Origin: Cupriavidus metallidurans CH34
Lineage (GTDB): Bacteria; Pseudomonadota; Gammaproteobacteria; Burkholderiales; Burkholderiaceae
NCBI RefSeq assembly: GCF_000196015.1
Contig: NC_007974.2
Location: 62,001-126,000 of the forward strand
Direction of reading: 5' to 3'
DNA: 64,000 nucleotides
Within the stretch, counting starts at the first letter, position 1. Every line of letters starts with the position of its first letter. Below are positions 1 to 64,000 of this stretch, in pieces. A program made the translations under genes and the position numbers. The notes under the pieces are model-generated. The model was given only the letters and a program-made list of their open reading frames with translations. It did not search any database and was not told the DNA's origin.

Positions 1-632
1 TCGCACGCATGCTCGACGCGACACTTGATGTGCTGCTCGTGCGCAAGATTGGCGCGCCCGGCTATCCGGAACTGGCGCTTGGTGCCGTGGTCGAGGGCGA
101 TGCCGGTGGCAGCGGGCCGCATACGGTCGTCAACGACGACCCGTGGGCACGCCGCGCGCTGGAGTCTGGCGCGTTCGATGCGGAACGCGGCCGTCAGCTT
201 GGCGAGATCTGCCGTCGACAGCAGCGGTATCGCCAGGGGCACCCCGTTACCGCGATGGCGGGCCGGCGCGTGATCGTTGTCGATGATGGCGTGGCTACCG
301 GCGCGACGATGCGTGCGGCGCTCGATGCCGTGCGCATGGCGGGTGCCGCGGAGGTCGTGGCGGCGGTGCCGGTGGGATCCGTGGATGGCCTCGACACGCT
401 CCGCGCCGTGGCGGATCGCGTGGTCTGCCTGAATATCCCCGAAAACTTTGGCGCGGTCGGCGCGTTCTATCTCGATTTCACGCAGACCTCGGATGACGAG
501 GCGCTGTCGCTGCTGCGCGAGGCCGCTGCCGTCGCACCGCCCCTGGCCACGCATGGTGCCTGGTCGCGCAATGGTGGTGTGTCAGGAGGTGGTGAGTCAG
601 GACACCTCAGCAACGGGCCGGCTGCCCACTGA
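1..632 (+). CDS. Phosphoribosyltransferase family protein (5' end cut by window)
   Basis: The reading frame is open to the left edge, so the N-terminus is missing; the first in-frame ATG at 9 lies inside conserved sequence (LDVLLVRKIGAPGYPELA) and is not the true start. The central segment VIVVDDGVATGATM (about residues 88-101 from that ATG) is the PRPP-binding loop of type I phosphoribosyltransferases. Proteins of this subgroup are soluble, uncharacterised PRTases of about 210-230 aa; the nucleobase substrate cannot be read from the sequence. The last 40 residues are low-complexity and Gly-rich. It converges on the aconitase-family operon with only 10 bases between stop codons. Confidence 0.85.
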   Translation, partial: ARMLDATLDVLLVRKIGAPGYPELALGAVVEGDAGGSGPHTVVNDDPWARRALESGAFDAERGRQLGEICRRQQRYRQGHPVTAMAGRRVIVVDDGVATGATMRAALDAVRMAGAAEVVAAVPVGSVDGLDTLRAVADRVVCLNIPENFGAVGAFYLDFTQTSDDEALSLLREAAAVAPPLATHGAWSRNGGVSGGGESGHLSNGPAAH

Positions 633-642
633 CACCAGGGTC

Positions 643-1155
643 TCAGACTTTATTGAGGCGGGCTTTGAGGTGCGGCACCAGCCCGCCCGCGTGCAACAGC
701 GCGCGCAGGAAATCGGGCACCGGTTCGCAGGATACGCGCCGGCCATCGCAGAGCCTGATCTCGGCCGCATCGAGGAAGAACGTGGCTCGCGCTCCGTCGG
801 CCAATGCGGCCGTATCCGCGCACACCAGCACCGGCAGCCCAATGTTGATCGCGTTGCGATAAAACAGCCCGGCGAACGACGACGCCAGCACGGCCGCCAC
901 GCCAAGATGCTTCAATGCCTGGGCTGCCTGCTCACGCGAAGACCCCATGCCGAAGTTGCTGCCCGCCACGATGACGTCGCCGGGTTTGACCGCGCCCGGA
1001 AACTCCGGCCGCAGGTTTTCCAGGCAGTGGCTTGCCAGCACATCGAGCCCGTCCTTCATGAATCGGCCCGGCGCCATCGCGTCGGTATCGACGTTTTCGC
1101 CGAAGCGCCAGATGCGGCCAGAGGGCGGGGGGTGGAAATCCGGAGCCGGGGTCAT
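643..1155 (-). CDS. Aconitase/3-isopropylmalate dehydratase family, small (swivel) subunit
   Basis: A 170-aa LeuD-like swivel-domain protein. It has the GENVDTDAMAPGRFMK start and the GSNFGMGSSREQA substrate-recognition loop typical of IPM dehydratase small subunits. It pairs with the large subunit encoded immediately upstream; its ATG overlaps that gene's TGA as ATGA, so translation is probably coupled. The true leucine-pathway leuCD normally sits with leuB. Here the partners are a Bug binding protein and a GntR regulator, so this is more likely a hydro-lyase for a catabolic 2- or 3-hydroxy diacid. The substrate is not identifiable from sequence. Confidence 0.85.
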   Translation of the reverse strand: MTPAPDFHPPPSGRIWRFGENVDTDAMAPGRFMKDGLDVLASHCLENLRPEFPGAVKPGDVIVAGSNFGMGSSREQAAQALKHLGVAAVLASSFAGLFYRNAINIGLPVLVCADTAALADGARATFFLDAAEIRLCDGRRVSCEPVPDFLRALLHAGGLVPHLKARLNKV

Positions 1156-2474
1156 GCCAGTAACGTGCGTGGGTCAGTGATGCAGCCGGTGGCGGCGCTG
1201 GCAGCCACGGTCATGGGCGATGCCAGCCATACGGCGCTACCTGCATCGCCCATGCGGCCGGGGAAGTTGCGCGCGGTCGAGGCGATGGCGCGGCTGCCGG
1301 CCGGAAAGCGTGTGGCGCCGTAGCCGGCGCACGCATTGCACGCGTTCGGCAGCAGCTCCGCGCCGGCATCCATCAGCACGCCGAGCGTCCCTTCGGTGGC
1401 CGCTTGTTGCTGGTCGCGCAGCGAGGCCGGCGCGACCTTCAACGACACGCCCGGTGCCACCTTGCGCCCGCGCAGCACGCGCGCGGCCATGCGCAGGTCT
1501 TCGAGCTTGGCGCCGGTGCAGGCGCCCAGATAGGCGATCTCGATCGGCGCGCCGGCGGCCTGGTCGACCGGGCCGCTGTTGGCCGGCGAATGCGGCGCGG
1601 CTACCTGCGGTACCAGCGTGCCGGCATCGAAGCGATGTGTGGCCAGTACCGGTGCGTCGGCATCGCTGCGCCACTGGCGCGGTTCGATCGCGGCGAGCGT
1701 GGCGGCATCGACGCCGGCATCGGCAAGCCATGCCATCGTCGTGGCATCCGGCGCGATCAGCGCCGTTTGCGCGCCGAGTTCGGTGCTCATGTTCGTGAGC
1801 GTCATGCGCTCCTGCATCGACAGCGTCTTTACCGTGCTCCCGGTGTATTCGATCACTTCGTAGCGGCCACCCGCCATACCCAGCGTGGCGCACAGGAACA
1901 GCATGATGTCCTTGGCGCAAACGCCGTCCGACAGCGTCCCCTGCCACTCGACCCGGATCGTGTTCGGCACACGCAGCCAGATCTCCCCCGTGGCCAGCAC
2001 ACCGGCCATTTCCGTGGCGCCGATACCGAACATGTACGCGCCAAAAGCGCCGCCCGTGGGGCTGTGGCTGTCGCCGCCGACGATGAAGCGTCCGGGCAGG
2101 ATATGGCCGCGCTCGGGCAGCACCACGTGGCAGATGCCTTCGTTGTCGATGAAGTTCTGAATGCCCGCTTCACGCACCCAGTCGCGCGTGAAGCGCAGAA
2201 TCGATTCGGCTTCGGGGTCGGCCGCAGGCACGTAGTGGTCGGTGACCACCACGAAGCGGGACGGATCCCAGACCTTTGCGCCGAGTTCGCGCAGCAGCGG
2301 CGCCACGCGGCGCGGTCCGCTCGAGTCGTGCGACATGGCCAGGTCGACCTTGCACATCACCACCGATCCCGGCGTGACATGCGACACACCTGCCGCACGA
2401 GCGACCAGTTTCTGGGCGAGTGTGGCGGGCAGTTGGCTGGGGTCGACCGCGGTCTTGCCGTGCGGCAGGGTCAT
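1152..2474 (-). CDS. Aconitase/3-isopropylmalate dehydratase family, large [4Fe-4S] subunit
   Basis: A 440-aa LeuC-like catalytic subunit that would isomerise or (de)hydrate a hydroxy-dicarboxylate using a labile 4Fe-4S cluster. The three cluster ligands are visible: Cys319 in GACTGAK, and Cys379 and Cys382 in NACNACAGYG. GGDSHSPTGGAFG around residues 133-145 is a family motif. The open frame runs further upstream, but ATG at 2474 is chosen because it matches family length and overlaps the preceding Bug gene's stop as ATGA. The CTGAK and NACAGYG variants differ from the CTNGR and GPCMG motifs of genuine LeuC, consistent with a divergent substrate group. Confidence 0.85.
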   Translation of the reverse strand: MTLPHGKTAVDPSQLPATLAQKLVARAAGVSHVTPGSVVMCKVDLAMSHDSSGPRRVAPLLRELGAKVWDPSRFVVVTDHYVPAADPEAESILRFTRDWVREAGIQNFIDNEGICHVVLPERGHILPGRFIVGGDSHSPTGGAFGAYMFGIGATEMAGVLATGEIWLRVPNTIRVEWQGTLSDGVCAKDIMLFLCATLGMAGGRYEVIEYTGSTVKTLSMQERMTLTNMSTELGAQTALIAPDATTMAWLADAGVDAATLAAIEPRQWRSDADAPVLATHRFDAGTLVPQVAAPHSPANSGPVDQAAGAPIEIAYLGACTGAKLEDLRMAARVLRGRKVAPGVSLKVAPASLRDQQQAATEGTLGVLMDAGAELLPNACNACAGYGATRFPAGSRAIASTARNFPGRMGDAGSAVWLASPMTVAASAATGCITDPRTLLA

Positions 2475-3511
2475 TCGGGCTTGGCTCCTGAATACTTCAC
2501 CACCGTGGCCCAGCGCTTGACGTCCTGCTTCACGAAATTCGCGAACGCCTCCGGCGGCATGGCACTGGGCTGCGCGCCATCGGTTTCCAGGCGCTTGCGC
2601 ACTGCGGGCTGCTCGAGCCCGTGGCGTGCGGCCTGATACAGTGCCTGTGTGATCTCCGGCGGCAGATTGGCCGGGCCGAACAGGCCGAACCACGCGCTGG
2701 ACTCGAAACCCTTCACGGTGGCGCCAATCGGCTGCGCACCCGGAAACTGCGGCAGCGGCGTCGGGCTGGTCACGCCGAGCACCTTGAGCTTGCCGGCCTT
2801 GACGTGCTGCGCCACGTTGATCGTGCTGGCGAACATCAGGTCAACCTGCCCCGCGAGCAGATCCGTGATGGCGGGCGTGGTGCCCTTGTACGGGATGTTG
2901 ACGATATACGTGCCCGTCATCATCTTGAACATGTCACCGGCCAGATGCACCGACGATCCCACCGCGCCGATGCCGAAGTTCAGCTTGCCCGGCTCGGACT
3001 TGGCCAGACGGATCAGTTCGGGGATGTTGTTGGCGGGCAGGTTGGGCCGTGCCACCAGCACGCTGGGCACGGTGGCCACGAGCGTGATCGGCGTGAAGTC
3101 CTGGATCGGATCGAACGGCAGCTTCTTGTACAGCGTCGCGTTGATCGTATGGCTGGTGAAGCTCATCAGCAGCGTAGTGCCGTCGGCCGGGCTCTTGGCC
3201 ACCATGTCGGCAGCGATATTGCCGCCTGCGCCGGGGCGGTTCTCGACCACCACGGGCTGGTCCAGCGTCTGCGACATTTCTTGGGCGATCGTGCGTGCCA
3301 GCGTGTCGGTGGTACCGCCCGCGGGCGCGCCTACGAGGATGCGGATAGGCTTGCCGCCAGCGATCGCAGCTTGCGCGGCCTGTGCGGAAGGCGCGATGCA
3401 CCACGCGGCCAGCGCGAGCAGCGCTGCACAGGATGCGCGCCGCTGGCTGCTGGCGGATTGCAGGGCAGACTTGCAGGCAGGCTGATGCTCGCCCGGGCGA
3501 ACGACTGGCAT
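2471..3511 (-). CDS. Tripartite tricarboxylate transporter substrate-binding protein (Bug/TctC family)
   Basis: A 346-aa periplasmic binding protein with a long N-terminal signal region (hydrophobic core around residues 28-42, cleavage near AQA). It has the Bug hallmark sequences KPIRILVGAPAGGTTDTLAR, PGAGGNIAADMVAK and YKGTTPAITDLLAGQVD. Such proteins deliver carboxylates to TctAB membrane components, but none are in this window, so it is an orphan Bug. An SD-like GAGGAG precedes the ATG. It is translationally coupled to the aconitase-family large subunit, suggesting the bound ligand is that enzyme's substrate or a precursor. Confidence 0.9.
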   Translation of the reverse strand: MPVVRPGEHQPACKSALQSASSQRRASCAALLALAAWCIAPSAQAAQAAIAGGKPIRILVGAPAGGTTDTLARTIAQEMSQTLDQPVVVENRPGAGGNIAADMVAKSPADGTTLLMSFTSHTINATLYKKLPFDPIQDFTPITLVATVPSVLVARPNLPANNIPELIRLAKSEPGKLNFGIGAVGSSVHLAGDMFKMMTGTYIVNIPYKGTTPAITDLLAGQVDLMFASTINVAQHVKAGKLKVLGVTSPTPLPQFPGAQPIGATVKGFESSAWFGLFGPANLPPEITQALYQAARHGLEQPAVRKRLETDGAQPSAMPPEAFANFVKQDVKRWATVVKYSGAKPE

Positions 3512-3611
3512 GACGAAAGCTCCTCGGTTGTGATGTGGAGTGCGCAGTATCGCCCGATTCTGATTCGTCGCGAGGCCGGTACGAGGAGTGGGTTCCGGCC
3601 TCGCCCGCAGG

Positions 3612-4394
3612 TCAGTCGCGCAGGCCCGTGCGGGTTTCGTTCTCCACCCACACGTTGGCGCTGTCCCCGCCGCCCATTGGCGACAGTTCCATGCGGTACT
3701 CGTAGCGGTCGGGTCGATACTGGCCCATCAGCAGTTGCACCGGACGCCCGTTCTTGTCGAGCACCACGCGGCGCACGGCCAGCAGCGCGCCGCCAACGGG
3801 CACGTCGAGCAGCGGGGCCACGACCACGTCGGCCAGGCGGGCCGTCAGCACTTGCGACGCGCGGCCCAGCTCCACACCGGCGGCTTCCAGCAGGCGCAGC
3901 ATCGGCGTGTTTTCCAGATCCTTGCGGGTCAGTGAGCGGCCCAGGTCGATCGGCAGGTAGACCGTGATGTGGGACAGAGGGCGGTTGCGGTAGTGACGCA
4001 CGCGCACGATCTTGACCACGGGATCGCCCACCTGGATCTGCAGCGCTTCCGCGACTTCAGGGGTGGCGTGCACCTCGTCGATCGAGATGACCTTGACCGC
4101 GGTCTTCTCGCCCATGTCGATGATGGCGCCGAGCAGGCTCGTGGCGCGTTCCTCGGTGACCTGCGGCCTGACTGGATGCGGGTTCACGAACGTCCCGAGT
4201 CCGCGATGGCGGCGGACCAGGCCTTCCTGAACCAGGCGGTCGAACACGCGCCGCATCGTCACGCGCGAAGCGTGAAATTGCTTGGCAAGGTCGATTTCGC
4301 CTGGCAGCGGGCCCTGGCCGAAGCGGCCTTCCACGATCTGCTGGCGGAGCACCACGTAAATCTGGTGATACAGGGGAACGACGGCTTCACTCAT
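3612..4394 (-). CDS. GntR-family transcriptional regulator (HutC/UTRA type)
   Basis: 260 aa. The N-terminal winged helix (residues about 8-75) contains the GntR signature EIDLAKQFHASRVTMRR and ends in RHRGLGTFV; the C-terminal half is a UTRA ligand-binding domain (LSHITVYLPIDLG). It is the first gene upstream of the Bug/aconitase-family operon on the same strand, 100 bases away, and is its likely regulator. The effector is probably a small carboxylate. An A-rich GGGAAACC precedes the ATG as a weak ribosome site. No operator could be assigned with confidence. Confidence 0.9.
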   Translation of the reverse strand: MSEAVVPLYHQIYVVLRQQIVEGRFGQGPLPGEIDLAKQFHASRVTMRRVFDRLVQEGLVRRHRGLGTFVNPHPVRPQVTEERATSLLGAIIDMGEKTAVKVISIDEVHATPEVAEALQIQVGDPVVKIVRVRHYRNRPLSHITVYLPIDLGRSLTRKDLENTPMLRLLEAAGVELGRASQVLTARLADVVVAPLLDVPVGGALLAVRRVVLDKNGRPVQLLMGQYRPDRYEYRMELSPMGGGDSANVWVENETRTGLRD

Positions 4395-5093
4395 GGTTTC
4401 CCTTGCGTAAGCGCTGACAAGTCCTAGACGCGTGTAATGTACTTTAAATCAGACATGGCGGCCAGCATCAAACGCACTCGCGGCGTGCGAAGCACAATCC
4501 GCGACCATATGTGTTGCGAGACGGCATCGAACGTCCGCCAGCCGCAAGAAAAGACGGTGTGCAGCGGCGATTCCTGCGCACCGGGGCGTAGTCATATGTC
4601 CGCGCGGCCCGGTTTCACGCGCTTGCAGCATGACGAAGCCGACACTGACTAGTCAGGCTTGCCGGCACCTTGGGGGGGGATGGTTGGGGGGCGGTGGCAT
4701 CGCTGTTTCACCGCCGTTACGCGGGTTGCCGTCTTCAGCGTGTCGCTCGTACGGTCATAACACATTGAATTTCTGGCATTTTTTTCGGACGTGCCGGGCC
4801 GGTTCGCCTGACGGCCAAAATCGGTGTCACACCGCTGTGACATGTCTACTCCCATGCACAGGTTCCTGGTGAATGTGCGGCGCACAACAAACGGAAAAAG
4901 TTCCCAGGGAATTCCGCGCCAGCCTTTGTATTTCAACGGGATGCGCCGCGCGCCATGCGTGCTGGCACTGAATATGCGCAGGGGAAGGCTGGTCCAGCAA
5001 CCGTGCGGGACCTGAACCTCCAGCCGGCGTTCTGGCTGTATGAGCGGTGGCCGGAGGCTGAGCCGCAATGTGAAATTCTCCTGGGAGCAACGT
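4395..5093. other. Divergent intergenic region between the gntR gene and the Gly-rich operon
   Basis: About 700 bases with no convincing gene on either strand. It must hold the promoters of both flanking genes. Visible elements are a 12-bp palindrome CTGACTAGTCAG (4645-4656), a G-run cluster at 4672-4697 (eight and six Gs separated by short spacers), a T-run at about 4779-4785, and a TGTCACA-N4-TGTGACA dyad at 4825-4842. Local base composition at 4740-4800 is more AT-rich than the surroundings. Confidence 0.6.
4825..4842. promoter_or_regulatory. 18-bp perfect dyad upstream of the Gly-rich operon
   Basis: TGTCACA-CCGC-TGTGACA, a 7-bp inverted repeat with a 4-bp centre, 250 bases upstream of the start codon at 5094. 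The half-site order is opposite to CRP (TGTGA-N6-TCACA), so it is not a normal CRP site. It could be an operator for an unidentified dimeric regulator. Confidence 0.4.
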
Positions 5094-6575
5094 ATGAACA
5101 AGACATTACTTGCGTCGGCGATTGCGCTGGCTTTTGGCATAGGTGGCCAGGCGCTGGCAAACCCGACGAACAACAACGAAAAGACCGGCACCACCAATAC
5201 CCAGAATGCGACGGCAACATCCACGCAGAGCGGTGCTGGTGCATCTGCGAATGAAAATTCGACGGCTCTCCAGGCTAATGGAAACTCTTCCTCGTCGACC
5301 ACCAACAAGACGAAGAACACCACCAACACCAACACCAACTCCAAGAATCACACCGATCAGGACATGCACGGCTATGGCAATGCCGCTGCGGCCAATGGCA
5401 GTACGGCTACCGCCAACTTCACCAACTCGTTCAACTCCAGCAAGGCGCTGGCCATCAGCAAGCTTGAAGGCTATGTGACCGGCAACTACATCCACAACAT
5501 CGGTAACGTTGCCACCAACAATGGCACCGCCAATGGTGGCGCGGGTGGCAAGGGTGGCGCCGGTTATGGCGGCGACGGCAAGGGCGGCTCGGGTGGTTCG
5601 GGTGGCGCTAGCGGCGCTGGTGGCGGCGGCGGCAGCGGCGGCTCGGCAATCAATGGCAGCGCCAAGGCGGGTTATGCCTCCAATGGCAGCGCAACCGCTG
5701 GCGATGGCGCGGCAGGCGGCAAGGCCGTTGGCTGGGCTGGCGATGGCGGCAACGCCAAGAGCAACGGTGGCGGCGCGCTCACGGCGAGCCTTGGCGTAGG
5801 CGGCTTCGGCGGCTCGGGCAAGGGCAGTGGCGGAGCCGCAGGTGCCGGCGCCCTGGGCGGCTTCGGTGGCGACGGCGGCAATGCCAAGGGTAGCGGTGGC
5901 GGTGCTCTGGGCGCCAGCGGTGGCCTGGGCGGCGACAGCGCTGCTGGGTCCGCGCTCGGCAAGGTCCATGGCAATGCCGGCAACAGCTCGGCTACTTCCG
6001 GAGCGGGTGGCAATGGCACCGGTGGTACTGCTTCGGGCACTGGTGGCGCGGGTAGCGGCACGGGCGGTGCAGGTGGTGCAGGCGGTGCGGCTACGGCAGC
6101 TGCCGCAGGCGGCGCAGGCACTGGTTCTGGCGGTGCTGGCGGCGCCAACACCTCGACTGCCGGCGCGGCAACTGGTGGCGCCGCGACTTCGACCGGCGGC
6201 GCCGGTGGTGCGCAGAACAGTGTTGCCGGCAACGGTGGCGCTGGCGGTGCAGCCACTAACGGCAGCGCAAGCAGCATGGCGTCGAATGGCAGCGCAACGG
6301 CAGGCAATGGCGCGGTTGGCGCTTCGTCTGGCGCTGGCGGTGCTGGTGGCGTGGGCATGGGCGGCACGGGTGGTACCGGCAACGGTGCGGTTGGCGGCGC
6401 TGGCGGCAACGGCGGCACCAACTATGTCGATGCAGGCACCTTCAACATGTCGAACATGATGTCCAGCGTCGGCCAGTCCGCAGCCGGCATCATGATGGCC
6501 AACCAGAACAGCGGCATGTCGTCGCTGGTGCAACAAAGCGTCAACGTCCAGGCGAACCTGGCAGTCGGCAAGTAA
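5094..6575 (+). CDS. Secreted glycine/alanine/serine/asparagine-rich repeat protein (candidate matrix or amyloid subunit)
   Basis: 493 aa. The signal peptide is residues 1-23 (MNKTLLASAIALAFGIGGQALA). An Asn/Thr/Ser-rich region follows to about 120, then ISKLEGYVTGNYIHNIGN, then about 300 residues of Gly-Gly-rich imperfect repeats (motifs GGxGG, GDGGNAK, ASNGSATAG) resembling silk- or PGRS-like sequence. A non-repetitive Asn/Gln-rich tail (about 443-493) contains QNSGMSSLVQQSVNVQANL. There are no cysteines. ATG 5094 is chosen because GGGAGCAAC precedes it and it begins a canonical signal peptide. It leads an operon with a C39 peptidase and an outer-membrane barrel, so it is probably the exported structural component. 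Similar proteins are sometimes annotated as haem-utilisation or adhesin proteins; nothing here supports haem. Confidence 0.8.
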   Translation: MNKTLLASAIALAFGIGGQALANPTNNNEKTGTTNTQNATATSTQSGAGASANENSTALQANGNSSSSTTNKTKNTTNTNTNSKNHTDQDMHGYGNAAAANGSTATANFTNSFNSSKALAISKLEGYVTGNYIHNIGNVATNNGTANGGAGGKGGAGYGGDGKGGSGGSGGASGAGGGGGSGGSAINGSAKAGYASNGSATAGDGAAGGKAVGWAGDGGNAKSNGGGALTASLGVGGFGGSGKGSGGAAGAGALGGFGGDGGNAKGSGGGALGASGGLGGDSAAGSALGKVHGNAGNSSATSGAGGNGTGGTASGTGGAGSGTGGAGGAGGAATAAAAGGAGTGSGGAGGANTSTAGAATGGAATSTGGAGGAQNSVAGNGGAGGAATNGSASSMASNGSATAGNGAVGASSGAGGAGGVGMGGTGGTGNGAVGGAGGNGGTNYVDAGTFNMSNMMSSVGQSAAGIMMANQNSGMSSLVQQSVNVQANLAVGK

Positions 6576-6590
6576 GTCCTTCGAGCGTCT

Positions 6591-6614
6591 GTACCGTTCC
6601 GCACGGAACGGTAC
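6591..6614 (+). other. Perfect hairpin between the Gly-rich gene and the rest of its operon
   Basis: A 10-bp perfect stem (GTACCGTTCC / GGAACGGTAC) with a GCAC loop, 15 bases after the stop codon at 6575. No T-run follows, so it is not a classical intrinsic terminator. It may stabilise the upstream message or act as a partial attenuator, giving more of the first protein than of the downstream ones. Confidence 0.55.
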
Positions 6615-6767
6615 AGCACCCGCAGGGTTGAATCGGATGGGGCAGTGCGTGCCGACGGCATTGTTTGTCGACCGCTCTGCCGCATCAGACGCCTGTAGGT
6701 CCGAAATCGCTTCCGACGCTGGCGGCCCGGATGGGGGGCCGTGCCTCGGGGCATGAGGAGACGCACC

Positions 6768-7229
6768 ATGCGATTGCATCGCCGAGCTGTCCTGGCAATG
6801 TCGACAGCCATCCTGGCCTGGCCGTTTGCGCAGGCTATTGCGGGGCCCCCCGTCGCCGAGGCATCCGCCACGGCCGTCGCGGTGGCAAGCAGTGATACAG
6901 GCGCAGCCACTGTTGTGGCGGGCGCGGCGGCAAGCGTGACGGCGGTAACGCCGGATGCTGCCCCCAAGTTGAATATTTTCGGCACGACAGCCAATGCGGT
7001 CGCGAGCAGCAAGCTCGATGACGTGCGCGGTGGCGCTGAACTGGTCGTCAACGACATGCGCCTGAACGGCACCGTGGGCGGCAACGCTGCCATCAACACG
7101 CTGTCGGGCAGCAACTATGTCTCGGACGGTTCGTTCGCCAATGCCGCGGGTTTGCCGACCGTGATCCAGAATTCGGGCAACAACGTACTGATCCAGAACG
7201 CGACCATCCTCAACGTCCAGTTCAAATGA
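6768..7229 (+). CDS. Small exported protein with internal R-G-G site and VIQN tail (Fap-like subunit candidate)
   Basis: 153 aa. Start 6768 is chosen because GAGGAG sits 7 bases upstream and it opens a signal peptide (hydrophobic core about 8-22, cleavage near AIA). An Ala/Val/Ser/Thr-rich stretch is followed by SKLDDVRGG at residues 81-89, where Leu at -7, Val at -4 and Gly-Gly match a double-glycine leader site. The tail VIQNSGNNVLIQNATILNV (132-150) is Asn/Gln-rich like amyloid repeats. Its stop overlaps the start of the C39 peptidase gene (ATGA). Its function is unknown; an amyloid nucleator or minor subunit processed by that peptidase is inferred from context only. Confidence 0.75.
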   Translation: MRLHRRAVLAMSTAILAWPFAQAIAGPPVAEASATAVAVASSDTGAATVVAGAAASVTAVTPDAAPKLNIFGTTANAVASSKLDDVRGGAELVVNDMRLNGTVGGNAAINTLSGSNYVSDGSFANAAGLPTVIQNSGNNVLIQNATILNVQFK

Positions 7230-7924
7230 TCATGCGCAGCCTGCTGTTGGCAGCCGCCACGCTGGCGGTGGCGCTGGGTGGCATCGCCGAAGCCCGCGCC
7301 GATACCATTCGCATTCCGGGCGATCAGGGCAACTCTTACACAGTGCCCGTGACCAGCCTGCGCGAAGCGCGCTTCCGCACGACCATCCGACAGCAATACG
7401 ACTTCAGCTGCGGCTCGGCCGCCGTGGCCACGCTACTGACCTTTCAGTACGGATTCCCCGTCAATGAAGAGACGGTCTTCGCCAACATGTATGTCAACGG
7501 CGATCAGGCCAAGATCCGCTCGGAAGGATTCTCCCTGCTTGACATGAAGCGGTTCCTCGAGTCGCGCGGGTTCCTGGCCGACGGCTACGAGTTGCCGCTA
7601 TCGAAGCTCGAGGAAGCGCAGATTCCGGCGATCGTGCTGATCGTCGAGAACGGTTATCACCACTTCGTCGTGATCAAGGGGATCAAGGGCGACCGCGTGC
7701 TGATCGGTGACCCCGCGCGCGGCACCCGCTCCATCGAGCGCGATCACTTCGAAAAGATCTGGGACAGCCAGTTGCTGTTCGTTATCCACAATCGCACGGA
7801 CCGCGCGCGATTCAACCTGGCAGCCGACTGGCGCGTGGCGCCGTCGGGCCCTTACTGGATGGGAGTTCCGCGAGACAGTCTGTTCTTCACCGTCATGCCA
7901 AAGCATGGCCCCGCCGATTTCTGA
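7226..7924 (+). CDS. Exported C39-family cysteine peptidase (FapD-like)
   Basis: 232 aa with a signal peptide (residues 1-25, ending EARA). The C39 papain-like fold elements are visible: the oxyanion Gln in RQQYDFSCGSAAVA with catalytic Cys62, His145/146 in GYHHFVVIKG and Asp162 in IGDPARG. C39 peptidases cleave after double-glycine motifs. Most are fused to ABC transporters; free, exported versions are known as FapD in functional-amyloid operons. The gene overlaps the preceding small exported protein by ATGA and is followed after 13 bases by another exported protein with an R-G-G site, so both neighbours are plausible substrates. Confidence 0.88.
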   Translation: MIMRSLLLAAATLAVALGGIAEARADTIRIPGDQGNSYTVPVTSLREARFRTTIRQQYDFSCGSAAVATLLTFQYGFPVNEETVFANMYVNGDQAKIRSEGFSLLDMKRFLESRGFLADGYELPLSKLEEAQIPAIVLIVENGYHHFVVIKGIKGDRVLIGDPARGTRSIERDHFEKIWDSQLLFVIHNRTDRARFNLAADWRVAPSGPYWMGVPRDSLFFTVMPKHGPADF

Positions 7925-7937
7925 GCTGAGGAACATC

Positions 7938-9077
7938 ATGGTCCAGACAACCATTTCACCCGCACCAAGATGCACGGCCAGGTCGACAACCGCGGCCGTG
8001 CTGCTTGGCGCGGGGCTGGCCTGCGCGGGCAATGCCCACGCCGGTGTCGAGACCTTGGCACCCGAGTCAGCCGATACCGCGGGCGTGGCGACTCCAGTCG
8101 CCATCGACCTGCCTGCAATGCCGACGCCGACACAGCTGTCGGCGCTATCCGAAGATCCAATCACTGCGGCGGCGCGTGCCGCAGACCCCATCGTTGCGGA
8201 CAACGTCGCGGAGAACGTGTCCGGGAAAGCTGTCGAGTCGATCGCCGAAGCGCCTGCGCGGGGAGTAGAACCGGTGGACAAGGCGTCCGTTGCGCGGCAT
8301 CACCCCATCGGGGACACGCTCGTGGCTGCCATGACAATGGCCACGCGGGAGCCCGCTGCGCAGGTGGCCGAAGCACGCGACGGCATGGCCAGGTGGAAGC
8401 CGGTCGCGCAGGCGCGGCTTGAAGAATCGCGTGGCGGTTTCGATGTCGCCGGTTTGCAGGTTGGCTTCGGTATTGACCGCGCCGTCTTCGTCAATGGCGC
8501 GCTGGCCGTGGCCACGAGCATCACGATTCCCAACATCAGCAGCATCACCTCGGCACAGGCCGCGCAACTCGCACAGGCCCTGGCGCCGGTGACTGTTGCC
8601 GTGACCGGCGCCAACAGCATAGCGAGCGCGGCGATTGCTGCCGCGCAGGCTGCAACGGGTCAGGCCGGTCAGGCGGGACAATCCGCGACCACGGCAGCGA
8701 ATGGCGCGGCAGCCAGCGCGCAAGGCGCTGCCGGTGTCGCGGCGTCCACTTCGACTGCAGCAGCAAGCGGCGGGATCGCCCAGGCAACGGGCGCCGCCGG
8801 CGTAGCGCAACAACAGGCCGCGACCGCCGTCGCGGCGGCGGGCACGGTCGTCACCAACGGCCTGCTCACGGTGATACAGAACGGCGCGGCCAACACCGCG
8901 AACGTAGGTTCGGTAGCGAACATGCCGGCCACGGTTATCCAGAATACCCTCAACAACCAGAATATCCAGAGCCTGATGACGATCAACGCCAGCGTGAACA
9001 CGCTGGCGGCATTCCGCGCGCAAATGGCAAACACCGCGCTGAACAGCGTCATTCCAACAATGGCCGGCATGAAGTAA
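7938..9077 (+). CDS. Exported Ala-rich protein with R-G-G site and VIQN repeats (Fap-like)
   Basis: 379 aa. ATG 7938 follows GAGGA and begins a signal peptide (hydrophobic core about 18-30, cleavage near AHA). A roughly 120-residue acidic/Ala-rich pro-region ends in ARLEESRGG (159-167) followed by FDVAGLQVGFGIDRAVFVNG, again a possible double-glycine site with Leu at -7. After an Ala/Gln-rich low-complexity zone (205-305) come two related motifs, LLTVIQNGAANTANV and ATVIQNTLNNQNIQSLMTIN, and a short tail. The family is not named with certainty. Position between a C39 peptidase and an outer-membrane barrel matches FapE or a second subunit in Fap operons. Confidence 0.75.
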   Translation: MVQTTISPAPRCTARSTTAAVLLGAGLACAGNAHAGVETLAPESADTAGVATPVAIDLPAMPTPTQLSALSEDPITAAARAADPIVADNVAENVSGKAVESIAEAPARGVEPVDKASVARHHPIGDTLVAAMTMATREPAAQVAEARDGMARWKPVAQARLEESRGGFDVAGLQVGFGIDRAVFVNGALAVATSITIPNISSITSAQAAQLAQALAPVTVAVTGANSIASAAIAAAQAATGQAGQAGQSATTAANGAAASAQGAAGVAASTSTAAASGGIAQATGAAGVAQQQAATAVAAAGTVVTNGLLTVIQNGAANTANVGSVANMPATVIQNTLNNQNIQSLMTINASVNTLAAFRAQMANTALNSVIPTMAGMK

Positions 9078-9185
9078 CAGCAATAAGGCAGTCGCAGGAA
9101 ACTTTGGTCGTGGAAAGGAAGACATCGACGAACTGGTAGCGGGCCTTAGCGTTTTTGCCCGCCGTCCTCGGGGGAGGTAGACGTC

Positions 9186-10658
9186 ATGAAGAAGCGCTCG
9201 CTGCAGGGCATTGGTCTTGCCAGTTGCTCTACGATGTGCCTGCTTGGCGGCATGGCTCATGCGCAGACTCCGCCCGACGATGGGCCGCCGGCGGCCGCCA
9301 AGCTCGAAACGCTGCAGAAGGAACTGACCGAACAGGCGAAGCAGCTGGAGGCGATGAAACGGGCGCTGGCCGAACAGGAGGCCACGATCCGCGAACTGCG
9401 CAGCACGGTGGATAGCGAATCGCTGGCGCGCAAACGTGGTGGCCAGGCCGGGGTAGGCACCGGCGTGACGCCGAGCAACATGGCGACCAATGCCGCCGCG
9501 GCCGCCGCGGGCGCCAGCGCCACACAGATCAACAGCACGGCCCAGCAAGGCGTACAGGCCCAACAGGCGCCATCCGACGCGCCGCCGCAGGCCGTGGCGC
9601 CACAGAACGTGCAGCAGGGCCAGGCCGCGCAGGGCGACCAGCAAGGCGAGTCCGCCGCGGGTCCCGAACAACCGGTGGGCAGGCCGCCGGAGCGCGATAC
9701 GCGTCCACCAGAGATCGCGCCAATCTTCGACCAGCCTGGCGTACTCACGCCCCAGGGCAAGATCGTGATCGAACCGAGCTTCCAGTACGGCTACTCGTCG
9801 AGTGACCGCGCGGTACTGGTCGGCTACACGGTGATTCCCGCGCTGCTGATCGGCCTGATCGACGTGCGCGAGATCAAGACGTCGACGTACATCACGTCCA
9901 TGGCCTTCCGCTACGGCATTACCAAGCGTCTCGAGATCGAAGCCAAGGTGCCGTACGTGCATTCGAGCAGCGATACCGTCAGCCGCGAAATCTTCACCGG
10001 CACCGCCGTCGACAACGCCTTCAATGCGAGCGGCAGCGGCCTGGGCGACGTTGAGGCGACGTTGCGCTACCAGCTCAACTACGGCAACGAGAAGATGCCG
10101 TACTTCATCGGCTGGCTGCGCTACAAGTCGAACACCGGCAAGGATCCGTTCGAGGTGGTGACCGATTGCGTGACCCGTTGTGTCAGCAACACTACCGGCA
10201 CCGGGTTGCCGCTGGGCATGCCGACCGGCACCGGCTTCCAGGCAATCCAGCCGGGCGTCACGTGGCTGTTGCCGACCGATCCGGCGGTGTTCTTTGGTAC
10301 CTTCAGCTACCTGCACAACTTCGCGCGTGACAACATCTATCGCACCGTGCTGAACGGCCAGCAGGAATTCCTCGGCAAGATCGCACCGGGAGACATCTTC
10401 GAGTTCAACTTTGGCATGGGCCTGTCGCTCAACGAGCACGCGTCGTTCAGTATCGGCTACGACCAGAGCATCATCTGGCCGACCAAGCAGAACGGGCAGA
10501 CCGTCCCAGGCTCCGTGCGCATCACGCAGGGCACGCTGCTCGTGGGCTACTCCTATCGCTTCAACAACCGGTACACACTGAACCTTTCGGTGGGCGCGGG
10601 CCTGACGCGAGACACACCGGATCTGACGGTGACGGTGCGTCTACCGATCACATTCTGA
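9186..10658 (+). CDS. Outer-membrane beta-barrel with N-terminal coiled coil (FapF-like exporter)
   Basis: 490 aa. The signal peptide is residues 1-26 (ending MAHA). A heptad-rich coiled coil follows at about 38-78 (KLETLQKELTEQAKQLEAM), then a Gln/Ala/Pro linker (about 80-165), then about 320 residues of alternating amphipathic strands. It ends in RLPITF, a C-terminal Phe as in BAM-inserted barrels. FapF, the trimeric amyloid exporter of Pseudomonas, has the same coiled-coil plus barrel plan. A strong GGGGGAGG ribosome site lies before ATG 9186. It closes the operon begun at 5094, after a 108-base gap. Overall homology to phenol-degradation MetA-type barrels is also possible. Confidence 0.8.
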   Translation: MKKRSLQGIGLASCSTMCLLGGMAHAQTPPDDGPPAAAKLETLQKELTEQAKQLEAMKRALAEQEATIRELRSTVDSESLARKRGGQAGVGTGVTPSNMATNAAAAAAGASATQINSTAQQGVQAQQAPSDAPPQAVAPQNVQQGQAAQGDQQGESAAGPEQPVGRPPERDTRPPEIAPIFDQPGVLTPQGKIVIEPSFQYGYSSSDRAVLVGYTVIPALLIGLIDVREIKTSTYITSMAFRYGITKRLEIEAKVPYVHSSSDTVSREIFTGTAVDNAFNASGSGLGDVEATLRYQLNYGNEKMPYFIGWLRYKSNTGKDPFEVVTDCVTRCVSNTTGTGLPLGMPTGTGFQAIQPGVTWLLPTDPAVFFGTFSYLHNFARDNIYRTVLNGQQEFLGKIAPGDIFEFNFGMGLSLNEHASFSIGYDQSIIWPTKQNGQTVPGSVRITQGTLLVGYSYRFNNRYTLNLSVGAGLTRDTPDLTVTVRLPITF

Positions 10659-10826
10659 TGGCGTTCGCACAGGCGAAGTGACGCGCGAAATTCTCCGTTT
10701 GGCACCCCACTTCCCGTCATCCATTCGGTACCTTGCGCAGGCTTCGTGGAGAGAGTAGAACAGCTACTAACCCGTCCCGAAGACGGATCATCAGAGTACG
10801 GGGCGGCCTGACAGAGGAGGCTAGTC

Positions 10827-11339
10827 ATGCGCAAACGGATCTTCTGGTTGTTGCCCGACCTGGCGAGCGCGCGCCGTACCATGGACGACCTGCTGCTGGC
10901 TCGCATCGAGAATAGCCACATCCATTTCGTGGGACGCGATGGCGCCGACATGACGGGTCTGCACGAGGCAAACCTGTTCCAGACTTCGGACATCGTTCAC
11001 GCTGCGGAAATGGGTCTGATGGTTGGCGGTGGTGTCGGTATCGTGGCCGGTGTGGTGGTGGCGATGTTCCCGATCGTCAGCGACTCTCCGCAATGGGGCC
11101 TGGTCGGCGTGCTCGCCGTGCTGGGCGCCGTGTTTGGCGCGTGGGCCGCGAGCATGATCGGCAGCTCGGCGCCGAACAGTCGACTACGGTCGTTCGAGAA
11201 GGACATCGAGGCAGGCAAACTGCTGCTGATGGTGGATGTGCCGCGCGGCCGTGTTGAAGAAGTCGAGGCGCTGCTGCAGAAGGCGCACCCCGAAGCGTCC
11301 TTCGCCGGCCTGGATCCTGCTGTACCGGCCTTCCCCTGA
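10827..11339 (+). CDS. Small membrane protein with glycine-rich hairpin (DUF1269-like)
   Basis: 170 aa, preceded by AGGAGG. A soluble N-terminal part (residues 1-60, RIFWLLPDLASARRTMDDLL) precedes two closely spaced transmembrane segments rich in Gly/Ala/Val (about 61-80 and 90-112) and a charged C-terminus (FEKDIEAGKLLLMVDVPRGRVEEVEALLQKAHPEA). This layout fits DUF1269/general-stress-like membrane proteins whose function is unknown. It is a single gene, transcribed like the Fap-like operon but 168 bases downstream. Confidence 0.7.
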   Translation: MRKRIFWLLPDLASARRTMDDLLLARIENSHIHFVGRDGADMTGLHEANLFQTSDIVHAAEMGLMVGGGVGIVAGVVVAMFPIVSDSPQWGLVGVLAVLGAVFGAWAASMIGSSAPNSRLRSFEKDIEAGKLLLMVDVPRGRVEEVEALLQKAHPEASFAGLDPAVPAFP

Positions 11340-11622
11340 TCGAAGCAGGGCCAGGCCTCTCCCTTCGCGCGCCCGTCGTGGCGCGCCCCGGCGTGTGTCC
11401 CATCACGCGCCATGCTGCGGCCACACCTGAAACCGGTACCGGAGTCTTCAGGTTTCCGGTGTGATGCCGCAGCAACACTTCACCGCACTTTCTGCGCCAA
11501 ATTCCGCCCTATCCGCCGCTTTGTTTGCTCATTGCCACCCATTGGGTTACCGTCCCCATGCCGCCGCAGTTGCGCGGCGCGCTTAAAAATCAAACACACC
11601 AGCGCTACTGGAGGGGTCAACA

Positions 11623-12762
11623 ATGAACGCAAGGCAGTTCGCGTGCGGCATATTTGCCGCCACGCTCGGGTTTGTCGCGCCCATCGCGGCACACGCGGAA
11701 CCTGGCATCACCAAGAACACCATCCGCATCGGCCAGTCGGCCGGCGTCACCGGCCCGGTGGCGGGCTCGGTCAAGGAGCAGATCGCCGGTGCCCAGGTCT
11801 ATCTCAATGCGGTCAATGCCAGCGGCGGCGTTGCGGGCCGGCGCATCGAACTGCTGACCTATGACGACGGCTTCGATGCCAAACGCACGCCCGGCAATGT
11901 GCGCAAGCTGATTGCCGACGACAAGGTCTTCGCGCTGTTCATGGTGCGTGGCACGCCGCAGAACGAGAGCATCCTGCCGATCATCGGCGCGGAGAAGGTG
12001 CCGCTGGTGGCGCCGCTGACCGGGGCCATCACGCTGCATCGACCGGTCAATCGCTACGTGTTCAACGTGCGCGCGAAATACCAGGATGAAGTGGCCAGGG
12101 CGATCAATCATCTGGCCACATCCGGCATGAACCGGATCGCGATCTTCTACGCCAACGACGGATTCGGGCAGGACGTCTTCGAGGGGTTCAACACGGCCTT
12201 GCAGGCACGTGGCGTGCAGCCAGCTGGCGCGGCGTCGTTCAATCGCCCGATGGGGGATATCAGCCAGGGTGTGGCCAGCGTAAACAAGGCCGATCCGCAG
12301 GCCGTGATGGTGATCGGTTCGGGCTCGGAGGCTGCCCGAATCATCCACGAGATGAAGAAGGCCGGTAGCCAGGCGCAGTTCGTCACGCTGTCCAACAACG
12401 CAGCCGATTCGTTCATCAAGGAACTGGGCGACGATGCCCGGGGCTTGATCATCACGCAGGTGGTGCCGGGCATGAACTCGAGCCAGATGAGCGTTGCCAG
12501 CGAATATCGCGGCCTGGCCAAGGCGCAGAAGGTGGAGCCGAGCAATGCGGGCATGGAGGGCTTCATGTCGGCAAAGGTGCTGGTCGAGGGGTTGCGCCGC
12601 GCGGGACCTGAGCCCACACGCGAGAAGCTCGTGGCGGCGCTTGAAGGCCTGCGCGACTACGATCTCGGCGGCATCCTGATCAGCTATAGTCCGACGCGCC
12701 ACACTGGTTCCTCGTTCGTGGAAATGTCGATCGTCTCGTCGACCGGCAAGCTGATTCGCTGA
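11623..12762 (+). CDS. ABC transporter substrate-binding protein, branched-chain amino acid type (LivK-like)
   Basis: 379 aa, type I periplasmic binding fold. The signal peptide is residues 1-25 (IAAHA), and the mature protein starts GITKNTIRIGQSAGVTGPVAGSVKEQIAGA as in Leu/Ile/Val-type binding proteins. TYDDGFDAKRTPGNVRKLI and NDGFGQDVF are family motifs. GGAGGGG precedes the ATG. No LivFGHM permease genes are nearby, so it is an orphan receptor that may share a permease encoded elsewhere. The ligand could equally be an aromatic or short-chain acid. A short-chain dehydrogenase follows 30 bases downstream. Confidence 0.88.
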   Translation: MNARQFACGIFAATLGFVAPIAAHAEPGITKNTIRIGQSAGVTGPVAGSVKEQIAGAQVYLNAVNASGGVAGRRIELLTYDDGFDAKRTPGNVRKLIADDKVFALFMVRGTPQNESILPIIGAEKVPLVAPLTGAITLHRPVNRYVFNVRAKYQDEVARAINHLATSGMNRIAIFYANDGFGQDVFEGFNTALQARGVQPAGAASFNRPMGDISQGVASVNKADPQAVMVIGSGSEAARIIHEMKKAGSQAQFVTLSNNAADSFIKELGDDARGLIITQVVPGMNSSQMSVASEYRGLAKAQKVEPSNAGMEGFMSAKVLVEGLRRAGPEPTREKLVAALEGLRDYDLGGILISYSPTRHTGSSFVEMSIVSSTGKLIR

Positions 12763-12792
12763 AGACCGGGGGGCTGCGGTATATTTCCCCGC

Positions 12793-13572
12793 ATGGAAAA
12801 TGCATCCACAGCCCATCCCTTCTCGCTCACCGGCCGCGTGGCACTGGTCACGGGCGGTGCGCAGGGCCTTGGCCAGGCGATTGCCGCCGGCCTGGCCGCC
12901 GCTGGCGCGCACGTCCTGATCTGCGCGCGCAACGCCGCGCGCGTGGACGAAGCCGTCGCGCAACTGCGGGCCAACGGCCTAGGCGCCGAGGCGCTCGTTC
13001 TCGACATCACCGATGAAGCCGCCGTGGCCGCGGCGTTCGACGACATCGTCGCCTGTCACGGGCGGCTCGACATCCTCGTCAATAATGCCGGCGCGCGTAA
13101 TCGCAATTCGATGGCCCACCTCGATGCGGCCGACCTGCGGCAGATGCTGGAGACCAACCTCGTCGCGCCCTATGCGTTGTGCCGTCATGCGGCGCAATGG
13201 ATGCAGCGTGGCGGGTATGGACGGATCGTCAATGTCACGTCGATCGCTGGCCAGGTGGCGCGCGCCAATGACGTGCTCTATCCCGCCACCAAGGGCGGAC
13301 TCGATGCGCTGACGCGTGCGATGGCCGCTGATCTGGGCCGCCAGGGCATTACCGTCAACGCCATTGCGCCGGGATACTTCGCTACCGAGCCAAATCAGAC
13401 GATGGTGGCCGACAAGACCGTGGCAGAGTGGCTGCGCAACCGGACCTCACTGGGCCGCTGGGGCCAACCGGAAGAGGTGGCGGGCGCGGTGGTGTTCCTG
13501 GCTTCGCCGGCGGCATCGTACGTGACAGGGCAGGTGCTGGCCGTCGATGGCGGCTACCTCGGCCACTTCTGA
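12793..13572 (+). CDS. Short-chain dehydrogenase/reductase (SDR)
   Basis: 259 aa classical SDR. The nucleotide-binding motif TGGAQGLG is at residues 20-27, NNAG at 97-100, and the catalytic Ser150, Tyr163 and Lys167 (YPATK) are present. The C-terminus [18 protein letters not shown] is typical. Overall pattern is closest to gluconate 5-dehydrogenase or 3-oxoacyl reductase-like SDRs; the substrate cannot be fixed. It lies 30 bases after the ABC binding-protein gene and is probably cotranscribed. Its 3' end converges on a LysR gene with a 22-base gap. Confidence 0.88.
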
Positions 13573-13594
13573 GCCCAATCCTCCAGGTCTAGCT

Positions 13595-14494
13595 CTAGCG
13601 CCTGCCGCTCCGGTAATGCGCGCGCAGGCAATCCAGCATCGCGGTTGCCGCCGCCGAATCGCCCCGATCCTTGAGCCGTACCACGCAGATGTCGCGCACC
13701 AGCGTGGGCATTTGCATGGGCCGGATGGCCAGCCCTTCGCGCCGGAACTGGAATAGCGCCAGCGCTGGCACGACCGACACGCCCAGACCCGCCTCGACGA
13801 GCGCCGCCACGGTAGCCAGGTGCTCGACTTCCATGACCCCGTTCAGCTTGAGTGGATGCAGTGCTGCATCGAGGTGCTGCCTTACGCTGCTGGTGCGCGA
13901 CAGCTGGATAAATGGCAGTCCGGCCAGGGCTTGTGGCGTAACGCGCCGCTTCCCGGCCAGCGGGTGATCGGCCGGGCAGACCAGATGGAAACTATCGCGC
14001 ACCAGCGCTTCGACGCGCAGGTCGGCGTCCTGGGCCGGCGCGGGCGCCAGCGCGAAGTCGGCCTGTCCACGTCGCACAAACTCGATGCAGCCGTCGGCGA
14101 GCTGGTCGTGCAGTTCGAGCGCGATACCGGGATATTGCTGGTGGAAGCTGGCCAGCAACGGCGGCAGGTCGCCGCCCGCGAGCGACGGTAGCGCAGCGAT
14201 CGCCACGCGACCCTTGCGGCGCTCGGCATGGTCGCGCAGATCATCGAAGGCCGCTTCGAAATCGCCCAGCAGCCGACGCGCCATCTCCTCGAATCGGCGC
14301 CCGTCGGTGCTCAGGTCCACATGTCGTGTGGTGCGTTCGAAAAGCCGGCAGCCCGCCTGTTCCTCGAGCGTCTGGATCAACGCGCTGAATGCCGATTGGG
14401 ACAGGTGGCACGCCTGCGCCGCGCGCGTGAAATTGCGATGGGTGGCCAGCGCAACGAAAGCGCGCAGGTGCTTGACCGACAGGTTCGACAGCAT
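13595..14494 (-). CDS. LysR-family transcriptional regulator
   Basis: 299 aa. The N-terminal winged helix (residues 5-64) reads LRAFVALATHRNFTRAAQACHLSQSAFSALIQTLE, followed by a type 2 periplasmic-like effector domain (about 90-295). It is divergent from the AtuA-like operon with 123 bases between starts and is that operon's probable regulator; a dyad with T-N11-A spacing lies 20 bases upstream of its ATG. The effector is unknown, probably an organic acid or CoA-pathway intermediate. Confidence 0.9.
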   Translation of the reverse strand: MLSNLSVKHLRAFVALATHRNFTRAAQACHLSQSAFSALIQTLEEQAGCRLFERTTRHVDLSTDGRRFEEMARRLLGDFEAAFDDLRDHAERRKGRVAIAALPSLAGGDLPPLLASFHQQYPGIALELHDQLADGCIEFVRRGQADFALAPAPAQDADLRVEALVRDSFHLVCPADHPLAGKRRVTPQALAGLPFIQLSRTSSVRQHLDAALHPLKLNGVMEVEHLATVAALVEAGLGVSVVPALALFQFRREGLAIRPMQMPTLVRDICVVRLKDRGDSAAATAMLDCLRAHYRSGRR

Positions 14495-14513
14495 GGTTCG
14501 GGTAGTGGAGATT

Positions 14514-14530
14514 TATCGGCATTATCGATA
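14514..14530. promoter_or_regulatory. LysR-type dyad in the lysR/atuA-like divergent region
   Basis: TATCG-N7-CGATA inverted repeat; the inner bases satisfy T-N11-A, the LysR operator signature. It is placed between divergent genes, 20 bases from the lysR start. Confidence 0.5.
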
Positions 14531-14617
14531 GATTAATCCAAATCATCCGTTTGTTAGTGAGAGCCTGCGAGACCTAGAATGGGTTCGCCGTCCTTTTCTT
14601 CGAGTTTCGGAAACGCC

Positions 14618-15979
14618 ATGACTGTCCCCTTGCTGATCGGCTCCGGCGCCGGATTTTCCGGTGACCGCACCGACGCCGCCCTGCCAGTGGTGCGCACGCT
14701 GATTGCCGCGGGCGGACCTGCCGCGCTGATCTTCGAAACGCTGGCCGAACGCACGTTGGCACTTGCGCAACTGGCACGTCGCGACGATCCCGAGCATGGC
14801 TACGAACCTCTGCTGGACCAGCTCCTGACGCCGGTCCTCGGTTTGTGCCTGGTCAACGACATTCCGATCGTCGGCAACTTCGGCGCGGCCAATCCGCGTG
14901 CGGCGGCCCGCCGTATCGGCGAGCTGGCGGTGGAGTTGGGTCTGCCGGTGCCGCGTGTGGCCGTCGTGGAGGGTGATGACCTGTCGCACGACGAAGGTCG
15001 GGCGCTGCTGCGCGGTATCGTCGGCGACACTTTCCCGGAGGCGCGTTTCGTCTGCGCCAACGCCTACATCGGCGCGCAGGGCATTGCTGATGCGCTGCGC
15101 GACGGCGCGCAGGTGGTGGTGTGCGGCCGCGTGGCCGATCCCGCGCTGGCCGTGGGTCCGGCGATGGCGCACTTCGGCTGGGCCTGGGATGACTGGAATC
15201 GCCTGGCTGCTGCGACGATGGCCGGCCATCTGCTCGAATGCGGCGCGCAGGTCAGCGGCGGCTATTTTGCCGATCCGGGCATGAAGGACGTGCCCGATGT
15301 ACACGCCGTCGGTTTTCCGATCGCACGGCTCGATGCCGATGGTGGCATCGAGATCTTCAAGGCGGCTGGCACCGGCGGCTGCGTGGACCTGCGCACCGTG
15401 AAGGAACAACTTCTGTACGAGGTGCACGACCCCTGCGCCTACCTGACCCCCGACGTGGTCGCCGATATCGGCGAGGTGACGGTCGCGCAGGTCGGTCCGG
15501 ATCGCGTAGCTGTCCGCAATATCCGAGGCCATGCGCGTCCGGACACGCTCAAGGTCAACCTGTTCTACCAGGGCGGGTGGATTGCCGAGGGCGAGATCTC
15601 GTATGCAGGCCCCAATGCGGCGGCGCGTGCGCGACTGGCTGCCGACATCCTTGGCAAACGCATGAAGGGGCTCGGTTTCGACGTGCCAATCCGCTTCGAC
15701 CTGATCGGCGTCCTGAGCGTGTTTGCCGATGACGCCGGCGAGATGCTGGCGCGGCCGCAGCCGCATGAGGCCGAGGCGCGCGATGTGCGCCTGCGCGCGG
15801 CGCTGGCGCACGAGGACAAGGCGGTGGCCCAGGCGCTGCTGCGCGAGGTCAATGCGCTCTACACATGCGGCCCCGCGGGCGGTGGTGGCGTGCGCACGGC
15901 ATTGCGTGCGCGCCTTAACGCGATGTCGTGTCTGGCGCCACGCTCCGCCGTGGCGCCGCGCCATACCCTGTTGTCCTGA
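14618..15979 (+). CDS. Acyclic terpene utilisation AtuA-like protein (DUF1446)
   Basis: 453 aa from ATG 14618 (an upstream in-frame ATG at 14579 would add 13 non-conserved residues). It starts VPLLIGSGAGFSGDRTDAA, as in the AtuA/DUF1446 family, and includes the Gly-rich VCGRVADPALAVGPAMAHFGW and VHDPCAYLTPDVVADI regions. AtuA is required for citronellol/geraniol use in Pseudomonas, but its chemical role is not established. Most related sequences in Burkholderiaceae sit with Bug and acyl-CoA genes rather than terpene genes. Here it heads an operon with its separate C-terminal partner and a Bug protein. Confidence 0.85.
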   Translation: MTVPLLIGSGAGFSGDRTDAALPVVRTLIAAGGPAALIFETLAERTLALAQLARRDDPEHGYEPLLDQLLTPVLGLCLVNDIPIVGNFGAANPRAAARRIGELAVELGLPVPRVAVVEGDDLSHDEGRALLRGIVGDTFPEARFVCANAYIGAQGIADALRDGAQVVVCGRVADPALAVGPAMAHFGWAWDDWNRLAAATMAGHLLECGAQVSGGYFADPGMKDVPDVHAVGFPIARLDADGGIEIFKAAGTGGCVDLRTVKEQLLYEVHDPCAYLTPDVVADIGEVTVAQVGPDRVAVRNIRGHARPDTLKVNLFYQGGWIAEGEISYAGPNAAARARLAADILGKRMKGLGFDVPIRFDLIGVLSVFADDAGEMLARPQPHEAEARDVRLRAALAHEDKAVAQALLREVNALYTCGPAGGGGVRTALRARLNAMSCLAPRSAVAPRHTLLS

Positions 15980-15991
15980 CCGGAGCCTGCC

Positions 15992-16336
15992 ATGACCGTA
16001 ACCACAAAGCTCTACCGGTTTGCTCACGGCCGCACCGGCGACAAGGGCGACCGCTCCAACATCAGCGTGATTGCCTACGATGCCCGCGATTTCGATCACC
16101 TCGTCGCGCACGTGACCGAAGATGCGGTGCGCGCGTTGTTTGCGCATCGGCACCCCGGGGCCGTGAAACGCTATCTGGTGCCGTCGATCCACGCGATGAA
16201 CTTCGTCATTGATGGCGCGCTCGATGGCGGCGTCAACGATGCGCTCAATCTCGATACACACGGCAAGGCGCTGGCGTTTCTGCTGCTGGACATGCCGATT
16301 CCCTTGCCGCCGCGGTTTGCCGGCGGCGCTTCATGA
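15992..16336 (+). CDS. AtuA C-terminal-domain protein
   Basis: 114 aa. LYRFAHGRTGDKGDRSNISVIAYD is the signature of the domain that forms the C-terminus of full-length AtuA proteins. Here it is a separate gene 12 bases after the AtuA-like gene, so the two products probably form a complex. It ends 42 bases before the Bug gene. The function of the domain is unknown. Confidence 0.85.
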   Translation: MTVTTKLYRFAHGRTGDKGDRSNISVIAYDARDFDHLVAHVTEDAVRALFAHRHPGAVKRYLVPSIHAMNFVIDGALDGGVNDALNLDTHGKALAFLLLDMPIPLPPRFAGGAS

Positions 16337-16378
16337 TTGCCAAGCTGTTCCATCACAAAACAACTGGAGGAGACACAG

Positions 16379-17365
16379 ATGTCCGCGTTTCGCAGGCCGC
16401 AGGCCCCCGCAGCCCTACTCGCTTTCGCTACGTTCACGTGCCTGGCCTTGCCGGCCGGCAGTGCGTGGGCCGAATTTCCCGACAAGCCGATCCGCTTTGT
16501 CGTGCCCTTCGCGGCCGGTAGCGCGACGGACCAGCTCGCGCGCGCCGTGGGCCAGGCCGTGACGCAGGAAGCGAAGGTGACCGTGGTGGTCGACAACAAG
16601 CCGGGCGCGAATGGCTTCATCGCCGCCGGCGACGTGGCGAAGGCCGCCCCCGATGGCTATACGGTGCTGATCACCACCAACACGACGCACGCAGCCAATG
16701 AGCATCTGTTCAAGAAGCTGCCGTACGACCCGGTCAAGGACTATGCGCCGCTGACGGCGCTGGGCCGTGGCGGCCAGATCATGGTGGTCAATCCGCAGGT
16801 ACCGGCCAAGACCGTGGGCGAGTTCATCGCGCTGGCAAAGAAGGAGCCGGGCAAACTCAGCTTCGGCAGCGGCAGTTCTTCGTCGCGCATTGCCGGCGAG
16901 CTGTTCCAGCAGATGGCGCACGTGGAACTGCTGCATGTGCCGTACAAGAGCAACCCGCTGGCGATCACCGACTTGCTCGGCAACCAGATCCAGATGATGA
17001 TCACCGACACGGCGACGGGGCTGCCGCAGGTGAAGAGCGGCAAGCTGCGCGCGCTGGGTGTCTCTGGCAAGGCGCGTTCGCCGCTGGCGCCTGATGTGCC
17101 GACGATCGACGAGGCTGGCGTGAAGGGCTACGAGATGAGCTACTGGTTCGCGGCCTATGCGCCGGCCGGCACGCCGCCCGCAGTGGTCGGCAAGCTGAAC
17201 CAGATGCTGGTCAAGGCCGCCAGGAGCGAGACGGCCGCCACCTTCTACCAGTCGACCGGTACCGACGTGTTCACAAGTTCGCCGGCCGAACTGGCGAAGT
17301 TCCAGGCGCAGGAATCGGCGAAATGGGGCCGCATCATCAAGGCGGCAAACATCCAGCCCGAGTAA
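16379..17365 (+). CDS. Tripartite tricarboxylate transporter substrate-binding protein (Bug family)
   Basis: 328 aa from ATG 16379, chosen for the preceding GGAGGAG and the signal peptide it opens (cleavage near SAWA). Family sequences KPIRFVVPFAAGSATDQLAR, KPGANGFIAAGDVAKAAPDG and VPYKSNPLAITDLLGNQIQ are present. It is the last gene of the AtuA-like operon, so the ligand is likely a carboxylate fed to that pathway. No TctAB membrane genes are present in the window. Confidence 0.9.
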   Translation: MSAFRRPQAPAALLAFATFTCLALPAGSAWAEFPDKPIRFVVPFAAGSATDQLARAVGQAVTQEAKVTVVVDNKPGANGFIAAGDVAKAAPDGYTVLITTNTTHAANEHLFKKLPYDPVKDYAPLTALGRGGQIMVVNPQVPAKTVGEFIALAKKEPGKLSFGSGSSSSRIAGELFQQMAHVELLHVPYKSNPLAITDLLGNQIQMMITDTATGLPQVKSGKLRALGVSGKARSPLAPDVPTIDEAGVKGYEMSYWFAAYAPAGTPPAVVGKLNQMLVKAARSETAATFYQSTGTDVFTSSPAELAKFQAQESAKWGRIIKAANIQPE

Positions 17366-17375
17366 GTTCGCTTCA

Positions 17376-17390
17376 CGCAGAAACGGGTAC
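17376..17390 (-). repeat. 15-bp intergenic motif, copy 1
   Basis: GTACCCGTTTCTGCG read on the minus strand, just after the Bug stop codon at 17365. It is one of at least five near-identical copies in non-coding DNA of this window. Confidence 0.7.
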
Positions 17391-17484
17391 GCTTTGCGCT
17401 GGCAAGGCGTTCCCGTGACAACTTGCCCCGCCACGTGCCGTGATTTCGCCTAGAGTGTCTGGATCGGAACGACTGGAGCGTGTC

Positions 17485-18234
17485 ATGAGCCAGACAGGCA
17501 AGGGGTTTCGGAGTGAGCGGCGCGGTTTCCTGATCGGGGTGGCGTCCGCGGCGTTGGGCACCGTGGCGTTGCCGGCGTCGGCACAGTCACTACGCGGCAA
17601 GCCGAGATCGAAGATCGGCGTCATCGGTGCCGGCCACATCGGCGGCACGATCGGGGGTATCTGGGTGGGTGTGGGGCATCCGGTGATGTTCTCGTCGCGC
17701 CATCCCGAAGAACTCAAGCCGTTGGTCGAGAAACTGGGATCGCTGGCACAGGCCGGGACCGTGGACCAGGCCCTCGCGTTTTCCAATGTCGTCCTCCTTG
17801 CCGTGCCTTACGGCGCGTTGCCCGAACTGGGCAGCCAGCATGACTGGAAGGGCAAGATCGTGCTCGACGCCACCAACGCTGTCGCGCCGCGCGATGGGGC
17901 GATCGTCGAGGAGGTCAAAGCCAATGGCATCGGGGTGACCACCGCCAAATACCTGCCAGGCGCGCGCGTCGTGCGTGTCTTCAATTTCACGAGCGCGGGG
18001 TCCTTCGCGCGTGAGAGCAATCGCAAGGGGCCGTTGATGGCGGTGCCGATGGCGGGGAACGATGCCGGCGCGCTGATCATTGCCGGCAGGCTGGTACGCG
18101 ATGCGGGCTTTCAGCCCGTGGTGGTGGGAGGCCTGTCCAGCGCCGACCGCTTCGCGCCGGGAGGCAAGTTGTTCCACATGGAGGGCACGGAAGCGGAATT
18201 CCGTCGTGCCATGGCGCAAAATTCCGCGCCGTGA
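17485..18234 (+). CDS. Tat-exported NADP(H)/F420-type dinucleotide-binding oxidoreductase
   Basis: 249 aa from ATG 17485 (GGAG upstream). The N-terminus has a twin-arginine signal, SERRGFLIG followed by a hydrophobic stretch and ASAQS. The mature domain begins KIGVIGAGHIGGTIGGIWVGVGHPVMFSSR, the Rossmann fold of the NADPH-dependent F420 reductase/NADP oxidoreductase family (PF03807). Conserved VVLLAVPYGALPEL and DATNAVAPRDG follow. An exported protein of this normally cytosolic family is unusual; Tat export would allow folding with cofactor first. The electron partner is unknown. It stands alone between the AtuA-like operon and an acetyltransferase gene. Confidence 0.82.
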   Translation: MSQTGKGFRSERRGFLIGVASAALGTVALPASAQSLRGKPRSKIGVIGAGHIGGTIGGIWVGVGHPVMFSSRHPEELKPLVEKLGSLAQAGTVDQALAFSNVVLLAVPYGALPELGSQHDWKGKIVLDATNAVAPRDGAIVEEVKANGIGVTTAKYLPGARVVRVFNFTSAGSFARESNRKGPLMAVPMAGNDAGALIIAGRLVRDAGFQPVVVGGLSSADRFAPGGKLFHMEGTEAEFRRAMAQNSAP

Positions 18235-18294
18235 TGCCTGAGCCCGTGATGCCTGCTGTGAGACCTGATGAGTGAGACCTTGTGGCGGGCTTGC

Positions 18295-18684
18295 TCAGCG
18301 GCGCCGCCACTCCATCGCCACCATCGACGGCGTGAACCCGAGTTGGCCGAAGAATGCGGCTTCCGACGAGCGCGCCGCGCGTAGAACCCAGGTGATATCC
18401 GGATCGTTGCCCATGACATGCCGCAGCAGTGCGCGGCCGACACCGCGGCGACGATGCTGTGGCGCTACGGCAACCATCGAGATATAGCCGTTCGCGATGT
18501 CGTCGCAGAGCGCGCGCGCGAAGCCGATGACCTCGCCGCCCTCCACCGCCACTGCGACGCGTTGCGAGTTGGCGATGAGCTGCGCGAACCGTTCGGGATT
18601 GCTGACCTGTTGTTCCCAACCATTGGCGGCAAGCAGACGCCGGGCTGCCTCGATATCTGCGGGCAACGGGTTGCGGATTTCCAT
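18295..18684 (-). CDS. GNAT-family N-acetyltransferase
   Basis: 129 aa from ATG 18684, chosen for the GGAGGA ribosome site; longer in-frame extensions are not family-like. The acetyl-CoA-binding motif QHRRRGVGRALLRHVM (motif A, R/Q-x-x-G-x-G/A) is at about 75-90, with GYISMVAVAP just before. The C-terminal FFGQLGFTPSMVAMEW resembles small YpeA-like GNAT proteins. The substrate is not predictable. It converges on the Tat-oxidoreductase gene with 60 bases between. Confidence 0.85.
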   Translation of the reverse strand: MEIRNPLPADIEAARRLLAANGWEQQVSNPERFAQLIANSQRVAVAVEGGEVIGFARALCDDIANGYISMVAVAPQHRRRGVGRALLRHVMGNDPDITWVLRAARSSEAAFFGQLGFTPSMVAMEWRRR

Positions 18685-18910
18685 TGACGATTCCTCCAGC
18701 CTGGTACTTGGGCACGCACGCCTTACTCCCACGAAAGTGGGGGTACGCCAGTGCCTTCCGCCACGGGCGCGCGTATGGTTCGCGCGTTTTGGCGACAGAG
18801 TGTAGCTAAGCGAACACGGCTGCGTCAAACAACTTTGTCCGTTAAGCCCCCGCGTTCGGTGCCGCACGAGGGCCTGCGCGGGGCCCTGTCGTGTCCCTTG
18901 GGCTAGCGGT

Positions 18911-20401
18911 ATGATGCCTGCCATGAATGCCACGATCTTCTCCTCCGCCCACCCGGCAGATCAGCTTGCCGAGTTCAACGACGCAGATAGCGCGCTGGCG
19001 CGTATCCGCGAGATCTATGACAGCTCAGTGGCCGCCGTGCGCGCGCGATTTGACGCGTTTGCCCAGGGCAAGCCGCTGCCGTCGGCCGCGCACGCGTGCT
19101 ATCCATACCTGGGCATCTCGGTCAATCTCGAGACGATGGTCACCGACAGCCGGCCTTCCTGGGGCACGGTGGCCTATCCCGGGGTCTATGGCACCACGGT
19201 GACGCGGCCGGACCTGCTGTGCGACTACTACCGCGACCAGATCGAGCGCCTGATGCGTTATCACCGCGTGCCGGTGGTGGTAGGGCTTTCGCGCCGACCG
19301 ATCCCGCTGCCGTTCGTGATCGAAGCATCGACCACCGATATCAGCTACACGCAGGCGCGTGAACTCGAGGCGTCATTCGTGCTGCCGGAACTGAGCCGCA
19401 TTGATGACTCGATCGCCAATGGCACGTATGAGCCCACTCCGGGCGAAGCCTGGCCGCTGTCGCTGTTTTCTGCGGAGCGTGTGGATCTGGCACTGCAGCG
19501 GCTTTATCACTACACGGGTACCGCGCCGCAGCATTTCCAGCGTTTCGTGCTGTTCACAAACTATCAACGTTACGTCGACGAGTTCGTGACACTGGGCCGT
19601 TCGCTGATGGCCGGTGACGGTGGCGATGGCTATGTGCGCTTTGTCGAGCCCGGCGACGTGATCCAGCAACTCGGCGAGCAGGAGCCGGATGACGCGACAC
19701 GTCCACGCGCATTGCCGCAGATGCCGGCCTACCACCTCGTGCGCGAGGATGGGCTGGGTGTCACGCTGGTCAACATCGGCGTGGGGCCTTCCAACGCGAA
19801 GACGATGACGGACCACCTCGCCGTGCTGCGCCCACATTGCTGGCTGATGGTGGGCCACTGCGGCGGGCTGCGCCGCTCGCAGCAGCTTGGTGACTACGTG
19901 CTGGCGCATGCGTATGTGCGCGACGACCACGTGCTCGACCACGACCTGCCGCCCTGGGTGCCGGTGCCGCCGATCGCCGAGATCCAGGTGGCATTGCAGG
20001 AAGCAGTGGCGCGTGTGACGGGATTGTCCGGTACCGAGATGAAGACACGGATGCGCACAGGCACGGTGGTGTCAACCGACGATCGCAACTGGGAACTGAA
20101 ATCGAAGTCGCTCTACGCGCGCTTCAACCAGTCACGCGCAATCGCCATCGACATGGAGAGCGCCGCAGTGGCCGCCAATGGCTTCCGACTGCGTGTGCCC
20201 TACGGCACGCTCCTGTGCGTATCGGACAAGCCGCTACACGGCGAACTCAAGCTGCGCGGCATGGCGAATGCGTTCTACCGTCAGCGTGTGAGCCAGCACA
20301 TGACCATCGGGCTGGAGGCGATCCGCATACTGCGTGAGAACGGCGTCGAACAACTGCACTCGCGAAAGCTGCGCAGCTTCGACGAGCCTGCATTCAGATA
20401 A
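18911..20401 (+). CDS. amn: AMP nucleosidase
   Basis: 496 aa, matching family length (about 480-500). It hydrolyses AMP to adenine and ribose 5-phosphate, a cytosolic purine salvage and AMP-pool-control step. Family regions seen are YPYLGISVNLETMVTDSRPSWGT, the N-terminal regulatory domain, and the catalytic nucleoside-phosphorylase-like domain with VNIGVGPSNAKTMTDHLAVLRPHCWLMVGHCGGLR and AIDMESAAVAANGFR. The start may be ATG 18911, 18914 or 18923; none has a clear ribosome site. It is transcribed alone, with no linked purine gene. Confidence 0.93.
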   Translation: MMPAMNATIFSSAHPADQLAEFNDADSALARIREIYDSSVAAVRARFDAFAQGKPLPSAAHACYPYLGISVNLETMVTDSRPSWGTVAYPGVYGTTVTRPDLLCDYYRDQIERLMRYHRVPVVVGLSRRPIPLPFVIEASTTDISYTQARELEASFVLPELSRIDDSIANGTYEPTPGEAWPLSLFSAERVDLALQRLYHYTGTAPQHFQRFVLFTNYQRYVDEFVTLGRSLMAGDGGDGYVRFVEPGDVIQQLGEQEPDDATRPRALPQMPAYHLVREDGLGVTLVNIGVGPSNAKTMTDHLAVLRPHCWLMVGHCGGLRRSQQLGDYVLAHAYVRDDHVLDHDLPPWVPVPPIAEIQVALQEAVARVTGLSGTEMKTRMRTGTVVSTDDRNWELKSKSLYARFNQSRAIAIDMESAAVAANGFRLRVPYGTLLCVSDKPLHGELKLRGMANAFYRQRVSQHMTIGLEAIRILRENGVEQLHSRKLRSFDEPAFR

Positions 20402-20438
20402 GACACCTAAGACACCTTCCTCCTTGTCTTCCTGAACG

Positions 20439-20466
20439 AAAAAAAGCGCGCGGTATCACCGCGCGC
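20439..20466 (-). terminator. Intrinsic terminator of the ompW gene
   Basis: GCGCGCGGT-ATC-ACCGCGCGC (20446-20466), a 9-bp GC stem. On the minus strand it is followed by seven Ts (20439-20445). It lies 61 bases past the OmpW stop codon. Confidence 0.8.
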
Positions 20467-20527
20467 CTGGAATCGGAGTGAGCCGTCGCGAGCTCAGCCG
20501 TTTGACAAGGAGGAGAAAAATCGCCGC

Positions 20528-21190
20528 TTAGAAGCGATAGCCGACACCGGCGCTGAACAGCCACGGATTGAGCTGCACGTTCGATACCTTCTGGCCTGTT
20601 CCATTCGCGTAGACGTTGCTCGAGATCCAGATCTTCTTGACGTCGACGTTGAGGAACCAGTTCTTGGTTACCTTGTAGTCCATGCCGACCTGCAGGGCCG
20701 GGCCCACGCTCCAGCGGTCCAGGCCGAGCGTGTTGCCGGCGATGTCCGCGCCCCAGATTCGCGTCACGTTCACACCAGCGCCAACATAGGGACGGAAGGT
20801 GCCATTCGGAATGAAGTGGTACTGCAGCAGCAGGCTCGGTGGCAGGTGGCTGAACGTGCCGATCTTCGCGCCATCCAGACGGACATCCTGCTTTTGCGGG
20901 ATCGTCAGCACCAGTTCAGCGGCAATGTTCGGCACGATGAAGTAGGTAACGTCCAGTTCCGGAATCCACTTGTTGTTGACGCTGATCCGATCAGATGCGC
21001 CCACACCGCCAACCGGGTCGGACTTGTTGTCCATGTTCAGGAACGTGCCGCGCAGGCGGATCATCCAGTTGCTCTGCTGTTCGTCGGCGGCCACGGCCGG
21101 TGCCGAGAGCGCGCCGATCGTGGCGGCGGTCAGCGCCATGCAGATGGAGGAAACAAGGGTCTTGCGGCGGGGAGAGAGGGTAGTGGTCAT
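20528..21190 (-). CDS. ompW: OmpW-family outer-membrane protein
   Basis: 220 aa from ATG 21190. The signal peptide is residues about 1-34 (ending APAVAA). The mature protein is an eight-stranded barrel: NWMIRLRGTFLNMDNKS, IPELDVTYFIVPNIAAELVLT, LPPSLLLQYHFIPNGTFRPYVGAGVNVT and a C-terminal GVGYRF with terminal Phe. OmpW forms a small hydrophobic channel in the outer membrane. The DNA upstream (21191-21300) is the promoter region; no confident regulator box was seen. Confidence 0.92.
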   Translation of the reverse strand: MTTTLSPRRKTLVSSICMALTAATIGALSAPAVAADEQQSNWMIRLRGTFLNMDNKSDPVGGVGASDRISVNNKWIPELDVTYFIVPNIAAELVLTIPQKQDVRLDGAKIGTFSHLPPSLLLQYHFIPNGTFRPYVGAGVNVTRIWGADIAGNTLGLDRWSVGPALQVGMDYKVTKNWFLNVDVKKIWISSNVYANGTGQKVSNVQLNPWLFSAGVGYRF

Positions 21191-21540
21191 GGTCTGAAAG
21201 CACTGGACATTGAAAATGTGCGCCCAGTGTGTCCCTTGGTTCCCTTGCAGACCTTGACATAGCACAAGCAAGAATCACCCTGTTATTGAAAGGGGGATTG
21301 ATCGTCGCCTGTGCGCGACAGATCGCTACAGCTTTGTGCAAACCGCGATCAAGCTTGTGCGGACAGGGCTTCTAACCACATGCGGAATGATTCGTGGCGC
21401 CCACGCGGCCTCCGCCGTACGCTGTGCGCACGTGGTTGTGCACCGCGCATGTCGTGGGCGTCCGAGAGGACGTCTTTCGCGGTGTGCCCTCTGGGGGGAG
21501 GGCACACCGGTTTTCTCGGATGCAGGGCATCCGCCAGTCA
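21191..21540. other. Intergenic region between leuA and ompW
   Basis: 350 bases with no supported gene. It contains the ompW promoter side (TTGAAA-like and TTATTG runs at about 21280-21290) and, near leuA, a strong hairpin at 21481-21508. The middle has several small inverted repeats but no open frame with a ribosome site. Confidence 0.6.
21481..21514. terminator. Strong hairpin downstream of leuA
   Basis: Perfect 11-bp stem GGTGTGCCCTC / GAGGGCACACC with loop TGGGGG (21492-21497). TTTT follows on the plus strand (21511-21514), while on the minus strand, the leuA direction, only GCGAAAG follows. It lies 33 bases past the leuA stop; it may be a weak leuA terminator or block plus-strand readthrough. 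Confidence 0.5.
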
Positions 21541-23244
21541 TCAGGCCGCCCTGGCCTCCACGGCTTCCGACATGTCGCGGGTTTGCAGATGGCGATTGAT
21601 ACCGGAGACCACGGCCTTCAGTGACGCTGTGACGATACTGGGATCGACGCCCGCGCCGAAGCCCGTGATCGAGCCCGCGACGCGCACTTCCACATAGCAA
21701 GCCGCGTTGGCATCGGCGCCGGTGGTCATGGCGTGCTCGTGATAGTCCATCACACGCACCGCCACGCCCAGGCCGCGCGTGAACGCATCCACTGCCGCAT
21801 CGATCGGACCATTGCCCGTGCCACGCATGCGCATCGGACGACCATCGCGCACGATATCGATCTCCACTTCCGCGGCGGCGTCGCTGGCCGATACCATGCG
21901 ATGCGATACGTAGCGCAGTGGCGCCTCGACGTCGAGATACTCGCGGCGGAACAGTGCGTAGAGATCCGCGGCACTGGCCTCGAGCCCGGTTTCATCGGTC
22001 ATGGCTTGCACCGCCCGACTGAACTCGATCTGCAGGCGGCGCGGCATGTAGATGCCGTGCATCTGTTCGAGCAGATAGGCCATGCCGCCCTTGCCGGACT
22101 GGCTGTTCACACGGATCACCGCGTCATAGCTGCGGCCGAGATCGGCCGGATCGATCGGCAGGTAAGGCACTTCCCAGATCGCGTCGTCCTTCTGCTGGGC
22201 GAATCCCTTGCGGATCGCGTCCTGATGGGAACCCGAGAATGCCGTGAAGACCAGATCGCCCACGTACGGATGACGCGGGTGCACAGGCAACTGATTGCAG
22301 TGCTCGACGCACTGGCGCACTTCGTCGATATCGGAGAAGTCCAGTTGCGGGTCCACGCCCTGTGTGTACAGGTTCAGCGCCAGCGTGACCAGATCCACAT
22401 TGCCGGTGCGCTCGCCGTTGCCGAACAGACAGCCTTCCACGCGATCGGCACCGGCCATCACGGCCAGTTCCGCCGCGGCCACGGCAGTGCCACGATCGTT
22501 GTGCGGATGCACCGACAGCACGATGTGCTCGCGCCGCGCCAGACGGCGATGCATCCATTCGACCTGGTCCGCGAACACGTTGGTGGTGCTGCATTCCACT
22601 GTGGTCGGAAGATTCAGAACCATCGGTCGGTTGGCATCGGGCTCCCACACGGCCGACACCGCGTCCGATACTTCGAGCGAGAAGTCGAGTTCGGCCAGGC
22701 TGAAGGTTTCGGGCGAGTACTCGTAGGTCCATGCGGTGTCCGGCATGGCATCGGTCAGTTCACGGATCAGGCGCGTGCCGGAGACGGCCACTTCCTTGAT
22801 CTCCTCGCGCGATGCATTGAACACGATGCGGCGCCATGCGGGCGCGATCGGGTTGTAGAGATGCACCGTCGCGCGCCTGGCGCCGCGCACGGACTCCACC
22901 GTGCGGCGGATCAGGTCATCGCGTGCCTGGGTCAGCACGACGATGTTGACGTCCTCGGGGATGCGATCTTCCTCGATCAGCATCCGCACGAAATCGAAAT
23001 CGGTCTGCGATGCAGAGGGGAATGCCACTTCGATTTCCTTGAGCCCGATCTTGACGAGTTGCTCGAAGAATCGCAGCTTGCGCGCGCTGTTCATCGGTTC
23101 GATCAGCGCCTGGTTGCCGTCGCGCAGATCGGTGCTCATCCAGCGCGGCGCGCGGGTGATCTGGCGCGACGGCCAGGTTCGGTCATGCAAGTCGACGGTG
23201 GTGGCGGGGCGATATTTGGTGGATGGATCCTGCAACATGGGCAT
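21541..23244 (-). CDS. leuA: 2-isopropylmalate synthase (long, LeuA type II)
   Basis: 567 aa. It condenses acetyl-CoA with 2-oxoisovalerate, the first committed step of leucine synthesis, in the cytosol. The TIM-barrel catalytic domain includes [17 protein letters not shown] (metal/substrate Asp) and the metal-binding [29 protein letters not shown] is a family signature. The C-terminal part from about residue 430 is the LeuA_dimer allosteric domain. The DLRDGNQ start and 560-aa length mark the type II form found in actinobacteria and many beta-proteobacteria. AAGGAG precedes the ATG. It sits alone, preceded by a leucine-rich leader ORF and terminator-like hairpin. Confidence 0.95.
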
Positions 23245-23307
23245 GGGAAATCTCCTTCCTCGCTAAGGGAAGATGCGACGAATGCGTCAAAAACGGAAAA
23301 CGGACGG

Positions 23308-23340
23308 AAAAACGGTGGCGAAAGGCTGCCGAACTGCCAC
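23308..23340 (-). terminator. Probable attenuator terminator between leuL-like leader and leuA
   Basis: On the minus strand, GTGGC (23336-23340) can pair with GCCAC (23315-23319) across a 16-base loop, followed by CG and five Ts (23308-23312) with further T-runs after. It lies immediately after the leader ORF stop (23347). The stem is short, and alternative pairing with the leader's 3' part is possible. Confidence 0.45.
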
Positions 23341-23346
23341 AGGGCT

Positions 23347-23496
23347 CTAGGCCCGGCAACCGATCGGTAGGCTTAGCAGTAGCGAGGAAGCGCCCAGGGC
23401 GCGGCACGACAGCAGGCCCGCGACGCACGCGCGCACGGCGGCATCGATGCGCGAGGCATCGGCGGCGTGGCGGAGGTTGAGTGCGGTAGCGGTCAT
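23347..23496 (-). CDS. leuL: Leucine-rich leader peptide for leuA attenuation
   Basis: 49 aa beginning MTATALNLRHAADASR and ending ASSLLLSLPIGCRA. The codons near the end are CTA-CTG-CTA-AGC-CTA, i.e. four Leu in five codons, three of them CTA, rare in this GC-rich DNA. The stop is 102 bases before the leuA ATG, with a terminator-like element between. This is the layout of amino-acid attenuators, where ribosome stalling at scarce Leu-tRNA prevents termination. It is not conserved-domain evidence; the gene name is by analogy. Confidence 0.65.
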   Translation of the reverse strand: MTATALNLRHAADASRIDAAVRACVAGLLSCRALGASSLLLSLPIGCRA

Positions 23497-23536
23497 CGTG
23501 CTGGGAAATGTGTCACAGCGGTTGCGCGACTCAAGG

Positions 23537-23566
23537 AGCGTAGTGCAGAACACGGGCTGGCGTCAA
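23537..23566 (-). promoter_or_regulatory. Candidate sigma-70 promoter for leuL-leuA
   Basis: On the minus strand, TTGACG (23561-23566) and TACGCT (23537-23542) are separated by 18 bases, 41 bases ahead of the leader ATG. Confidence 0.5.
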
Positions 23567-23768
23567 CCTGGAATCGGGCGCGGATCCGCCTGGATGTGCC
23601 CTGCATCGGTGCGATTTGGAGCCGTCATGGCCGTTGCGTCTTACGACAAAGGGATGAAACGCGCCCCTTGTGTTGGTTCGCACTCAATCCTCTGGCCGGT
23701 ATTGCATCCGCCGCATCGCGCCTAGTCTGATTCTGGGAACGGGCCCAAAACTACAAGAGGGGATCATC

Positions 23769-25154
23769 ATGCGGACACGTACGTGGACCACATGGCTCGC
23801 CTGTGCGGCGATCGCCATGCTGATGGTGGCATGCGGCGGCGGAGGCGGTAGTTCGGGCTCGGGATCGGCGCCATCCGGCGGCGCGGGCAGTGGCGGTAGC
23901 GCCGGCAGCGGCGGCTCCGGCGCGGTGGCGACGTCCTATACGCTGGTGTTGAACCAGACCTCCGGCAAGGTCGCGGTAGGCGACACGATGCCGCTGACTG
24001 CGTCAGTCGTTGACAATCTTGGCAATGACGTTACCGGTTCGACCACATTTGCCTGGTCGACCATCAACTCCTCCATCGCCGTCGTGGCGAACGCATCGGT
24101 ACCGGGCGGCGCGGTGGTGACCGGCGTGGGTCTGGGTATCGCCAACATCAGCGTGGTGGCGACCGTGACCGGCGCCAATAATGCGACGACCGTGCTGCCA
24201 CAGGCATCGACGACGATTACGGTGGTTGCGCCGGGCAGCAGGACGTACAGCCTTGCGCTGCCGTACCCATCGCTTTCGATGACGGACGGACAGACCCTGC
24301 GCGTGACGGCATCCCTGATCGACAGCGACGGCGCGGATCGCTCCGCCAGCGCCACCGGATGGACCTGGCGCAGCACCACGTCGGCGGTGCAGGCCGCAGG
24401 CGTGGCCAATGTCGGCGTGCTGCTTGGCGTCAATGGGGGCAGCACCGTCGCGCTGTCGGTGGTCAGCGTCCAGGTCACGGCGCCGGATGGCAGCACCCTG
24501 ACCGGCGCTTTCCCGGTGTCGGTGTTCCCGACCGGGGTGTCGAGCTTCCGGCTCGTGCTGTCGCAGAACGGCTCGCAGATCAATGCGCTGAACGTGCTCA
24601 ACGGCTTCCCGCAGACGTACCTCTCACAGGTGGTGCGTAGCGATGGAAACGATTCGACCCCGGATTTCACCGGCCTGTGGACCTTTACGACCACATCGCC
24701 ATCGTTGCTCGTGTTGCCGGATTCCTCGACGCGTCTCACCACGGTCAGCACCGGTCGGCCGAACGGCGCGTCGCCGCTGCAGAGCATTCTTTCGGAGATG
24801 GCCAGCAGCTTGACGCTGAGCGCAAAGCCGCGCGCCACGCTGTTTGTCACGGAGCAACCAACGTGGGCGCTGGTCTACAACGGTCCACAGCCATTGGTGG
24901 TGAACCGCCTGGCTGGCGCGACTGTCGCGGTGCAACTGATGCATCGTGGTGTGGATGAGGGCATCACCGGTTGCGGGACGAGCTGGGCGTGGTCGACAAC
25001 GAGCAGCAACATCGTGGTCGCGCAGTCGGTGCTTGCGCCCAACTCGGCGTCGATCCTGCCGACGGCGGCTGGCCCCTTCTCGGTCACGGCGACGTGCACG
25101 GCCGGGGTGGAGGCCATGCCGTTGTCGATCACGATTCCGGGCACGGCACAGTAA
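23769..25154 (+). CDS. Lipoprotein with bacterial Ig-like repeats
   Basis: 461 aa from ATG 23769 (AGAGGGG upstream). The lipoprotein signal peptide ends in MLMVAC with Cys about 21, followed by a Gly/Ser-rich linker (GGGGGSSGSGSAPSGG) that holds the domain away from the membrane. The remainder is beta-strand-rich, Thr/Ser/Val-heavy, with repeated Ig-like sequences (TSGKVAVGDTMPLTASVVDNLGNDVTGSTTFAWS; MTDGQTLRVTASLIDSDG), i.e. Big-type domains of roughly 100 residues. A cell-surface or periplasmic structural/adhesive role is likely, with no enzymatic motif. Single gene, flanked downstream by intergenic repeats. Confidence 0.8.
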   Translation: MRTRTWTTWLACAAIAMLMVACGGGGGSSGSGSAPSGGAGSGGSAGSGGSGAVATSYTLVLNQTSGKVAVGDTMPLTASVVDNLGNDVTGSTTFAWSTINSSIAVVANASVPGGAVVTGVGLGIANISVVATVTGANNATTVLPQASTTITVVAPGSRTYSLALPYPSLSMTDGQTLRVTASLIDSDGADRSASATGWTWRSTTSAVQAAGVANVGVLLGVNGGSTVALSVVSVQVTAPDGSTLTGAFPVSVFPTGVSSFRLVLSQNGSQINALNVLNGFPQTYLSQVVRSDGNDSTPDFTGLWTFTTTSPSLLVLPDSSTRLTTVSTGRPNGASPLQSILSEMASSLTLSAKPRATLFVTEQPTWALVYNGPQPLVVNRLAGATVAVQLMHRGVDEGITGCGTSWAWSTTSSNIVVAQSVLAPNSASILPTAAGPFSVTATCTAGVEAMPLSITIPGTAQ

Positions 25155-25172
25155 CGCACTCCTGCGAGGTGC

Positions 25173-25187
25173 GTACCCGTTTCTGCG
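25173..25187 (+). repeat. 15-bp intergenic motif, copy 2
   Basis: GTACCCGTTTCTGCG, flanked by GC before and TACGC after, so that GCGTAC and GTACGC can pair around it. Confidence 0.7.
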
Positions 25188-25208
25188 TACGCTTGCCTCC
25201 TTGGTTTG

Positions 25209-25250
25209 CCCCCCTTTCCCGCTTGCGGGAGAGGGGCCGGGTGAGAGGGA
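25209..25250. repeat. Dispersed GC-rich inverted repeat, copy 1
   Basis: CCCTTTCCCGC-TT-GCGGGAGAGGG core followed by a GTGAGAGGGA tail. It matches elements at 25294-25337 and 33438-33484; the layout resembles a REP-like intergenic palindrome. Confidence 0.6.
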
Positions 25251-25293
25251 ATAGCGCCTCAAATTGCGACAAGGCGGCAGGCAGAGCCTGCAC

Positions 25294-25337
25294 GCCCACT
25301 CCCCCAACCCCTCGCCTGCGTCGTGGGAGAGGGGTGC
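25294..25337. repeat. Dispersed GC-rich inverted repeat, copy 2 (degenerate)
   Basis: A CACTCCCCCAACCCCTCGCC half and a GTGGGAGAGGGGTG half, in the opposite orientation to copy 1, 44 bases downstream of it. Confidence 0.5.
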
Positions 25338-25351
25338 GCACGGACCAAAGC

Positions 25352-25366
25352 GTACCCATTTCTGCG
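25352..25366 (+). repeat. 15-bp intergenic motif, copy 3
   Basis: GTACCCATTTCTGCG, one mismatch from copies 1, 2 and 5. Confidence 0.7.
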
Positions 25367-25391
25367 AGCGTGACTCGCGTCCCCGCAAATG

Positions 25392-25418
25392 AAAACGGCG
25401 ACCCTTTCAGGTCGCCGT
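25392..25418 (-). terminator. Intrinsic terminator of the feo operon
   Basis: ACGGCGACC (25395-25403) pairs with GGTCGCCGT (25410-25418) around CTTTCA. On the minus strand the stem is followed by TTTTC. It lies 29 bases past the stop of the last feo-linked gene. Confidence 0.8.
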
Positions 25419-25446
25419 CGTCAGGCATCATCCGTCGATCCCGTCG

Positions 25447-25767
25447 TCAGGATTTGCGTACGAAGCGGACGATATGCTCGTTGCTGGCGCCGCCTGACTC
25501 CGTCGACTTGGTCGAGGTATTGGATCCGCAGGTGCTGCATCCACTGTTCGTATCGCACCCCGTGGCGCAACCGGCGGCCTCGCGCGGCGCGAGTCGTCGC
25601 GCGACCCAGCCACGCCAGCCGCTGGCCGATGCTCCGCCCAGCCCCGCGGCCAGGCTCGCTTTCACGCGCTCGCGCGTGCGCGGCATGTAGCGGCCCACCA
25701 CGTGCACGGCGCAGGCCAGCACGATCAGCGGAACCACCAGCGTTTCAAAGGCTTGATAGAACGTCAT
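25447..25767 (-). CDS. Small Cys-rich membrane-anchored protein linked to feoB (DUF6587-like)
   Basis: 106 aa with one N-terminal transmembrane segment (TLVVPLIVLACAVHVVGRYM), a basic stretch, and a C-terminal cysteine cluster CATGCDTNSGCSTCG (four Cys) that could bind Fe or Zn. It starts 15 bases after the feoB stop and is followed by the operon terminator, so it is the third gene of the feo operon. Position and size resemble FeoC, but there is no winged-helix sequence. A role in assembling or sensing for FeoB is inferred from context only. Confidence 0.75.
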   Translation of the reverse strand: MTFYQAFETLVVPLIVLACAVHVVGRYMPRTRERVKASLAAGLGGASASGWRGWVARRLAPREAAGCATGCDTNSGCSTCGSNTSTKSTESGGASNEHIVRFVRKS

Positions 25768-25782
25768 GGTCTTTGTGCCCGT

Positions 25783-27645
25783 TCAACTGAACATCAACGC
25801 CACGCGGTACGTGATGAACGACGCGAGGTAGGCCAGCCCGCCCAGGTAGGCGACGGAGGCGGCCATCACCTTCCAGGAGTTGGTTTCGCGACGGATCACG
25901 GCGAGCGTGGAGATGCACTGCGGCGCGAAGACGTACCACGCCAGCAGCGACAGCGCGGTGGCCAGCGGCCACTGAGCGGCAATCATCGGTGCGAGCTGCG
26001 TGGCCACGGCGTCGTCGCTGCCGGACAGCGCGTAGACCGTACCCAGCGCGCCCACGGCGACTTCGCGGGCAGCCATGCCGGGCACCAGGGCGATACAGAT
26101 CTGCCAGTTAAAGCCGATCGGGGCGAAGACATGTTCGAGCGCGCGCCCGATCATCCCCGCAAAGCTATAGTCGATCGCGGGCATGGTGGCGCCTTCGGGC
26201 GGTGACGGGAACGTCGCCAGGAACCACAGCAGCACCGTCATCGTCAGGATCACGCGGCCGACACGTGACAGGAAGATGCGGGCGCGTTCCCACAGGCCAA
26301 TGGCGATGTCGCGCGGATTCGGCACGCGATACGCCGGCAATTCCATCAGCAGCGGATGCTCGGTGTGGTCGCGGCGGAACCACTTGAGCACGTATGCCAC
26401 CAGCAGCGCGCTGACGATGCCGGCCACGTAGAGCACGAAGAGCACCAGGCCCTGCAGGTTGAACAATCCGGCCACCGTGCGTTCCGGGATGAATGCGGCG
26501 ATCAGCAGCGCGTAGACAGGCAGGCGTGCCGAGCAGGTCATCAGCGGCGCCACGAGAATGGTCGTCAGCCGGTCGCGCGGGTCCTGGATCGTGCGCGTGG
26601 CCATGATCCCCGGAATCGCGCAGGCGAAGCTGGAGAGCAGGGGAATGAACGAGCGGCCGGACAGGCCCGCGCTCATCATCAGGCGGTCAAGCAGAAACGC
26701 CGCGCGCGGCAGGTAGCCCGATTCCTCGAGCGTCAGGATAAACAGGAACAGGAACAGGATCTGCGGCAGGAACACGATCACGCTGCCAACGCCCGCGATG
26801 ATGCCGTCCACGATCAGGCTCTTGAGCATCCCGTCGGGCATCGTCGTGCCGACCAGCTCGCCGAACCAGTGCACGCCGGCCTCGATGCCGTCCATCAACG
26901 GCGTGGCCCACGAGAACACGGCCTGGAACATGAAGAACAGCAACACCGCCAGAATCGCCAGGCCGAAAACCGGGTGCAGCACCACGACGTCGAGCTTGTC
27001 CTCGAACTGCGCGGTGCGCGTGGGCATATTGACGGCGACGTCGAGCAGCCGCTTGACCTCGGCGTGCGTATCGAGCTCCGACACGCTATCGAGCGGCTGG
27101 GCCTGTGGCGCCGGTGGCAGCGTGTCGTCGAACAGCTTGATCAGCGATGCAGCGCCATCGTGCTTGACCGCGACGGTTTGCACCACTGGCACGCCAAGTT
27201 CACGCGACAGCGCTTCGCGATCGATCTTGATGCCGCGCCGTTCGGCGGCATCGCTCATGTTCAGCACCACCACCATCGGCACCCCAAGGCGGCGCAGTTC
27301 CAGCACGAAGCGCAGGTGCAGGCGCAGATTGGTGGCGGCCACCACGGACACGATCAGGTCCGGGCGTGTCTCGCCCGGGCGCTGGCCCAGGCAGACCTCG
27401 CGCGTGATGGCTTCATCCAGGCTGGCGGAGTCCAGGCTGTAGGCGCCCGGCAGGTCGAGGATGCGAACCGTGCGCCCGCCCGGAGACACAAACTGGCCTT
27501 CCTTGCGTTCGACGGTGACGCCCGCGTAGTTGGCCACCTTCTGGCGGCTGCCGGTGAGACGATTGAACAGTGCGGTCTTGCCGCAGTTGGGATTGCCTAC
27601 CAGCGCAATGCGCAGGGCGGCGGTGGGATTCTGTGCGACTGACAT
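25783..27645 (-). CDS. feoB: Ferrous iron transporter FeoB
   Basis: 620 aa inner-membrane Fe(II) permease with an N-terminal G protein. G1 GNPNCGKT is at residues 17-24, the switch-I region ANYAGVTVERKEG follows, and G3 DLPGAYSL and G4 LNMSD are present. The C-terminal half has about 8-10 hydrophobic helices with two Gate motifs (FACAIPGIMATRTI and PGMAAREVAVGALGTV). The length is somewhat shorter than E. coli FeoB (773 aa) but normal for beta-proteobacteria. It lies 23 bases after feoA. Confidence 0.96.
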   Translation of the reverse strand: MSVAQNPTAALRIALVGNPNCGKTALFNRLTGSRQKVANYAGVTVERKEGQFVSPGGRTVRILDLPGAYSLDSASLDEAITREVCLGQRPGETRPDLIVSVVAATNLRLHLRFVLELRRLGVPMVVVLNMSDAAERRGIKIDREALSRELGVPVVQTVAVKHDGAASLIKLFDDTLPPAPQAQPLDSVSELDTHAEVKRLLDVAVNMPTRTAQFEDKLDVVVLHPVFGLAILAVLLFFMFQAVFSWATPLMDGIEAGVHWFGELVGTTMPDGMLKSLIVDGIIAGVGSVIVFLPQILFLFLFILTLEESGYLPRAAFLLDRLMMSAGLSGRSFIPLLSSFACAIPGIMATRTIQDPRDRLTTILVAPLMTCSARLPVYALLIAAFIPERTVAGLFNLQGLVLFVLYVAGIVSALLVAYVLKWFRRDHTEHPLLMELPAYRVPNPRDIAIGLWERARIFLSRVGRVILTMTVLLWFLATFPSPPEGATMPAIDYSFAGMIGRALEHVFAPIGFNWQICIALVPGMAAREVAVGALGTVYALSGSDDAVATQLAPMIAAQWPLATALSLLAWYVFAPQCISTLAVIRRETNSWKVMAASVAYLGGLAYLASFITYRVALMFS

Positions 27646-27668
27646 GTGAGTGCGAAGAGGCAGGCCGG

Positions 27669-27971
27669 TTACGCGATGCGCTGCGATGGCGGCGCTTCGG
27701 TTTCGCCGGCTGGCGCGATGCTGGTCACGGTGGCGCTGGCCACTTCCACGGTGATGCGGGCGGCTTCCGAGCGGCGCAACGCGAATCGCGAGTAGCCAAC
27801 CTGGGCAACGAGCGGATCCTTGCCGAACGGTCCGAACGCGATGATCTGCACGGTCTCGCCGGGCACGAAGCCCAGGTCGCGCAGACGGCGCGCAATGGGA
27901 TCATGCGTGAATTCGTCATCCACGGATTTCACAACGGCGGCAGTGCGCCGGGGCAGTTCAGACAACCGCAT
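27669..27971 (-). CDS. feoA: Ferrous iron transport protein FeoA
   Basis: 100 aa SH3-like cytosolic protein that supports FeoB function. ATG 27971 is chosen because MRLSELPRRTAAVVKSV is the family N-terminus; further upstream in-frame sequence covers the regulatory region. Conserved RRLRDLGFVPGETVQIIAFGPFGKDPLVAQVGYSRFALRRSEAARI is present. First gene of the feoA-feoB-DUF6587 operon; a Fur-like box lies 65-85 bases upstream. Confidence 0.95.
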   Translation of the reverse strand: MRLSELPRRTAAVVKSVDDEFTHDPIARRLRDLGFVPGETVQIIAFGPFGKDPLVAQVGYSRFALRRSEAARITVEVASATVTSIAPAGETEAPPSQRIA

Positions 27972-28035
27972 ATGCTTCCAGTCCAGGGGCGCGATCAGCG
28001 CCGCGCGGCAGGCTCGGAACCTGCCGGCTACGTAA

Positions 28036-28056
28036 ATAGAAATCGTTCTCGATTGT
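28036..28056. promoter_or_regulatory. Fur-like box upstream of feoA
   Basis: ATAGAAATCGTTCTCGATTGT; read on the minus strand it gives ACAATCGAGAACGATTTCTAT, close to the GATAATGATAATCATTATC consensus (AAT, GAGAA, GATT blocks). A TATACA -10-like hexamer abuts it on the minus strand. Fur repression of feo is established in many proteobacteria. Confidence 0.6.
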
Positions 28057-28244
28057 ATAGCATTCGTAGCCGTTTGGCGCTTTGACGGTGGTTTACCGCG
28101 CATCGCATATTGGGAAATCGACGACGATTTGCCCCCGGTAAACCCCCCTTATGTTCCGAATAACACAATTGCGGTATTGGTTGCGAAGTCGCCTCGGGGC
28201 TAAGCTGCAAGCACGCTGAACACCCCGTTCCACGCGTACTTCTC

Positions 28245-28278
28245 AAGCCACTGGCTTCGGCCAGTGGCTTCTTCTTTT
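28245..28278 (+). terminator. Orphan plus-strand intrinsic terminator (possible sRNA 3' end)
   Basis: AAGCCACTGG (28245-28254) and CCAGTGGCTT (28261-28270) form a perfect stem closed by a C(TTCG)G loop, followed by CTTCTTTT. It points along the plus strand, where no protein gene lies upstream (feoA is minus strand). It also sits 32 bases beyond the end of the minus-strand lysR gene, but there it lacks a T-run in that direction. Confidence 0.65.
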
Positions 28279-28309
28279 GGCGTATTCCTGGCGCCTTCTT
28301 GCCGAGTGT

Positions 28310-29203
28310 CTAGATGTCGGCCACGCTGGCGGCCAGCCTGACCATTTCGACGAAATGGTCGCGTGCCGGGTGATCCGGCGCCTGCTTCCACACGCAATAC
28401 ACCTCCGAAGGCACGGTCGCATCCGCAAGTGGCCGAAACGCGGCGCCTGCCATGCCGGAGCGTGCCATCGCAGCTGGCACCACGGCAATCCCCATCCCCT
28501 GTGACACCAACGACACCACGGACAGCCAGTGCCGCACCTCATGGCGAATCTGGGGATAGAAGCCGTGCGCGGCGCACATATCGAAAATGCGGCTGTAGTA
28601 GTCGGGCGACGCCTTGCGGGAGAACAGGACGAATGGCTCGCCGCGTAAGTCAGTGAGCGCTACCGTATTCTGTTGGCCAAGCGGATGCTTGGCTGGCATG
28701 CAGCAGACGAACGGTTCGCGGTGCGCCAGCGTGGTGGCCAGCTCATCCGGCACGCGGCTGGTGTGGACAAAGCCCGCATCGAGTTCACCGTGCAAAAGTG
28801 CATCAATCTGCTCTTGTGAGTTCAGCTCTGTCAGGGCCACGTGGATGCCGGGATAGCGCGCCTGGAACTCCTTCAGGCGCTGGGGCAGCCCACGATAGAG
28901 CATCGACCCCACGAAGCCGACCCGCAGCCGTCCCACCGCGCCGGCCTCGATCTCCCGCGCCAGTAGCCGGGCTTCCTCGGCCTGCGCCAGTAGTGCCATG
29001 GCCGATTCCCGAAACGCGCGTCCGGCCGCGGTCAGGCGCACGCCACGGCTGTCACGCTCGAACAGCCGGGCGCCGACCGAGGCTTCGAGTTGCTGGATAT
29101 TGAGCGATAGCGGCGGCTGCGAAATCGACAGTCGCCGTGCGGCGCGCCCGAAATGAAGTTCCTCGGCGAGCACAAGGAAGTAGCGCAGATGTCGGAATTC
29201 CAT
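28310..29203 (-). CDS. LysR-family regulator, BenM/CatR-like
   Basis: 297 aa. It starts MEFRHLRYFLVLAEELHFGRAARRLSISQPPLSLNIQQLE, the helix-turn-helix typical of the BenM/CatM/CatR subgroup (aromatic and acid sensors). The effector domain spans about 90-290. Divergent from an acyl-CoA dehydrogenase/Bug/CoA-transferase operon; an ATAC-N7-GTAT operator lies 5 bases upstream of its start. It probably autoregulates and activates that operon. Confidence 0.9.
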   Translation of the reverse strand: MEFRHLRYFLVLAEELHFGRAARRLSISQPPLSLNIQQLEASVGARLFERDSRGVRLTAAGRAFRESAMALLAQAEEARLLAREIEAGAVGRLRVGFVGSMLYRGLPQRLKEFQARYPGIHVALTELNSQEQIDALLHGELDAGFVHTSRVPDELATTLAHREPFVCCMPAKHPLGQQNTVALTDLRGEPFVLFSRKASPDYYSRIFDMCAAHGFYPQIRHEVRHWLSVVSLVSQGMGIAVVPAAMARSGMAGAAFRPLADATVPSEVYCVWKQAPDHPARDHFVEMVRLAASVADI

Positions 29204-29207
29204 GGCG

Positions 29208-29222
29208 ATACAAAATTTGTAT
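29208..29222. promoter_or_regulatory. ATAC-N7-GTAT operator for the adjacent LysR
   Basis: ATAC-AAAATTT-GTAT, a perfect dyad matching the published BenM/CatM consensus ATAC-N7-GTAT and the T-N11-A rule. It lies in the 143-base divergent region between the lysR and the acyl-CoA dehydrogenase gene. Confidence 0.7.
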
Positions 29223-29346
29223 TGATCGAGCCAATTTTAGAATTAGACACGAATCGTTGGGGTTTGAATAATGGACGCAAACCATCCCGCCCGACAGCCG
29301 CCCGACAGGCATCGTGTCCAGGACGGGGACTTCCAGGAGACGATTC

Positions 29347-31143
29347 ATGCCGACCAGCGCCGCGCGCCCAGCCGCGTCCACCACCGCGTACCCCGAAGTT
29401 GCCGCGCATCCGGTGCCAGATCGCCATGGCGCGAGTCTGTTCACGGCCGATCCGGACCTGCGCGCGCTGCTGCCGCTCTACCTGCCTGCTGACCTGTTCA
29501 ACCACCTGCTGCCGCACCTCGAGCGCATGGGCGCGCTGGCCGGCGGCGTGCTCGACGAACTGGCCAACGAGGCCGATCACGCGCCGCCCACGCTGTCGCA
29601 CCGCATCCGCACCGGCCTGGATGCCCAGCGCATCCATAAGCATCCGTCCTACGTGGAACTGGAGCGCGTGGCGTTCTCGGAATTCGGGCTGGCTGCGGCG
29701 TCGCATCGCGGCGGCGTGCTCGGCTGGGACAAGCCAATGCCCCCTGCCGCGAAGTACGCACTGACCTACCTGTTCGTGCAGGCCGAATTCGGCCTGTGCT
29801 GCCCGCTGTCGATGACCGATTCGCTGACGCGCACGCTGCGCAAGTTCGGCGATCCGGCGCTGGTCGACCGCTTCCTGCCGAACCTGACCACGCAGGTGTT
29901 CGACGACCTTTACCAGGGCGCGATGTTCATGACCGAACAGGGGGCAGGCTCTGACGTCGCCGCCACGACCACCCGTGCGATTCGCGACGGCAACGCCGAG
30001 GGTGGCTGGCGTCTGGTGGGCGACAAGTGGTTCTGCTCGAATCCCGATGCCGCGCTGGCGATGGTGTTGGCGCGGGTGGAGGAAGCCGACGGTTCGGCCG
30101 TTGCCGGTATCAAGGGCGTCTCGCTGTTCCTGTTGCCGCGCACGCTGGCGGATGGCAGCGCCAACCACTTCCGCATCATCCGTCTCAAGGACAAGCTCGG
30201 CACACGCTCGATGGCTAGCGGCGAGATCCGGCTGGAGGGCGCGCACGCCTACATGGTTGGCGAACTGGGCCGTGGTTTCGTGCAGATGGCCGACATGATC
30301 AACAACTCGCGCCTGTCCAACGGCGTGCGCGCGGCCGGCCTGATGCGCCGGGCGTTGACCGAGGGCCAGTTCATCGCCCGCGAGCGCCGCGCGTTCGGCA
30401 AGCGCCTGGCGGACATGCCGCTGATGCGTCGCCAGTTGCTGAAGCTGACGCTGCCCACGGAGCAGGCGCGCACGATGGTGTTCCAGACTGCCGAAGCCCT
30501 GCGCCGTGCCGACGCGGGCGATGCCGACGCCTATCCGCTGATGCGCATCCTGACACCGCTGATCAAGTTCCGCGCCTGCCGAGACGCACGCAAGGTCACG
30601 GGTGATGCGATGGAGATCCGCGGCGGCTGCGGCTACATCGAGGAATGGAGCGACCCGCGCCTCGTGCGCGACGCGCATCTCGGTTCGATCTGGGAAGGCA
30701 CGAGCAATATCGTCGCACTCGACGTGCTGCGCGCAATTCGCCGCGAGGGCTCGCTGCCCGTGTTGCAGGCACACCTGCAGGCGCTGCTTGGCGATACGCC
30801 GATGCACGCCACCGCGCGCGCCACGTTCGATCTGGCCCTGGCCAACACCGTCGCGCTGGCGACCCGTGCGGCAGAAGCCGGGGCCGATGGCGACGTGCTG
30901 GCGCGTCAGGCGGCTTCCGCGCTGTATCACGTGACCAGTGCCGTCGCCATGGCATGGGAAGCCGGCCAGATCGGTTCGGTTCGCCGGATGCGGCTGGCGC
31001 AGTTGGTGCTGGTGCATCGCGTGCTGCCGCAGGATCCGCTCGGCGGCGGCGTCGAGCCCGAGTGGCTGGCCGAAACCGTGGAGCCGCCCGCCGATGGCGT
31101 GGTGCGCGCGGCGGGGCCCGTGGACCAGATCAACGTGTTCTGA
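29347..31143 (+). CDS. Acyl-CoA dehydrogenase (AidB-like long form)
   Basis: 598 aa from ATG 29347 (AGGAGA upstream). FAD-dependent acyl-CoA dehydrogenase fold: the flavin/substrate region MFMTEQGAGSDVAATTT, a KDKLGTRSMASGEIRLEGAHAYMVGELGRG stretch, and RGGCGYIEEWSDPRLVRDAHLGSIWEGTSNIVALD near the C-terminus. About 600 aa and the IWEGTSNI motif place it with AidB/long-chain or isovaleryl-type subfamilies. It starts the operon with a Bug protein and CoA transferase, so it likely oxidises the CoA ester of an imported carboxylic acid. Confidence 0.88.
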   Translation: MPTSAARPAASTTAYPEVAAHPVPDRHGASLFTADPDLRALLPLYLPADLFNHLLPHLERMGALAGGVLDELANEADHAPPTLSHRIRTGLDAQRIHKHPSYVELERVAFSEFGLAAASHRGGVLGWDKPMPPAAKYALTYLFVQAEFGLCCPLSMTDSLTRTLRKFGDPALVDRFLPNLTTQVFDDLYQGAMFMTEQGAGSDVAATTTRAIRDGNAEGGWRLVGDKWFCSNPDAALAMVLARVEEADGSAVAGIKGVSLFLLPRTLADGSANHFRIIRLKDKLGTRSMASGEIRLEGAHAYMVGELGRGFVQMADMINNSRLSNGVRAAGLMRRALTEGQFIARERRAFGKRLADMPLMRRQLLKLTLPTEQARTMVFQTAEALRRADAGDADAYPLMRILTPLIKFRACRDARKVTGDAMEIRGGCGYIEEWSDPRLVRDAHLGSIWEGTSNIVALDVLRAIRREGSLPVLQAHLQALLGDTPMHATARATFDLALANTVALATRAAEAGADGDVLARQAASALYHVTSAVAMAWEAGQIGSVRRMRLAQLVLVHRVLPQDPLGGGVEPEWLAETVEPPADGVVRAAGPVDQINVF

Positions 31144-31252
31144 CGGCTCACCCAGAGAACACCCAGGCAGTACGGTGCGCCCGCAACGGCGCACCTCGCG
31201 CGCCCGCGGCGCGCATTCCAAACATAAAAAGCTTTACCGGAGACAACACATC

Positions 31253-32251
31253 ATGCCCCAATGGCACCGCCGCGCGGCCCTTGCCGCGCTGACCTCGTTG
31301 GTCGCCTGCACGTTCACGCTTACCACCACGCCGGCCTTCGCGCAGAAGGAATTCCCGAGCAAGCCCATCATGCTGGTGGTGACCTATCCGCCCGGCGGAC
31401 CCACCGACGCGATGGCCCGCACGCTGGCCGCTGCGTTGAAGAACAGCCTTGGCCAGCCAGTGGTCGTGGAGAACCGCGCGGGTGCGGGCGGCAATATCGG
31501 CGCGGAAGTCGTCGCGCGTGCCGAGCCCGATGGCTACACGCTGATGTTCGGCACGTCGGCGCCGCTGGCCATCAACGTCAGCCTGTATCGCAAGATCAAC
31601 TACGACCCGGTCAAGAGCTTCGCGCCGGTGATCCAGATCGGCCAACTGCCCAATGCGCTGGTGGTAAATCCGAGCGTGCCCGCGAAGAACGTGCAAGAGC
31701 TGATCGCGTACAGCAAGGCGCATCCGGGCAAGCTGTCCTATGCGTCGTCGGGCAATGGCGCATCGTCGCACCTGGCCGGCGTGCTGTTCAACAACCTGGC
31801 CGGCACCGACTTCCAGCATGTGCCATACAAGGGCACCGGCCCGGCGCTCAATGATCTGCTGGGTGGGCAGGTCAGCATGACGTTCACCGATGTGCTGACC
31901 GCGCTGCCGTTCATCAAGAGCGGCAAGGTGCGTGCGCTCGGGGTGACCACGAAAGGGCGTTCGCAGGCATTGCCCGATGTGCCCACCGTGGCGGAACAGG
32001 GTGTTGCCGGCTTCGATGTTTCGGTATTCTTCGGAGTGGTAGCACCTGCAGGTACGCCACCGGAAGTCATCCGCAAGCTCAATCACGCATTTGCCGATGC
32101 GTTGGCACAGCCAGACGTGCGCAAGACGCTGCTGGCACAGGGGCTGGAGTTCGCGCCGGCCACCACGCCAGAGCAGCTTGGTGGCTTCGTGAAGTCGGAA
32201 GTCGGCAAATGGCGTTCCGTGGTGCAGAAGTCGGGCGCGCAGCTCGACTGA
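31253..32251 (+). CDS. Tripartite tricarboxylate transporter substrate-binding protein (Bug family)
   Basis: 332 aa from ATG 31253. The signal peptide ends near PAFA, then KPIMLVVTYPPGGPTDAMARTL, RAGAGGNIGAEVVARAEPDG and VPYKGTGPALNDLLGGQVSM. It lies 109 bases after the acyl-CoA dehydrogenase and 23 before the CoA transferase, so it probably captures the organic acid activated by the latter. Third orphan Bug protein in the window; no TctAB is present. Confidence 0.9.
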   Translation: MPQWHRRAALAALTSLVACTFTLTTTPAFAQKEFPSKPIMLVVTYPPGGPTDAMARTLAAALKNSLGQPVVVENRAGAGGNIGAEVVARAEPDGYTLMFGTSAPLAINVSLYRKINYDPVKSFAPVIQIGQLPNALVVNPSVPAKNVQELIAYSKAHPGKLSYASSGNGASSHLAGVLFNNLAGTDFQHVPYKGTGPALNDLLGGQVSMTFTDVLTALPFIKSGKVRALGVTTKGRSQALPDVPTVAEQGVAGFDVSVFFGVVAPAGTPPEVIRKLNHAFADALAQPDVRKTLLAQGLEFAPATTPEQLGGFVKSEVGKWRSVVQKSGAQLD

Positions 32252-32274
32252 TCATGACAAGAACAGGAGGAGAC

Positions 32275-33414
32275 ATGACGCCACTCACACCCGGCGCGCT
32301 GGCAGGCATTCGCGTAGTCGATCTGTCGCGCATTCTGGGCGGCCCGCTTTGCGGCCAGATCCTCGGCGATCACGGCGCGGACGTACTCAAGATCGAGCCT
32401 CCGCAGGGCGATGACACACGCACCTGGGGGCCGCCGTTCCGCGATGGCGTGGCGTCGTACTACTTCGGCCTCAATCGCAACAAGCGCATCATGAAGCTGG
32501 ACCTGACGGCCGACACCGACCGCGAAGTCTTGCTGACGCTGCTGGCCGATGCCGACGTGCTGATCGAGAACTTCAAGACCGGCACGCTCGAGAAATGGGG
32601 CCTTGGTTTCGATGTGCTGTCGCAGCGCTTCCCCCGGCTCGTGCATTGCCGCGTGTCGGGCTTCGGCGCCGATGGTCCGCTGGGTGGACTGCCGGGTTAT
32701 GACGCGGCGATCCAGGCGATGGCCGGCATCATGAGCATCAACGGCGAGGCCGACCGAGAACCGCTGCGCGTTGGTTTGCCCGTGGTGGACATGGTCACTG
32801 GTCTGAACGCCGCGCTGGGCGTGCTGCTGGCATTGCAGGAGCGCGAACGCAGCGGCCGTGGGCAGTTCGTGGAATCGGCGCTATATGACTCGGGCCTGTC
32901 GCTGCTGCATCCCCATGCGGCCAACTGGTTCATGAGTGGCAAGACGCCCGGGCGCACCGGTAACGCGCATCCGAACATCTACCCGTACGACACGGTGGCC
33001 ACCGCGACCGATCCGATCTTCCTTGCCGTCGGTAACGACCGGCAATTCCGCATCCTGTGCGAGTACCTCGGCGTGGCGGAGCTGGCCGACGACGAACGCT
33101 TTGCAACGGCAGGCGCGCGCTCGGTCAATCGGGCGCAATTGAAGGGCACGCTGGAATCGAAGCTGGCCACGTGGGACGGCAAGGCGCTGGCCGACGAACT
33201 GTCTGCGGCCGGTGTACCGTGCGCACCGGTGTTGTCGGTGCCCGATGCACTGACGCATCCGCATACCGCCCATCGCGAGATGGTGGTGGAGATGCCCGGC
33301 GGTTACAAGGGCCTGGGCGCTCCGGTCAAACTGAGCCGCACGCCGGCGACGTACCGGTATGCACCGCTGACCGAAGGCAACCAGTTCCTGCCGCGCGAGG
33401 CGGCGAACGATTGA
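32275..33414 (+). CDS. CaiB/BaiF family (class III) CoA transferase
   Basis: 379 aa from ATG 32275 (GGAGGAG upstream; an ATG at 32254 is possible). Family motifs are RVVDLSRILGGPLCGQILGDHGADVLKIE and GLNRNKR. The catalytic Asp (formyl-CoA transferase Asp169 equivalent) is Asp172 in LPVVDMVTG. It would move CoA from a donor such as succinyl-CoA to the acid brought in by the neighbouring Bug protein, giving the substrate for the acyl-CoA dehydrogenase in the same operon. The exact acid is unknown. Confidence 0.9.
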   Translation: MTPLTPGALAGIRVVDLSRILGGPLCGQILGDHGADVLKIEPPQGDDTRTWGPPFRDGVASYYFGLNRNKRIMKLDLTADTDREVLLTLLADADVLIENFKTGTLEKWGLGFDVLSQRFPRLVHCRVSGFGADGPLGGLPGYDAAIQAMAGIMSINGEADREPLRVGLPVVDMVTGLNAALGVLLALQERERSGRGQFVESALYDSGLSLLHPHAANWFMSGKTPGRTGNAHPNIYPYDTVATATDPIFLAVGNDRQFRILCEYLGVAELADDERFATAGARSVNRAQLKGTLESKLATWDGKALADELSAAGVPCAPVLSVPDALTHPHTAHREMVVEMPGGYKGLGAPVKLSRTPATYRYAPLTEGNQFLPREAAND

Positions 33415-33437
33415 GTTGGGTGCCAACCGTTGGTATG

Positions 33438-33484
33438 CGCCCCCCTCTCCCGGCGGGAGAGGGGGGGCAAAAACACCCTCACCG
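33438..33484. repeat. Dispersed GC-rich inverted repeat, copy 3
   Basis: CCCCCCTCTCCCG/GCGGGAGAGGGGGGG palindrome followed by a CACCCTCACCGC tail, placed between the convergent CoA-transferase and lactate-permease genes. It may terminate both. Confidence 0.6.
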
Positions 33485-33488
33485 CTTC

Positions 33489-35189
33489 CTACCCCGGAAT
33501 CATCCCCGTCAGCCAGTACGCCTGGATCATCGTGATCACACCCACGATCGCCGCGAACAGCAGGCTGTGCTTCACGGTGAAGCGGAACAGTTCTGACTCC
33601 TTGCCGACCAGACCCGTCGCCGCGCAAGCCACCGCGATCGATTGCGGCGAGATCATCTTGCCGGTCACGCCGCCCGTGGTGTTGGCGGCCACCAGCAGCG
33701 TGTCCGATACGCCGATCTGATGCGCGGTCGTATGCTGCAGCGAGCAGAACAGCGCGTTCGACGACGTATCCGAGCCGGTCAGGAACACCCCCAGCCAGCC
33801 CAGCAGCGGCGAGAAGAACGGGAACGCCGCGCCGGTTCCGGCCAGCAGCAGCGCCAGCGTCGATGACATACCGGAGTAGTTGGCGACGAACGCGAACGCC
33901 AGTACCAGACCGATCGAGGCGATCGGGCGGCGCAGTTCCAGCAGCGTTTCCTTGAAGGTGGTGATGGCATCGCTCGGCTTCATGCGCAGCAGCACTGCCG
34001 AGATGATGGCGGTCAGCAGGATCGCGGTACCGACGGCCGACAGCAGGTCGAGCTTCAGCACGGCCTCATAGGGCTTGGGCGATGCCACGATCGGGGCGCT
34101 CTTGATCACGAGCTGGTCGAGCATCGGCACCTTGAACTTCAGTACCGTTCCCGCCAGCGCGCCGTTGCCGGCGAACAGTGCCTTGAACGGTGCCAGGCTC
34201 CAGACCGTGACGATGGCGGTCAGGATGCCGAACGGCGCCCATGCGCGCACGGTCTGGCCGAACGTGTAGGGCGATGCTTTGCGGCTCGCGGGCGCACCCA
34301 TACCGCCACCGAACCCGGCCATCGCCACAGTGCCGCCGGCCGCAACCGTGCCACCAGCCGCTTGCGATGCCGAGCGCGGTTGCCACACACGCAGGAACGC
34401 GGCGAGCGAGATCAGACTGACCAGTGCCGACGTGATGTCCGGCAGCTCGGGCCCGATGTGGTTCGACGTGAAGTACTGCGTGACGGCGAAGCTGCCACCG
34501 ACGACCAGCGCAGCGGGCCAGGTCTCGCGCACGCCCTTGGCGCCATCCATCATGAACACCAGCCAGAACGGCACGGCCAGCGACAGCAGCGGCAATTGGC
34601 GGCCCGCCATCGCGCCGATATGCATCGGGTCGATGCCCGTGACCTGTCCGGCCACGATGATCGGAATGCCCATCGCGCCAAACGCCACCGGCGCGGTGTT
34701 CGCGATCAGGCAGAGCCCGGCCGCATAGAGCGGGTTGAACCCGAGCCCGACCAGCAGCGCGGCGGTAATCGCCACCGGTGCGCCGAAGCCCGCCGCACCT
34801 TCCAGGAACGCCCCGAAGGCAAAGCCGATCAGCAGCATCTGCAGGCGCTGGTCATCGGTGATCGACAGCACCGACGCGCGGATGACGTCGAACTGCCCGG
34901 TCTTGACCACGATCTTGTAGAGGAACACCGCGGTGACGATGATCCACGCGATTGGCCACAGGCCATAGGCAAAGCCGAAGCCGGCCGCGGCAAATGCCTG
35001 CTGCGCGGGCATCCCGTACGCGAAGATCGCCACAGCCAGCGCCAGTGCCAGCGTGACGGCCGCCGCCACATGGCCCTTCATGCGCAGTACCGCGAGTGCG
35101 ACGAAGAAAAACAGGATGGGTATCGCCGCCGCGAGCGCGGACAGCCAGAGGCTGCCCAGCGGCGTATAGATCTGGGTCCAGGGTTGCAT
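33489..35189 (-). CDS. lldP: L-lactate permease (LctP/LldP family)
   Basis: 566 aa integral membrane protein with about 12-14 hydrophobic segments. It begins [36 protein letters not shown], as in LldP. Conserved regions are [29 protein letters not shown] and the C-terminal [49 protein letters not shown]. Proton-coupled uptake of lactate or glycolate. Last gene of the lutA-lutC-lutB-lldP operon (58 bases after lutB). Confidence 0.95.
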
Positions 35190-35247
35190 CTGGAAGTCTC
35201 CTTGGTGGTTTGTCTGAGTTCTTTTGGTGGGATGCCGCGCGATGCCG

Positions 35248-36693
35248 CTACTCGGGCTGGTTGCGTGCGTCGAGCAGGTCGGAAAGGCTCTTTGGCGCCG
35301 GCGTCAGTGGCTTGCGATGCTGCGTCCAGCCCATTTGCCGCGATGGCGTCAGCGCTCGCAGCCGCGTGGCGGCCCAGCGGAACAGGCGGTACGTGGTGGG
35401 ATGGGCGAACGCGCCGCTCCAGAAGCGCCACACCAGGTGCTCGCGGCGACTGAACTTCGCGCCTTGGCCCTTGAGCGGGTGCGGCACGGCCTCGTCGGGG
35501 TTGCGGTTCGCCTCAGTGCGCAATCGCACCAGCAGCTGCGGAATCGGAATGCGCACGGGACAGACCTCGCCGCACGCGCCACACAGGCTCGATGCCGTTG
35601 CCAGATCGGCCGTGGCGTCGAGGCCGAGCAGGTGGGGCGAGATGATCTTGCCGATCGGTCCCGGATAAGTCGTGCCGTAGGCATGACCGCCGATGCGCGT
35701 GTAGACCGGGCAGTGGTTCATGCACGCGCCGCAGCGAATGCACTGCAGCGTGGCGCGTAGCTGCTCGTCGGCGTATGCCTGGCTGCGGCCGTTGTCGAGC
35801 AGCACCAGATGGACTTCGCGCGGACCGTCCTGCTCATGCGGCTTGCGTGGGCTCGAGATCAGGTTGAAGTAGGTGGTGATGGGCTGCCCGGTCGCGGAAC
35901 GCGTCAGCAGGCTGGAGAGCGGCACGATGTGCGACAGCTTCGCCACCACCTTCTCCATCCCCATGACGGCGATATGCACGTCGGGCACCGTGGTGGAAAG
36001 ACGGCCGTTGCCCTCGTTCTCCACCAGCCACAGCGTGCCGGTGTCCGCCGCCGCGAAGTTGACGCCGGACAGGCCGATATCGGCCTCGACGAACGCCTGG
36101 CGCAGCGCGCGGCGGCCGGTCTGGATCAGCGCATCCACGTCTTCCGTGTACGGCGTATCGGGGATGTGTTGCTCGAACAGCGTCGCGATATCGGCCTTGG
36201 TCTTGTGGATCGCCGGCATCACGATGTGCGATGGCTTCTCGCCGGCCAGCTGGACGATGTACTCGCCCATGTCCGATTCGATGCAGTCGATGCCGCGCTC
36301 GGCCAGGTAATGGTTGAGTTCCATCTCCTCGCTGGCCATCGACTTGCCCTTGATCACGCGCCGGGCGGCGTGGCCCTGGGCGATCCGCAGGATGATCGCG
36401 TTGGCTTCATCGGCGGTCTCGGCCCAGTGGACCTGCACGCCGGCTGCGGTCAGATTGCCTTCGAGTTCGACCAGCAGGTCGGGCAGATTGGCCAGCGCGT
36501 GCTGGCGGATGGCTTCGCCGAGGTCGCGCAGGTGCTCGAGTTCGTCACCGTCGGGGAACTGCACGGCCCGCTTCTGCTGGAGGAAGTCCATAGCGCCGCG
36601 AAAGCTCTTGCGCAGCTTGGGATCGTCGAGCGCGGCGCGCGCGCGGGCGCGAAAGTCCTCGGTGGGAACGAAATGCAGGGGTTGCTGGCTCAT
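35248..36693 (-). CDS. lutB: L-lactate utilisation iron-sulfur protein LutB
   Basis: 481 aa from ATG 36693 (overlapping the lutC stop as ATGA). LUD domain first ([48 protein letters not shown]), then ferredoxin-like clusters [14 protein letters not shown] and [13 protein letters not shown] that bind two 4Fe-4S centres. With LutA and LutC it forms the cytosolic complex that oxidises L-lactate to pyruvate. The C-terminal region is about 80 residues of basic sequence, as in proteobacterial homologues. Confidence 0.95.
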
Positions 36694-37400
36694 CGCGCGG
36701 CTTCTCCGTCGGTCACGATCACGACCCACAGCCTGCGTGGGCCGTGCGCGCCGTAGGCCAGCGTTTGCTGGATGTCAGAGGTCTTGGACGGGCCGGAGAC
36801 CATCACCAGATTGGTCGGCATGCCGTCCAACCAGCGCTCGGCTCGCGCGGCGGCATGAAGGTCGGGGTGCAGCGCCGATGCGTAGACCAGTGCGATATGC
36901 GTGGGCGGCACCAGCGACATCGTGCGTGGCGATCCGGCATCGGGCGCCAGCACCAGCGTGCCGGTAGCGGCCAGCCCGGAGCGGGCCACGGTGAAGCCGG
37001 CATCGACGGTATCGAACAGTTCCGCTTTCCATGCTTCCAGCGGACGATCGAACGTTACGGTGTCGATGCTGGATGGCAGCGCCCGCGCAAGTGCGGCGCC
37101 TTCGGGGCGATCGCGGTCGAGCAGCAGTCGGCGCACGCCTTCGTCCGCCAGCCGCCGCGCGACCCATGCGGGCCAGCTTGCCGCGTCGGTGCAGATCACG
37201 TCGGCGTGGGAGGCAGTCAAGGCGGCCTGCATCGAGGCGACCATCGCGTCGATCGATGGTGCCTGACCACGGCGGCTATCGAAATGGTCGTCGATCCGCC
37301 GGTCCAGTTTCTGGGTGTCTCCGCTCAGCGTCGCACCGGAAGCGGGCGCGGCGGCACGCAGCCGCCCGATCATGCGCTCGCGCGCGCTCATCGTCGTCAT
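36690..37400 (-). CDS. lutC: L-lactate utilisation protein LutC
   Basis: 236 aa from ATG 37400, overlapping the lutA stop (ATGA). LUD-domain protein: GFTVARSGLAATGTLVLAPDAGSPRTMSLVPPTHIALV and the C-terminal TNLVMVSGPSKTSDIQQTLAYGAHGPRRLWVVIV are characteristic. It is a subunit of the LutABC lactate-oxidising complex. Its stop overlaps lutB, so three genes are translationally coupled. Confidence 0.94.
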   Translation of the reverse strand: MTTMSARERMIGRLRAAAPASGATLSGDTQKLDRRIDDHFDSRRGQAPSIDAMVASMQAALTASHADVICTDAASWPAWVARRLADEGVRRLLLDRDRPEGAALARALPSSIDTVTFDRPLEAWKAELFDTVDAGFTVARSGLAATGTLVLAPDAGSPRTMSLVPPTHIALVYASALHPDLHAAARAERWLDGMPTNLVMVSGPSKTSDIQQTLAYGAHGPRRLWVVIVTDGEAAR

Positions 37401-38182
37401 TCGGCACCTCCAGTGCGGCGCCACAGGAACGAAGCCAGATGCTCGACCGGCAGCGGCGCGCCGGTGTGGGCGGCCGCATGGCCGATATTGAGCAGGCAGC
37501 CGCAATCGGCGGAGACGAGTCGGTCGCACCCGGTGGCGCAGGCGGAGGCCACCTTGTCGCGCACCATCGCGCCGGAGATATCGGCGTGCTTGAGCGAGAA
37601 CGTGCCGCCGAAGCCGCAGCATTCGGACTCGTGCTCATGCTCGACGCGTGTCACCCCGGGTAGCGCGTCCAGCAACGCCACGCCGTGGGCGCGGGTGCCC
37701 ATTTCCCGGCGTGCCGCGCAGGACGTATGCAGCACCACGCGCTCGTGCGGCGCGTCGGCGGGCGTGGCGTCGAAGCGCACATGAAGCACATTGAGCAGGA
37801 ATTCTGCGAGTTCGTAGACGCGGGAGGCAATGTCACGGGCCAGTGCAGCGGCGTCAGGGTCGCTGGGGTCGTCGGCGAACAGCGTAGGCCAGTGATGACG
37901 CATCATGCCGGCGCACGAGCCGGACGGCACGATGATCGGCCAGGGTTCCCGGAACAGGTCCAGCTGCGCACGGGCGACCTTGCGAGCCTGCTCGGGGTTG
38001 CCGCTGCTGTACGCCGGCTGGCCGCAGCAGCTTTGTCCGCGTGGAAAGTGAACGGTCAGGCCTTCGCGCTCGAGCAATCGCACGGCATCCAGACCGGCCT
38101 GCGGAACGAAGAGATCAACGAGGCACGTGCCGAACAGGTACACCTGCTGTGGCGCGGTGGTGGGGTACTGCCTGGATTCCAT
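37397..38182 (-). CDS. lutA: L-lactate utilisation protein LutA
   Basis: 261 aa. Two CCG-type cysteine-rich domains: SCCGQPAYSSGN (Cys52-Cys53) and ESECCGFGGTFSLK, which coordinate a 4Fe-4S or noncubane cluster as in heterodisulfide-reductase-like subunits. VYLFGTCLVDLFVPQAG is the family start. First gene of the lactate operon, divergent from lldR with 137 bases between; an operator lies in that gap. Confidence 0.95.
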   Translation of the reverse strand: MESRQYPTTAPQQVYLFGTCLVDLFVPQAGLDAVRLLEREGLTVHFPRGQSCCGQPAYSSGNPEQARKVARAQLDLFREPWPIIVPSGSCAGMMRHHWPTLFADDPSDPDAAALARDIASRVYELAEFLLNVLHVRFDATPADAPHERVVLHTSCAARREMGTRAHGVALLDALPGVTRVEHEHESECCGFGGTFSLKHADISGAMVRDKVASACATGCDRLVSADCGCLLNIGHAAAHTGAPLPVEHLASFLWRRTGGAE

Positions 38183-38273
38183 TTGTCAGTCTCCGGATGG
38201 CGGCGCAACCTGCCCGGCAAGGCGCTGCGACATTTTTGGGCGCATAATTCCCGCTCTCGCGCCGGAGCACAAA

Positions 38274-38286
38274 TTGGTTGGACCAG
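38274..38286. promoter_or_regulatory. LldR/FadR-type operator in the lutA-lldR region
   Basis: TTGGT-TGG-ACCAG, the T-G-G-T-N3-A-C-C-A palindrome bound by FadR-subfamily GntR regulators such as LldR. Placed 34 bases before the lldR ATG and 91 before lutA. Confidence 0.65.
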
Positions 38287-38319
38287 TTGCCGGAACGACC
38301 GGATTTCAAGGGATGAGGG

Positions 38320-39018
38320 ATGGGGGCAGGCAACGCACGCAACCGCGTGGAAGACATCATGCGCAGGATGGAGACCGCGCTGCTGGACGGCACCTGGCCC
38401 GTCGGCACGCGGCTGCCTGCGGAGCGTGTTCTGGCGGAGCAGTTTGGGGTGGCGCGCAACACGATCCGCGAGGCGATCCAGCGCCTGGCGGCGCGCAACC
38501 TGCTGCAAAGCCGACGCGGCGCGGGCGTATACGTCACCGATCAGTTGCGCACGGGCATCGCCTCGCCCTGGGGCCAGCTCGTGGCCGATCACCCGGCGCT
38601 GCGCGATGACATTCTGGAGTTCCGCCGGGTGCTGGAAGGCGCCACCGCCTACTTCGCGGCGTTGCGTGCCGATGCAGCGGATCTGAAGCGTATACGCGCG
38701 CTGCTCAAGGAACTGGAGCGCTCGCGCATGACCGATGACAAGCGCGCCGAGGCCGATGCGGATGCGAAGCTGCACGACGCCATCGCGCAGGCTTCGCACA
38801 ACACGATGTTCCTGCATCTGCATACCAGCGTGATTGGCATGTTGCGCGAGCACATCACGATCAACGGCACCGGGCTGCGCGAGGCCGACGATGAGTCGTC
38901 GGACCTGCTGCTGCGGCAGCACCGCACGCTTTGCGAGGCGATTCTGGCGCGCCGGCCGGAAGAAGCCCGCACGGCGATGCAGACGCACATCGACTTCGTG
39001 CGGAGCAAGGTCGACTAG
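38320..39018 (+). CDS. lldR: FadR-family GntR regulator of lactate utilisation
   Basis: 232 aa. The winged helix (about 8-75) reads LPAERVLAEQFGVARNTIREAIQRLAARNLLQSRRGAGVYV; the C-terminal FCD domain has the helical metal/ligand-binding His (AEADADAKLHDAIAQASHN, and REHITINGTG). It is divergent from the lut operon and is expected to repress it until L-lactate binds. AGGGATGAGGG precedes the ATG. Confidence 0.9.
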   Translation: MGAGNARNRVEDIMRRMETALLDGTWPVGTRLPAERVLAEQFGVARNTIREAIQRLAARNLLQSRRGAGVYVTDQLRTGIASPWGQLVADHPALRDDILEFRRVLEGATAYFAALRADAADLKRIRALLKELERSRMTDDKRAEADADAKLHDAIAQASHNTMFLHLHTSVIGMLREHITINGTGLREADDESSDLLLRQHRTLCEAILARRPEEARTAMQTHIDFVRSKVD

Positions 39019-39030
39019 TCTTCCCGCATA

Positions 39031-39043
39031 TTGGTCGTACCAA
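39031..39043. promoter_or_regulatory. Second, perfect LldR-type operator downstream of lldR
   Basis: TTGGT-CGT-ACCAA, a perfect dyad 12 bases after the lldR stop codon, overlapping the 15-bp dispersed motif copy at 39037. Confidence 0.5.
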
Positions 39044-39051
39044 TTTCTGCG
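39037..39051 (+). repeat. 15-bp intergenic motif, copy 4
   Basis: GTACCAATTTCTGCG; flanks GTC and TACGAC extend it so that GTCGTAC (39034-39040) pairs with GTACGAC (39051-39057). Confidence 0.65.
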
Positions 39052-39089
39052 TACGACAAAGCAATGAAATCAAGCACTTGGCTGAGCGC

Positions 39090-40184
39090 CTACACAAGCC
39101 CGGCCGTGCTCAGTTCGCGCTTTACGTAGGCATAGAAGATCGGTCCCGCGATCACGCCGGGGATGCCGTAGAGCGTTTCCATCACCAGCATCACTGTCAG
39201 CAGTTCCCATGCGGCGGCGTGTATACGCGCGCCGATGATTCGCGCGTTGAGGAAGTACTCGAGCTTGTGGATCAACACCAGGAACAGCAGCGACACCACC
39301 GCGATCGGCAGCGAGACCGAAAGCGAGGCGATGACAATGGCCGTATTCGAGATCAGGTTGCCCAGCACCGGCAGCAGTCCGGCGATAAACGTGATGGCCA
39401 CCAGCGTCTTGGAGAGCGGCAGGTGCTGGTGGAACAGGGGCAGCAGCACCAGCAGGTAGATCGCGGTCAGGATTGTGTTGACGAGCGAGATCTGGATCTG
39501 CGCGAAGATGAACTGCGAGAACGCAGTCTGCAGCGTGCGGGCCCGGTCCACCAGGGCCAGGGCTAGCGGGCGACGATTCGGGCGGGAAATGGCGCGGTAC
39601 AGCGCGATCATCGCGCCGATGATGAGGCCGACGAGGATATGGACCAGCGTGCGCAGGATATCGGCGCCGAGCCGCTGCGCCATCTGCGCGTGCTCGCGCA
39701 ATGCCGAGATCAGGGTCGTGGCGAGTTCGTCGACCCCGTTGGGCAGGTAGTCGCTCAGCCAGGCTGGCAACTGGGCGCGAGAGCGGTCGATGATGTCGGC
39801 GGAATGGTCGAGCAGCCGGTCCAGCGTATTGCCGTCGCCGCTGATAAAACGGATGAGCGCCCAGATGCTGCCGGTCAGCACCAGCAGGATGATGGTGGAC
39901 AGGATCGCCACGGCGATGGCGTCGCGGCGCGAATGCAGTCGCATCAGCCGTGGCGCCAGCACATCCACCAGAGAGTAGAGCAGCAGGCCGGCGAGCAGGG
40001 CGGACACCAGGTTGGCGTGCATCACCAGCAGCAGGGCCCCGGCGGTCAACACGTACGACACGGTCTTGACGCTGAACCAGGCGGCGGGAGTCAGGGGCCG
40101 GGTTTGGTCAGGCTGTTCGGTGCTGCCGGTTCCGGCGCGGTCTTCGGTCTGTTCGGTGTCCAATTCGTTGTCCAACTGCGGCAT
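39090..40184 (-). CDS. AI-2E family transporter (PerM/YdiK-like permease)
   Basis: 364 aa from ATG 40184 (MPQLDNELDTEQTEDRAG). About eight transmembrane helices: VLTAGALLLVMHANLVSALLAGLLLYSLVDVLAPRLM, ILSTIILLVLTGSIWALIRF, then a central soluble loop and FAQIQISLVNTILTAIYLLVLLPLF, GLLPVLGNLISNTAIVIASLSVSLPIAVVSLLFLVLIHKLEYFLNARIIG. The last region is the family signature. The substrate is not known; AI-2 export is a name only. Convergent with lldR and divergent from eutB. Confidence 0.85.
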   Translation of the reverse strand: MPQLDNELDTEQTEDRAGTGSTEQPDQTRPLTPAAWFSVKTVSYVLTAGALLLVMHANLVSALLAGLLLYSLVDVLAPRLMRLHSRRDAIAVAILSTIILLVLTGSIWALIRFISGDGNTLDRLLDHSADIIDRSRAQLPAWLSDYLPNGVDELATTLISALREHAQMAQRLGADILRTLVHILVGLIIGAMIALYRAISRPNRRPLALALVDRARTLQTAFSQFIFAQIQISLVNTILTAIYLLVLLPLFHQHLPLSKTLVAITFIAGLLPVLGNLISNTAIVIASLSVSLPIAVVSLLFLVLIHKLEYFLNARIIGARIHAAAWELLTVMLVMETLYGIPGVIAGPIFYAYVKRELSTAGLV

Positions 40185-40386
40185 ATCTCGGCTGAGAGCG
40201 GGGCGTTGCGGAAATGAAGCAAGGAAGCAATCGCCACGATTGTCGATGCCGGGCGTAACAATGGCAAGACAGGATGACGAGACAAGCTGATAACGGGACA
40301 AATCGTGCGGACGGTTGCCCGGGCGTGATATTTGCAGCACTGGCCTATATTGAAGTTCCGTGGCAGCCCTTCAGGAGACCACTTGC

Positions 40387-41769
40387 ATGGCCTTCACGCA
40401 TACCGTCGGCGTACGCCGACACGTCTTTGACGATCTGCGCACGCTGCTGGCCAAGGCCAGTCCGGCCCGGTCGGGCGACGCCCTCGCGGGTATCGCCGCC
40501 GCCAGCGAAGAAGAGCGGATGGCGGCGCGTATGGCGCTGGCGGACATGCCGCTGGCGCATTGCCTTGCGGAGCCGCTGGTTCCTTACGAGGCCGACGAGG
40601 TCACCCGGCTGATCGTGGACAGCCACGACGCGCAGGCGTTCGCGGCGCTTGCCAGCCTGACCGTCGGGGAGTTCCGGGACTGGCTGCTGCGGCACGACAC
40701 CGATACGGCCACGCTGGCGCGGGTGGCGCCAGGCGTCACCCCCGAGATGGCGGCGGCCGTGAGCAAGCTCATGCGCAACCAGGACCTGGTGGCCGTGGCG
40801 CGCAAATGCGCGGTGGTCACCGCCTTCCGCAACACCATCGGGCTGCCCGGGCGCCTATCCGTGCGGCTGCAGCCGAACCATCCGACCGACGACCCGCGCG
40901 GCATCGCCGCATCGATCATCGACGGGCTGCTGTTCGGCTGCGGCGATGCCACCATCGGCATCAACCCGGCCAGCGACAACCTTGGGGCGATCACCACGTT
41001 GCTGAAGCTTCTGGATGACATTCGCATCCGCTACGAGATACCCACCCAGTCTTGCGTGCTGACTCACGTCACCAACACCTTGCGCGTGATGGAGCTGGGC
41101 GCGCCGGTCGATTTGGTGTTCCAGTCGGTGGCTGGCAGCCAGGCGGCCAATGCAGCGTTCGGCATCTCTCTGGCGCTGCTCGAAGAGGCACGGCAGGCGG
41201 CGTTGTCGCTGCGGCGCGGCACGGTGGGGCACAACGTGATGTATTTCGAGACCGGCCAGGGCAGCGCGCTTTCCGCCAACGCCCACCATGGTGTGGATCA
41301 GCAGACCATGGAGGCGCGCGCGTATGCGGTGGCGCGCCGGTTCGAGCCGTTGCTGGTCAATACCGTGGTGGGGTTCATCGGTCCCGAGTATCTCTACGAC
41401 GGCAAGCAGATCATCCGGGCCGGGCTTGAGGACCACTTCTGCGGCAAGCTGCTGGGCGTGCCGATGGGCTGCGACGTCTGTTACACGAACCACGCCGAGG
41501 CCGATCAGGACGACATGGACAACCTGCTGACGCTGTTTGGCGTGGCGGGCATCAACTTCATCATGGGCGTGCCCGGCGCCGACGACATCATGCTGAACTA
41601 CCAGAGCACGTCGTTTCATGACGCGCTGTACCTGCGCGAAGTCCTTGGCCTGCGGCCCGCGCCGGAGTTCGAGGCGTGGCTGCGCAAGATGGGCATTGTC
41701 GACGCGGGCGGGCGGTTGCTGGAGCCTGGCACGCGCCAGGCGCTGCTGACCATGGCGGACACGCTTTGA
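40387..41769 (+). CDS. eutB: Ethanolamine ammonia-lyase, large subunit
   Basis: 460 aa from ATG 40387 (AGGAGA upstream). TIM-barrel subunit of the adenosylcobalamin-dependent enzyme that splits ethanolamine into acetaldehyde and ammonia. Conserved sequences: LRHDTDTATLARVAPGVTPEMAAAVSKLMRNQDLV, RLQPNHPTDDPRGIAASIIDGLLFGCGDA and GVPGADDIMLNYQSTSFHD. Followed by eutC after 17 bases. No eut microcompartment or reactivase genes are linked, so this is the minimal catabolic type found in many soil beta-proteobacteria. Confidence 0.96.
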   Translation: MAFTHTVGVRRHVFDDLRTLLAKASPARSGDALAGIAAASEEERMAARMALADMPLAHCLAEPLVPYEADEVTRLIVDSHDAQAFAALASLTVGEFRDWLLRHDTDTATLARVAPGVTPEMAAAVSKLMRNQDLVAVARKCAVVTAFRNTIGLPGRLSVRLQPNHPTDDPRGIAASIIDGLLFGCGDATIGINPASDNLGAITTLLKLLDDIRIRYEIPTQSCVLTHVTNTLRVMELGAPVDLVFQSVAGSQAANAAFGISLALLEEARQAALSLRRGTVGHNVMYFETGQGSALSANAHHGVDQQTMEARAYAVARRFEPLLVNTVVGFIGPEYLYDGKQIIRAGLEDHFCGKLLGVPMGCDVCYTNHAEADQDDMDNLLTLFGVAGINFIMGVPGADDIMLNYQSTSFHDALYLREVLGLRPAPEFEAWLRKMGIVDAGGRLLEPGTRQALLTMADTL

Positions 41770-41786
41770 ACGGGAGGAGGAACACC

Positions 41787-42557
41787 ATGTCGACGCCAGC
41801 GAACCCCGAAGACCCGTGGGCGCGCTTGCGCCAGTTCACACGCGCCCGCATCGCCATCGGCCGCACCGGTCACGCGCAGAAGACCGCGTCGATCCTGGCG
41901 TTTGGCCTGGCCCATGCACAGGCGCGTGATGCCGTGCATCTGGCGCTCGATGTGGCGGCGTTGGAAACCGCGCTGCGCGATGCCGGCCTGGATGCGCTGC
42001 ACGTGCTGCACGCGCATGGCGCAGCGGCGGATCGCGACCAGTACCTGCGTCGCCCTGACCTGGGCCGAAGTCTCGATGCCGAGAGCCGCGCGCGACTCGT
42101 TCCATCGGCGCAGCCATACGATGTCGTCTTCGTGATCGCCGACGGGCTTTCCGCACTGGCCGCGCAGCGCCACGCGGTGCCGCTGCTGCAGGCCGTGCTG
42201 GCGCGTCTGCATGACTGGCGGGTTGGACCGGTGGTGGTCGCGCGGCAATCGCGGGTGGCGTTGGGCGACGAGATTGGCGAGCGCCTTGGTGCGCGGCAGG
42301 TGGTGATGCTGATTGGCGAGCGTCCGGGGCTCAGTTCGCCGGATAGCCTTGGGATCTACCTGACATTCGACCCCCGTGTGGGGCGCACGGATGCCCAGCG
42401 CAACTGCATCTCCAACGTGCGGCCCGAAGGACTGTCTTATGCGCAGGCGGCGGACAGGCTGGTGTTCCTGATGCAAGGGGCGGTCGCGCTCGGTCGGTCC
42501 GGCGTGGACCTGAAAGACGACAGCGCCGCCGTGTCGGCGGCACTGTCGCCCCCCTGA
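41787..42557 (+). CDS. eutC: Ethanolamine ammonia-lyase, small subunit
   Basis: 256 aa from ATG 41787 (GGGAGGAGG upstream). EutC completes the B12-binding site of EutB. Family sequences RIAIGRTGHAQKTASILAFGLAHAQARDAVH near the start, VIADGLSA, and IGERPGLSSPDSLGIYLTFDPRVGRTDAQRNCISNVRPEGLSY. Coupled to eutB. The 3' end converges on a YbaK-like gene with 18 bases between. Confidence 0.96.
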   Translation: MSTPANPEDPWARLRQFTRARIAIGRTGHAQKTASILAFGLAHAQARDAVHLALDVAALETALRDAGLDALHVLHAHGAAADRDQYLRRPDLGRSLDAESRARLVPSAQPYDVVFVIADGLSALAAQRHAVPLLQAVLARLHDWRVGPVVVARQSRVALGDEIGERLGARQVVMLIGERPGLSSPDSLGIYLTFDPRVGRTDAQRNCISNVRPEGLSYAQAADRLVFLMQGAVALGRSGVDLKDDSAAVSAALSPP

Positions 42558-42575
42558 AGACATAAGGGAAGGGTG

Positions 42576-43049
42576 CTACATCATGCGGTGCGAGAACTTG
42601 CCGCTTTCCGCATCGCTCATCAGCGTCATGAACTGATCGCGTTGCATGTGCACGAGTTCCATGTGGTCGCCGGCCTCGAACCAGACTTCCGGTTCGTCGA
42701 ACAGGCTTTCGTCCACGTAGGTCTGCATGCCGTACGACATCGCGCAAGGCGGGATGGCGCCAAGGTCGCAGTCCTTGAACACTTCGCGGATCTCATCCTC
42801 GTGCGCGAGCACGAGCTTGCGGCCGGTCATCTCGCAGATGGTTGACATCTGCAGATGGTGACTCGAAGGAATCACAACCGCCACATAGCCGCCTTCGTCC
42901 TCGAGCAACAGCGTTTTGGCCAGACGGTTTCCTGGTACATGGGCAGCCTGCGCAGTGGCCATGCTGCTGAGGCTGTAAGGATGACGAATGATGTCGAACT
43001 GGCTGTTCATACGGCTGAGCCGGCCAGCCAGAGTGCCTGCCATTGCCAT
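42576..43049 (-). CDS. YbaK/ProX-like aminoacyl-tRNA deacylase domain protein
   Basis: 157 aa; ATG 43049 or 43043 (a GGAAGG lies 7-13 bases upstream). The YbaK/EbsC editing-domain pattern is visible: HVPGNRLAKTLLLEDEGGYVAVVIPSSHHL (the conserved Lys in the K-T-L-L segment) and DCDLGAIPPCAMSYGMQTYVDESLF, where the G-x-x-P-P loop binds the tRNA 3' end. These proteins hydrolyse mischarged tRNAs such as Cys- or Ala-tRNAPro. The C-terminal ~35 residues are an extension beyond minimal YbaK. It starts close to, and partly antiparallel with, no other gene; the lysR at 43084 lies upstream on the same strand. Confidence 0.8.
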   Translation of the reverse strand: MAMAGTLAGRLSRMNSQFDIIRHPYSLSSMATAQAAHVPGNRLAKTLLLEDEGGYVAVVIPSSHHLQMSTICEMTGRKLVLAHEDEIREVFKDCDLGAIPPCAMSYGMQTYVDESLFDEPEVWFEAGDHMELVHMQRDQFMTLMSDAESGKFSHRMM

Positions 43050-43083
43050 GATTGCCTTCCTTCCTACGCGAGCCACGCGCAGT

Positions 43084-44037
43084 TTAGTCCTGAGTGTTCT
43101 CACTATAGGCACTGTCGGCACCGCCGGCACGAATGCGCGGCCAGATCGCCTGCAGCTCTGTTCTCAGGAACGTAAGCAGGTAGCGCGTTGCCATGGTCTG
43201 GTAGCGATTGGGCATGGTCAGCATGTACAGCTTGCTGCCGAACGCGCTGATCTGATAGTCGCCGAGCAGCGATTCCAGCGCGCCGCTGGCCAGTTCCTTG
43301 TCCACCGCATAGAGCGGAAAAATGCCGATGCCGAGCCCGCCGACCACGGCCTCCTTGAGGAACGCGAAGTTCTCGGAGCTCAGGGTTGGCTCCAGTACCA
43401 CCTGTTCGCGGTCGGCGGTGCCGTCGCGCGTGCCTGACACCTTGAGTTTCTGCCCGATCGGCGACGCGCACACGATCGCATGGGTCGTCAGGTCGGCAAG
43501 GTGCGCGGGCGGCGTGCGTCCGGCCAGATACGACGGCGCGGCGCAAAGCAGCCAGTCCACCCCGCCGATTTCGGTGGCAACGACCGAGTCGGGAGGCGTG
43601 GAGATGATGCGCAACGCCACTTCCACATCCTCGGAGACGAGGTTGTGGATGCGGTTGTCAAAGACGACGTCGAGCGTGATATCGGGATAGCGCTGCTTGA
43701 AGCGCACCAGCAGCGGCGAGATCATCGTGTGACCCAGACCGGTGGGTACCGACAGCCGCACATGGCCCTGGAGGCTCTTGCCCATGCTGCTGATCAGCGC
43801 GTTGGCCGCAGCCACTTCGCCCAGGATGTTTTTGCCGTGCTCGTACAGTCCGGCGCCCACCGGCGTCGGTTCCACGTGCCGGGTCGTCCGGCGCAGCAGT
43901 TGCACGCCGAGTTCCTCCTCCAGAGCCTTGAGGTGGTAGCTGACGTTGGCGCGCGTCATCTTGAGCTTGCGCGCGGCGGCGCTGAGATTGCCAGCGTCGA
44001 CGATATCGACGAACAGGCGCAGGGCGTTGAGATCCAT
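43084..44037 (-). CDS. LysR-family transcriptional regulator
   Basis: 317 aa from ATG 44037 (MDLNALRLFVDIVDAGNLSAAARKLKMTRANVSYHLKALEEELG). The use of RANVSYHLKAL in the recognition helix and an early VRLSVPTGLGHTMISPLLVRFKQRYPDITLDVVF effector region are typical of LysR proteins acting on acid or transport genes. It is on the same strand as, and downstream of, the MHS permease at 44122, separated from it by a terminator; the control target cannot be told from position. Confidence 0.88.
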   Translation of the reverse strand: MDLNALRLFVDIVDAGNLSAAARKLKMTRANVSYHLKALEEELGVQLLRRTTRHVEPTPVGAGLYEHGKNILGEVAAANALISSMGKSLQGHVRLSVPTGLGHTMISPLLVRFKQRYPDITLDVVFDNRIHNLVSEDVEVALRIISTPPDSVVATEIGGVDWLLCAAPSYLAGRTPPAHLADLTTHAIVCASPIGQKLKVSGTRDGTADREQVVLEPTLSSENFAFLKEAVVGGLGIGIFPLYAVDKELASGALESLLGDYQISAFGSKLYMLTMPNRYQTMATRYLLTFLRTELQAIWPRIRAGGADSAYSENTQD

Positions 44038-44067
44038 GGCGGGGAGGAGAGCGAAGGGCGCGTGCAA

Positions 44068-44091
44068 ATAAAAAGGGGCCCGAAGGCCCCT
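44068..44091 (-). terminator. Intrinsic terminator of the MHS permease gene
   Basis: GGGGCC-CGAA-GGCCCC (44075-44090); on the minus strand the stem is followed by TTTTTTATT. It lies 31 bases past the permease stop. Confidence 0.8.
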
Positions 44092-44121
44092 CAGTTTGCC
44101 ATGACTGCGGCGGGTGGCCGG

Positions 44122-45435
44122 TCAGTGCTCGTGATGCAGGTACTTGGCCTGGCGCGGCAGGCGCAGGCTGACCAGGAACGCCACCACCATCATCGCGGTG
44201 ACATACCAGTAGAACGCGCTCTCGTGCCCGATCGATTTCAGGCCCAGCGCCACATATTCGGCCGAGCCGCCAAAAATGGCGTTGGCGACCGCGTATGCCA
44301 GGCCGACGCCCAGCGCACGCACTTCCGGCGGGAACATCTCGGCCTTCACGATGCCGCTGATCGACGTGTAGAAGCTGACGATGGCCAGCGCCACGCAGAT
44401 CAGCAACAGCGCCATCTCGGGGCTGCTGACGGTCTTGAGCGCGGTCAGGATCGGCACTGTGGCGACTGCGCCCAGCGCGCCGAACATCAGCATGTTGTTG
44501 CGGCGACCGATGCGGTCCGACAACATGCCGAACAGCGGCTGCATGCACATGTACAGGAACAGGCAGCCTGTCATCACGTAGCTGGCCGTCTTGATCGGCA
44601 TGCCGGCCGTGTTGACCAGGTACTTCTGCATGTACGTGGTGAACGTGTAGAAGATCAGCGAGCCGCCGGCCGTGTACCCGAGCACCGTGAAGAACGCGGC
44701 CTTGTGGTGGCGGAAGAGCTCGCCCACGGTGCCGGCGCCTTTGCTGTTGCGCGACTGGGCGGTGGTCGTTTCATGCAGCGTGCGGCGCAGCAGCAGGGCC
44801 ACCACCGCGGTGACCGCGCCAACCACGAACGGGATGCGCCAGCCCCAGGCCTTCAGTTCGGCCTCGGTCAGCAACTGCTCCAGGATCACGATCACCAGTA
44901 CGGCCAGCAGCTGACCGCCGATCAGGGTCACGTACTGGAACGATGAGAAGAAGCCGCGCCGGCCCTTGAGCGCCACTTCGCTCATGTACGTGGCGGTAGT
45001 GCCGTACTCGCCACCGACCGAGAGGCCCTGCAGCAGCCGGGCCAGCAGCAGAAGCGCTGGCGCCAGGTTGCCGATCGCGGCATAGGTCGGCAGGCAGGCG
45101 ATCATCAGCGAGCCGAAGCACATCATCGTGACCGAGATCACCATCGAGTGCTTGCGGCCGGTGCGATCGGCAATGCGGCCGAATAGCCATCCGCCGATCG
45201 GCCGCATCAGGAAGCCGGCCGCGAACACCCCGGCGGTGTTCAGGAGCTGCGCGGTGGGGTCGGCTTTGGGGAAGAACGATGACGCGAAATAGATCGCGCT
45301 GAACGCATAGACATAAAAGTCGAACCATTCCACCAGATTGCCGGACGACGCGGCAACAATCGCGAAGATGCGTTTTTTGACTTCTTCTGGGGAGGGTGCC
45401 GTACCGGTGGTGACGGAAGAGGCGGTGTCTGTCAT
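44122..45435 (-). CDS. MFS transporter, metabolite:H+ symporter (MHS) family
   Basis: 437 aa from ATG 45435 (AGAAGG upstream). Twelve predicted transmembrane helices; [25 protein letters not shown] at the first helix is the MHS signature shared with KgtP, ProP and CitA-type symporters. The MFS loop motif [15 protein letters not shown] is after helix 2 and [17 protein letters not shown] follows helix 4. The substrate is probably a 2-oxo acid, citrate, proline/betaine or shikimate-like compound. Probable promoter region extends to 45500. Confidence 0.9.
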
Positions 45436-45832
45436 AGGACCTTCTGATTCTTGGCGGTGGGGCTTGCCGCCGGATGGGGGCGGGCGCAATGGGCGACGAG
45501 GCCAGGCGGTTCGTGGCGGGAGCGACGTCGCACACTGGGGCCCGTGTGCTTACTTAGCGTAACTCGTAAAACGAAGACTGCACAGCAGAAGTGCGCAGAT
45601 GGTTGCCAGCCATATTCGGAAGGGCCCGGCCCGCGCTGGGTTCGCGGAACATTGTCTTTGCCGGTGAATAGTGTTTCTGCAAATGCTGCTGTGGGCTGGC
45701 GCGGAATTTGGCTGGCTAGCGTCTCACGTGACCGTATGGCTTGCATGACGCTTCACGCTGCGCAATGATGCTTGCGGATTGCGCCCCAGCCCCCTTATCC
45801 AAGTCTTTGCCGATCTTTTCCGAAGCCTGCCA
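45436..45832. other. Intergenic region between the MHS permease and a small exported protein
   Basis: About 400 bases, no supported gene. It holds the permease promoter. A GCACAC/GTGTGC inverted repeat with GC-rich centre is at 45530-45549. Short ATG frames exist but have no ribosome site or recognisable product. Confidence 0.5.
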
Positions 45833-46156
45833 ATGCCAGTTTTGCGTTATCTGCTGATTCTGCTACCGCAGTTGTTGCTCATGCCATTGATCGCGCAGGC
45901 AGAACCCGACCTCGTGCAATGCCAGCGCGTCGATCAGTCGCAGCTGCGTTCGGCGTCGGAGGAAACGCTGCTGTTCCTGCGCTGCCGCGCGCGGGAGATT
46001 TCTTATGAGGCCCCACGGCTCAAGGGCGTCACGCAGAAGTTCAAGGACGATCTCGTGTTCTCCTGCCTGGACCAGGCCGATGCTGTCGAGCATCAATTGC
46101 GCGTGGGCTACGGCTACACCCGCGAAACCCTCGCCAAAAAGAAATGTGATCGATAA
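45833..46156 (+). CDS. Small exported protein of unknown function
   Basis: 107 aa from ATG 45833; a TTG start at 45779 would add 18 residues. The hydrophobic N-terminus LRYLLILLPQLLLMPLIAQA is a signal peptide with cleavage near AQA-EPD. The mature part has three Cys spaced (VQCQR, FLRCRARE, VFSCLDQ) plus a final C in KKKCDR, consistent with a periplasmic disulfide protein. No family recognised. It precedes an acyl-CoA dehydrogenase gene by 126 bases, with a promoter-like pair in the gap. Confidence 0.6.
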   Translation: MPVLRYLLILLPQLLLMPLIAQAEPDLVQCQRVDQSQLRSASEETLLFLRCRAREISYEAPRLKGVTQKFKDDLVFSCLDQADAVEHQLRVGYGYTRETLAKKKCDR

Positions 46157-46213
46157 TCTGCAATCTGGCTTATTGTCAAAAAATACTTTCGGTTCTGTCC
46201 AAGTCGCAGTGGA

Positions 46214-46241
46214 TTGTCAAATTCGGTAGTCCGCGTACCAT
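46214..46241 (+). promoter_or_regulatory. Candidate sigma-70 promoter for the acyl-CoA dehydrogenase gene
   Basis: TTGTCA (46214-46219) and TACCAT (46236-46241) with a 16-base spacer, 41 bases ahead of ATG 46283. Confidence 0.4.
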
Positions 46242-46282
46242 TGTTCGCCTTCGTTATCGCATCTGAATCACCGGAGATTGCC

Positions 46283-47440
46283 ATGGCCCTCGACGCCGAA
46301 TCCTTTTCCTTGCTGCGCGCTTCGGTGCAGCGTTTTATCGACGATCGCCTGAAGCCGGCCGAGGACACGCTCGAAGAGATTGACGATGTGCCGGCCGATA
46401 TCGTGGCCGACATGAAGGAAATGGGCCTGTTCGGCATCTCGATTCCCGAGAGCTATGGTGGCATCGGCCTGTCGATGTCGCAGGAATGCGATGTGGTCTA
46501 CGACTTGGGCCACACTGCTTTTGCCTTCCGCTCGGTGTTCGGCACTAACGTGGGTATCGGCTCGCAGGGCATCCTGATGGACGGCACCGAGGAACAGAAG
46601 CAGACCTATCTGCCGAAGATCGCCAGCGGCGAACTGATCATCTCGTTCGCGCTGACCGAGCCGAACGCCGGCTCCGACGCCGCCTCGCTGCAAACGCGCG
46701 CCGACCTCGACGGCGACCACTACGTGATCAACGGTACCAAGCGGTTCATCACCAACGCGCCGCGCGCGGGGGCGTTCACGCTAATGGCACGCACGGGTGG
46801 CCAAGGCGCGTCGGGCATTTCGTCGTTCATCGTGCCGGCCGATACCCCGGGCATCTCACTGGGCAAGCCGGACAAGAAGATGGGCCAGCGCGGTACCAAG
46901 ACGTGCGACGTGGTGCTGGAAAACGTGCGCGTGCCGGCCGCCAACATCATCGGCGGCGTTCCGGGCGTGGGTTTCAAGACGGCGATGAAGGTGCTGGACC
47001 GTGGCCGCCTGCACATCTCGGCGCTGGCCTGCGGCATGGCGCACCGGCTGATTACCGACGCCGTGGCGTATGCGAAGGAGCGCAAGCAGTTCGGCAAGCC
47101 GATCGGCGATTTCCAACTGATCCAGGGGATGCTGGCCGACAGCCAGGCCGAACTCTATGCGGGCCTGTCGATGGTGCGCGATTGCGCACAGCGTTATGAT
47201 GCGAAGCCGGCTGGCAAGAGCGATCCGGAAGTCAGCATGCTGGCATCGTGCACGAAGATGTTCTGTACCGAGATGGTGGGCCGCGTAGCGGACCGCGCGG
47301 TGCAGATCCACGGTGGTGCGGGTTATATCGCCGAATACAAGGCCGAGCGCTTCTACCGCGACGTGCGTCTGCTGCGCCTCTATGAAGGCACGACGCAGAT
47401 CCAGCAGCTCATCATCGCCAAGCAACTGCTGCGCGACTGA
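46283..47440 (+). CDS. Acyl-CoA dehydrogenase
   Basis: 385 aa from ATG 46283 (CCGGAGA upstream). The four parts of the family fold are clear: N-terminal helices, FALTEPNAGSDAASLQTRA (flavin/acyl site), RGTKTCDVVLENVRVPAANIIGGVPGVGFKTAM, and the C-terminal QIHGGAGYIAEYKAERFYRDVRLLRLYEGTTQIQQLIIAKQLL. The catalytic base is carried in the C-terminal YEGTTQIQ segment as in short/medium-chain enzymes. Single-gene unit; chain-length specificity is not predictable. Confidence 0.95.
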   Translation: MALDAESFSLLRASVQRFIDDRLKPAEDTLEEIDDVPADIVADMKEMGLFGISIPESYGGIGLSMSQECDVVYDLGHTAFAFRSVFGTNVGIGSQGILMDGTEEQKQTYLPKIASGELIISFALTEPNAGSDAASLQTRADLDGDHYVINGTKRFITNAPRAGAFTLMARTGGQGASGISSFIVPADTPGISLGKPDKKMGQRGTKTCDVVLENVRVPAANIIGGVPGVGFKTAMKVLDRGRLHISALACGMAHRLITDAVAYAKERKQFGKPIGDFQLIQGMLADSQAELYAGLSMVRDCAQRYDAKPAGKSDPEVSMLASCTKMFCTEMVGRVADRAVQIHGGAGYIAEYKAERFYRDVRLLRLYEGTTQIQQLIIAKQLLRD

Positions 47441-47500
47441 GCAAGGCTCAAGAAAGCCGGAACGATCAGGCCAGATGGGCCTGAGGGGATAGGAGACAGG

Positions 47501-48076
47501 ATGAGCAGGTTCCAGGTAACGGCCTCGCAAGGGCCGGTCACGGCGGGGCAGCAGTCAAAGGTGTCCCAGGACGATCTCCACGCAGTGCACCGGCTTCGTG
47601 CCGTGGTGGCGACGTATCGCACGACGCTGCAGGCTTACACGCTGGTCGTATCCCCGGACGAACTGATGTCGCTGAGCCGCGGCCCGGAACCGTCGCATTC
47701 GGCGCGCGACTATCGCGCGCAAGCCCATCTGGACCGGTTGCTGAACTCGGTACGCGACAGCGGTCTGGCGCTTCCCAGCGCGATCGTCGTCGCGGTATCG
47801 GGCGGCAGGATGCAATGCGAGTGCGATCACCTGTACACGCTCGAGATGCATCCACGCGACGGCGACCACCTGATCGTGCTGGACGGCTATGACCGTCTGG
47901 CCGCGCTGGCCAGCACCGGACGCGGGAATATCAAGACACTGGTGACCGGCGTGTTGTGCTGCACGGCCATCGACGGCGCGGCAGTCGAGTCCCAGTCGGC
48001 CAACGAAGCGGATCGCGCGATGATGCACACCTCCGCAGCCGCCCGCTGGGCCGGCGCGATGCGCGTCTGGCAATAA
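47501..48076 (+). CDS. Protein of unknown function with a DGQHR-like segment
   Basis: 191 aa (AGGAG upstream). No family recognised with confidence. After a 60-residue polar N-terminus, the order LDRLLNSVRDSGLALPSAIVVAVSGG, then HLYTLEMHPRDGDHLIVLDGYDRLAALAS, resembles the DGQHR/ParB-like fold, where a target-range helix and Pro-Ser strand precede an IVDGQHRL motif; here the motif reads LDGYDRL, lacking the His-Arg pair. Possibly a degenerate DGQHR relative with a host or DNA-modification link. Neighbours are unrelated. Confidence 0.55.
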   Translation: MSRFQVTASQGPVTAGQQSKVSQDDLHAVHRLRAVVATYRTTLQAYTLVVSPDELMSLSRGPEPSHSARDYRAQAHLDRLLNSVRDSGLALPSAIVVAVSGGRMQCECDHLYTLEMHPRDGDHLIVLDGYDRLAALASTGRGNIKTLVTGVLCCTAIDGAAVESQSANEADRAMMHTSAAARWAGAMRVWQ

Positions 48077-48234
48077 CACCGGCCGTAGTAATAGCAGTAG
48101 CAACAGCCTTTGCGATTGCGCTGTCGGATGCGGCAACGGTGCACGATGCCGCCATCCTTGTTGTAACTGGGGAAATCGCCGGCAACGCCATTGCCACCAT
48201 CACCACAACTACCGCCGGCGCCGGTCTCAACCTG

Positions 48235-48606
48235 TCACGCCCACACGCCGTCCACATCGCGTAGAAGGTGCCCCGCCAGGATGTAGTCGCCGAGGCGGCT
48301 CGCCTTGGCCTCGAGCTCCAGAAGATGCTGGCCGGCCATCGTGCCGAGATCGAACTGGCAATACAGATTGCGTTGCCGGAACGTTGTCTTGGGTTTGCCA
48401 AGCCCTTCGATCAGGGCGTCATGGGAGCGGACAGCGATGCTCTCCTGTCCGCGGTACTGCACCTTGATACCGCGCTTCTCTCCGAGCCGTCCGAGTTCGA
48501 CGGCGTCCTGCCATCCGGTCTCGTAATCCAGCTCAAGCGCAAGCATCCGCTCAGAGGCCAGAAGCCTGAGCGCTTCTGCCTTGCTGCCAGCTCGCACGAT
48601 CGACAT
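48235..48606 (-). CDS. Small SOS-linked protein of unknown function
   Basis: 123 aa from ATG 48606 (AGAGG upstream). No known family recognised. The sequence begins MSIVRAGSKAEALRLLASERMLALEL, is mixed charged helix/strand, has LYCQFDLGTMAGQHLLELEAKASRLGDYILAGHLLRDVD at the end and no signal peptide or membrane segment, so it is cytosolic. A perfect LexA-type box is only 20 bases upstream of the ATG, so the gene is expected to be induced by DNA damage. Not similar on inspection to UmuD, ImuA, SulA or DinI. Confidence 0.65.
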   Translation of the reverse strand: MSIVRAGSKAEALRLLASERMLALELDYETGWQDAVELGRLGEKRGIKVQYRGQESIAVRSHDALIEGLGKPKTTFRQRNLYCQFDLGTMAGQHLLELEAKASRLGDYILAGHLLRDVDGVWA

Positions 48607-48625
48607 CCATACCTCTAGTCTGAAC

Positions 48626-48651
48626 AATCACTGTATAAATATACAGTGATT
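48626..48651. promoter_or_regulatory. LexA (SOS) box
   Basis: CTGTATAAATATACAG at 48631-48646, matching CTGT-N8-ACAG exactly, inside a longer imperfect palindrome AATCAC...GTGATT. AT-rich centre would also supply a -10 element. No plus-strand gene lies downstream, so it controls the minus-strand gene at 48235-48606. Confidence 0.85.
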
Positions 48652-48711
48652 GTCGTCAGGTCTCAAGGCTTTGGGCATGACGTTTCCGACATATCCCGCT
48701 GCATTGCCGGA

Positions 48712-51585
48712 TCATGGTCTGGCCGGTTCCGCTGGGGCGGCTGCCGGCGCGGTGGCGGGTTCCGCCGCCGTTGCTGCCGGGGTGCCTGCACCCGAGCCGA
48801 AGTCTCCGGCAAATGCCTGCGTCAACGTATCCGGACTCAGGTAACGCCGGATCGCGTCATTGACCGCCTCCGGCGTGGCCTTGCTGATGCGAGCCTCCAC
48901 TTCGGCCGTATGGGCCATGGTGCGTCCAAGGTAAAGCTGATTCGCCAGCGCCCCAGCCAGAAGGCCATCCCTTGTGCGACTGATCAGGCCCTGTTGCAGC
49001 AGCCCGCTGACGGCTTCCGACAACTCGACGGATGTGATGCCATCGCGCACAAAGCGTTGCATCTCTTGACCCACCGCGTCGCGCAGGCGCGTCTGGTTCT
49101 GCGGTGCGTAGACGGCCCATAAGGCAAAGCGTCCTGCGCGGTCGAGTGCGCCAATCGACAGCGAGCTCGAGACGCCATAGCTGATGCCTTCCTGCTGCCG
49201 CAACCGATCGGCCAACCGGCTGCGCATACCGGTGCCGCCGAGCACTCTGGCTGCGATCAGCATCAGCGGGTAGTCCGGCGAGTCGTTGAGCAGATCGACG
49301 GGTTGCGATGCCAGGTACACAGCGTTGGCCTTGCCAGGCGTGTCGAGTGTGAAGCTGGCCGCCGGAATGGCGATGAACGGGCGATCCACGCGTTCGAACG
49401 GTACCTGGGCCCGCCAGTCGCCGAACAGGAACTGGATCTGCTTCGCGGCGTCGGCGGCATCGAAGTCACCGACGATCGCAAGCTGCGCGTGGTCGGCGCC
49501 GTAGAACTGCGCATGGAACTCGCGCAGATCGGCCTGCGTCACGCCCCTGAGGCTGGCCACGCTTTCGTCGAAGGTTGGCGTGTAGCGTGGATCTTCGGCC
49601 GGATATGGGTTGCCATGGCGCCCGAGGGCGTTCGGTGCCAGCGCGTTGGGCTGGCGACGCTGGCTGTCTACCCCCGCGATACTGCTGGCGCGCAGGGTTT
49701 CCAGTTCGGCCGACGGGAATGTCGGCATGCGCAGCACCGTTCGCAACAGGTCCAACAGGTCGGGCAGGTAGGCACGGTGCGTCTCGAACCGTACCGTCAG
49801 CCGCTCCGAACTGCCCGAGATCGATACATTGGCCTTGAGCGCCTCGAACCGATCCGCAATCTGCTGGCGGCTGAACACGCCCGCGCCACGGTCGAGCATT
49901 CCGGCCGTCAGCGAGCCAATCGCTGTTTTCCCTTGCAGCGACTGGGTATTGCCCAGATGCAGGACCAGCGTGCCATTGACCGCTTCGCCGCGCGTGGGCT
50001 TGGATAGCAGCGCAAGCTCCATCCCGTTTGGAAGCGTCTGGCGCACCGTGTGGGCGTCAATGTTGGCCGGGCTTGGGTCGAACGTGGGCACGGCCTGCGC
50101 GACAGCCTTGCCGGCGTAGTCGCGTACCAGCGCGGCCACGTCGGGCGACTGCGGAATGGTCGCAAGCTGGGGTTTGTCTCCGGGCAGGAACTCGCCGACC
50201 GTGCGGTTCGTCTGGCGCAGGTAGTTCTCCGCCACGCGCTGTACGTCTTCCAGCGTGGTGGTTTCCACGCGGTCGCGCGCGATAAAGAGCAGGCGCCAGT
50301 CGCCCTTTGCAATGGATTCGGACAGCGCCACGCCATAGCGCGCCGGATCGTTGAGAATCTTCTCGTACGCGTTACGCATCCGCACGCGGGCGCGATCCAG
50401 TTCGTCCTGGGTGACTGGCTTTGCGGCCAGTCCTTCGATTTCCGCAAGCAGCGCCGCGCGCACCGGCTCGATGGGCCGGTCCTTGCCTGTCCCTGCCGCG
50501 AACAGGATCACGCCGGGATCCTTCATCGCGTCGAACATCGACATCTGCCATGCCGCCTTGCGCGTGTCCACCAGCGCATGCTCGAGCCGCCCTCCCGGCG
50601 TGTCGGCGAGGATGACCGTCAGCAGCGCGAGGGCCGTGGTGTCGGGGTGCGCGCCAGGCGCGACGTGATACATCGCGGCCACGATGCTGCTGTCCCCGGG
50701 GCGCGTCAGCGTCAGTTCCCGGGCGCCTTCCTGCGGCGGTTCCACGGTGTGCTCGGTCGGGAGCACGCGCGTGGGCCGCGGAATCGGCCCGAACGCCTGC
50801 TCGATCCGTGACAGCGCACGCACCGGATCGAACTGCCCGGCTACCACCAGCACTGCGTTGTCGGGCTGGTAGTAGCGTCGATAGAACGCCTGCAGGTTCT
50901 GGATGCCGACACGCTCCACATCGCTGCGCGCGCCGATTGGCGCCTTGGCGTAGTTGTGCCACCGATAGGCCGCCGCGTACATCTGCTGTTGCAGCATCCG
51001 CATCGGATTGTTCTCACCGATCTCCATCTCGTTGCGCACGACCGTCATTTCCTTGTCGAGGTCGGCGCGCGAGATGAAGCTGTTGACCATGCGGTCCGCT
51101 TCCATCCGGAGCGCCCAGTCGAGGTTGTCGTCGCTGGCAGCAAAGGTCTCGAAATAGTTGGTGCGGTCCTGCGCCGTCGTGCCGTTGAACTGCATGCCGC
51201 GCCGGGCGAACTCGGTGGGAATCGTCCGGCCCGGCAATGACGGCGTGCCCTTGAACATCAGGTGCTCGAGCAGGTGCGCCATGCCGGTTTCGCCGTAGTT
51301 CTCGTGCCGGCTGCCCACGAGGTAGGTCATGTTCACCGTGGTGGTCGGCTGGGCGTCGTCGGGGGCGAGCAGGATCCGGAGGCCGTTCGGCAGCCGGTAC
51401 TCGGTGATGCCTTCCACGGCGGCCACGCGCTCCGCGCGGATGACCGGCGCTGCGGGTGGCGGGGGCGCGACACTGCTCGGCCGCGCGGCGAAGGCGGGCA
51501 CGGGCAGGGCGCTCAGGCCCGCCAAAATGAAGCAAGCCGCGCCGGTGACGAAGCTGGCGGCAAAACTGGTGACAAGACGACGCAT
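48712..51585 (-). CDS. Exported M16-family metallopeptidase (pitrilysin-like, two-repeat form)
   Basis: 957 aa. The signal peptide is residues about 1-33 (ending VPAFA). The zinc site HLLEH (His104, Glu107, His108) is in the first M16 repeat, the distal Glu about 70 residues later. The second repeat (about 510-930) lacks HxxEH and is the inactive partner domain, typical of a fused M16B pair in one chain. GGAG precedes the ATG. A periplasmic peptide-degrading role is likely. The C-terminal AAPAEPARP tail is low-complexity. Confidence 0.92.
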
Positions 51586-51764
51586 GAATTCTCCGTAGAC
51601 GGCGCCGGTTGGCCGTCTGCAAGGATTCTAGCCGGATGGACGACACGCGAACCGCGTGCCGGCACACTTTCAGATTCGGGGCCAACAATCGTGACCGCCG
51701 GCGGCATCCGGGCCCGAGGCGAATGTCCGATTCCAGCGGGTTTGTCATGTCGTAAAGGCGTAGG

Positions 51765-53276
51765 ATGCATGGCATGGAACTCGATCCTGACACCTGCTAC
51801 AAGGCCGTGGCCTCGCATGACCGGCGCTTCGACGGACGCTTCTTCGTCGGGGTGTCGTCGACGGGCGTGTACTGCCGGCCGATTTGCGCCGTGCGCACGC
51901 CCAAGCGCGAGAACTGCACGTTCTACGAGACCGCCGCCGCCGCGGAGAAACACGGCTTCAGGCCTTGTCTGCGTTGTCGCCCGGAATTGGCGCCGGGGCA
52001 TGGGCTGGCGGACATCTCCGGCCGGCTGGCGCAGGCGGCCGCCACGTTGATCGACGAAGGCTTCATGGCCGGCGCGGGCGTGGCCCAGCTGGCCGCGCGG
52101 ATCGGTGTGACCGAGCGTCACCTGCGCCGCCTGTTCGATGCCGAGTTCGGCGTGTCGGTGCATGAGTACGCCCAGACGCAAAAGCTACTGCTGGCCAAGC
52201 GCCTGCTGACAGACACCGCGCTGCCCGTCACCGAGGTGGCGCTGGCAGCCGGCTTTGGCAGCGTGCGGCGGTTCAACGACGTGCTCAAGGAACGCTATGG
52301 CCTGACGCCGCTGGCGATGCGCAAGCGCGCCGCAGATGGCATGGCGGACCGGCTCGTGTTCGAGCTCGGCTACCGGCCGCCGATGGCGTGGGGGGCGCTG
52401 CTCGGATTTCTGGCCGTGCGTGCCGTCGACGGCATCGAACAATGTGATGGCGAGGTGTACTCGCGCACGTTGTCGATCGAAGCGGGTGGCCGGTGTCATG
52501 CGGGCTGCGTGCGGCTCGAGCATGTGGCGCGGCGCGCGGTGCTGCGCATCACGTTGTCCGGCGCGTTGGCGCCCGTGATTCCGCAGGCATTGGGCAAGGT
52601 CCGGCGGTTATGCGATTTGGGCTGTCGCCCCGACATCGTCGATGCCCACCTGGGCGAACTGGCTGCGCGGACGCCTGGAATGCGCCTGCCCGGCGCGTTC
52701 GACGGATTCGAGATCGGGGTGCGCGCGATCGTCGGTCAGGTGATTCCGGTGGTGCAGGCGCGGCGCATTCTGGCTCGGCTGGCGCAGGTGGCCGGCGAGC
52801 CGTTGCCGGAAGCGGCCCAGGCGGGACTGACCACGCCTGCCGGCCAGGCGCCGCTGACTCACGCCTTCCCGACCGCGCAGGCTCTGGCTGCATTGCCCGA
52901 CGAGGCATATCGGGCGGCTGGCGTGACCGCCGCGAAGACCCGGACGATTCGTGCGTTGGCCCGCAGCGTGGCTGCCCATGAAATCGATCTCGATCCCCAC
53001 GCGCCACCTGAGGTGACCGTGGCGCAATTGCGTGCCATCGATGGCATCGGAGACTGGACGGCGCAATACGTCGCAATGCGCGCGTTAGGCTGGCCTGACG
53101 CATTTCCGGGCACCGACTATGCGCTGCGCAAGGTGCTGGGCGTCGATACGGTTCGCGGGATGCAGGCGAAGACCGCCGGATGGGCGCCGTGGCGCGCCTA
53201 TGCGGCAATCCATCTCTGGCACCGCTACGAAGCGCTGAAGCTTCAGGGTAGCGATATCGAGGAGCAGGCGGCATGA
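51765..53276 (+). CDS. alkA: Ada-AlkA fusion: methyl-phosphotriester sensor plus 3-methyladenine DNA glycosylase II
   Basis: 503 aa. Domains in order: Ada zinc-binding domain with Cys37, Cys41, Cys68 and Cys71 (the methyl acceptor Cys is among them); AraC-type helix-turn-helix (about 85-175, [20 protein letters not shown]); AlkA N-terminal domain; helix-hairpin-helix glycosylase domain with [27 protein letters not shown], whose Asp451 is the catalytic base. It removes alkylated bases such as 3-methyladenine. ATG 51765 or 51774 may be the start. Its stop overlaps ogt (ATGA), giving a combined adaptive-response operon. Confidence 0.94.
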
Positions 53277-53821
53277 GCAGCCATCACATCATCGACAGCC
53301 CGCTGGGCGACATGCTGTTGCGTGCCGATGGCGGCGCGTTGACCGGCGTGTTCTTTGCCGGCCAGAAGTACTACCCCGGGCTGGCGCGTCCCACTCCCGT
53401 CTCGGCGATGCCCGCAGCGGATGCGCGCGTGCTGGAGCAGGCCGCGATGGAACTCGGCGCCTACTTCGACGGGGCATTGCATGGATTCTCCGTCCCGTTC
53501 CGGCTGGTTGGCAGCGCGTTCCAGCAGCGGATCTGGCAAGCGCTGTGCGATATCGAATTTGGTGAGACTTCGACCTACGGACAACTCGGCGCGGGGCTCG
53601 GCTTGCCGCCAAGCCATTCGCGGGCGGTGGGCGGTGCCGTGGGGCGCAATCCCTTGTCGATCATCGTTCCGTGTCATCGCGTGCTTGGCGCGTCCGGCGA
53701 CCTGACCGGCTACGCGGGCGGCGTGGACCGCAAGCGTGCGCTGCTGACGCTGGAGGGCGTGCTTTATCCGGGCCAGTTGCAAGCCACGGCGCTGGGTCAG
53801 GCCGCCCTTGCCCTGGACTGA
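53273..53821 (+). CDS. ogt: Methylated-DNA--protein-cysteine methyltransferase
   Basis: 182 aa. Removes O6-methylguanine lesions by transferring the methyl group to its own Cys134 in IVPCHRV. Arg-finger/DNA-binding helix and the active-site AVGGAVGRNPLS precede it. Translationally coupled to the Ada-AlkA gene (ATGA) and followed after 17 bases by thpR. The lengths fit stand-alone Ogt. Confidence 0.95.
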   Translation: MSSHHIIDSPLGDMLLRADGGALTGVFFAGQKYYPGLARPTPVSAMPAADARVLEQAAMELGAYFDGALHGFSVPFRLVGSAFQQRIWQALCDIEFGETSTYGQLGAGLGLPPSHSRAVGGAVGRNPLSIIVPCHRVLGASGDLTGYAGGVDRKRALLTLEGVLYPGQLQATALGQAALALD

Positions 53822-53838
53822 CGAAGGCGGGAGCGCGC

Positions 53839-54405
53839 GTGGCGCGTCTGTTCGTCGCCATCCAGCCTCCCGCCGCGCTGGTGGCCGACCTGCTGCGCAT
53901 CGTTCCCGCACAGCACGGCATTCGGCCGACGATGGCCGCGCAGTTGCACCTGACCCTGCGCTTTCTGGGCGAGCAGGATGACCCCACGGCGGTGCGGATT
54001 GAACGGGTGTTGTCCGAGGTAGCTGCGCCGTCCGTGGTGTTGCAGGTGAAGGGTGTCGGCCGCTTTCGTGGCCGCCAGGGCGCCATACTCTGGGCCGGGC
54101 TGGAGGCGTCGGCGCCGATGCAGGCGTTGGTCGACGCCATCACCGCCGCGCTGGAGCGCGAAGGGATTCCACCCGAGCGCCGCCGCTTCTGGCCACATTT
54201 GACCCTGGCACGTTGCCGGCCTGAGGTGCCGGAGCATGTACTGCGGGACTGGCTGGCGGCCCGTCGGGCACTGTCGCTGCCTGCCTGCACGATCGACCGG
54301 TTCGTCCTGTTCGAGAGCGTGCTTGACCGACAGGGCGCGCGGCATGTGGCGCGGGCCGTCTATCCACTTGTCGCGAACGGTCCAGACCGCTGCCCCCAAC
54401 GCTGA
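53839..54405 (+). CDS. thpR: RNA 2',3'-cyclic 3'-phosphodiesterase (2'-5' RNA ligase family)
   Basis: 188 aa from GTG 53839; AAGGCGGGAG lies upstream and no ATG fits the family N-terminus (MARLFVAIQPP). Two H-x-T-x motifs, HLTL at residues 37-40 and 120-123, form the 2H phosphoesterase active site. It opens 2',3'-cyclic phosphates at tRNA ends. It lies 17 bases after ogt, possibly cotranscribed with the alkylation-repair genes. Confidence 0.92.
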   Translation: MARLFVAIQPPAALVADLLRIVPAQHGIRPTMAAQLHLTLRFLGEQDDPTAVRIERVLSEVAAPSVVLQVKGVGRFRGRQGAILWAGLEASAPMQALVDAITAALEREGIPPERRRFWPHLTLARCRPEVPEHVLRDWLAARRALSLPACTIDRFVLFESVLDRQGARHVARAVYPLVANGPDRCPQR

Positions 54406-54537
54406 CACCTGTCACGCCGTGCCGCTCGGCCGGTGATCGCCCGGACAGCCGCTCTGAGTGTTGGCTTCAGATCTGCCATGTAACGGCTGTAACGCATGTT
54501 GCATGCAGTATCTGGATGGCTTGCTCAATGCGGTGGG

Positions 54538-55152
54538 CTACCTGACGCCAAGTGCCACGCCCAGCCCGAATAGGGCAGTCCCGATGATGACATCGAGCTG
54601 TCGTTGGTATCGCAGCATCGTGGCACGCAGCGACTTCGAGCCGAAACACCACGCGACGATGCTAAACCAGACCCAATGCGTGGCCGACATGAACAATCCA
54701 TAGCCAAACTGCACGGCGGCGGGCGTGTGCGCGTTGACGACCTGCGAGTACGTGCTGACCACGAACAGTGTGGTCTTCGGGTTGAGCGCATTGGTCAGGA
54801 AACCCATGCGAAACGCCACCAGTCCCGAAACGGCGGGTGCCCCATCGGCGTCGACGTCCAACGCCTTGCGATTGCGTAGTGTCTGAATGCCGATCCAGAT
54901 CAAGTAGGCCGCACCAGCCAGCTTGATGATCGAGAGCAGCCCGTGCGCGTGGCGCACCAGCAGTGACACGCCGAACATGGTGTAGGCGACGTGTACCTGC
55001 ACGCCGAGCGCGATGCCCAGCGCGCAAAGCAGCCCGGTGCGGCGGCCAAACAGGTAGCTGTTGCGCGTGACCATGGCGAAGTCCGGGCCAGGGCTGATGA
55101 CGGCAAGAAGGGTGATGGCCGCGACGGCCAGCAGTTCGGCGAGTGGGGTCAT
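54538..55152 (-). CDS. LysE/RhtB-family amino acid exporter
   Basis: 204 aa with six hydrophobic segments; the N-terminal AAITLLAVISPGPDFAMVTRNSYLFGRRTGLLCALGIALGVQVHV is the RhtB/LysE signature. LTNALNPKTTLFVVSTYSQV is the second conserved loop. Exports amino acids such as threonine, homoserine or similar from the cytoplasm. It is divergent from a GcvA-like LysR with 138 bases between; a 19-bp dyad is in the gap, implying local control. Confidence 0.9.
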   Translation of the reverse strand: MTPLAELLAVAAITLLAVISPGPDFAMVTRNSYLFGRRTGLLCALGIALGVQVHVAYTMFGVSLLVRHAHGLLSIIKLAGAAYLIWIGIQTLRNRKALDVDADGAPAVSGLVAFRMGFLTNALNPKTTLFVVSTYSQVVNAHTPAAVQFGYGLFMSATHWVWFSIVAWCFGSKSLRATMLRYQRQLDVIIGTALFGLGVALGVR

Positions 55153-55198
55153 TGTTGTGGTATTTCAGTCAGTTTTCGTTGCGTAAGCCGTGTATTCG

Positions 55199-55217
55199 AT
55201 GGCACGACATATGCCAT
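55199..55217. promoter_or_regulatory. 19-bp perfect dyad in the lysE/lysR divergent region
   Basis: ATGGCA-CGACATA-TGCCAT. A likely operator for the adjacent LysR regulator, with the T and A arms spaced for a LysR site. A TATATACT -10-like box follows on the plus strand at about 55247. Confidence 0.55.
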
Positions 55218-55224
55218 TTTTATT

Positions 55225-55239
55225 CGCAGAAACGGGTAC
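55225..55239 (-). repeat. 15-bp intergenic motif, copy 5
   Basis: GTACCCGTTTCTGCG on the minus strand, 8 bases from the 19-bp dyad. Confidence 0.7.
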
Positions 55240-55290
55240 GGCAAACAATATATACTCGCCATATTCCGTGAGAAAAACTGACTGATTGGC

Positions 55291-56160
55291 ATGCCATCGA
55301 TGCACTGGCTCGGCTGGATTCGCTTCTTCGAAGCCGCCGCGCGTCACCAGAACTTCGCCCGCGCGGCCGACGAGTTGCACCTGACCCACGGCGCGATCAG
55401 TCGGCAGATCCGCCAGCTTGAAGCCGAACTCGGCGTGAGCCTGTTCGAACGGCGTAATCGCGCGGTCTTTCTGACCGAGGCTGGCCGCACTCTCCAGTCC
55501 GCGGCCACGCAGTCGATGGACTTGCTTGCGGCGGCGGTCGAGCGCATCCGCAAGCCCGCTGCGAACACCGCGCTGGTGTTGTCATGCGAGCCAACCATCG
55601 CCATGCGCTGGCTGATTCCTCGGTTGGCACGGTTTTCCGCTCGGCATCCCGATATCCCGTTGCATCTGATGGCTGCTGGCGGCGCGATCGACTTTGCGCG
55701 TAGCGGTGTCGACGTGGCATTGCGTCGCAATGATTTCCCGTTCGATACGCGCTGGCACACGCGGGAGGTGACGCCCGAGCGGGTGGGGCCGGTTTGCCGG
55801 CCGGATCTGGCAGATCACGGGCTCGATGCAATGCCCTGGCTGCATACGCGCACTAGACCCGATGCCTGGCAGCGCTGGGCGCGTAGCGCGGGGTATGTAC
55901 TCACTGGCAGCACGGACGTCTGGTACGAGCACTTTTATCTAAGCCTGCAGGCCGCGTCCGCCGGGCTGGGCTGGGCGATTGCTTCGGAGCTGATGGCCTA
56001 TGACGAGTTGTCCGACGGTCGCATGGCCGCACCCCGGGGCTTCGTGGCCGATGGCTCGGCGTACCATCTGCTTTCGCCTGTGCCGTTCGAGCATGACTCG
56101 CGCCGGCTGGCGTTGTTCGACTGGCTCCATGCCGAGGCAAACGCATCTTCACAGGCATAG
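55291..56160 (+). CDS. LysR-family regulator (GcvA-like)
   Basis: 289 aa. It starts MPSMHWLGWIRFFEAAARHQNFARAADELHLTHGAISRQIRQLEAELG, where THGAISRQIRQLE marks the GcvA/AmpR-like subgroup, followed by an acid/amine effector domain. Divergent from the LysE exporter, it is the probable regulator of export of a specific amino acid. No clear ribosome site precedes the ATG. Confidence 0.88.
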   Translation: MPSMHWLGWIRFFEAAARHQNFARAADELHLTHGAISRQIRQLEAELGVSLFERRNRAVFLTEAGRTLQSAATQSMDLLAAAVERIRKPAANTALVLSCEPTIAMRWLIPRLARFSARHPDIPLHLMAAGGAIDFARSGVDVALRRNDFPFDTRWHTREVTPERVGPVCRPDLADHGLDAMPWLHTRTRPDAWQRWARSAGYVLTGSTDVWYEHFYLSLQAASAGLGWAIASELMAYDELSDGRMAAPRGFVADGSAYHLLSPVPFEHDSRRLALFDWLHAEANASSQA

Positions 56161-56406
56161 CAAGGTGGCGCCGTTATCGCCATTCGAGTGCGTCGCGAAG
56201 TGGAAGAAGCGTTACGTGCGCCACCCCTCGGAAGTCTGTCGCTAAAGTTACGTCGTATTTTGCCGAAGCATATGGCAGGTGCTTGCGCCACCTTCGGGTG
56301 GCGCTTACCATGCGGCGGCTGGTCGCCGCGAGCTGTCACCGCTTTCCAGTTCCCGCCCCCCAAAAGGGTGCGTTGTGGCGCAACCCTTTCGATGTAGCGT
56401 ATCTCC

Positions 56407-57201
56407 ATGAGTCTTCAAGAACCCATCGGGTCCAAGCTGGCCCAATCACAGTCCCAGGTCGATGGCGAGGCCGACGAGCGGGACGCTGCGGCCCAGTCGG
56501 ATGAACGCTACCGGTTGACGCACAGCTCACAGATCGGCACCGTGCTGCGCGATATGGCCTGGCAGAAGTGCCTGCTGAATGTGCGCTCGAAGGGCGGCTC
56601 CGAGATCGTGACGTCGATCCTGCATGTCGATCCGGCCAACAAGACCTTCATTTTCGATTGGTGCCGTGCCGATGGTGAGCGTCAGGCATTGATGTCGTCC
56701 GAGCAGAACGCCTTTTCCGGCCTGCTGCGCGGAGTGCCGGTCAACTTTATCGTTGGCACGCCGGGCGCCACGCGCTTCGAAGGCGGTCCCGCGTTCATCG
56801 CCGATTTTCCCGAAAAGCTGTACCACTTCCAGCGCCGCCGCCATTTTCGCGCGCGCACGTTGCTGACCAAGGGCTACCGCTGCGAACTGCGAATTCCCGA
56901 GACGGAAAAGCAGGCGCTGCAGCTCGATATTGCTGACTTGTCGTTGTCAGGGGTGGGTTTGCGCTCGCGCGCGGTGGGCGCTGACCAGTTGCCCGTGGGC
57001 ACCGTGATCAAGCGCTGCCTGCTGGACTTTGCCGAACTCGGCCGACTGGAGCTCGACATGCAGGTGGTGGGTCATTGGCTGGTGGGCTTCGACGACAACA
57101 CCGTGCACCACTACGGATGCGCGTTCCTGAACCCGGACGGCCGCATGGAAAACTTCCTGCAGCGCCTGGTGTTCCAGCTCGAACTGGCGCACCGGGGCTG
57201 A
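56407..57201 (+). CDS. PilZ-domain protein of the YcgR (flagellar brake) type
   Basis: 264 aa. N-terminal YcgR domain (about 25-130), then PilZ: the QRRRHFRARTLL arginine motif at about 140 and DLSLSGVGLRS (D/N-x-S-x-x-G) at about 178, both needed for c-di-GMP binding. YcgR binds the flagellar motor and slows swimming when c-di-GMP is high. No flagellar genes are adjacent. The ribosome site is weak. Confidence 0.9.
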   Translation: MSLQEPIGSKLAQSQSQVDGEADERDAAAQSDERYRLTHSSQIGTVLRDMAWQKCLLNVRSKGGSEIVTSILHVDPANKTFIFDWCRADGERQALMSSEQNAFSGLLRGVPVNFIVGTPGATRFEGGPAFIADFPEKLYHFQRRRHFRARTLLTKGYRCELRIPETEKQALQLDIADLSLSGVGLRSRAVGADQLPVGTVIKRCLLDFAELGRLELDMQVVGHWLVGFDDNTVHHYGCAFLNPDGRMENFLQRLVFQLELAHRG

Positions 57202-57212
57202 CACCCCGGCGC

Positions 57213-57262
57213 AAGCGGAAAGCGGCTCAGTTTCCGCTTAGCTTCCGCTCAGTTTCCGCTTA
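57213..57262. repeat. Short repeat and hairpin between convergent genes
   Basis: AAGCGGAAA (57213-57221) pairs with TTTCCGCTT (57231-57239), a 9-bp stem. CTCAGTTTCCGCTTAG occurs twice, at about 57226-57241 and 57248-57263, the second running into the iclR stop. Probably a bidirectional terminator by duplication. Confidence 0.6.
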
Positions 57263-58114
57263 GTTGCCAATCATCTTGCCGATCGCGGCTGCCGCCTCCC
57301 GCATGGGGCCGAGCAGCCGCGCAATCATTTCCCCTTCCGACACCTTGTTGGCCTTCACGCTGACGCTGATGGCCGCCAGCACCACGCCGGCCTGCGACCG
57401 CACTGGCACGGCGATTGCGCGCAATCCCGGCTCCAGTTCCTCGTCGATCAGCACATAGTCCATGTCGCGGGCGCGCTGGAAGGCTGCCTCGAGCTCAGGA
57501 CGCGAGATCTTGGTCAGCAGCGTGCGCGGGCGCAGTTCAGCATGGTCGAAGAACGCCTCCAGGATCGGTTGCGGCTGATGGGCCAGCAACAGGCGGCCGG
57601 TGGACGTGCAATAGGCCGGCAGGCGGCTGCCCATGCCGAGCGAGTGCGTCAGCACGCGCTGCACTTCCGAGCGAACCAGATACAGGATGTCGGTGCCGTC
57701 GAGGATGGCGAGCGCCGAGGTCTCGTGCACGCGCGCGCTGAGGCTATCCAGAACGGGCTGCGCCAGAGAGACGATCGCACTCGACGAGAAAAATGCGTGG
57801 CCAAGGTGCAGCACGCGCGGACGCAGCGCGAAGTGGCCGTCCTGCTGGCTGACGTAGCCAAGCTGTTCCAGCGTGTAGAGGCAGCGGCGGACCGAAGCGC
57901 GCGACAACTGCGTGCGCTGTGCCACCTGAGAAATAGTCAGTGGGCGCTTGCGTTCGGAGAATGCCTCGAGCACGGTCAATCCGCGCGCTAGCGAGAGCAT
58001 GAAGTTGGGATCGCCGGCAAAGCTGCCGAGGATGTCGGCGGGCGGCTTGGCAGCGCGCACGGTGTCGGCTTGCGCCGGTTTGAGACTGATGGGGCTGGGG
58101 CTCGGAGCGTCCAT
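57260..58114 (-). CDS. IclR-family transcriptional regulator (PcaR-like)
   Basis: 284 aa from ATG 58114 (MDAPSPSPISLKPAQ). Winged helix at about 40-100 (GLTVLEAFSERKRPLTISQVAQRTQLSRASVRRCLYTLEQLGYVSQQDGHF), then an effector domain with AYCTSTGRLLLAHQP and DEELEPGLRAIAVPVRSQAGVVLAAISVS. This pattern is typical of PcaR/PobR-type regulators of aromatic acid catabolism, but no such genes are close. Confidence 0.9.
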   Translation of the reverse strand: MDAPSPSPISLKPAQADTVRAAKPPADILGSFAGDPNFMLSLARGLTVLEAFSERKRPLTISQVAQRTQLSRASVRRCLYTLEQLGYVSQQDGHFALRPRVLHLGHAFFSSSAIVSLAQPVLDSLSARVHETSALAILDGTDILYLVRSEVQRVLTHSLGMGSRLPAYCTSTGRLLLAHQPQPILEAFFDHAELRPRTLLTKISRPELEAAFQRARDMDYVLIDEELEPGLRAIAVPVRSQAGVVLAAISVSVKANKVSEGEMIARLLGPMREAAAAIGKMIGN

Positions 58115-58193
58115 GGCGGATAAAACGGTGCGGGGGAGCGTTCGATAATCGCGCATCTTAACGCCCCAGAGCGCTGATTGCCGCCTTCTGGAC

Positions 58194-58222
58194 AAAAAAA
58201 TGTCGCCGGTCGGGACGGCGAC
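58194..58222 (-). terminator. Intrinsic terminator in the patatin-iclR gap
   Basis: GTCGCCG (58202-58208) pairs with CGGCGAC (58216-58222) around GTCGGGA; on the minus strand the stem is followed by A and seven Ts (58194-58200). It lies about 190 bases past the patatin stop and upstream of iclR, insulating iclR from it. Confidence 0.7.
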
Positions 58223-58409
58223 GGGGAAGGGGGTGTCGGTCAAGACGGGGGTCCTGACGACGAATCGAGTATAGGTAGGGGTACAGAGACATTAAATACA
58301 ACTAAGGAGGGGGGAGTGCACTGGCAGCCGGCGCCGGGCGGCGCATCGGCCGCTCAGGGGCTGTTCGCGGCGGCTTCAGGATTGCTCAAGGCTTCCTCAA
58401 AAGGCATCT

Positions 58410-60650
58410 TCAAGGCTTGCCCAGGAACAGGTAGAACGCATAGCTGCCGCCCGTCGCCCGGCCATAGCCGAGGTAAAGCGGCCCGACCGGGCTGTCGATG
58501 CCCAGGAATGCCGCCATCGACTTCAGCAGCCCGGTTGGACTACCCGGCACCAGCGGCGCGCCGACGCGCCCGGCCTCAAGCGAGAAGCCGGCGTAGACGC
58601 CGTCGAAGAACGTCTGGTGGATCAGCTTGTTGTAGTAGACCATCCGCGCGAACTGCAAATTGCCGCCGATGAGTTGCCCCGTGCTGTACCCCGACTGCTG
58701 CAGGAAGCCACCCCATTGGAACAGGTCGTACTTCGGCAGGGCGGGGCCGCCGATATTGCTGCCGGCCTTGAACGCCAAACTGAGCGTGTTATTGCCGATC
58801 GAGTATGCCCACGCGCCTGAGATATCGCCCTTGGTATAGGTATCGGTCGCGCCCATGCCACCCTGCGAGGCGTAGACGTTCAGCGTGCCGCCGTACCCGA
58901 AGCGCGGGAAGTTGAGGTTGTCGAGCTGATCCGCGACCAGCCGGCCTTCGATGGCGCGCCGGTTGACGCGGCCAGGGCCGGGACTCAGATACGCGGGGCC
59001 GGTGGATAGCGAAGCATTCTGCTCTCCAACGACCACGCCAAGCCGGGCCTCGCCGTACTTGGTGATCTGGCTGCCGATGTCGAATGCGAAGTCGGTGCGG
59101 CGCAGATCGTACTGGGCCAGTCTGGTGCTGCCGCTGAAGACATTGACTGGCCGCCGCTCCAGTTCGATACGTGGCGCCACGAAGAAAAGCTGGCGCGTAT
59201 CGAGCGGCTGGTAGAACTCGCTGATCAGGCTCGAAGTCTGACCCACCTGCGCATCGGTTCGCCACTCCGCCCCGAGCGAGTTCAGCCACGTGCGGCGGTA
59301 GCTGGCCAGCAGGTTGAAGTAGGCATCGCCGCGGAAGTCGGTGCTCAGCCCGAGACCGAAGCGCAGATAGTCGGGGCCGTAGGATTTCTCGATCGCATCG
59401 ACCGAAAGCACGCGCTTGCCCGGTTCCTCCAGGAAGCGATAGTTCACATGCTCGAAGTCGCCGGTGCCGAACAGGCGGCGCATGTCGCGATCGAGAGTGG
59501 CCTGCGTGATCGGCTCACCGGGCTTGGTCTCCATCGTGGCGGCCGCGAACTCCGGATTTACACGTTCCATCGGCGCAAAGCGGATTTCGTCGACGGGCCG
59601 CACGTCGGGCGGCGGCAGCGCCACCTGTCGCGCGCGCAGTTGGGCGTATTGTGCCGGCGGGATCGACAGCTCGGACAGCCGGCTCGCCTCTTTCCGTGCG
59701 GCGGCCTCGCCGATCGGGATCGTCTTGGGCAGGTGGTCGAAATCACCTGCCGAGAAATCCCCCAATTCGGGCTTGATGAGGATGTCGGTGGGCCTCAAGG
59801 AGGCCAGCGATGTGCGCACGTTCTGCTCGGTCAGGATGTTGAGCATCTGTCCGGTTACCCCGATGATCGAGGTCAGCTCTTCGCGCTTCATCAGCGGTGT
59901 GCCGAGATTGACGGCGATGATGATGTCCGCGCCCATCGCCCGCGCCACGTCGACGGGCAGGTTGTCGGTCAGGCCGCCATCGACCAGCAGCTTGCCTTCA
60001 TACTCGGTGGGCGCTACCGCGCCCGGCACCGACATGCTTGCCCGCATCACGTTGGCCAGTTCGCCCTGGCTGAACACCACCGGCGTACCTGCGACCAGAT
60101 CCGTGGCGACTGCCCGATACGGAATCGGCAGTGTGTCGAAGTTGCGATAGCCGGGAGCATTGGCGAGCTGCCGCAATACGGTTTCGAGCTGCACGCCCGA
60201 GACGGCACCCTTGGGCAAAAGCAGGCCGTCCGAGCGCACGCCGATCTCGGGCGTGAAAAGGTTCGTGTGGTCGTCGATCTTGCGGCGAATGGCCAGATCC
60301 TGACGGGGCGGGCGCTCATTGAAGATCGTTCCCGTCGTCAGCCCGCCGACGAGTTTCTCCATGTCCGACGTGCTCATGCCGGTCGCGTACGCGCCGCCGA
60401 CGATCGATCCCATGCTGGTGCCGGCGATGCAATCGATCGGCACGCGCAGTTCCTCGAGCACCTTGAGCACGCCAATATGGGCCGCGCCACGCGCGCCGCC
60501 GCCCGAAAGCACCAGGCAGATCTTCGGCCGGCCCTGCGGCGCCGATGCCGCGGCGGGCTCGGCCGCCAGTGCCGACGGGCCGGCTATCGCGCCCGAACAC
60601 AGCACTGCCAACCATGCGGCGCAGCGAAGAAGGGCAGAGGCGTGGCGCAT
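58410..60650 (-). CDS. Patatin-like phospholipase autotransporter (type Vd, PlpD-like)
   Basis: 746 aa from ATG 60650 (60662 also possible). The signal peptide ends near SALAA. Patatin domain: oxyanion loop GGGARG at residues 50-55, nucleophile Ser79 in GTSMG, catalytic Asp224 in LLVDGG. After about 330 a POTRA-like linker (PITQATLDRDMRRLFGTGDFEHVNYRFLEEPGKRVL) and then a C-terminal Omp85-type barrel (16 short strands ending YLFLGKP). This is the architecture of PlpD: the barrel exports or displays the phospholipase at the cell surface. Single gene with its own downstream terminator. Confidence 0.9.
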   Translation of the reverse strand: MRHASALLRCAAWLAVLCSGAIAGPSALAAEPAAASAPQGRPKICLVLSGGGARGAAHIGVLKVLEELRVPIDCIAGTSMGSIVGGAYATGMSTSDMEKLVGGLTTGTIFNERPPRQDLAIRRKIDDHTNLFTPEIGVRSDGLLLPKGAVSGVQLETVLRQLANAPGYRNFDTLPIPYRAVATDLVAGTPVVFSQGELANVMRASMSVPGAVAPTEYEGKLLVDGGLTDNLPVDVARAMGADIIIAVNLGTPLMKREELTSIIGVTGQMLNILTEQNVRTSLASLRPTDILIKPELGDFSAGDFDHLPKTIPIGEAAARKEASRLSELSIPPAQYAQLRARQVALPPPDVRPVDEIRFAPMERVNPEFAAATMETKPGEPITQATLDRDMRRLFGTGDFEHVNYRFLEEPGKRVLSVDAIEKSYGPDYLRFGLGLSTDFRGDAYFNLLASYRRTWLNSLGAEWRTDAQVGQTSSLISEFYQPLDTRQLFFVAPRIELERRPVNVFSGSTRLAQYDLRRTDFAFDIGSQITKYGEARLGVVVGEQNASLSTGPAYLSPGPGRVNRRAIEGRLVADQLDNLNFPRFGYGGTLNVYASQGGMGATDTYTKGDISGAWAYSIGNNTLSLAFKAGSNIGGPALPKYDLFQWGGFLQQSGYSTGQLIGGNLQFARMVYYNKLIHQTFFDGVYAGFSLEAGRVGAPLVPGSPTGLLKSMAAFLGIDSPVGPLYLGYGRATGGSYAFYLFLGKP

Positions 60651-60868
60651 CGCAGATGACATGAAGAAGAGGGGGCGGCGAAGGACATTGCCGCGACCTT
60701 CAACACTAGCAGTGTGGTCCGCATGTGGCGTATGCCATGCGCCAAGATCAAAACAATTCATCACGCGCGCCGGAACCATTCAGATCGGCGGCCACGCATG
60801 TCGGCTTCTGTCCGCTCCGGCGCGGGATAGCCGATGCGGCATATACTGGCGCCGTACCTGATTCCATT

Positions 60869-60913
60869 GTGTCTTCCGTGTCTTCCGTGTCTTCCGTGTC
60901 TTCCGTGTCTTCC
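60869..60913 (+). repeat. 9-bp tandem repeat, five copies, each an in-frame GTG start option
   Basis: Five exact copies of GTGTCTTCC (60869-60877 through 60905-60913). The repeats are in frame with the downstream OXLD1-like gene and encode Val-Ser-Ser units. A TATACT -10-like hexamer lies at 60842-60847. Confidence 0.85.
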
Positions 60914-61123
60914 GCAGAACATTTCCACGCGCCCCCCGACGATCCAAAACCCGCGCCGCCCGAAAGACCCGGCGACAACGAGTGCTGCGGCAGCGGCTGC
61001 GATCCATGCGTCTTCGATTTCTACAACGACGAGATGGAGCGCTATCGCCAGGAACTGCGGGCATGGGAGGCGCGCCAGGCCGCTCGCCAGGCCGCTCGCG
61101 ATAACGCCGCAACGCATTCGTGA
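60869..61123 (+). CDS. Small oxidoreductase-like (OXLD1/PF09791-type) protein
   Basis: 84 aa if it starts at the first GTG of the repeat; an ATG at 60737 would give 128 aa. The conserved core PPERPGDNECCGSGCDPCVFDFYNDEMERYRQELRAWEAR has the C-C-G-S-G-C-D-P-C cysteine cluster and FYNDEMERYRQ helix of the oxidoreductase-like family; the mammalian relative is OXLD1. It has no catalytic assignment. The stop overlaps the sirtuin start (GTGA). The start is unsure because no ribosome site stands out. Confidence 0.75.
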   Translation: MSSVSSVSSVSSVSSAEHFHAPPDDPKPAPPERPGDNECCGSGCDPCVFDFYNDEMERYRQELRAWEARQAARQAARDNAATHS

Positions 61124-61953
61124 ACCATTCCGCCGCGCTTCAGGACTTCGTTGAACGGCATCGGCGCCTGTTCGTCCTGACCGGCGCCGGCATCAGCACG
61201 GACTCCGGCATTCCGGGCTATCGCGACGAACAAGGCCGCTGGCAACGCTCGGCGCCGATGACCATCAGCGCGTTCATGAGCGGTCACGCGGCACGGCAGC
61301 GCTACTGGGCGCGCAGCATGGTCGGTTGGCCGGTGGCGGCGGGGGCACACCCGAATGTCAGCCATCGCGTGGTGGCGCGGCTTGGCGATGCCGGGCGCGT
61401 GTCGGCGCTGGTTACCCAGAACGTGGACGGACTGCACCAGCAGGCGGGCAGCCGCGATGTCGTCGAGTTGCACGGCAGCATCAGGCAGGTCGTATGCCTG
61501 TCGTGCGCCACGCGCTACCCGCGCGCGGAGCTGCAGCACTGGCTCTGGCAACACAATCCCGATTTTCGTGACATGACGGCATTGCCCGCCGCGGACGGCG
61601 ACGCGCATCTGGAGTCGCCGTTGTTCGACAATTTCGCGGTGCCGGTTTGCGAGCGATGCGAGGGCGTGCTCAAGCCAGATGTGGTGTTTTTTGGCGAGTC
61701 GGTGCCGCGCGAGCGCGTCGATACCGGCCGGGCGGCACTCGCCAGCTCCGATGCCGTGCTGGTGGTCGGGTCGTCGCTGACGGTGTTTTCGGGCTATCGC
61801 TTCTGCCTGTGGGCGAACGAGCTAGGTTTGCCGATCGCCGCGCTGAACCTTGGCACCACGCGCGCCGATCCGCTGCTGACACTCAAGGTATCCGCGCCGA
61901 TCGGGCCCACACTGTCTGCGCTGGCGAGCGGGATCGGGCTGGCCGGCGATTGA
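61120..61953 (+). CDS. NAD-dependent protein deacetylase/deacylase (sirtuin)
   Basis: 277 aa from GTG 61120, overlapping the upstream gene's TGA. Sir2 motifs: TGAGIST (21-27), TQNVDGLH with catalytic His118 in VELHGS, and four zinc cysteines Cys126, Cys129, Cys177 and Cys180. The GESVPRERVDTG and GSSLTVFSGYRF motifs place it with class II (SIRT4-like) sirtuins, which remove acyl groups from lysines. Coupled to the OXLD1-like gene. Confidence 0.94.
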   Translation: MNHSAALQDFVERHRRLFVLTGAGISTDSGIPGYRDEQGRWQRSAPMTISAFMSGHAARQRYWARSMVGWPVAAGAHPNVSHRVVARLGDAGRVSALVTQNVDGLHQQAGSRDVVELHGSIRQVVCLSCATRYPRAELQHWLWQHNPDFRDMTALPAADGDAHLESPLFDNFAVPVCERCEGVLKPDVVFFGESVPRERVDTGRAALASSDAVLVVGSSLTVFSGYRFCLWANELGLPIAALNLGTTRADPLLTLKVSAPIGPTLSALASGIGLAGD

Positions 61954-62196
61954 CTACCGACTGACCACCGATTGACCACGGCGGCGCCCGCCGCTAGGAT
62001 CGACGCATTGCCCGATATCTTCGGGTGCCCCCCAACCAGTCATCTCATGACCCCTGTTTCTGTCACGGCGCCCCCCTGCGCGCCGCCGCGCGGCTGATTC
62101 CAGCCGACTGACGTCTCCGGTATCGCTGACGAAGACGTGCTCGCGCATCGCGCGCGGCACGCGCCGGAGCCTGCGTGGTTTCTGACAGGACAATTT

Positions 62197-63093
62197 ATGA
62201 ATTCCGAAAAGGACGTCATGGCGGACGCATCCGCCATGCGCACGTCCATGCACGCGCTTGCCGTGTATGGCGCAACCCCTTTGTTTGTGCTGCTCTGGAG
62301 TGGAGGCGCGATCTTCAGCCGCGTGGGACTTTCCCATGCCTCGCCATTTGCGTTTCTCACGTTGCGGTTCGTCATCGCGCTGCCCCTGCTCGCCGCCATC
62401 GGCGTGGCACGCCGGTGCATGCTGCCAGCACCCGGTACGCGTGTGCGTGTGGCGGTGACGGGCGCGCTGATGATCGGCGGTTACTCGATCAGCTACCTGC
62501 TGGCACTGGATTTCGGCATGACGCCAGGCGTGCTGGCTACCGTGCTGGGCGTGCAGCCAATCCTGACTTTGCTCTGGATGGAGCGGCGCGTGTCGGTAGC
62601 GCGGCTGGCGGGTCTGACGCTGGCGCTGGCCGGGCTGGTGACGATCGTGGCCGATAGCCTGATGGCCGCAAGGTTCTCGATGGCTGGCTGGGGTGCTGCT
62701 CTGGCCGCGCTCGCGTGCATGACGGTAGGCGCCATCGGGCAGAAAGGCATCCGGCAGGCCGCAGTGGAGATCCTGCCGCTGCAGTACACGGTGGCGCTGG
62801 CGATGTGCCTGCTGTGCGTGCCGTTCCAGCCGTTCCGGTTCGAGCACGTGCCGGGCTTCTTTTTCCCGCTGCTCTGGATGGGGATCGTGATTTCGGTGGT
62901 GGCGACGCTGCTGTTCTACCGGCTGATCCAGGCCGGTAACCTGGTCAACGTGACCAGCCTGTTCTATCTGGTGCCGCCTGTGACCGTTCTGCTGGACTTC
63001 GTCGCGCTGAGCAACCGGCCCGCGCCGCTTGCGCTGGTCGGCATGATTGCCATTCCGGTGGGGCTGGCGCTGGCGTTTCGCGCGGGACGCTAG
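62197..63093 (+). CDS. DMT superfamily (EamA) transporter
   Basis: 298 aa from ATG 62197 (AGGAC upstream; ATG 62218 is also plausible). Ten hydrophobic segments in two five-helix EamA repeats (e.g. FVLLWSGGAIFSRVGLSHASPFAFLTLRFVIALPLLAAIGVA and VVATLLFYRLIQAGNLVNVTSLFYLVPPVTVLLDFV). Exports a metabolite; the substrate is unknown. The stop codon overlaps the stop of the convergent DUF1439 gene by three bases (CTAG at 63090-63093). Confidence 0.88.
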   Translation: MNSEKDVMADASAMRTSMHALAVYGATPLFVLLWSGGAIFSRVGLSHASPFAFLTLRFVIALPLLAAIGVARRCMLPAPGTRVRVAVTGALMIGGYSISYLLALDFGMTPGVLATVLGVQPILTLLWMERRVSVARLAGLTLALAGLVTIVADSLMAARFSMAGWGAALAALACMTVGAIGQKGIRQAAVEILPLQYTVALAMCLLCVPFQPFRFEHVPGFFFPLLWMGIVISVVATLLFYRLIQAGNLVNVTSLFYLVPPVTVLLDFVALSNRPAPLALVGMIAIPVGLALAFRAGR

Positions 63094-63671
63094 CGCAGGT
63101 TGACCTGCACGCGGATGCCGTCGGGCGCCACGGTGATGGCGCCCGGCTCGACGTCCTTGCCGTTGAAGCGGAGTTCTTCGGGTTTGAACGTGTACAGGGG
63201 ATAGTCCTTCAGCAGTTGCTGGGCGACCACGGCGCCAATGGCGTTGAGTTGCTCGCGGTACTGGCTCATGCCTTGCACCTCCACGTCCTGCACCGTCGGG
63301 TTGTCCAGCAGCACCGCGCGGCGCGTGGCGTCGTAGCGGACGCCGCTGTTCAGCGCCAGCGAGCCGTTGACCGGCGGGGACGGGATTACCGTGTTCGAGA
63401 GCGCCGCGTCCACCCGGGTGGTGATGCGGTTGCCGGCCTCGTCGAGCACGAGGCGCGGGTTCGAAAGCCGCACGCTGACCAGTTCGCCATAGCGCAGCGT
63501 GGCCGGGAAGCGCTTGTCCACCGCGCTTTGCAACTCGTCCTTGGTGAACGTGTATTCGCCAGTCCAGACGTTGTAGCCGGCGTGGGCAGTGCCCAGCGCC
63601 GCCGCGACAATGGCCAGGGCCAGCAACGGGCGGCGCGCGTGGGACAGGCGGTTGATCAGGGTACGGGACAT
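63090..63671 (-). CDS. DUF1439 (YceB-like) exported protein
   Basis: 193 aa from ATG 63671. Signal peptide with core LLALAIVAAALGTAHA, cleavage near AHA. The domain has YTFTKDELQSAVDKRFPATLRYGELVSVRLSNPRLVLDEAGNRI, then a conserved GSLALNSGVRYDATRRAVLLDNPTVQDVEVQG, as in E. coli YceB and LEA-like fold proteins. No lipobox, unlike YceB, so it is predicted periplasmic and soluble. Function unknown. Confidence 0.85.
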   Translation of the reverse strand: MSRTLINRLSHARRPLLALAIVAAALGTAHAGYNVWTGEYTFTKDELQSAVDKRFPATLRYGELVSVRLSNPRLVLDEAGNRITTRVDAALSNTVIPSPPVNGSLALNSGVRYDATRRAVLLDNPTVQDVEVQGMSQYREQLNAIGAVVAQQLLKDYPLYTFKPEELRFNGKDVEPGAITVAPDGIRVQVNLR

Positions 63672-63762
63672 GGCCGGGATGCGAATCAAAGTTACGCAGT
63701 CAGACCCGTGCCGCGCGGTGATCGTTCCGACATGTGATGCCGGTGCGGGCCATCGACAGGTT

Positions 63763-63966
63763 TCAGTAGTGCGGCGGGATTTCGTGCTGCGGATCGGACT
63801 CGGCAGCCATGGGTGCGCTGGCGCGCACTTGTTGGTACAGCGCGCGAAACTGCGCCTGCAACAGATCGATCTGCTGCTGTTGGCGGGCGACGGCGAGATT
63901 CAGCGTCTCGATCAGGTCTTCCTGGAAGGCGACCTTGATCTCCAGATCGGTCAGGCGGGATTCCAT
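63763..63966 (-). CDS. slyX: SlyX-family small coiled-coil protein
   Basis: 67 aa from ATG 63966 (GGAG 8 bases upstream). Core: SRLTDLEIKVAFQEDLIETLNLAVARQQQQIDLLQAQFRALYQQV, the SlyX family heptad coiled coil, and the typical PHY C-terminus. Molecular function unknown. The gene end is 90 bases beyond the DUF1439 start. Confidence 0.9.
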   Translation of the reverse strand: MESRLTDLEIKVAFQEDLIETLNLAVARQQQQIDLLQAQFRALYQQVRASAPMAAESDPQHEIPPHY

Positions 63967-64000
63967 GGTGTTCTCCGGTTGGCCGCGCATTGTACGGGAC

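Follow-up and report, generated by a model that had tools for sequence, protein, structure and literature searches.

A Fap-related gene cluster of Cupriavidus metallidurans CH34 with a double-glycine-leader-like motif in two exported proteins and a putative role in fibre assembly

We analysed a 64,000-nt stretch of DNA (the window) from the metal-tolerant soil bacterium Cupriavidus metallidurans CH34 (NC_007974.2, positions 62,001-126,000), in which five genes, here called g1 to g5, lie on the forward strand between positions 5094 and 10658 (Table 1). The open reading frame list confirmed the one-strand set, with its bounds, that an earlier note on this DNA had described, namely a Gly-rich protein, a small exported protein, an exported C39 peptidase, a further exported protein and a coiled-coil/barrel protein. 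The signal peptides of all five products were called by eye, and so was the preference for the ATG at 6768 as the start of g2, which has a better ribosome site than the opening of the frame at 6741. The start of g3 overlaps the stop of g2 by 4 nt. Looking for a FapA, we saw by eye no other exported-looking ORF of at least 80 aa from the GntR gene to g1 or inside the cluster. A sigma-70 promoter scan of positions 4390-10900 found none, and an Rfam scan of the window returned nothing at the gathering score. Directly after the g1 stop codon there is a perfect hairpin; the 65-nt segment containing it folds with -28.3 kcal/mol (z -2.9), and among 113 loci, duplicates not removed, 87 have a hairpin of at least 9 bp after g1, with 19.9 expected.

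Table 1. Positions in the window of the five genes and of the features assigned to them.
Feature	Position	Strand	Size or basis
g1, exported Gly-rich protein, proposed major fibre subunit	5094..6575	+	493 aa
Gly/Ala-rich spacer of g1	5460..6413	+	residues 123-440 (composition)
g1 C-terminal module, 39 residues, Fap-type repeat via tandem-repeat relatives	6444..6560	+	HHalign
12-bp perfect hairpin right after g1 stop	6589..6616	+	fold energy, recurrence
g2, small exported protein, proposed minor subunit or nucleator	6768..7229	+	153 aa; leader-like motif and one Fap-type repeat
g2 double-glycine-leader-like motif, 12 residues with Arg-Gly-Gly at the end	6999..7034	+	motif scan; Val at -4
g2 C-terminal Fap-type repeat	7116..7223	+	HHalign
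g3, exported C39 peptidase, FapD-like	7226..7924	+	232 aa; Pfam C39 E 5e-24
g4, exported FapE-like protein	7938..9077	+	379 aa
g4 double-glycine-leader-like motif, 12 residues with Arg-Gly-Gly at the end	8403..8438	+	motif scan; Ser at -4
g4 C-terminal Val-Ile-Gln-Asn module, common to g2	8922..8999	+	HHalign
g5, FapF-like secretion barrel	9186..10658	+	490 aa
Probable N-terminal coiled coil of g5	9282..9416	+	residues 33-77; weak coiled-coil-type matches only
Barrel domain of g5, including plug region	9696..10655	+	residues 171-490

The five-gene set goes beyond chance, because the same gene order recurs in 108 distinct loci with a g3-type peptidase, counted after the removal of 8 duplicates; the co-occurrence in other genomes, on which the earlier note had made its reading depend, is thus upheld. 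Both g2 and g4 are present in all 108 loci, g1 in 105 and g5 in 101, and the order g1-g2-g3-g4 is constant as far as the genes are present. At 27 of the 101 loci that have it, the barrel gene lies on the opposite strand; it was not found in the fetched DNA of the remaining 7 loci, 5 of which had 8 kb available downstream.

The peptidase and the barrel are homologous to FapD and FapF. Against the NCBIfam FapD model g3 scored 149 bits (E 9.7e-44; cut-off 330), and a canonical control locus (L074) reached 270 bits, likewise under the cut-off. The active-site Cys, His and Asp of g3 are invariant in 11 aligned sequences, g3 matched the C39 structure 6mpz (E 6.5e-9), and the groove residue at the position of PCAT1 I59 is Lys or Arg in the g3 type, as read from the alignment. 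In an unrooted FapD tree, built by a quick method, the g3 type and canonical Fap formed separate groups (SH-aLRT 99 and 98), and three Cupriavidus genomes carry both systems. For g5, the only significant solved match was FapF, residues 171-489 aligning with the crystal sequence (PDB 5o67) at E 1.8e-28. Checked against FapF in this way, the barrel proved to be a homologue and not an unrelated channel, and it stayed below the curated NCBIfam level (141 bits, cut-off 700; the control locus, with 402 bits, is also under it). The positions aligned with FapF E111, R157 and K401 (Arg/Lys) are kept in 113, 112 and 113 of 113 clade barrels, respectively. An assignment of g5 Asp182 to E98, the acid of the FapF plug salt bridge, was dropped, as the HMMER register puts Gln183 at E98; Asp182 lies one position before and is Asp or Glu in 108 of the 113 barrels. 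The coiled-coil region of g5 gave a non-significant match to the FapF coiled coil 6fue (E 3.5).

No Pfam model was over its cut-off for g1, g2 or g4, and the NCBIfam FapB, FapC and FapE models, which do match a canonical locus, gave no match to them at E up to 1 (in the Pfam and NCBIfam queries g4 started at 7944 and so lacked two codons, and g2 started at 6741); the FapE model did not match any of 12 g4 proteins. PF27129 is a precomputed label on six relatives (P0002-P0006 and P0009) that our own Pfam search did not return for P0002. By HHalign, the N-terminal motif of g4 aligned with FapE with a probability of 80.5 and a score of 40, where 20 shuffles gave at most 16.8, suggesting that g4 is remotely related to FapE in its N-terminal part. 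The Arg-Gly-Gly in this alignment is not independent evidence, because the FapE rows were picked by RG[KR][YF] and most of the g4 rows, which were every second of the 127 (64 in all), were cut at Arg-Gly-Gly. With these g5-FapF, g3-FapD and g4-FapE scores, the parallel proposed before between the order peptidase, exported protein, barrel and fapD-fapE-fapF is supported.

The g1 protein consists of a signal peptide, a Thr/Asn-rich N-terminus, the Gly-rich spacer and a single C-terminal Fap-type repeat. Its residues 136-445 (310 in all) comprise 130 Gly, 66 Ala, 32 Ser, 21 Asn and 21 Thr. The GGX-type Gly/Ala composition of its spacer is like that of PGRS, silk and polyglycine-II proteins; the likeness is one of composition, and the three-residue periodicity of the spacer is mild (lag-3 Gly enrichment 1.32-fold). 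The Gly-rich part of g1 is best described as a swappable spacer, whose type varies between lineages and is Gly-rich, made of Asp/Asn/Ser-rich repeats, or absent; at loci L209 and L212 the g1 position is occupied by four tandem modules without a spacer. Among 111 long g1 (a set including duplicates and paralogues), 65 have a short Leu-x-x-x-Val-x-x-Asn motif ahead of the Gly segment and none has it behind; in 46 it was not found. This is no more than suggestive of a spacer inserted inside a split repeat unit. We considered also a nucleotide-repeat artefact behind the Gly region, and codon use does not decide on it: Gly codons are GGC 102, GGT 41, GGA 3 and GGG 1, compared to GGC 67, GGT 15, GGG 10 and GGA 6 in g3-g5.

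The end of g1 can be placed through its relatives. With the C-terminal end of g1 as query, a homology search recovered only 7 proteins among 51 candidates. By HHalign, the C-terminal modules of g1 and g2 matched each other (probability 90) and the tandem-repeat relatives (95 and 93 for g1, 96 for g2). The tandem-type g1 in turn gave a 155-column alignment to FapB, scoring 47 where 20 shuffles reached 14.9 at most, and also aligned with FapC (38.7 vs 14.6 shuffled); the tandem form matched the pooled FapB/C repeats weakly (17.3 vs 16.4). Directly against FapB, the g2 module scored 27.3 vs 16.1 (probability 49), and the g1 module failed in three comparisons with canonical FapB/C (10.2 vs a null of 12.8, 13.8 vs 15.9, and 15.6 vs 15.1 with probability 1). 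The first module comparisons used segments located by patterns with a common G-Q-Q-G skeleton and were repeated with whole-protein alignments. These results place the final ~40 residues of both g1 and g2 in a repeat family that is connected with the Fap repeats via the four-copy relatives. Thus, the statement in the earlier note that g1 does not resemble FapC is not supported for the C-terminal module, which is related to the tandem-repeat proteins aligning with FapB and FapC; it stands for the Gly repeat, which is dissimilar, and for the direct comparison of the module. The g4 module matched that of g2 (probability 94.5; score 36.3, with at most 13.0 after shuffling) and, by HHalign, neither that of g1 nor the tandem form, so that g4 is tied into the repeat family via g2 only.

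Both g2 and g4 carry a leader-like motif that resembles the PCAT1 leader consensus, given in the relevant passage of PMC6959990 as L(-12)xxxE(-8)L(-7)xxxxGG. The hydrophobic residue at -12, Leu at -7, and Gly at -2 and -1 that mark double-glycine leaders are found in the g4 and g2 families; together with a hydrophobic -4 they occur in 85 of 128 g4 and 70 of 127 g2 (on average 6.3 and 3.3 after shuffling). With the -4 position restricted, the pattern [LM]..x[RTK]G[GRKA] was found in 125/128 g4 and 80/127 g2 (shuffled means 11.4 and 4.8), and a matrix trained on g4 alone placed 109 of 127 g2 above the 99th percentile of 2500 background ORFs. At -3, Arg is present in 116 of 128 g4. The Glu at -8 of the PCAT1 consensus is mostly absent, with Glu/Asp in only 17/128 g4 and 10/121 g2 windows, which were picked by a motif-favouring score and retained only if Gly stood at -2. 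The strict form of the leader, which also has Ser/Thr at -11 and Glu/Asp at -8, was found in 5 of 128 g4 and 0 of 127 g2. A further set of 12 g4 rows (L070 and L115 dropped) is no independent support for the leader, because its rows were mostly cut at Arg-Gly-Gly. Canonical-type FapE, in rows picked by RG[KR][YF], bears a GR/GK version of the motif. This leader-like motif, with its GR/GK form in canonical-type FapE, is at the sequence level new here, and we predict that FapD cleaves at it. The part of PMC5557850 that deals with FapD regards the target as unclear, with FapE or FapF as suspects, and gives no site, and a figure legend in PMC10638192 has FapD modify FapC, which counts against a FapE-type substrate. 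As in PCAT1/LahT, a C39 fold goes together with a double-glycine-type motif; unlike there, the g1-g5 cluster has no ABC transporter, Arg is usual at -3, and since both peptidase and substrates have signal peptides (by eye), cleavage would be periplasmic.

Compared to Fap (FapABCDEF), the cluster has in common a FapD-like C39 peptidase, a FapE-like protein, a FapF-like coiled-coil/barrel, repeat-bearing subunits and the order subunits-D-E-F. It differs in that by eye no FapA was seen, which according to PMC6173800 is the most often absent Fap gene, in the giant Gly-rich spacer of g1 (Asp/Asn/Ser-rich in relatives), and in a g2/g4 leader-like site that is mostly GG, whereas canonical FapE has GR/GK. 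FapB and FapC have usually three imperfect repeats of ~38 residues (three in 94.2% of FapC, as stated in PMC12392863), whereas g1 and g2 have one remote repeat each. Judged by sequence, the g1-g5 system is probably a sister clade of Fap and not Fap itself: the curated FapB, FapC and FapE models fail, and the FapD and FapF scores are under the cut-offs, as are those of the canonical control locus. With the putative pilus system Fil, the peptidase and the barrel were compared, and both matched far under the cut-offs of 475 and 630 (g3-FilB 127 bits, g5-FilC 30 bits, NCBIfam); a single literature search combining FilB, FilC, Acinetobacter and pilus returned no paper.

We favour, with moderate confidence, the view that g1-g5 represent a separate clade of Fap-related systems for secretion across the outer membrane and fibre assembly. 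We infer the following scheme for how the proteins are exported, cut and stacked into fibres and for what they do. All five proteins would reach the periplasm via Sec, where g3 would recognise the double-glycine-type leader of g2 and g4 and cut after Arg-Gly-Gly, and this cleavage would license export. The barrel g5, with its probable periplasmic coiled coil and its plug, would then export g1, g2 and g4. Outside the cell, each subunit may stack by its one C-terminal Fap-type repeat, which would form one cross-beta layer, with g2 as nucleator and g1 as main subunit; the ~320-residue Gly-rich region of g1 would stand off the spine and, as a brush or coat, set surface properties.

The arrangement of the modules could be read in another way, with g1 as a non-amyloid Gly-rich matrix, adhesin or coat and the module of g1, g2 and g4 as an export or anchoring signal for g5 and g3, without a fibre core. 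An export tag would be expected to occur once per protein, at or near the C-terminus, as the module does, and most of g1 is spacer of a type varying between lineages; a bare signal is unlikely, however, because in L209 and L212 the tandem modules make up the whole protein and align with FapB across the repeats, and we regard this reading as rather unlikely. A true but diverged Fap, in which g1 would be FapC, g2 FapB and g4 FapE in the strict sense, would agree with the order subunit, subunit, FapD, FapE-like, FapF and with the repeat relation via the tandem forms, but the separate groups of the unrooted FapD tree, the three Cupriavidus genomes with both types and the failure of the curated subunit and FapE models make it improbable. 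Finally, g5 might be a small-molecule or hydrophobic-substrate channel of the FapF-like/COG4313 family with the other genes as incidental neighbours. FapD and FapF are described in PMC3792158 as members of larger families, related uptake channels are described in PMC6173800, and no g5 was found in the DNA fetched for 7 of 108 loci; against this, g5 lies beside exported proteins in 101 of 108 distinct loci and has FapF as its only significant solved match, and we hold a mere channel to be very improbable.

Beyond the favoured secretion and fibre-assembly system, we propose tentatively, as possible rather than likely, a separate "brush" amyloid class. Its cross-beta spine would be built of single Fap repeats from different proteins, the main one with an interchangeable low-complexity chain (Gly-rich, acidic Asp/Asn/Ser-rich, or none), with FapF-type export after FapD cuts a Sec-exported double-glycine-type leader, and the same rule would set the FapD site in canonical FapE. 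If the g1-g5 scheme is right, it would provide a concrete residue-level site for FapD cleavage, where the cited part of PMC5557850 has none. Fibre core and coat would be separable, naturally swapped modules and a ready design for surface materials, and Fap-type amyloid export would be broader than surveys demanding FapB/C repeat matches, such as the rule given in section 2.1 of PMC12392863, would detect.

An ORF check of the window recovered the whole five-gene cluster on the plus strand, with the bounds proposed in the earlier note, and the system that it encodes is real, widely conserved and Fap-related, with a distinct subunit design. The proposed likeness of the g5 barrel to FapF found support: g5 reached 141 bits against the NCBIfam FapF model (cut-off 700), and residues 171-489 of g5 matched the PDB sequence of FapF, the only protein among the significant PDB matches, with an E-value of 1.8e-28. 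The product of g3 is a C39 peptidase (Pfam, E 5e-24) that scores 149 bits against NCBIfam FapD (cut-off 330) and shows 24 invariant columns among 11 aligned homologues, the active-site Cys, His and Asp included. Sub-cut-off scores alone are no reason to exclude Fap, since the canonical (Pseudomonas-type) control locus L074, which matches the FapB, FapC, FapD, FapE and FapF models with E-values from 3e-26 to 3e-120, likewise falls below all five cut-offs. As for the FapF residues whose roles are described in the available text of PMC5557850 (E111, R157, K401 and the PTG motifs), the 113 barrels of this clade keep the equivalents of E111 (113/113), R157 (112/113) and K401 (as Arg or Lys, 113/113); the second PTG motif is kept in 109-113 of them, depending on the position, and the first has lost its Pro.

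Features of the cluster and its flanks (positions in the window)
Feature	Position	Strand	Remark
Isopropylmalate-dehydratase-like genes and TTT-type solute-binding protein	643-3511	minus	upstream; presumed from translations
GntR-like gene	3612-4394	minus, divergent	upstream of cluster; named by eye
g1, Gly-rich exported protein	5094-6575	plus	
g2, small exported protein	6768-7229	plus	
g3, FapD-like C39 peptidase	7226-7924	plus	
g4, exported FapE-like protein	7938-9077	plus	
g5, FapF-like coiled-coil/barrel protein	9186-10658	plus	
Small gene, weak DUF1269 match	10827-11339		directly downstream of g5

The gene with the weak DUF1269 match adjoins the cluster in 33/33 Cupriavidus relatives compared and the GntR-like gene in 29/33 (three of the four misses are contig ends); neither was seen at two loci from other genera in the same comparison, and both are treated here as neighbours.

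A g3 of this type was present in 34/36 Cupriavidus genomes searched, one of the two remaining genomes being only 54% complete, and profiles found g1, g2, g4 and g5 in all 34 bearers. Scanning the GTDB genome collection, we took the best 80 of 571 stretches encoding a relative; their titles name chiefly Burkholderiales (with Aromatoleum and Dechloromonas), Xanthomonadales and MAGs. Together with the window and 35 loci of the Cupriavidus search, minus 8 duplicates, these best 80 of 571 gave 108 distinct loci, picked by peptidase similarity and not by g1. The co-occurrence of the five genes in other genomes, whose absence the earlier note listed among its refuting signs, was borne out in this set: g2 and g4 were found at 108/108 loci, g1 at 105 and g5 at 101. 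Each of the three loci lacking g1 begins at a contig end; two of the seven lacking g5 are short contigs, and at the others (L080, L083, L091, L126, L130) g5 was not found despite 8 kb of downstream DNA. Across the set the order g1-g2-g3-g4 is constant, with g5 downstream on the same strand at 74 loci and on the opposite strand at 27. Two adjacent g1 genes, reminiscent of the FapB/FapC pair of Fap, occur at seven Paraburkholderia loci of the 108 (L090, L092, L101, L103, L110, L123, L154). At E-values up to 1e-6, the g4 profile matched 32/399 genomes of the order and 11/398 of the phylum, own genome counted; one of these 11 lies outside the class, and weakly (1.8e-8). As fapD and fapF were reported to be colocalised in five further phyla (PMC6173800, available text), the existence of relatives of the machinery was already known.

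On sequence grounds, the window system does not belong to canonical Fap. A quick, unrooted FapD tree of 83 rows places all 52 rows of this type in one group (SH-aLRT 99), separate from the 15 canonical rows (SH-aLRT 98), among which sits one unassigned row. A FapD-like match (E up to 1e-15) was found in 45/369 genomes of the class sample, at 58 places; 40 regions covering 41 of these comprise 13 loci of this type, 11 canonical Fap-like and 16 others. The tree assigns all 13 to this type; of these, 12 have g2 and g4 matches (weak in L213) and L217 a weak g4 match only. No profile match to the C-terminal module of g1 (g1C), to g2 or to g4 was obtained in any of the four canonical loci of the first locus set. 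Three Cupriavidus genomes (G021, G023, G001) carry a canonical fap-type locus (L071, L072, L073) beside the window-type system; nearly all genomes have one fap operon according to the available text of PMC12392863. We found no paper on this clade in the open-access literature subset, subscription papers lying outside it, and the sole mention of amyloid in the available text of a C. metallidurans paper (PMC6629876) is a reference title.

The distinct design lies in the subunits. At the g1 position in other gammaproteobacteria a similar N-terminus and the C-terminal module are retained and the middle varies: it is Asp/Asn/Ser-rich with 3-7% Gly in L210, L211, L216, L218 and L219, Gly-rich in L207, L208 and L217, mixed (17% Gly) in L213, and absent in L209 and L212, where the protein consists of four tandem modules; L215 is short and not Gly-rich, and L214 is cut off. 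HHalign joined g1C with the tandem form (probability 95), g2C with the tandem form (96), g1C with g2C (90) and g2C with g4C (94), at scores of 31-43, where 20 column shuffles peaked at 13-17; neither g1C nor the tandem form could be joined with g4C. The tandem form matched pooled FapB/C repeats weakly (17.3 vs null maximum 16.4) and the third FapB repeat clearly (28.0 vs null maximum 13.4 of 40). As whole proteins it aligned with FapB over 155 columns (47 vs null 14.9) and with FapC (38.7 vs 14.6), the known homologues FapB and FapC scoring 114 with each other in this test. Against FapB, g2C scored 27.3 (null 16.1, probability 49), and g1C gave no match (15.6 vs 15.1, probability 1). We thus infer a relation of g1 to Fap repeats by way of the tandem forms. 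Repeat codons are less changed at nonsynonymous sites (median pN/pS 0.36 in g1 and 0.31 in g2, 33 pairs; 0.22 in g3, 11 pairs). In the published FapC structure every repeat makes up a single cross-beta layer, and a soft coat may arise from the long linkers (PMC12392863, available text; in its survey, which required FapBC-repeat matches, 94.2% of FapC had three repeats). g1 would, by analogy, be a one-layer subunit carrying a large coat.

Directly 3′ of g1 lies a perfect 12-bp hairpin, equalled in folding by 2/200 shuffles of the segment, and at 87/113 loci a hairpin of at least 9 bp lies no more than 150 nt from the g1 stop (19.9 expected from base shuffles). Since the g1 hairpin has no T run, our guess is an mRNA end-stabiliser favouring g1.

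The alignment of 64 g4 with 15 FapE (HHalign probability 80.5) centres on a common motif, which in g4 and g2 reads hydrophobic (-12), Leu (-7), usually hydrophobic (-4), Arg (-3), Gly (-2), Gly (-1). In windows picked to favour the motif, 122 of 128 g4 have Leu -7, 116 have Arg -3 and 121 have Gly -1; for the 121/127 g2 windows with Gly -2 the counts are 108, 100 and 100, respectively. The pattern [LM]..[LIVM].GG occurs in 88/128 g4 and 71/127 g2 (shuffled means 8.2 and 4.0), the strict leader form (Ser/Thr -11, Glu/Asp -8) in only 5/128 and 0/127. With a matrix built on 78 different g4 leaders, 109/127 g2 and 8/15 canonical FapE scored beyond the 99th percentile set by 2500 other ORFs; by eye, position -12 is L/V/I, position -7 is L/M and position -1 is Arg or Lys in 15/15 canonical FapE. 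No leader model of NCBIfam matched any of 12 g4, and in our reading one of the two C39 knot residues of g3 is not hydrophobic. By eye, g1 has no leader-like motif, in keeping with the reported unprocessed FapB and FapC. At a different C39-plus-barrel locus (L197:1274-3079) the upstream protein has a leader-like motif ending in Ala-Gly, not Gly-Gly, hinting that the leader rule may extend beyond Fap; the g4 matrix found none at the other 15 such loci. One genome (G105; L192, L193) has seven FapD-like C39 places, three on one contig, with no barrel match in two regions checked, spanning three of the seven.

The PCAT1 substrate consensus is L(-12)xxxE(-8)L(-7)xxxxG(-2)G(-1), where -7 and -12 form the binding knot and -4 confers specificity (PMC6959990, available text). 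In the text available of PMC5557850, the FapD target is unclear, Fap proteins lack canonical C39 sequences, FapE alone gave no peptides from its first ~70 residues, and FapE, or FapF, is the suspected target; a figure legend of a later paper states that FapD modifies FapC (PMC10638192). No FapD cleavage site was found in the same open-access subset. The motif common to g4, g2 and FapE, its likeness to the PCAT1 leader, and the motif end at ORF residue 46-72 in 12/15 FapE lead us to predict that the FapD-type peptidase would cut behind Arg-Gly-Gly in both g2 and g4 and at the equivalent site in FapE, a prediction that is experimentally sharp.
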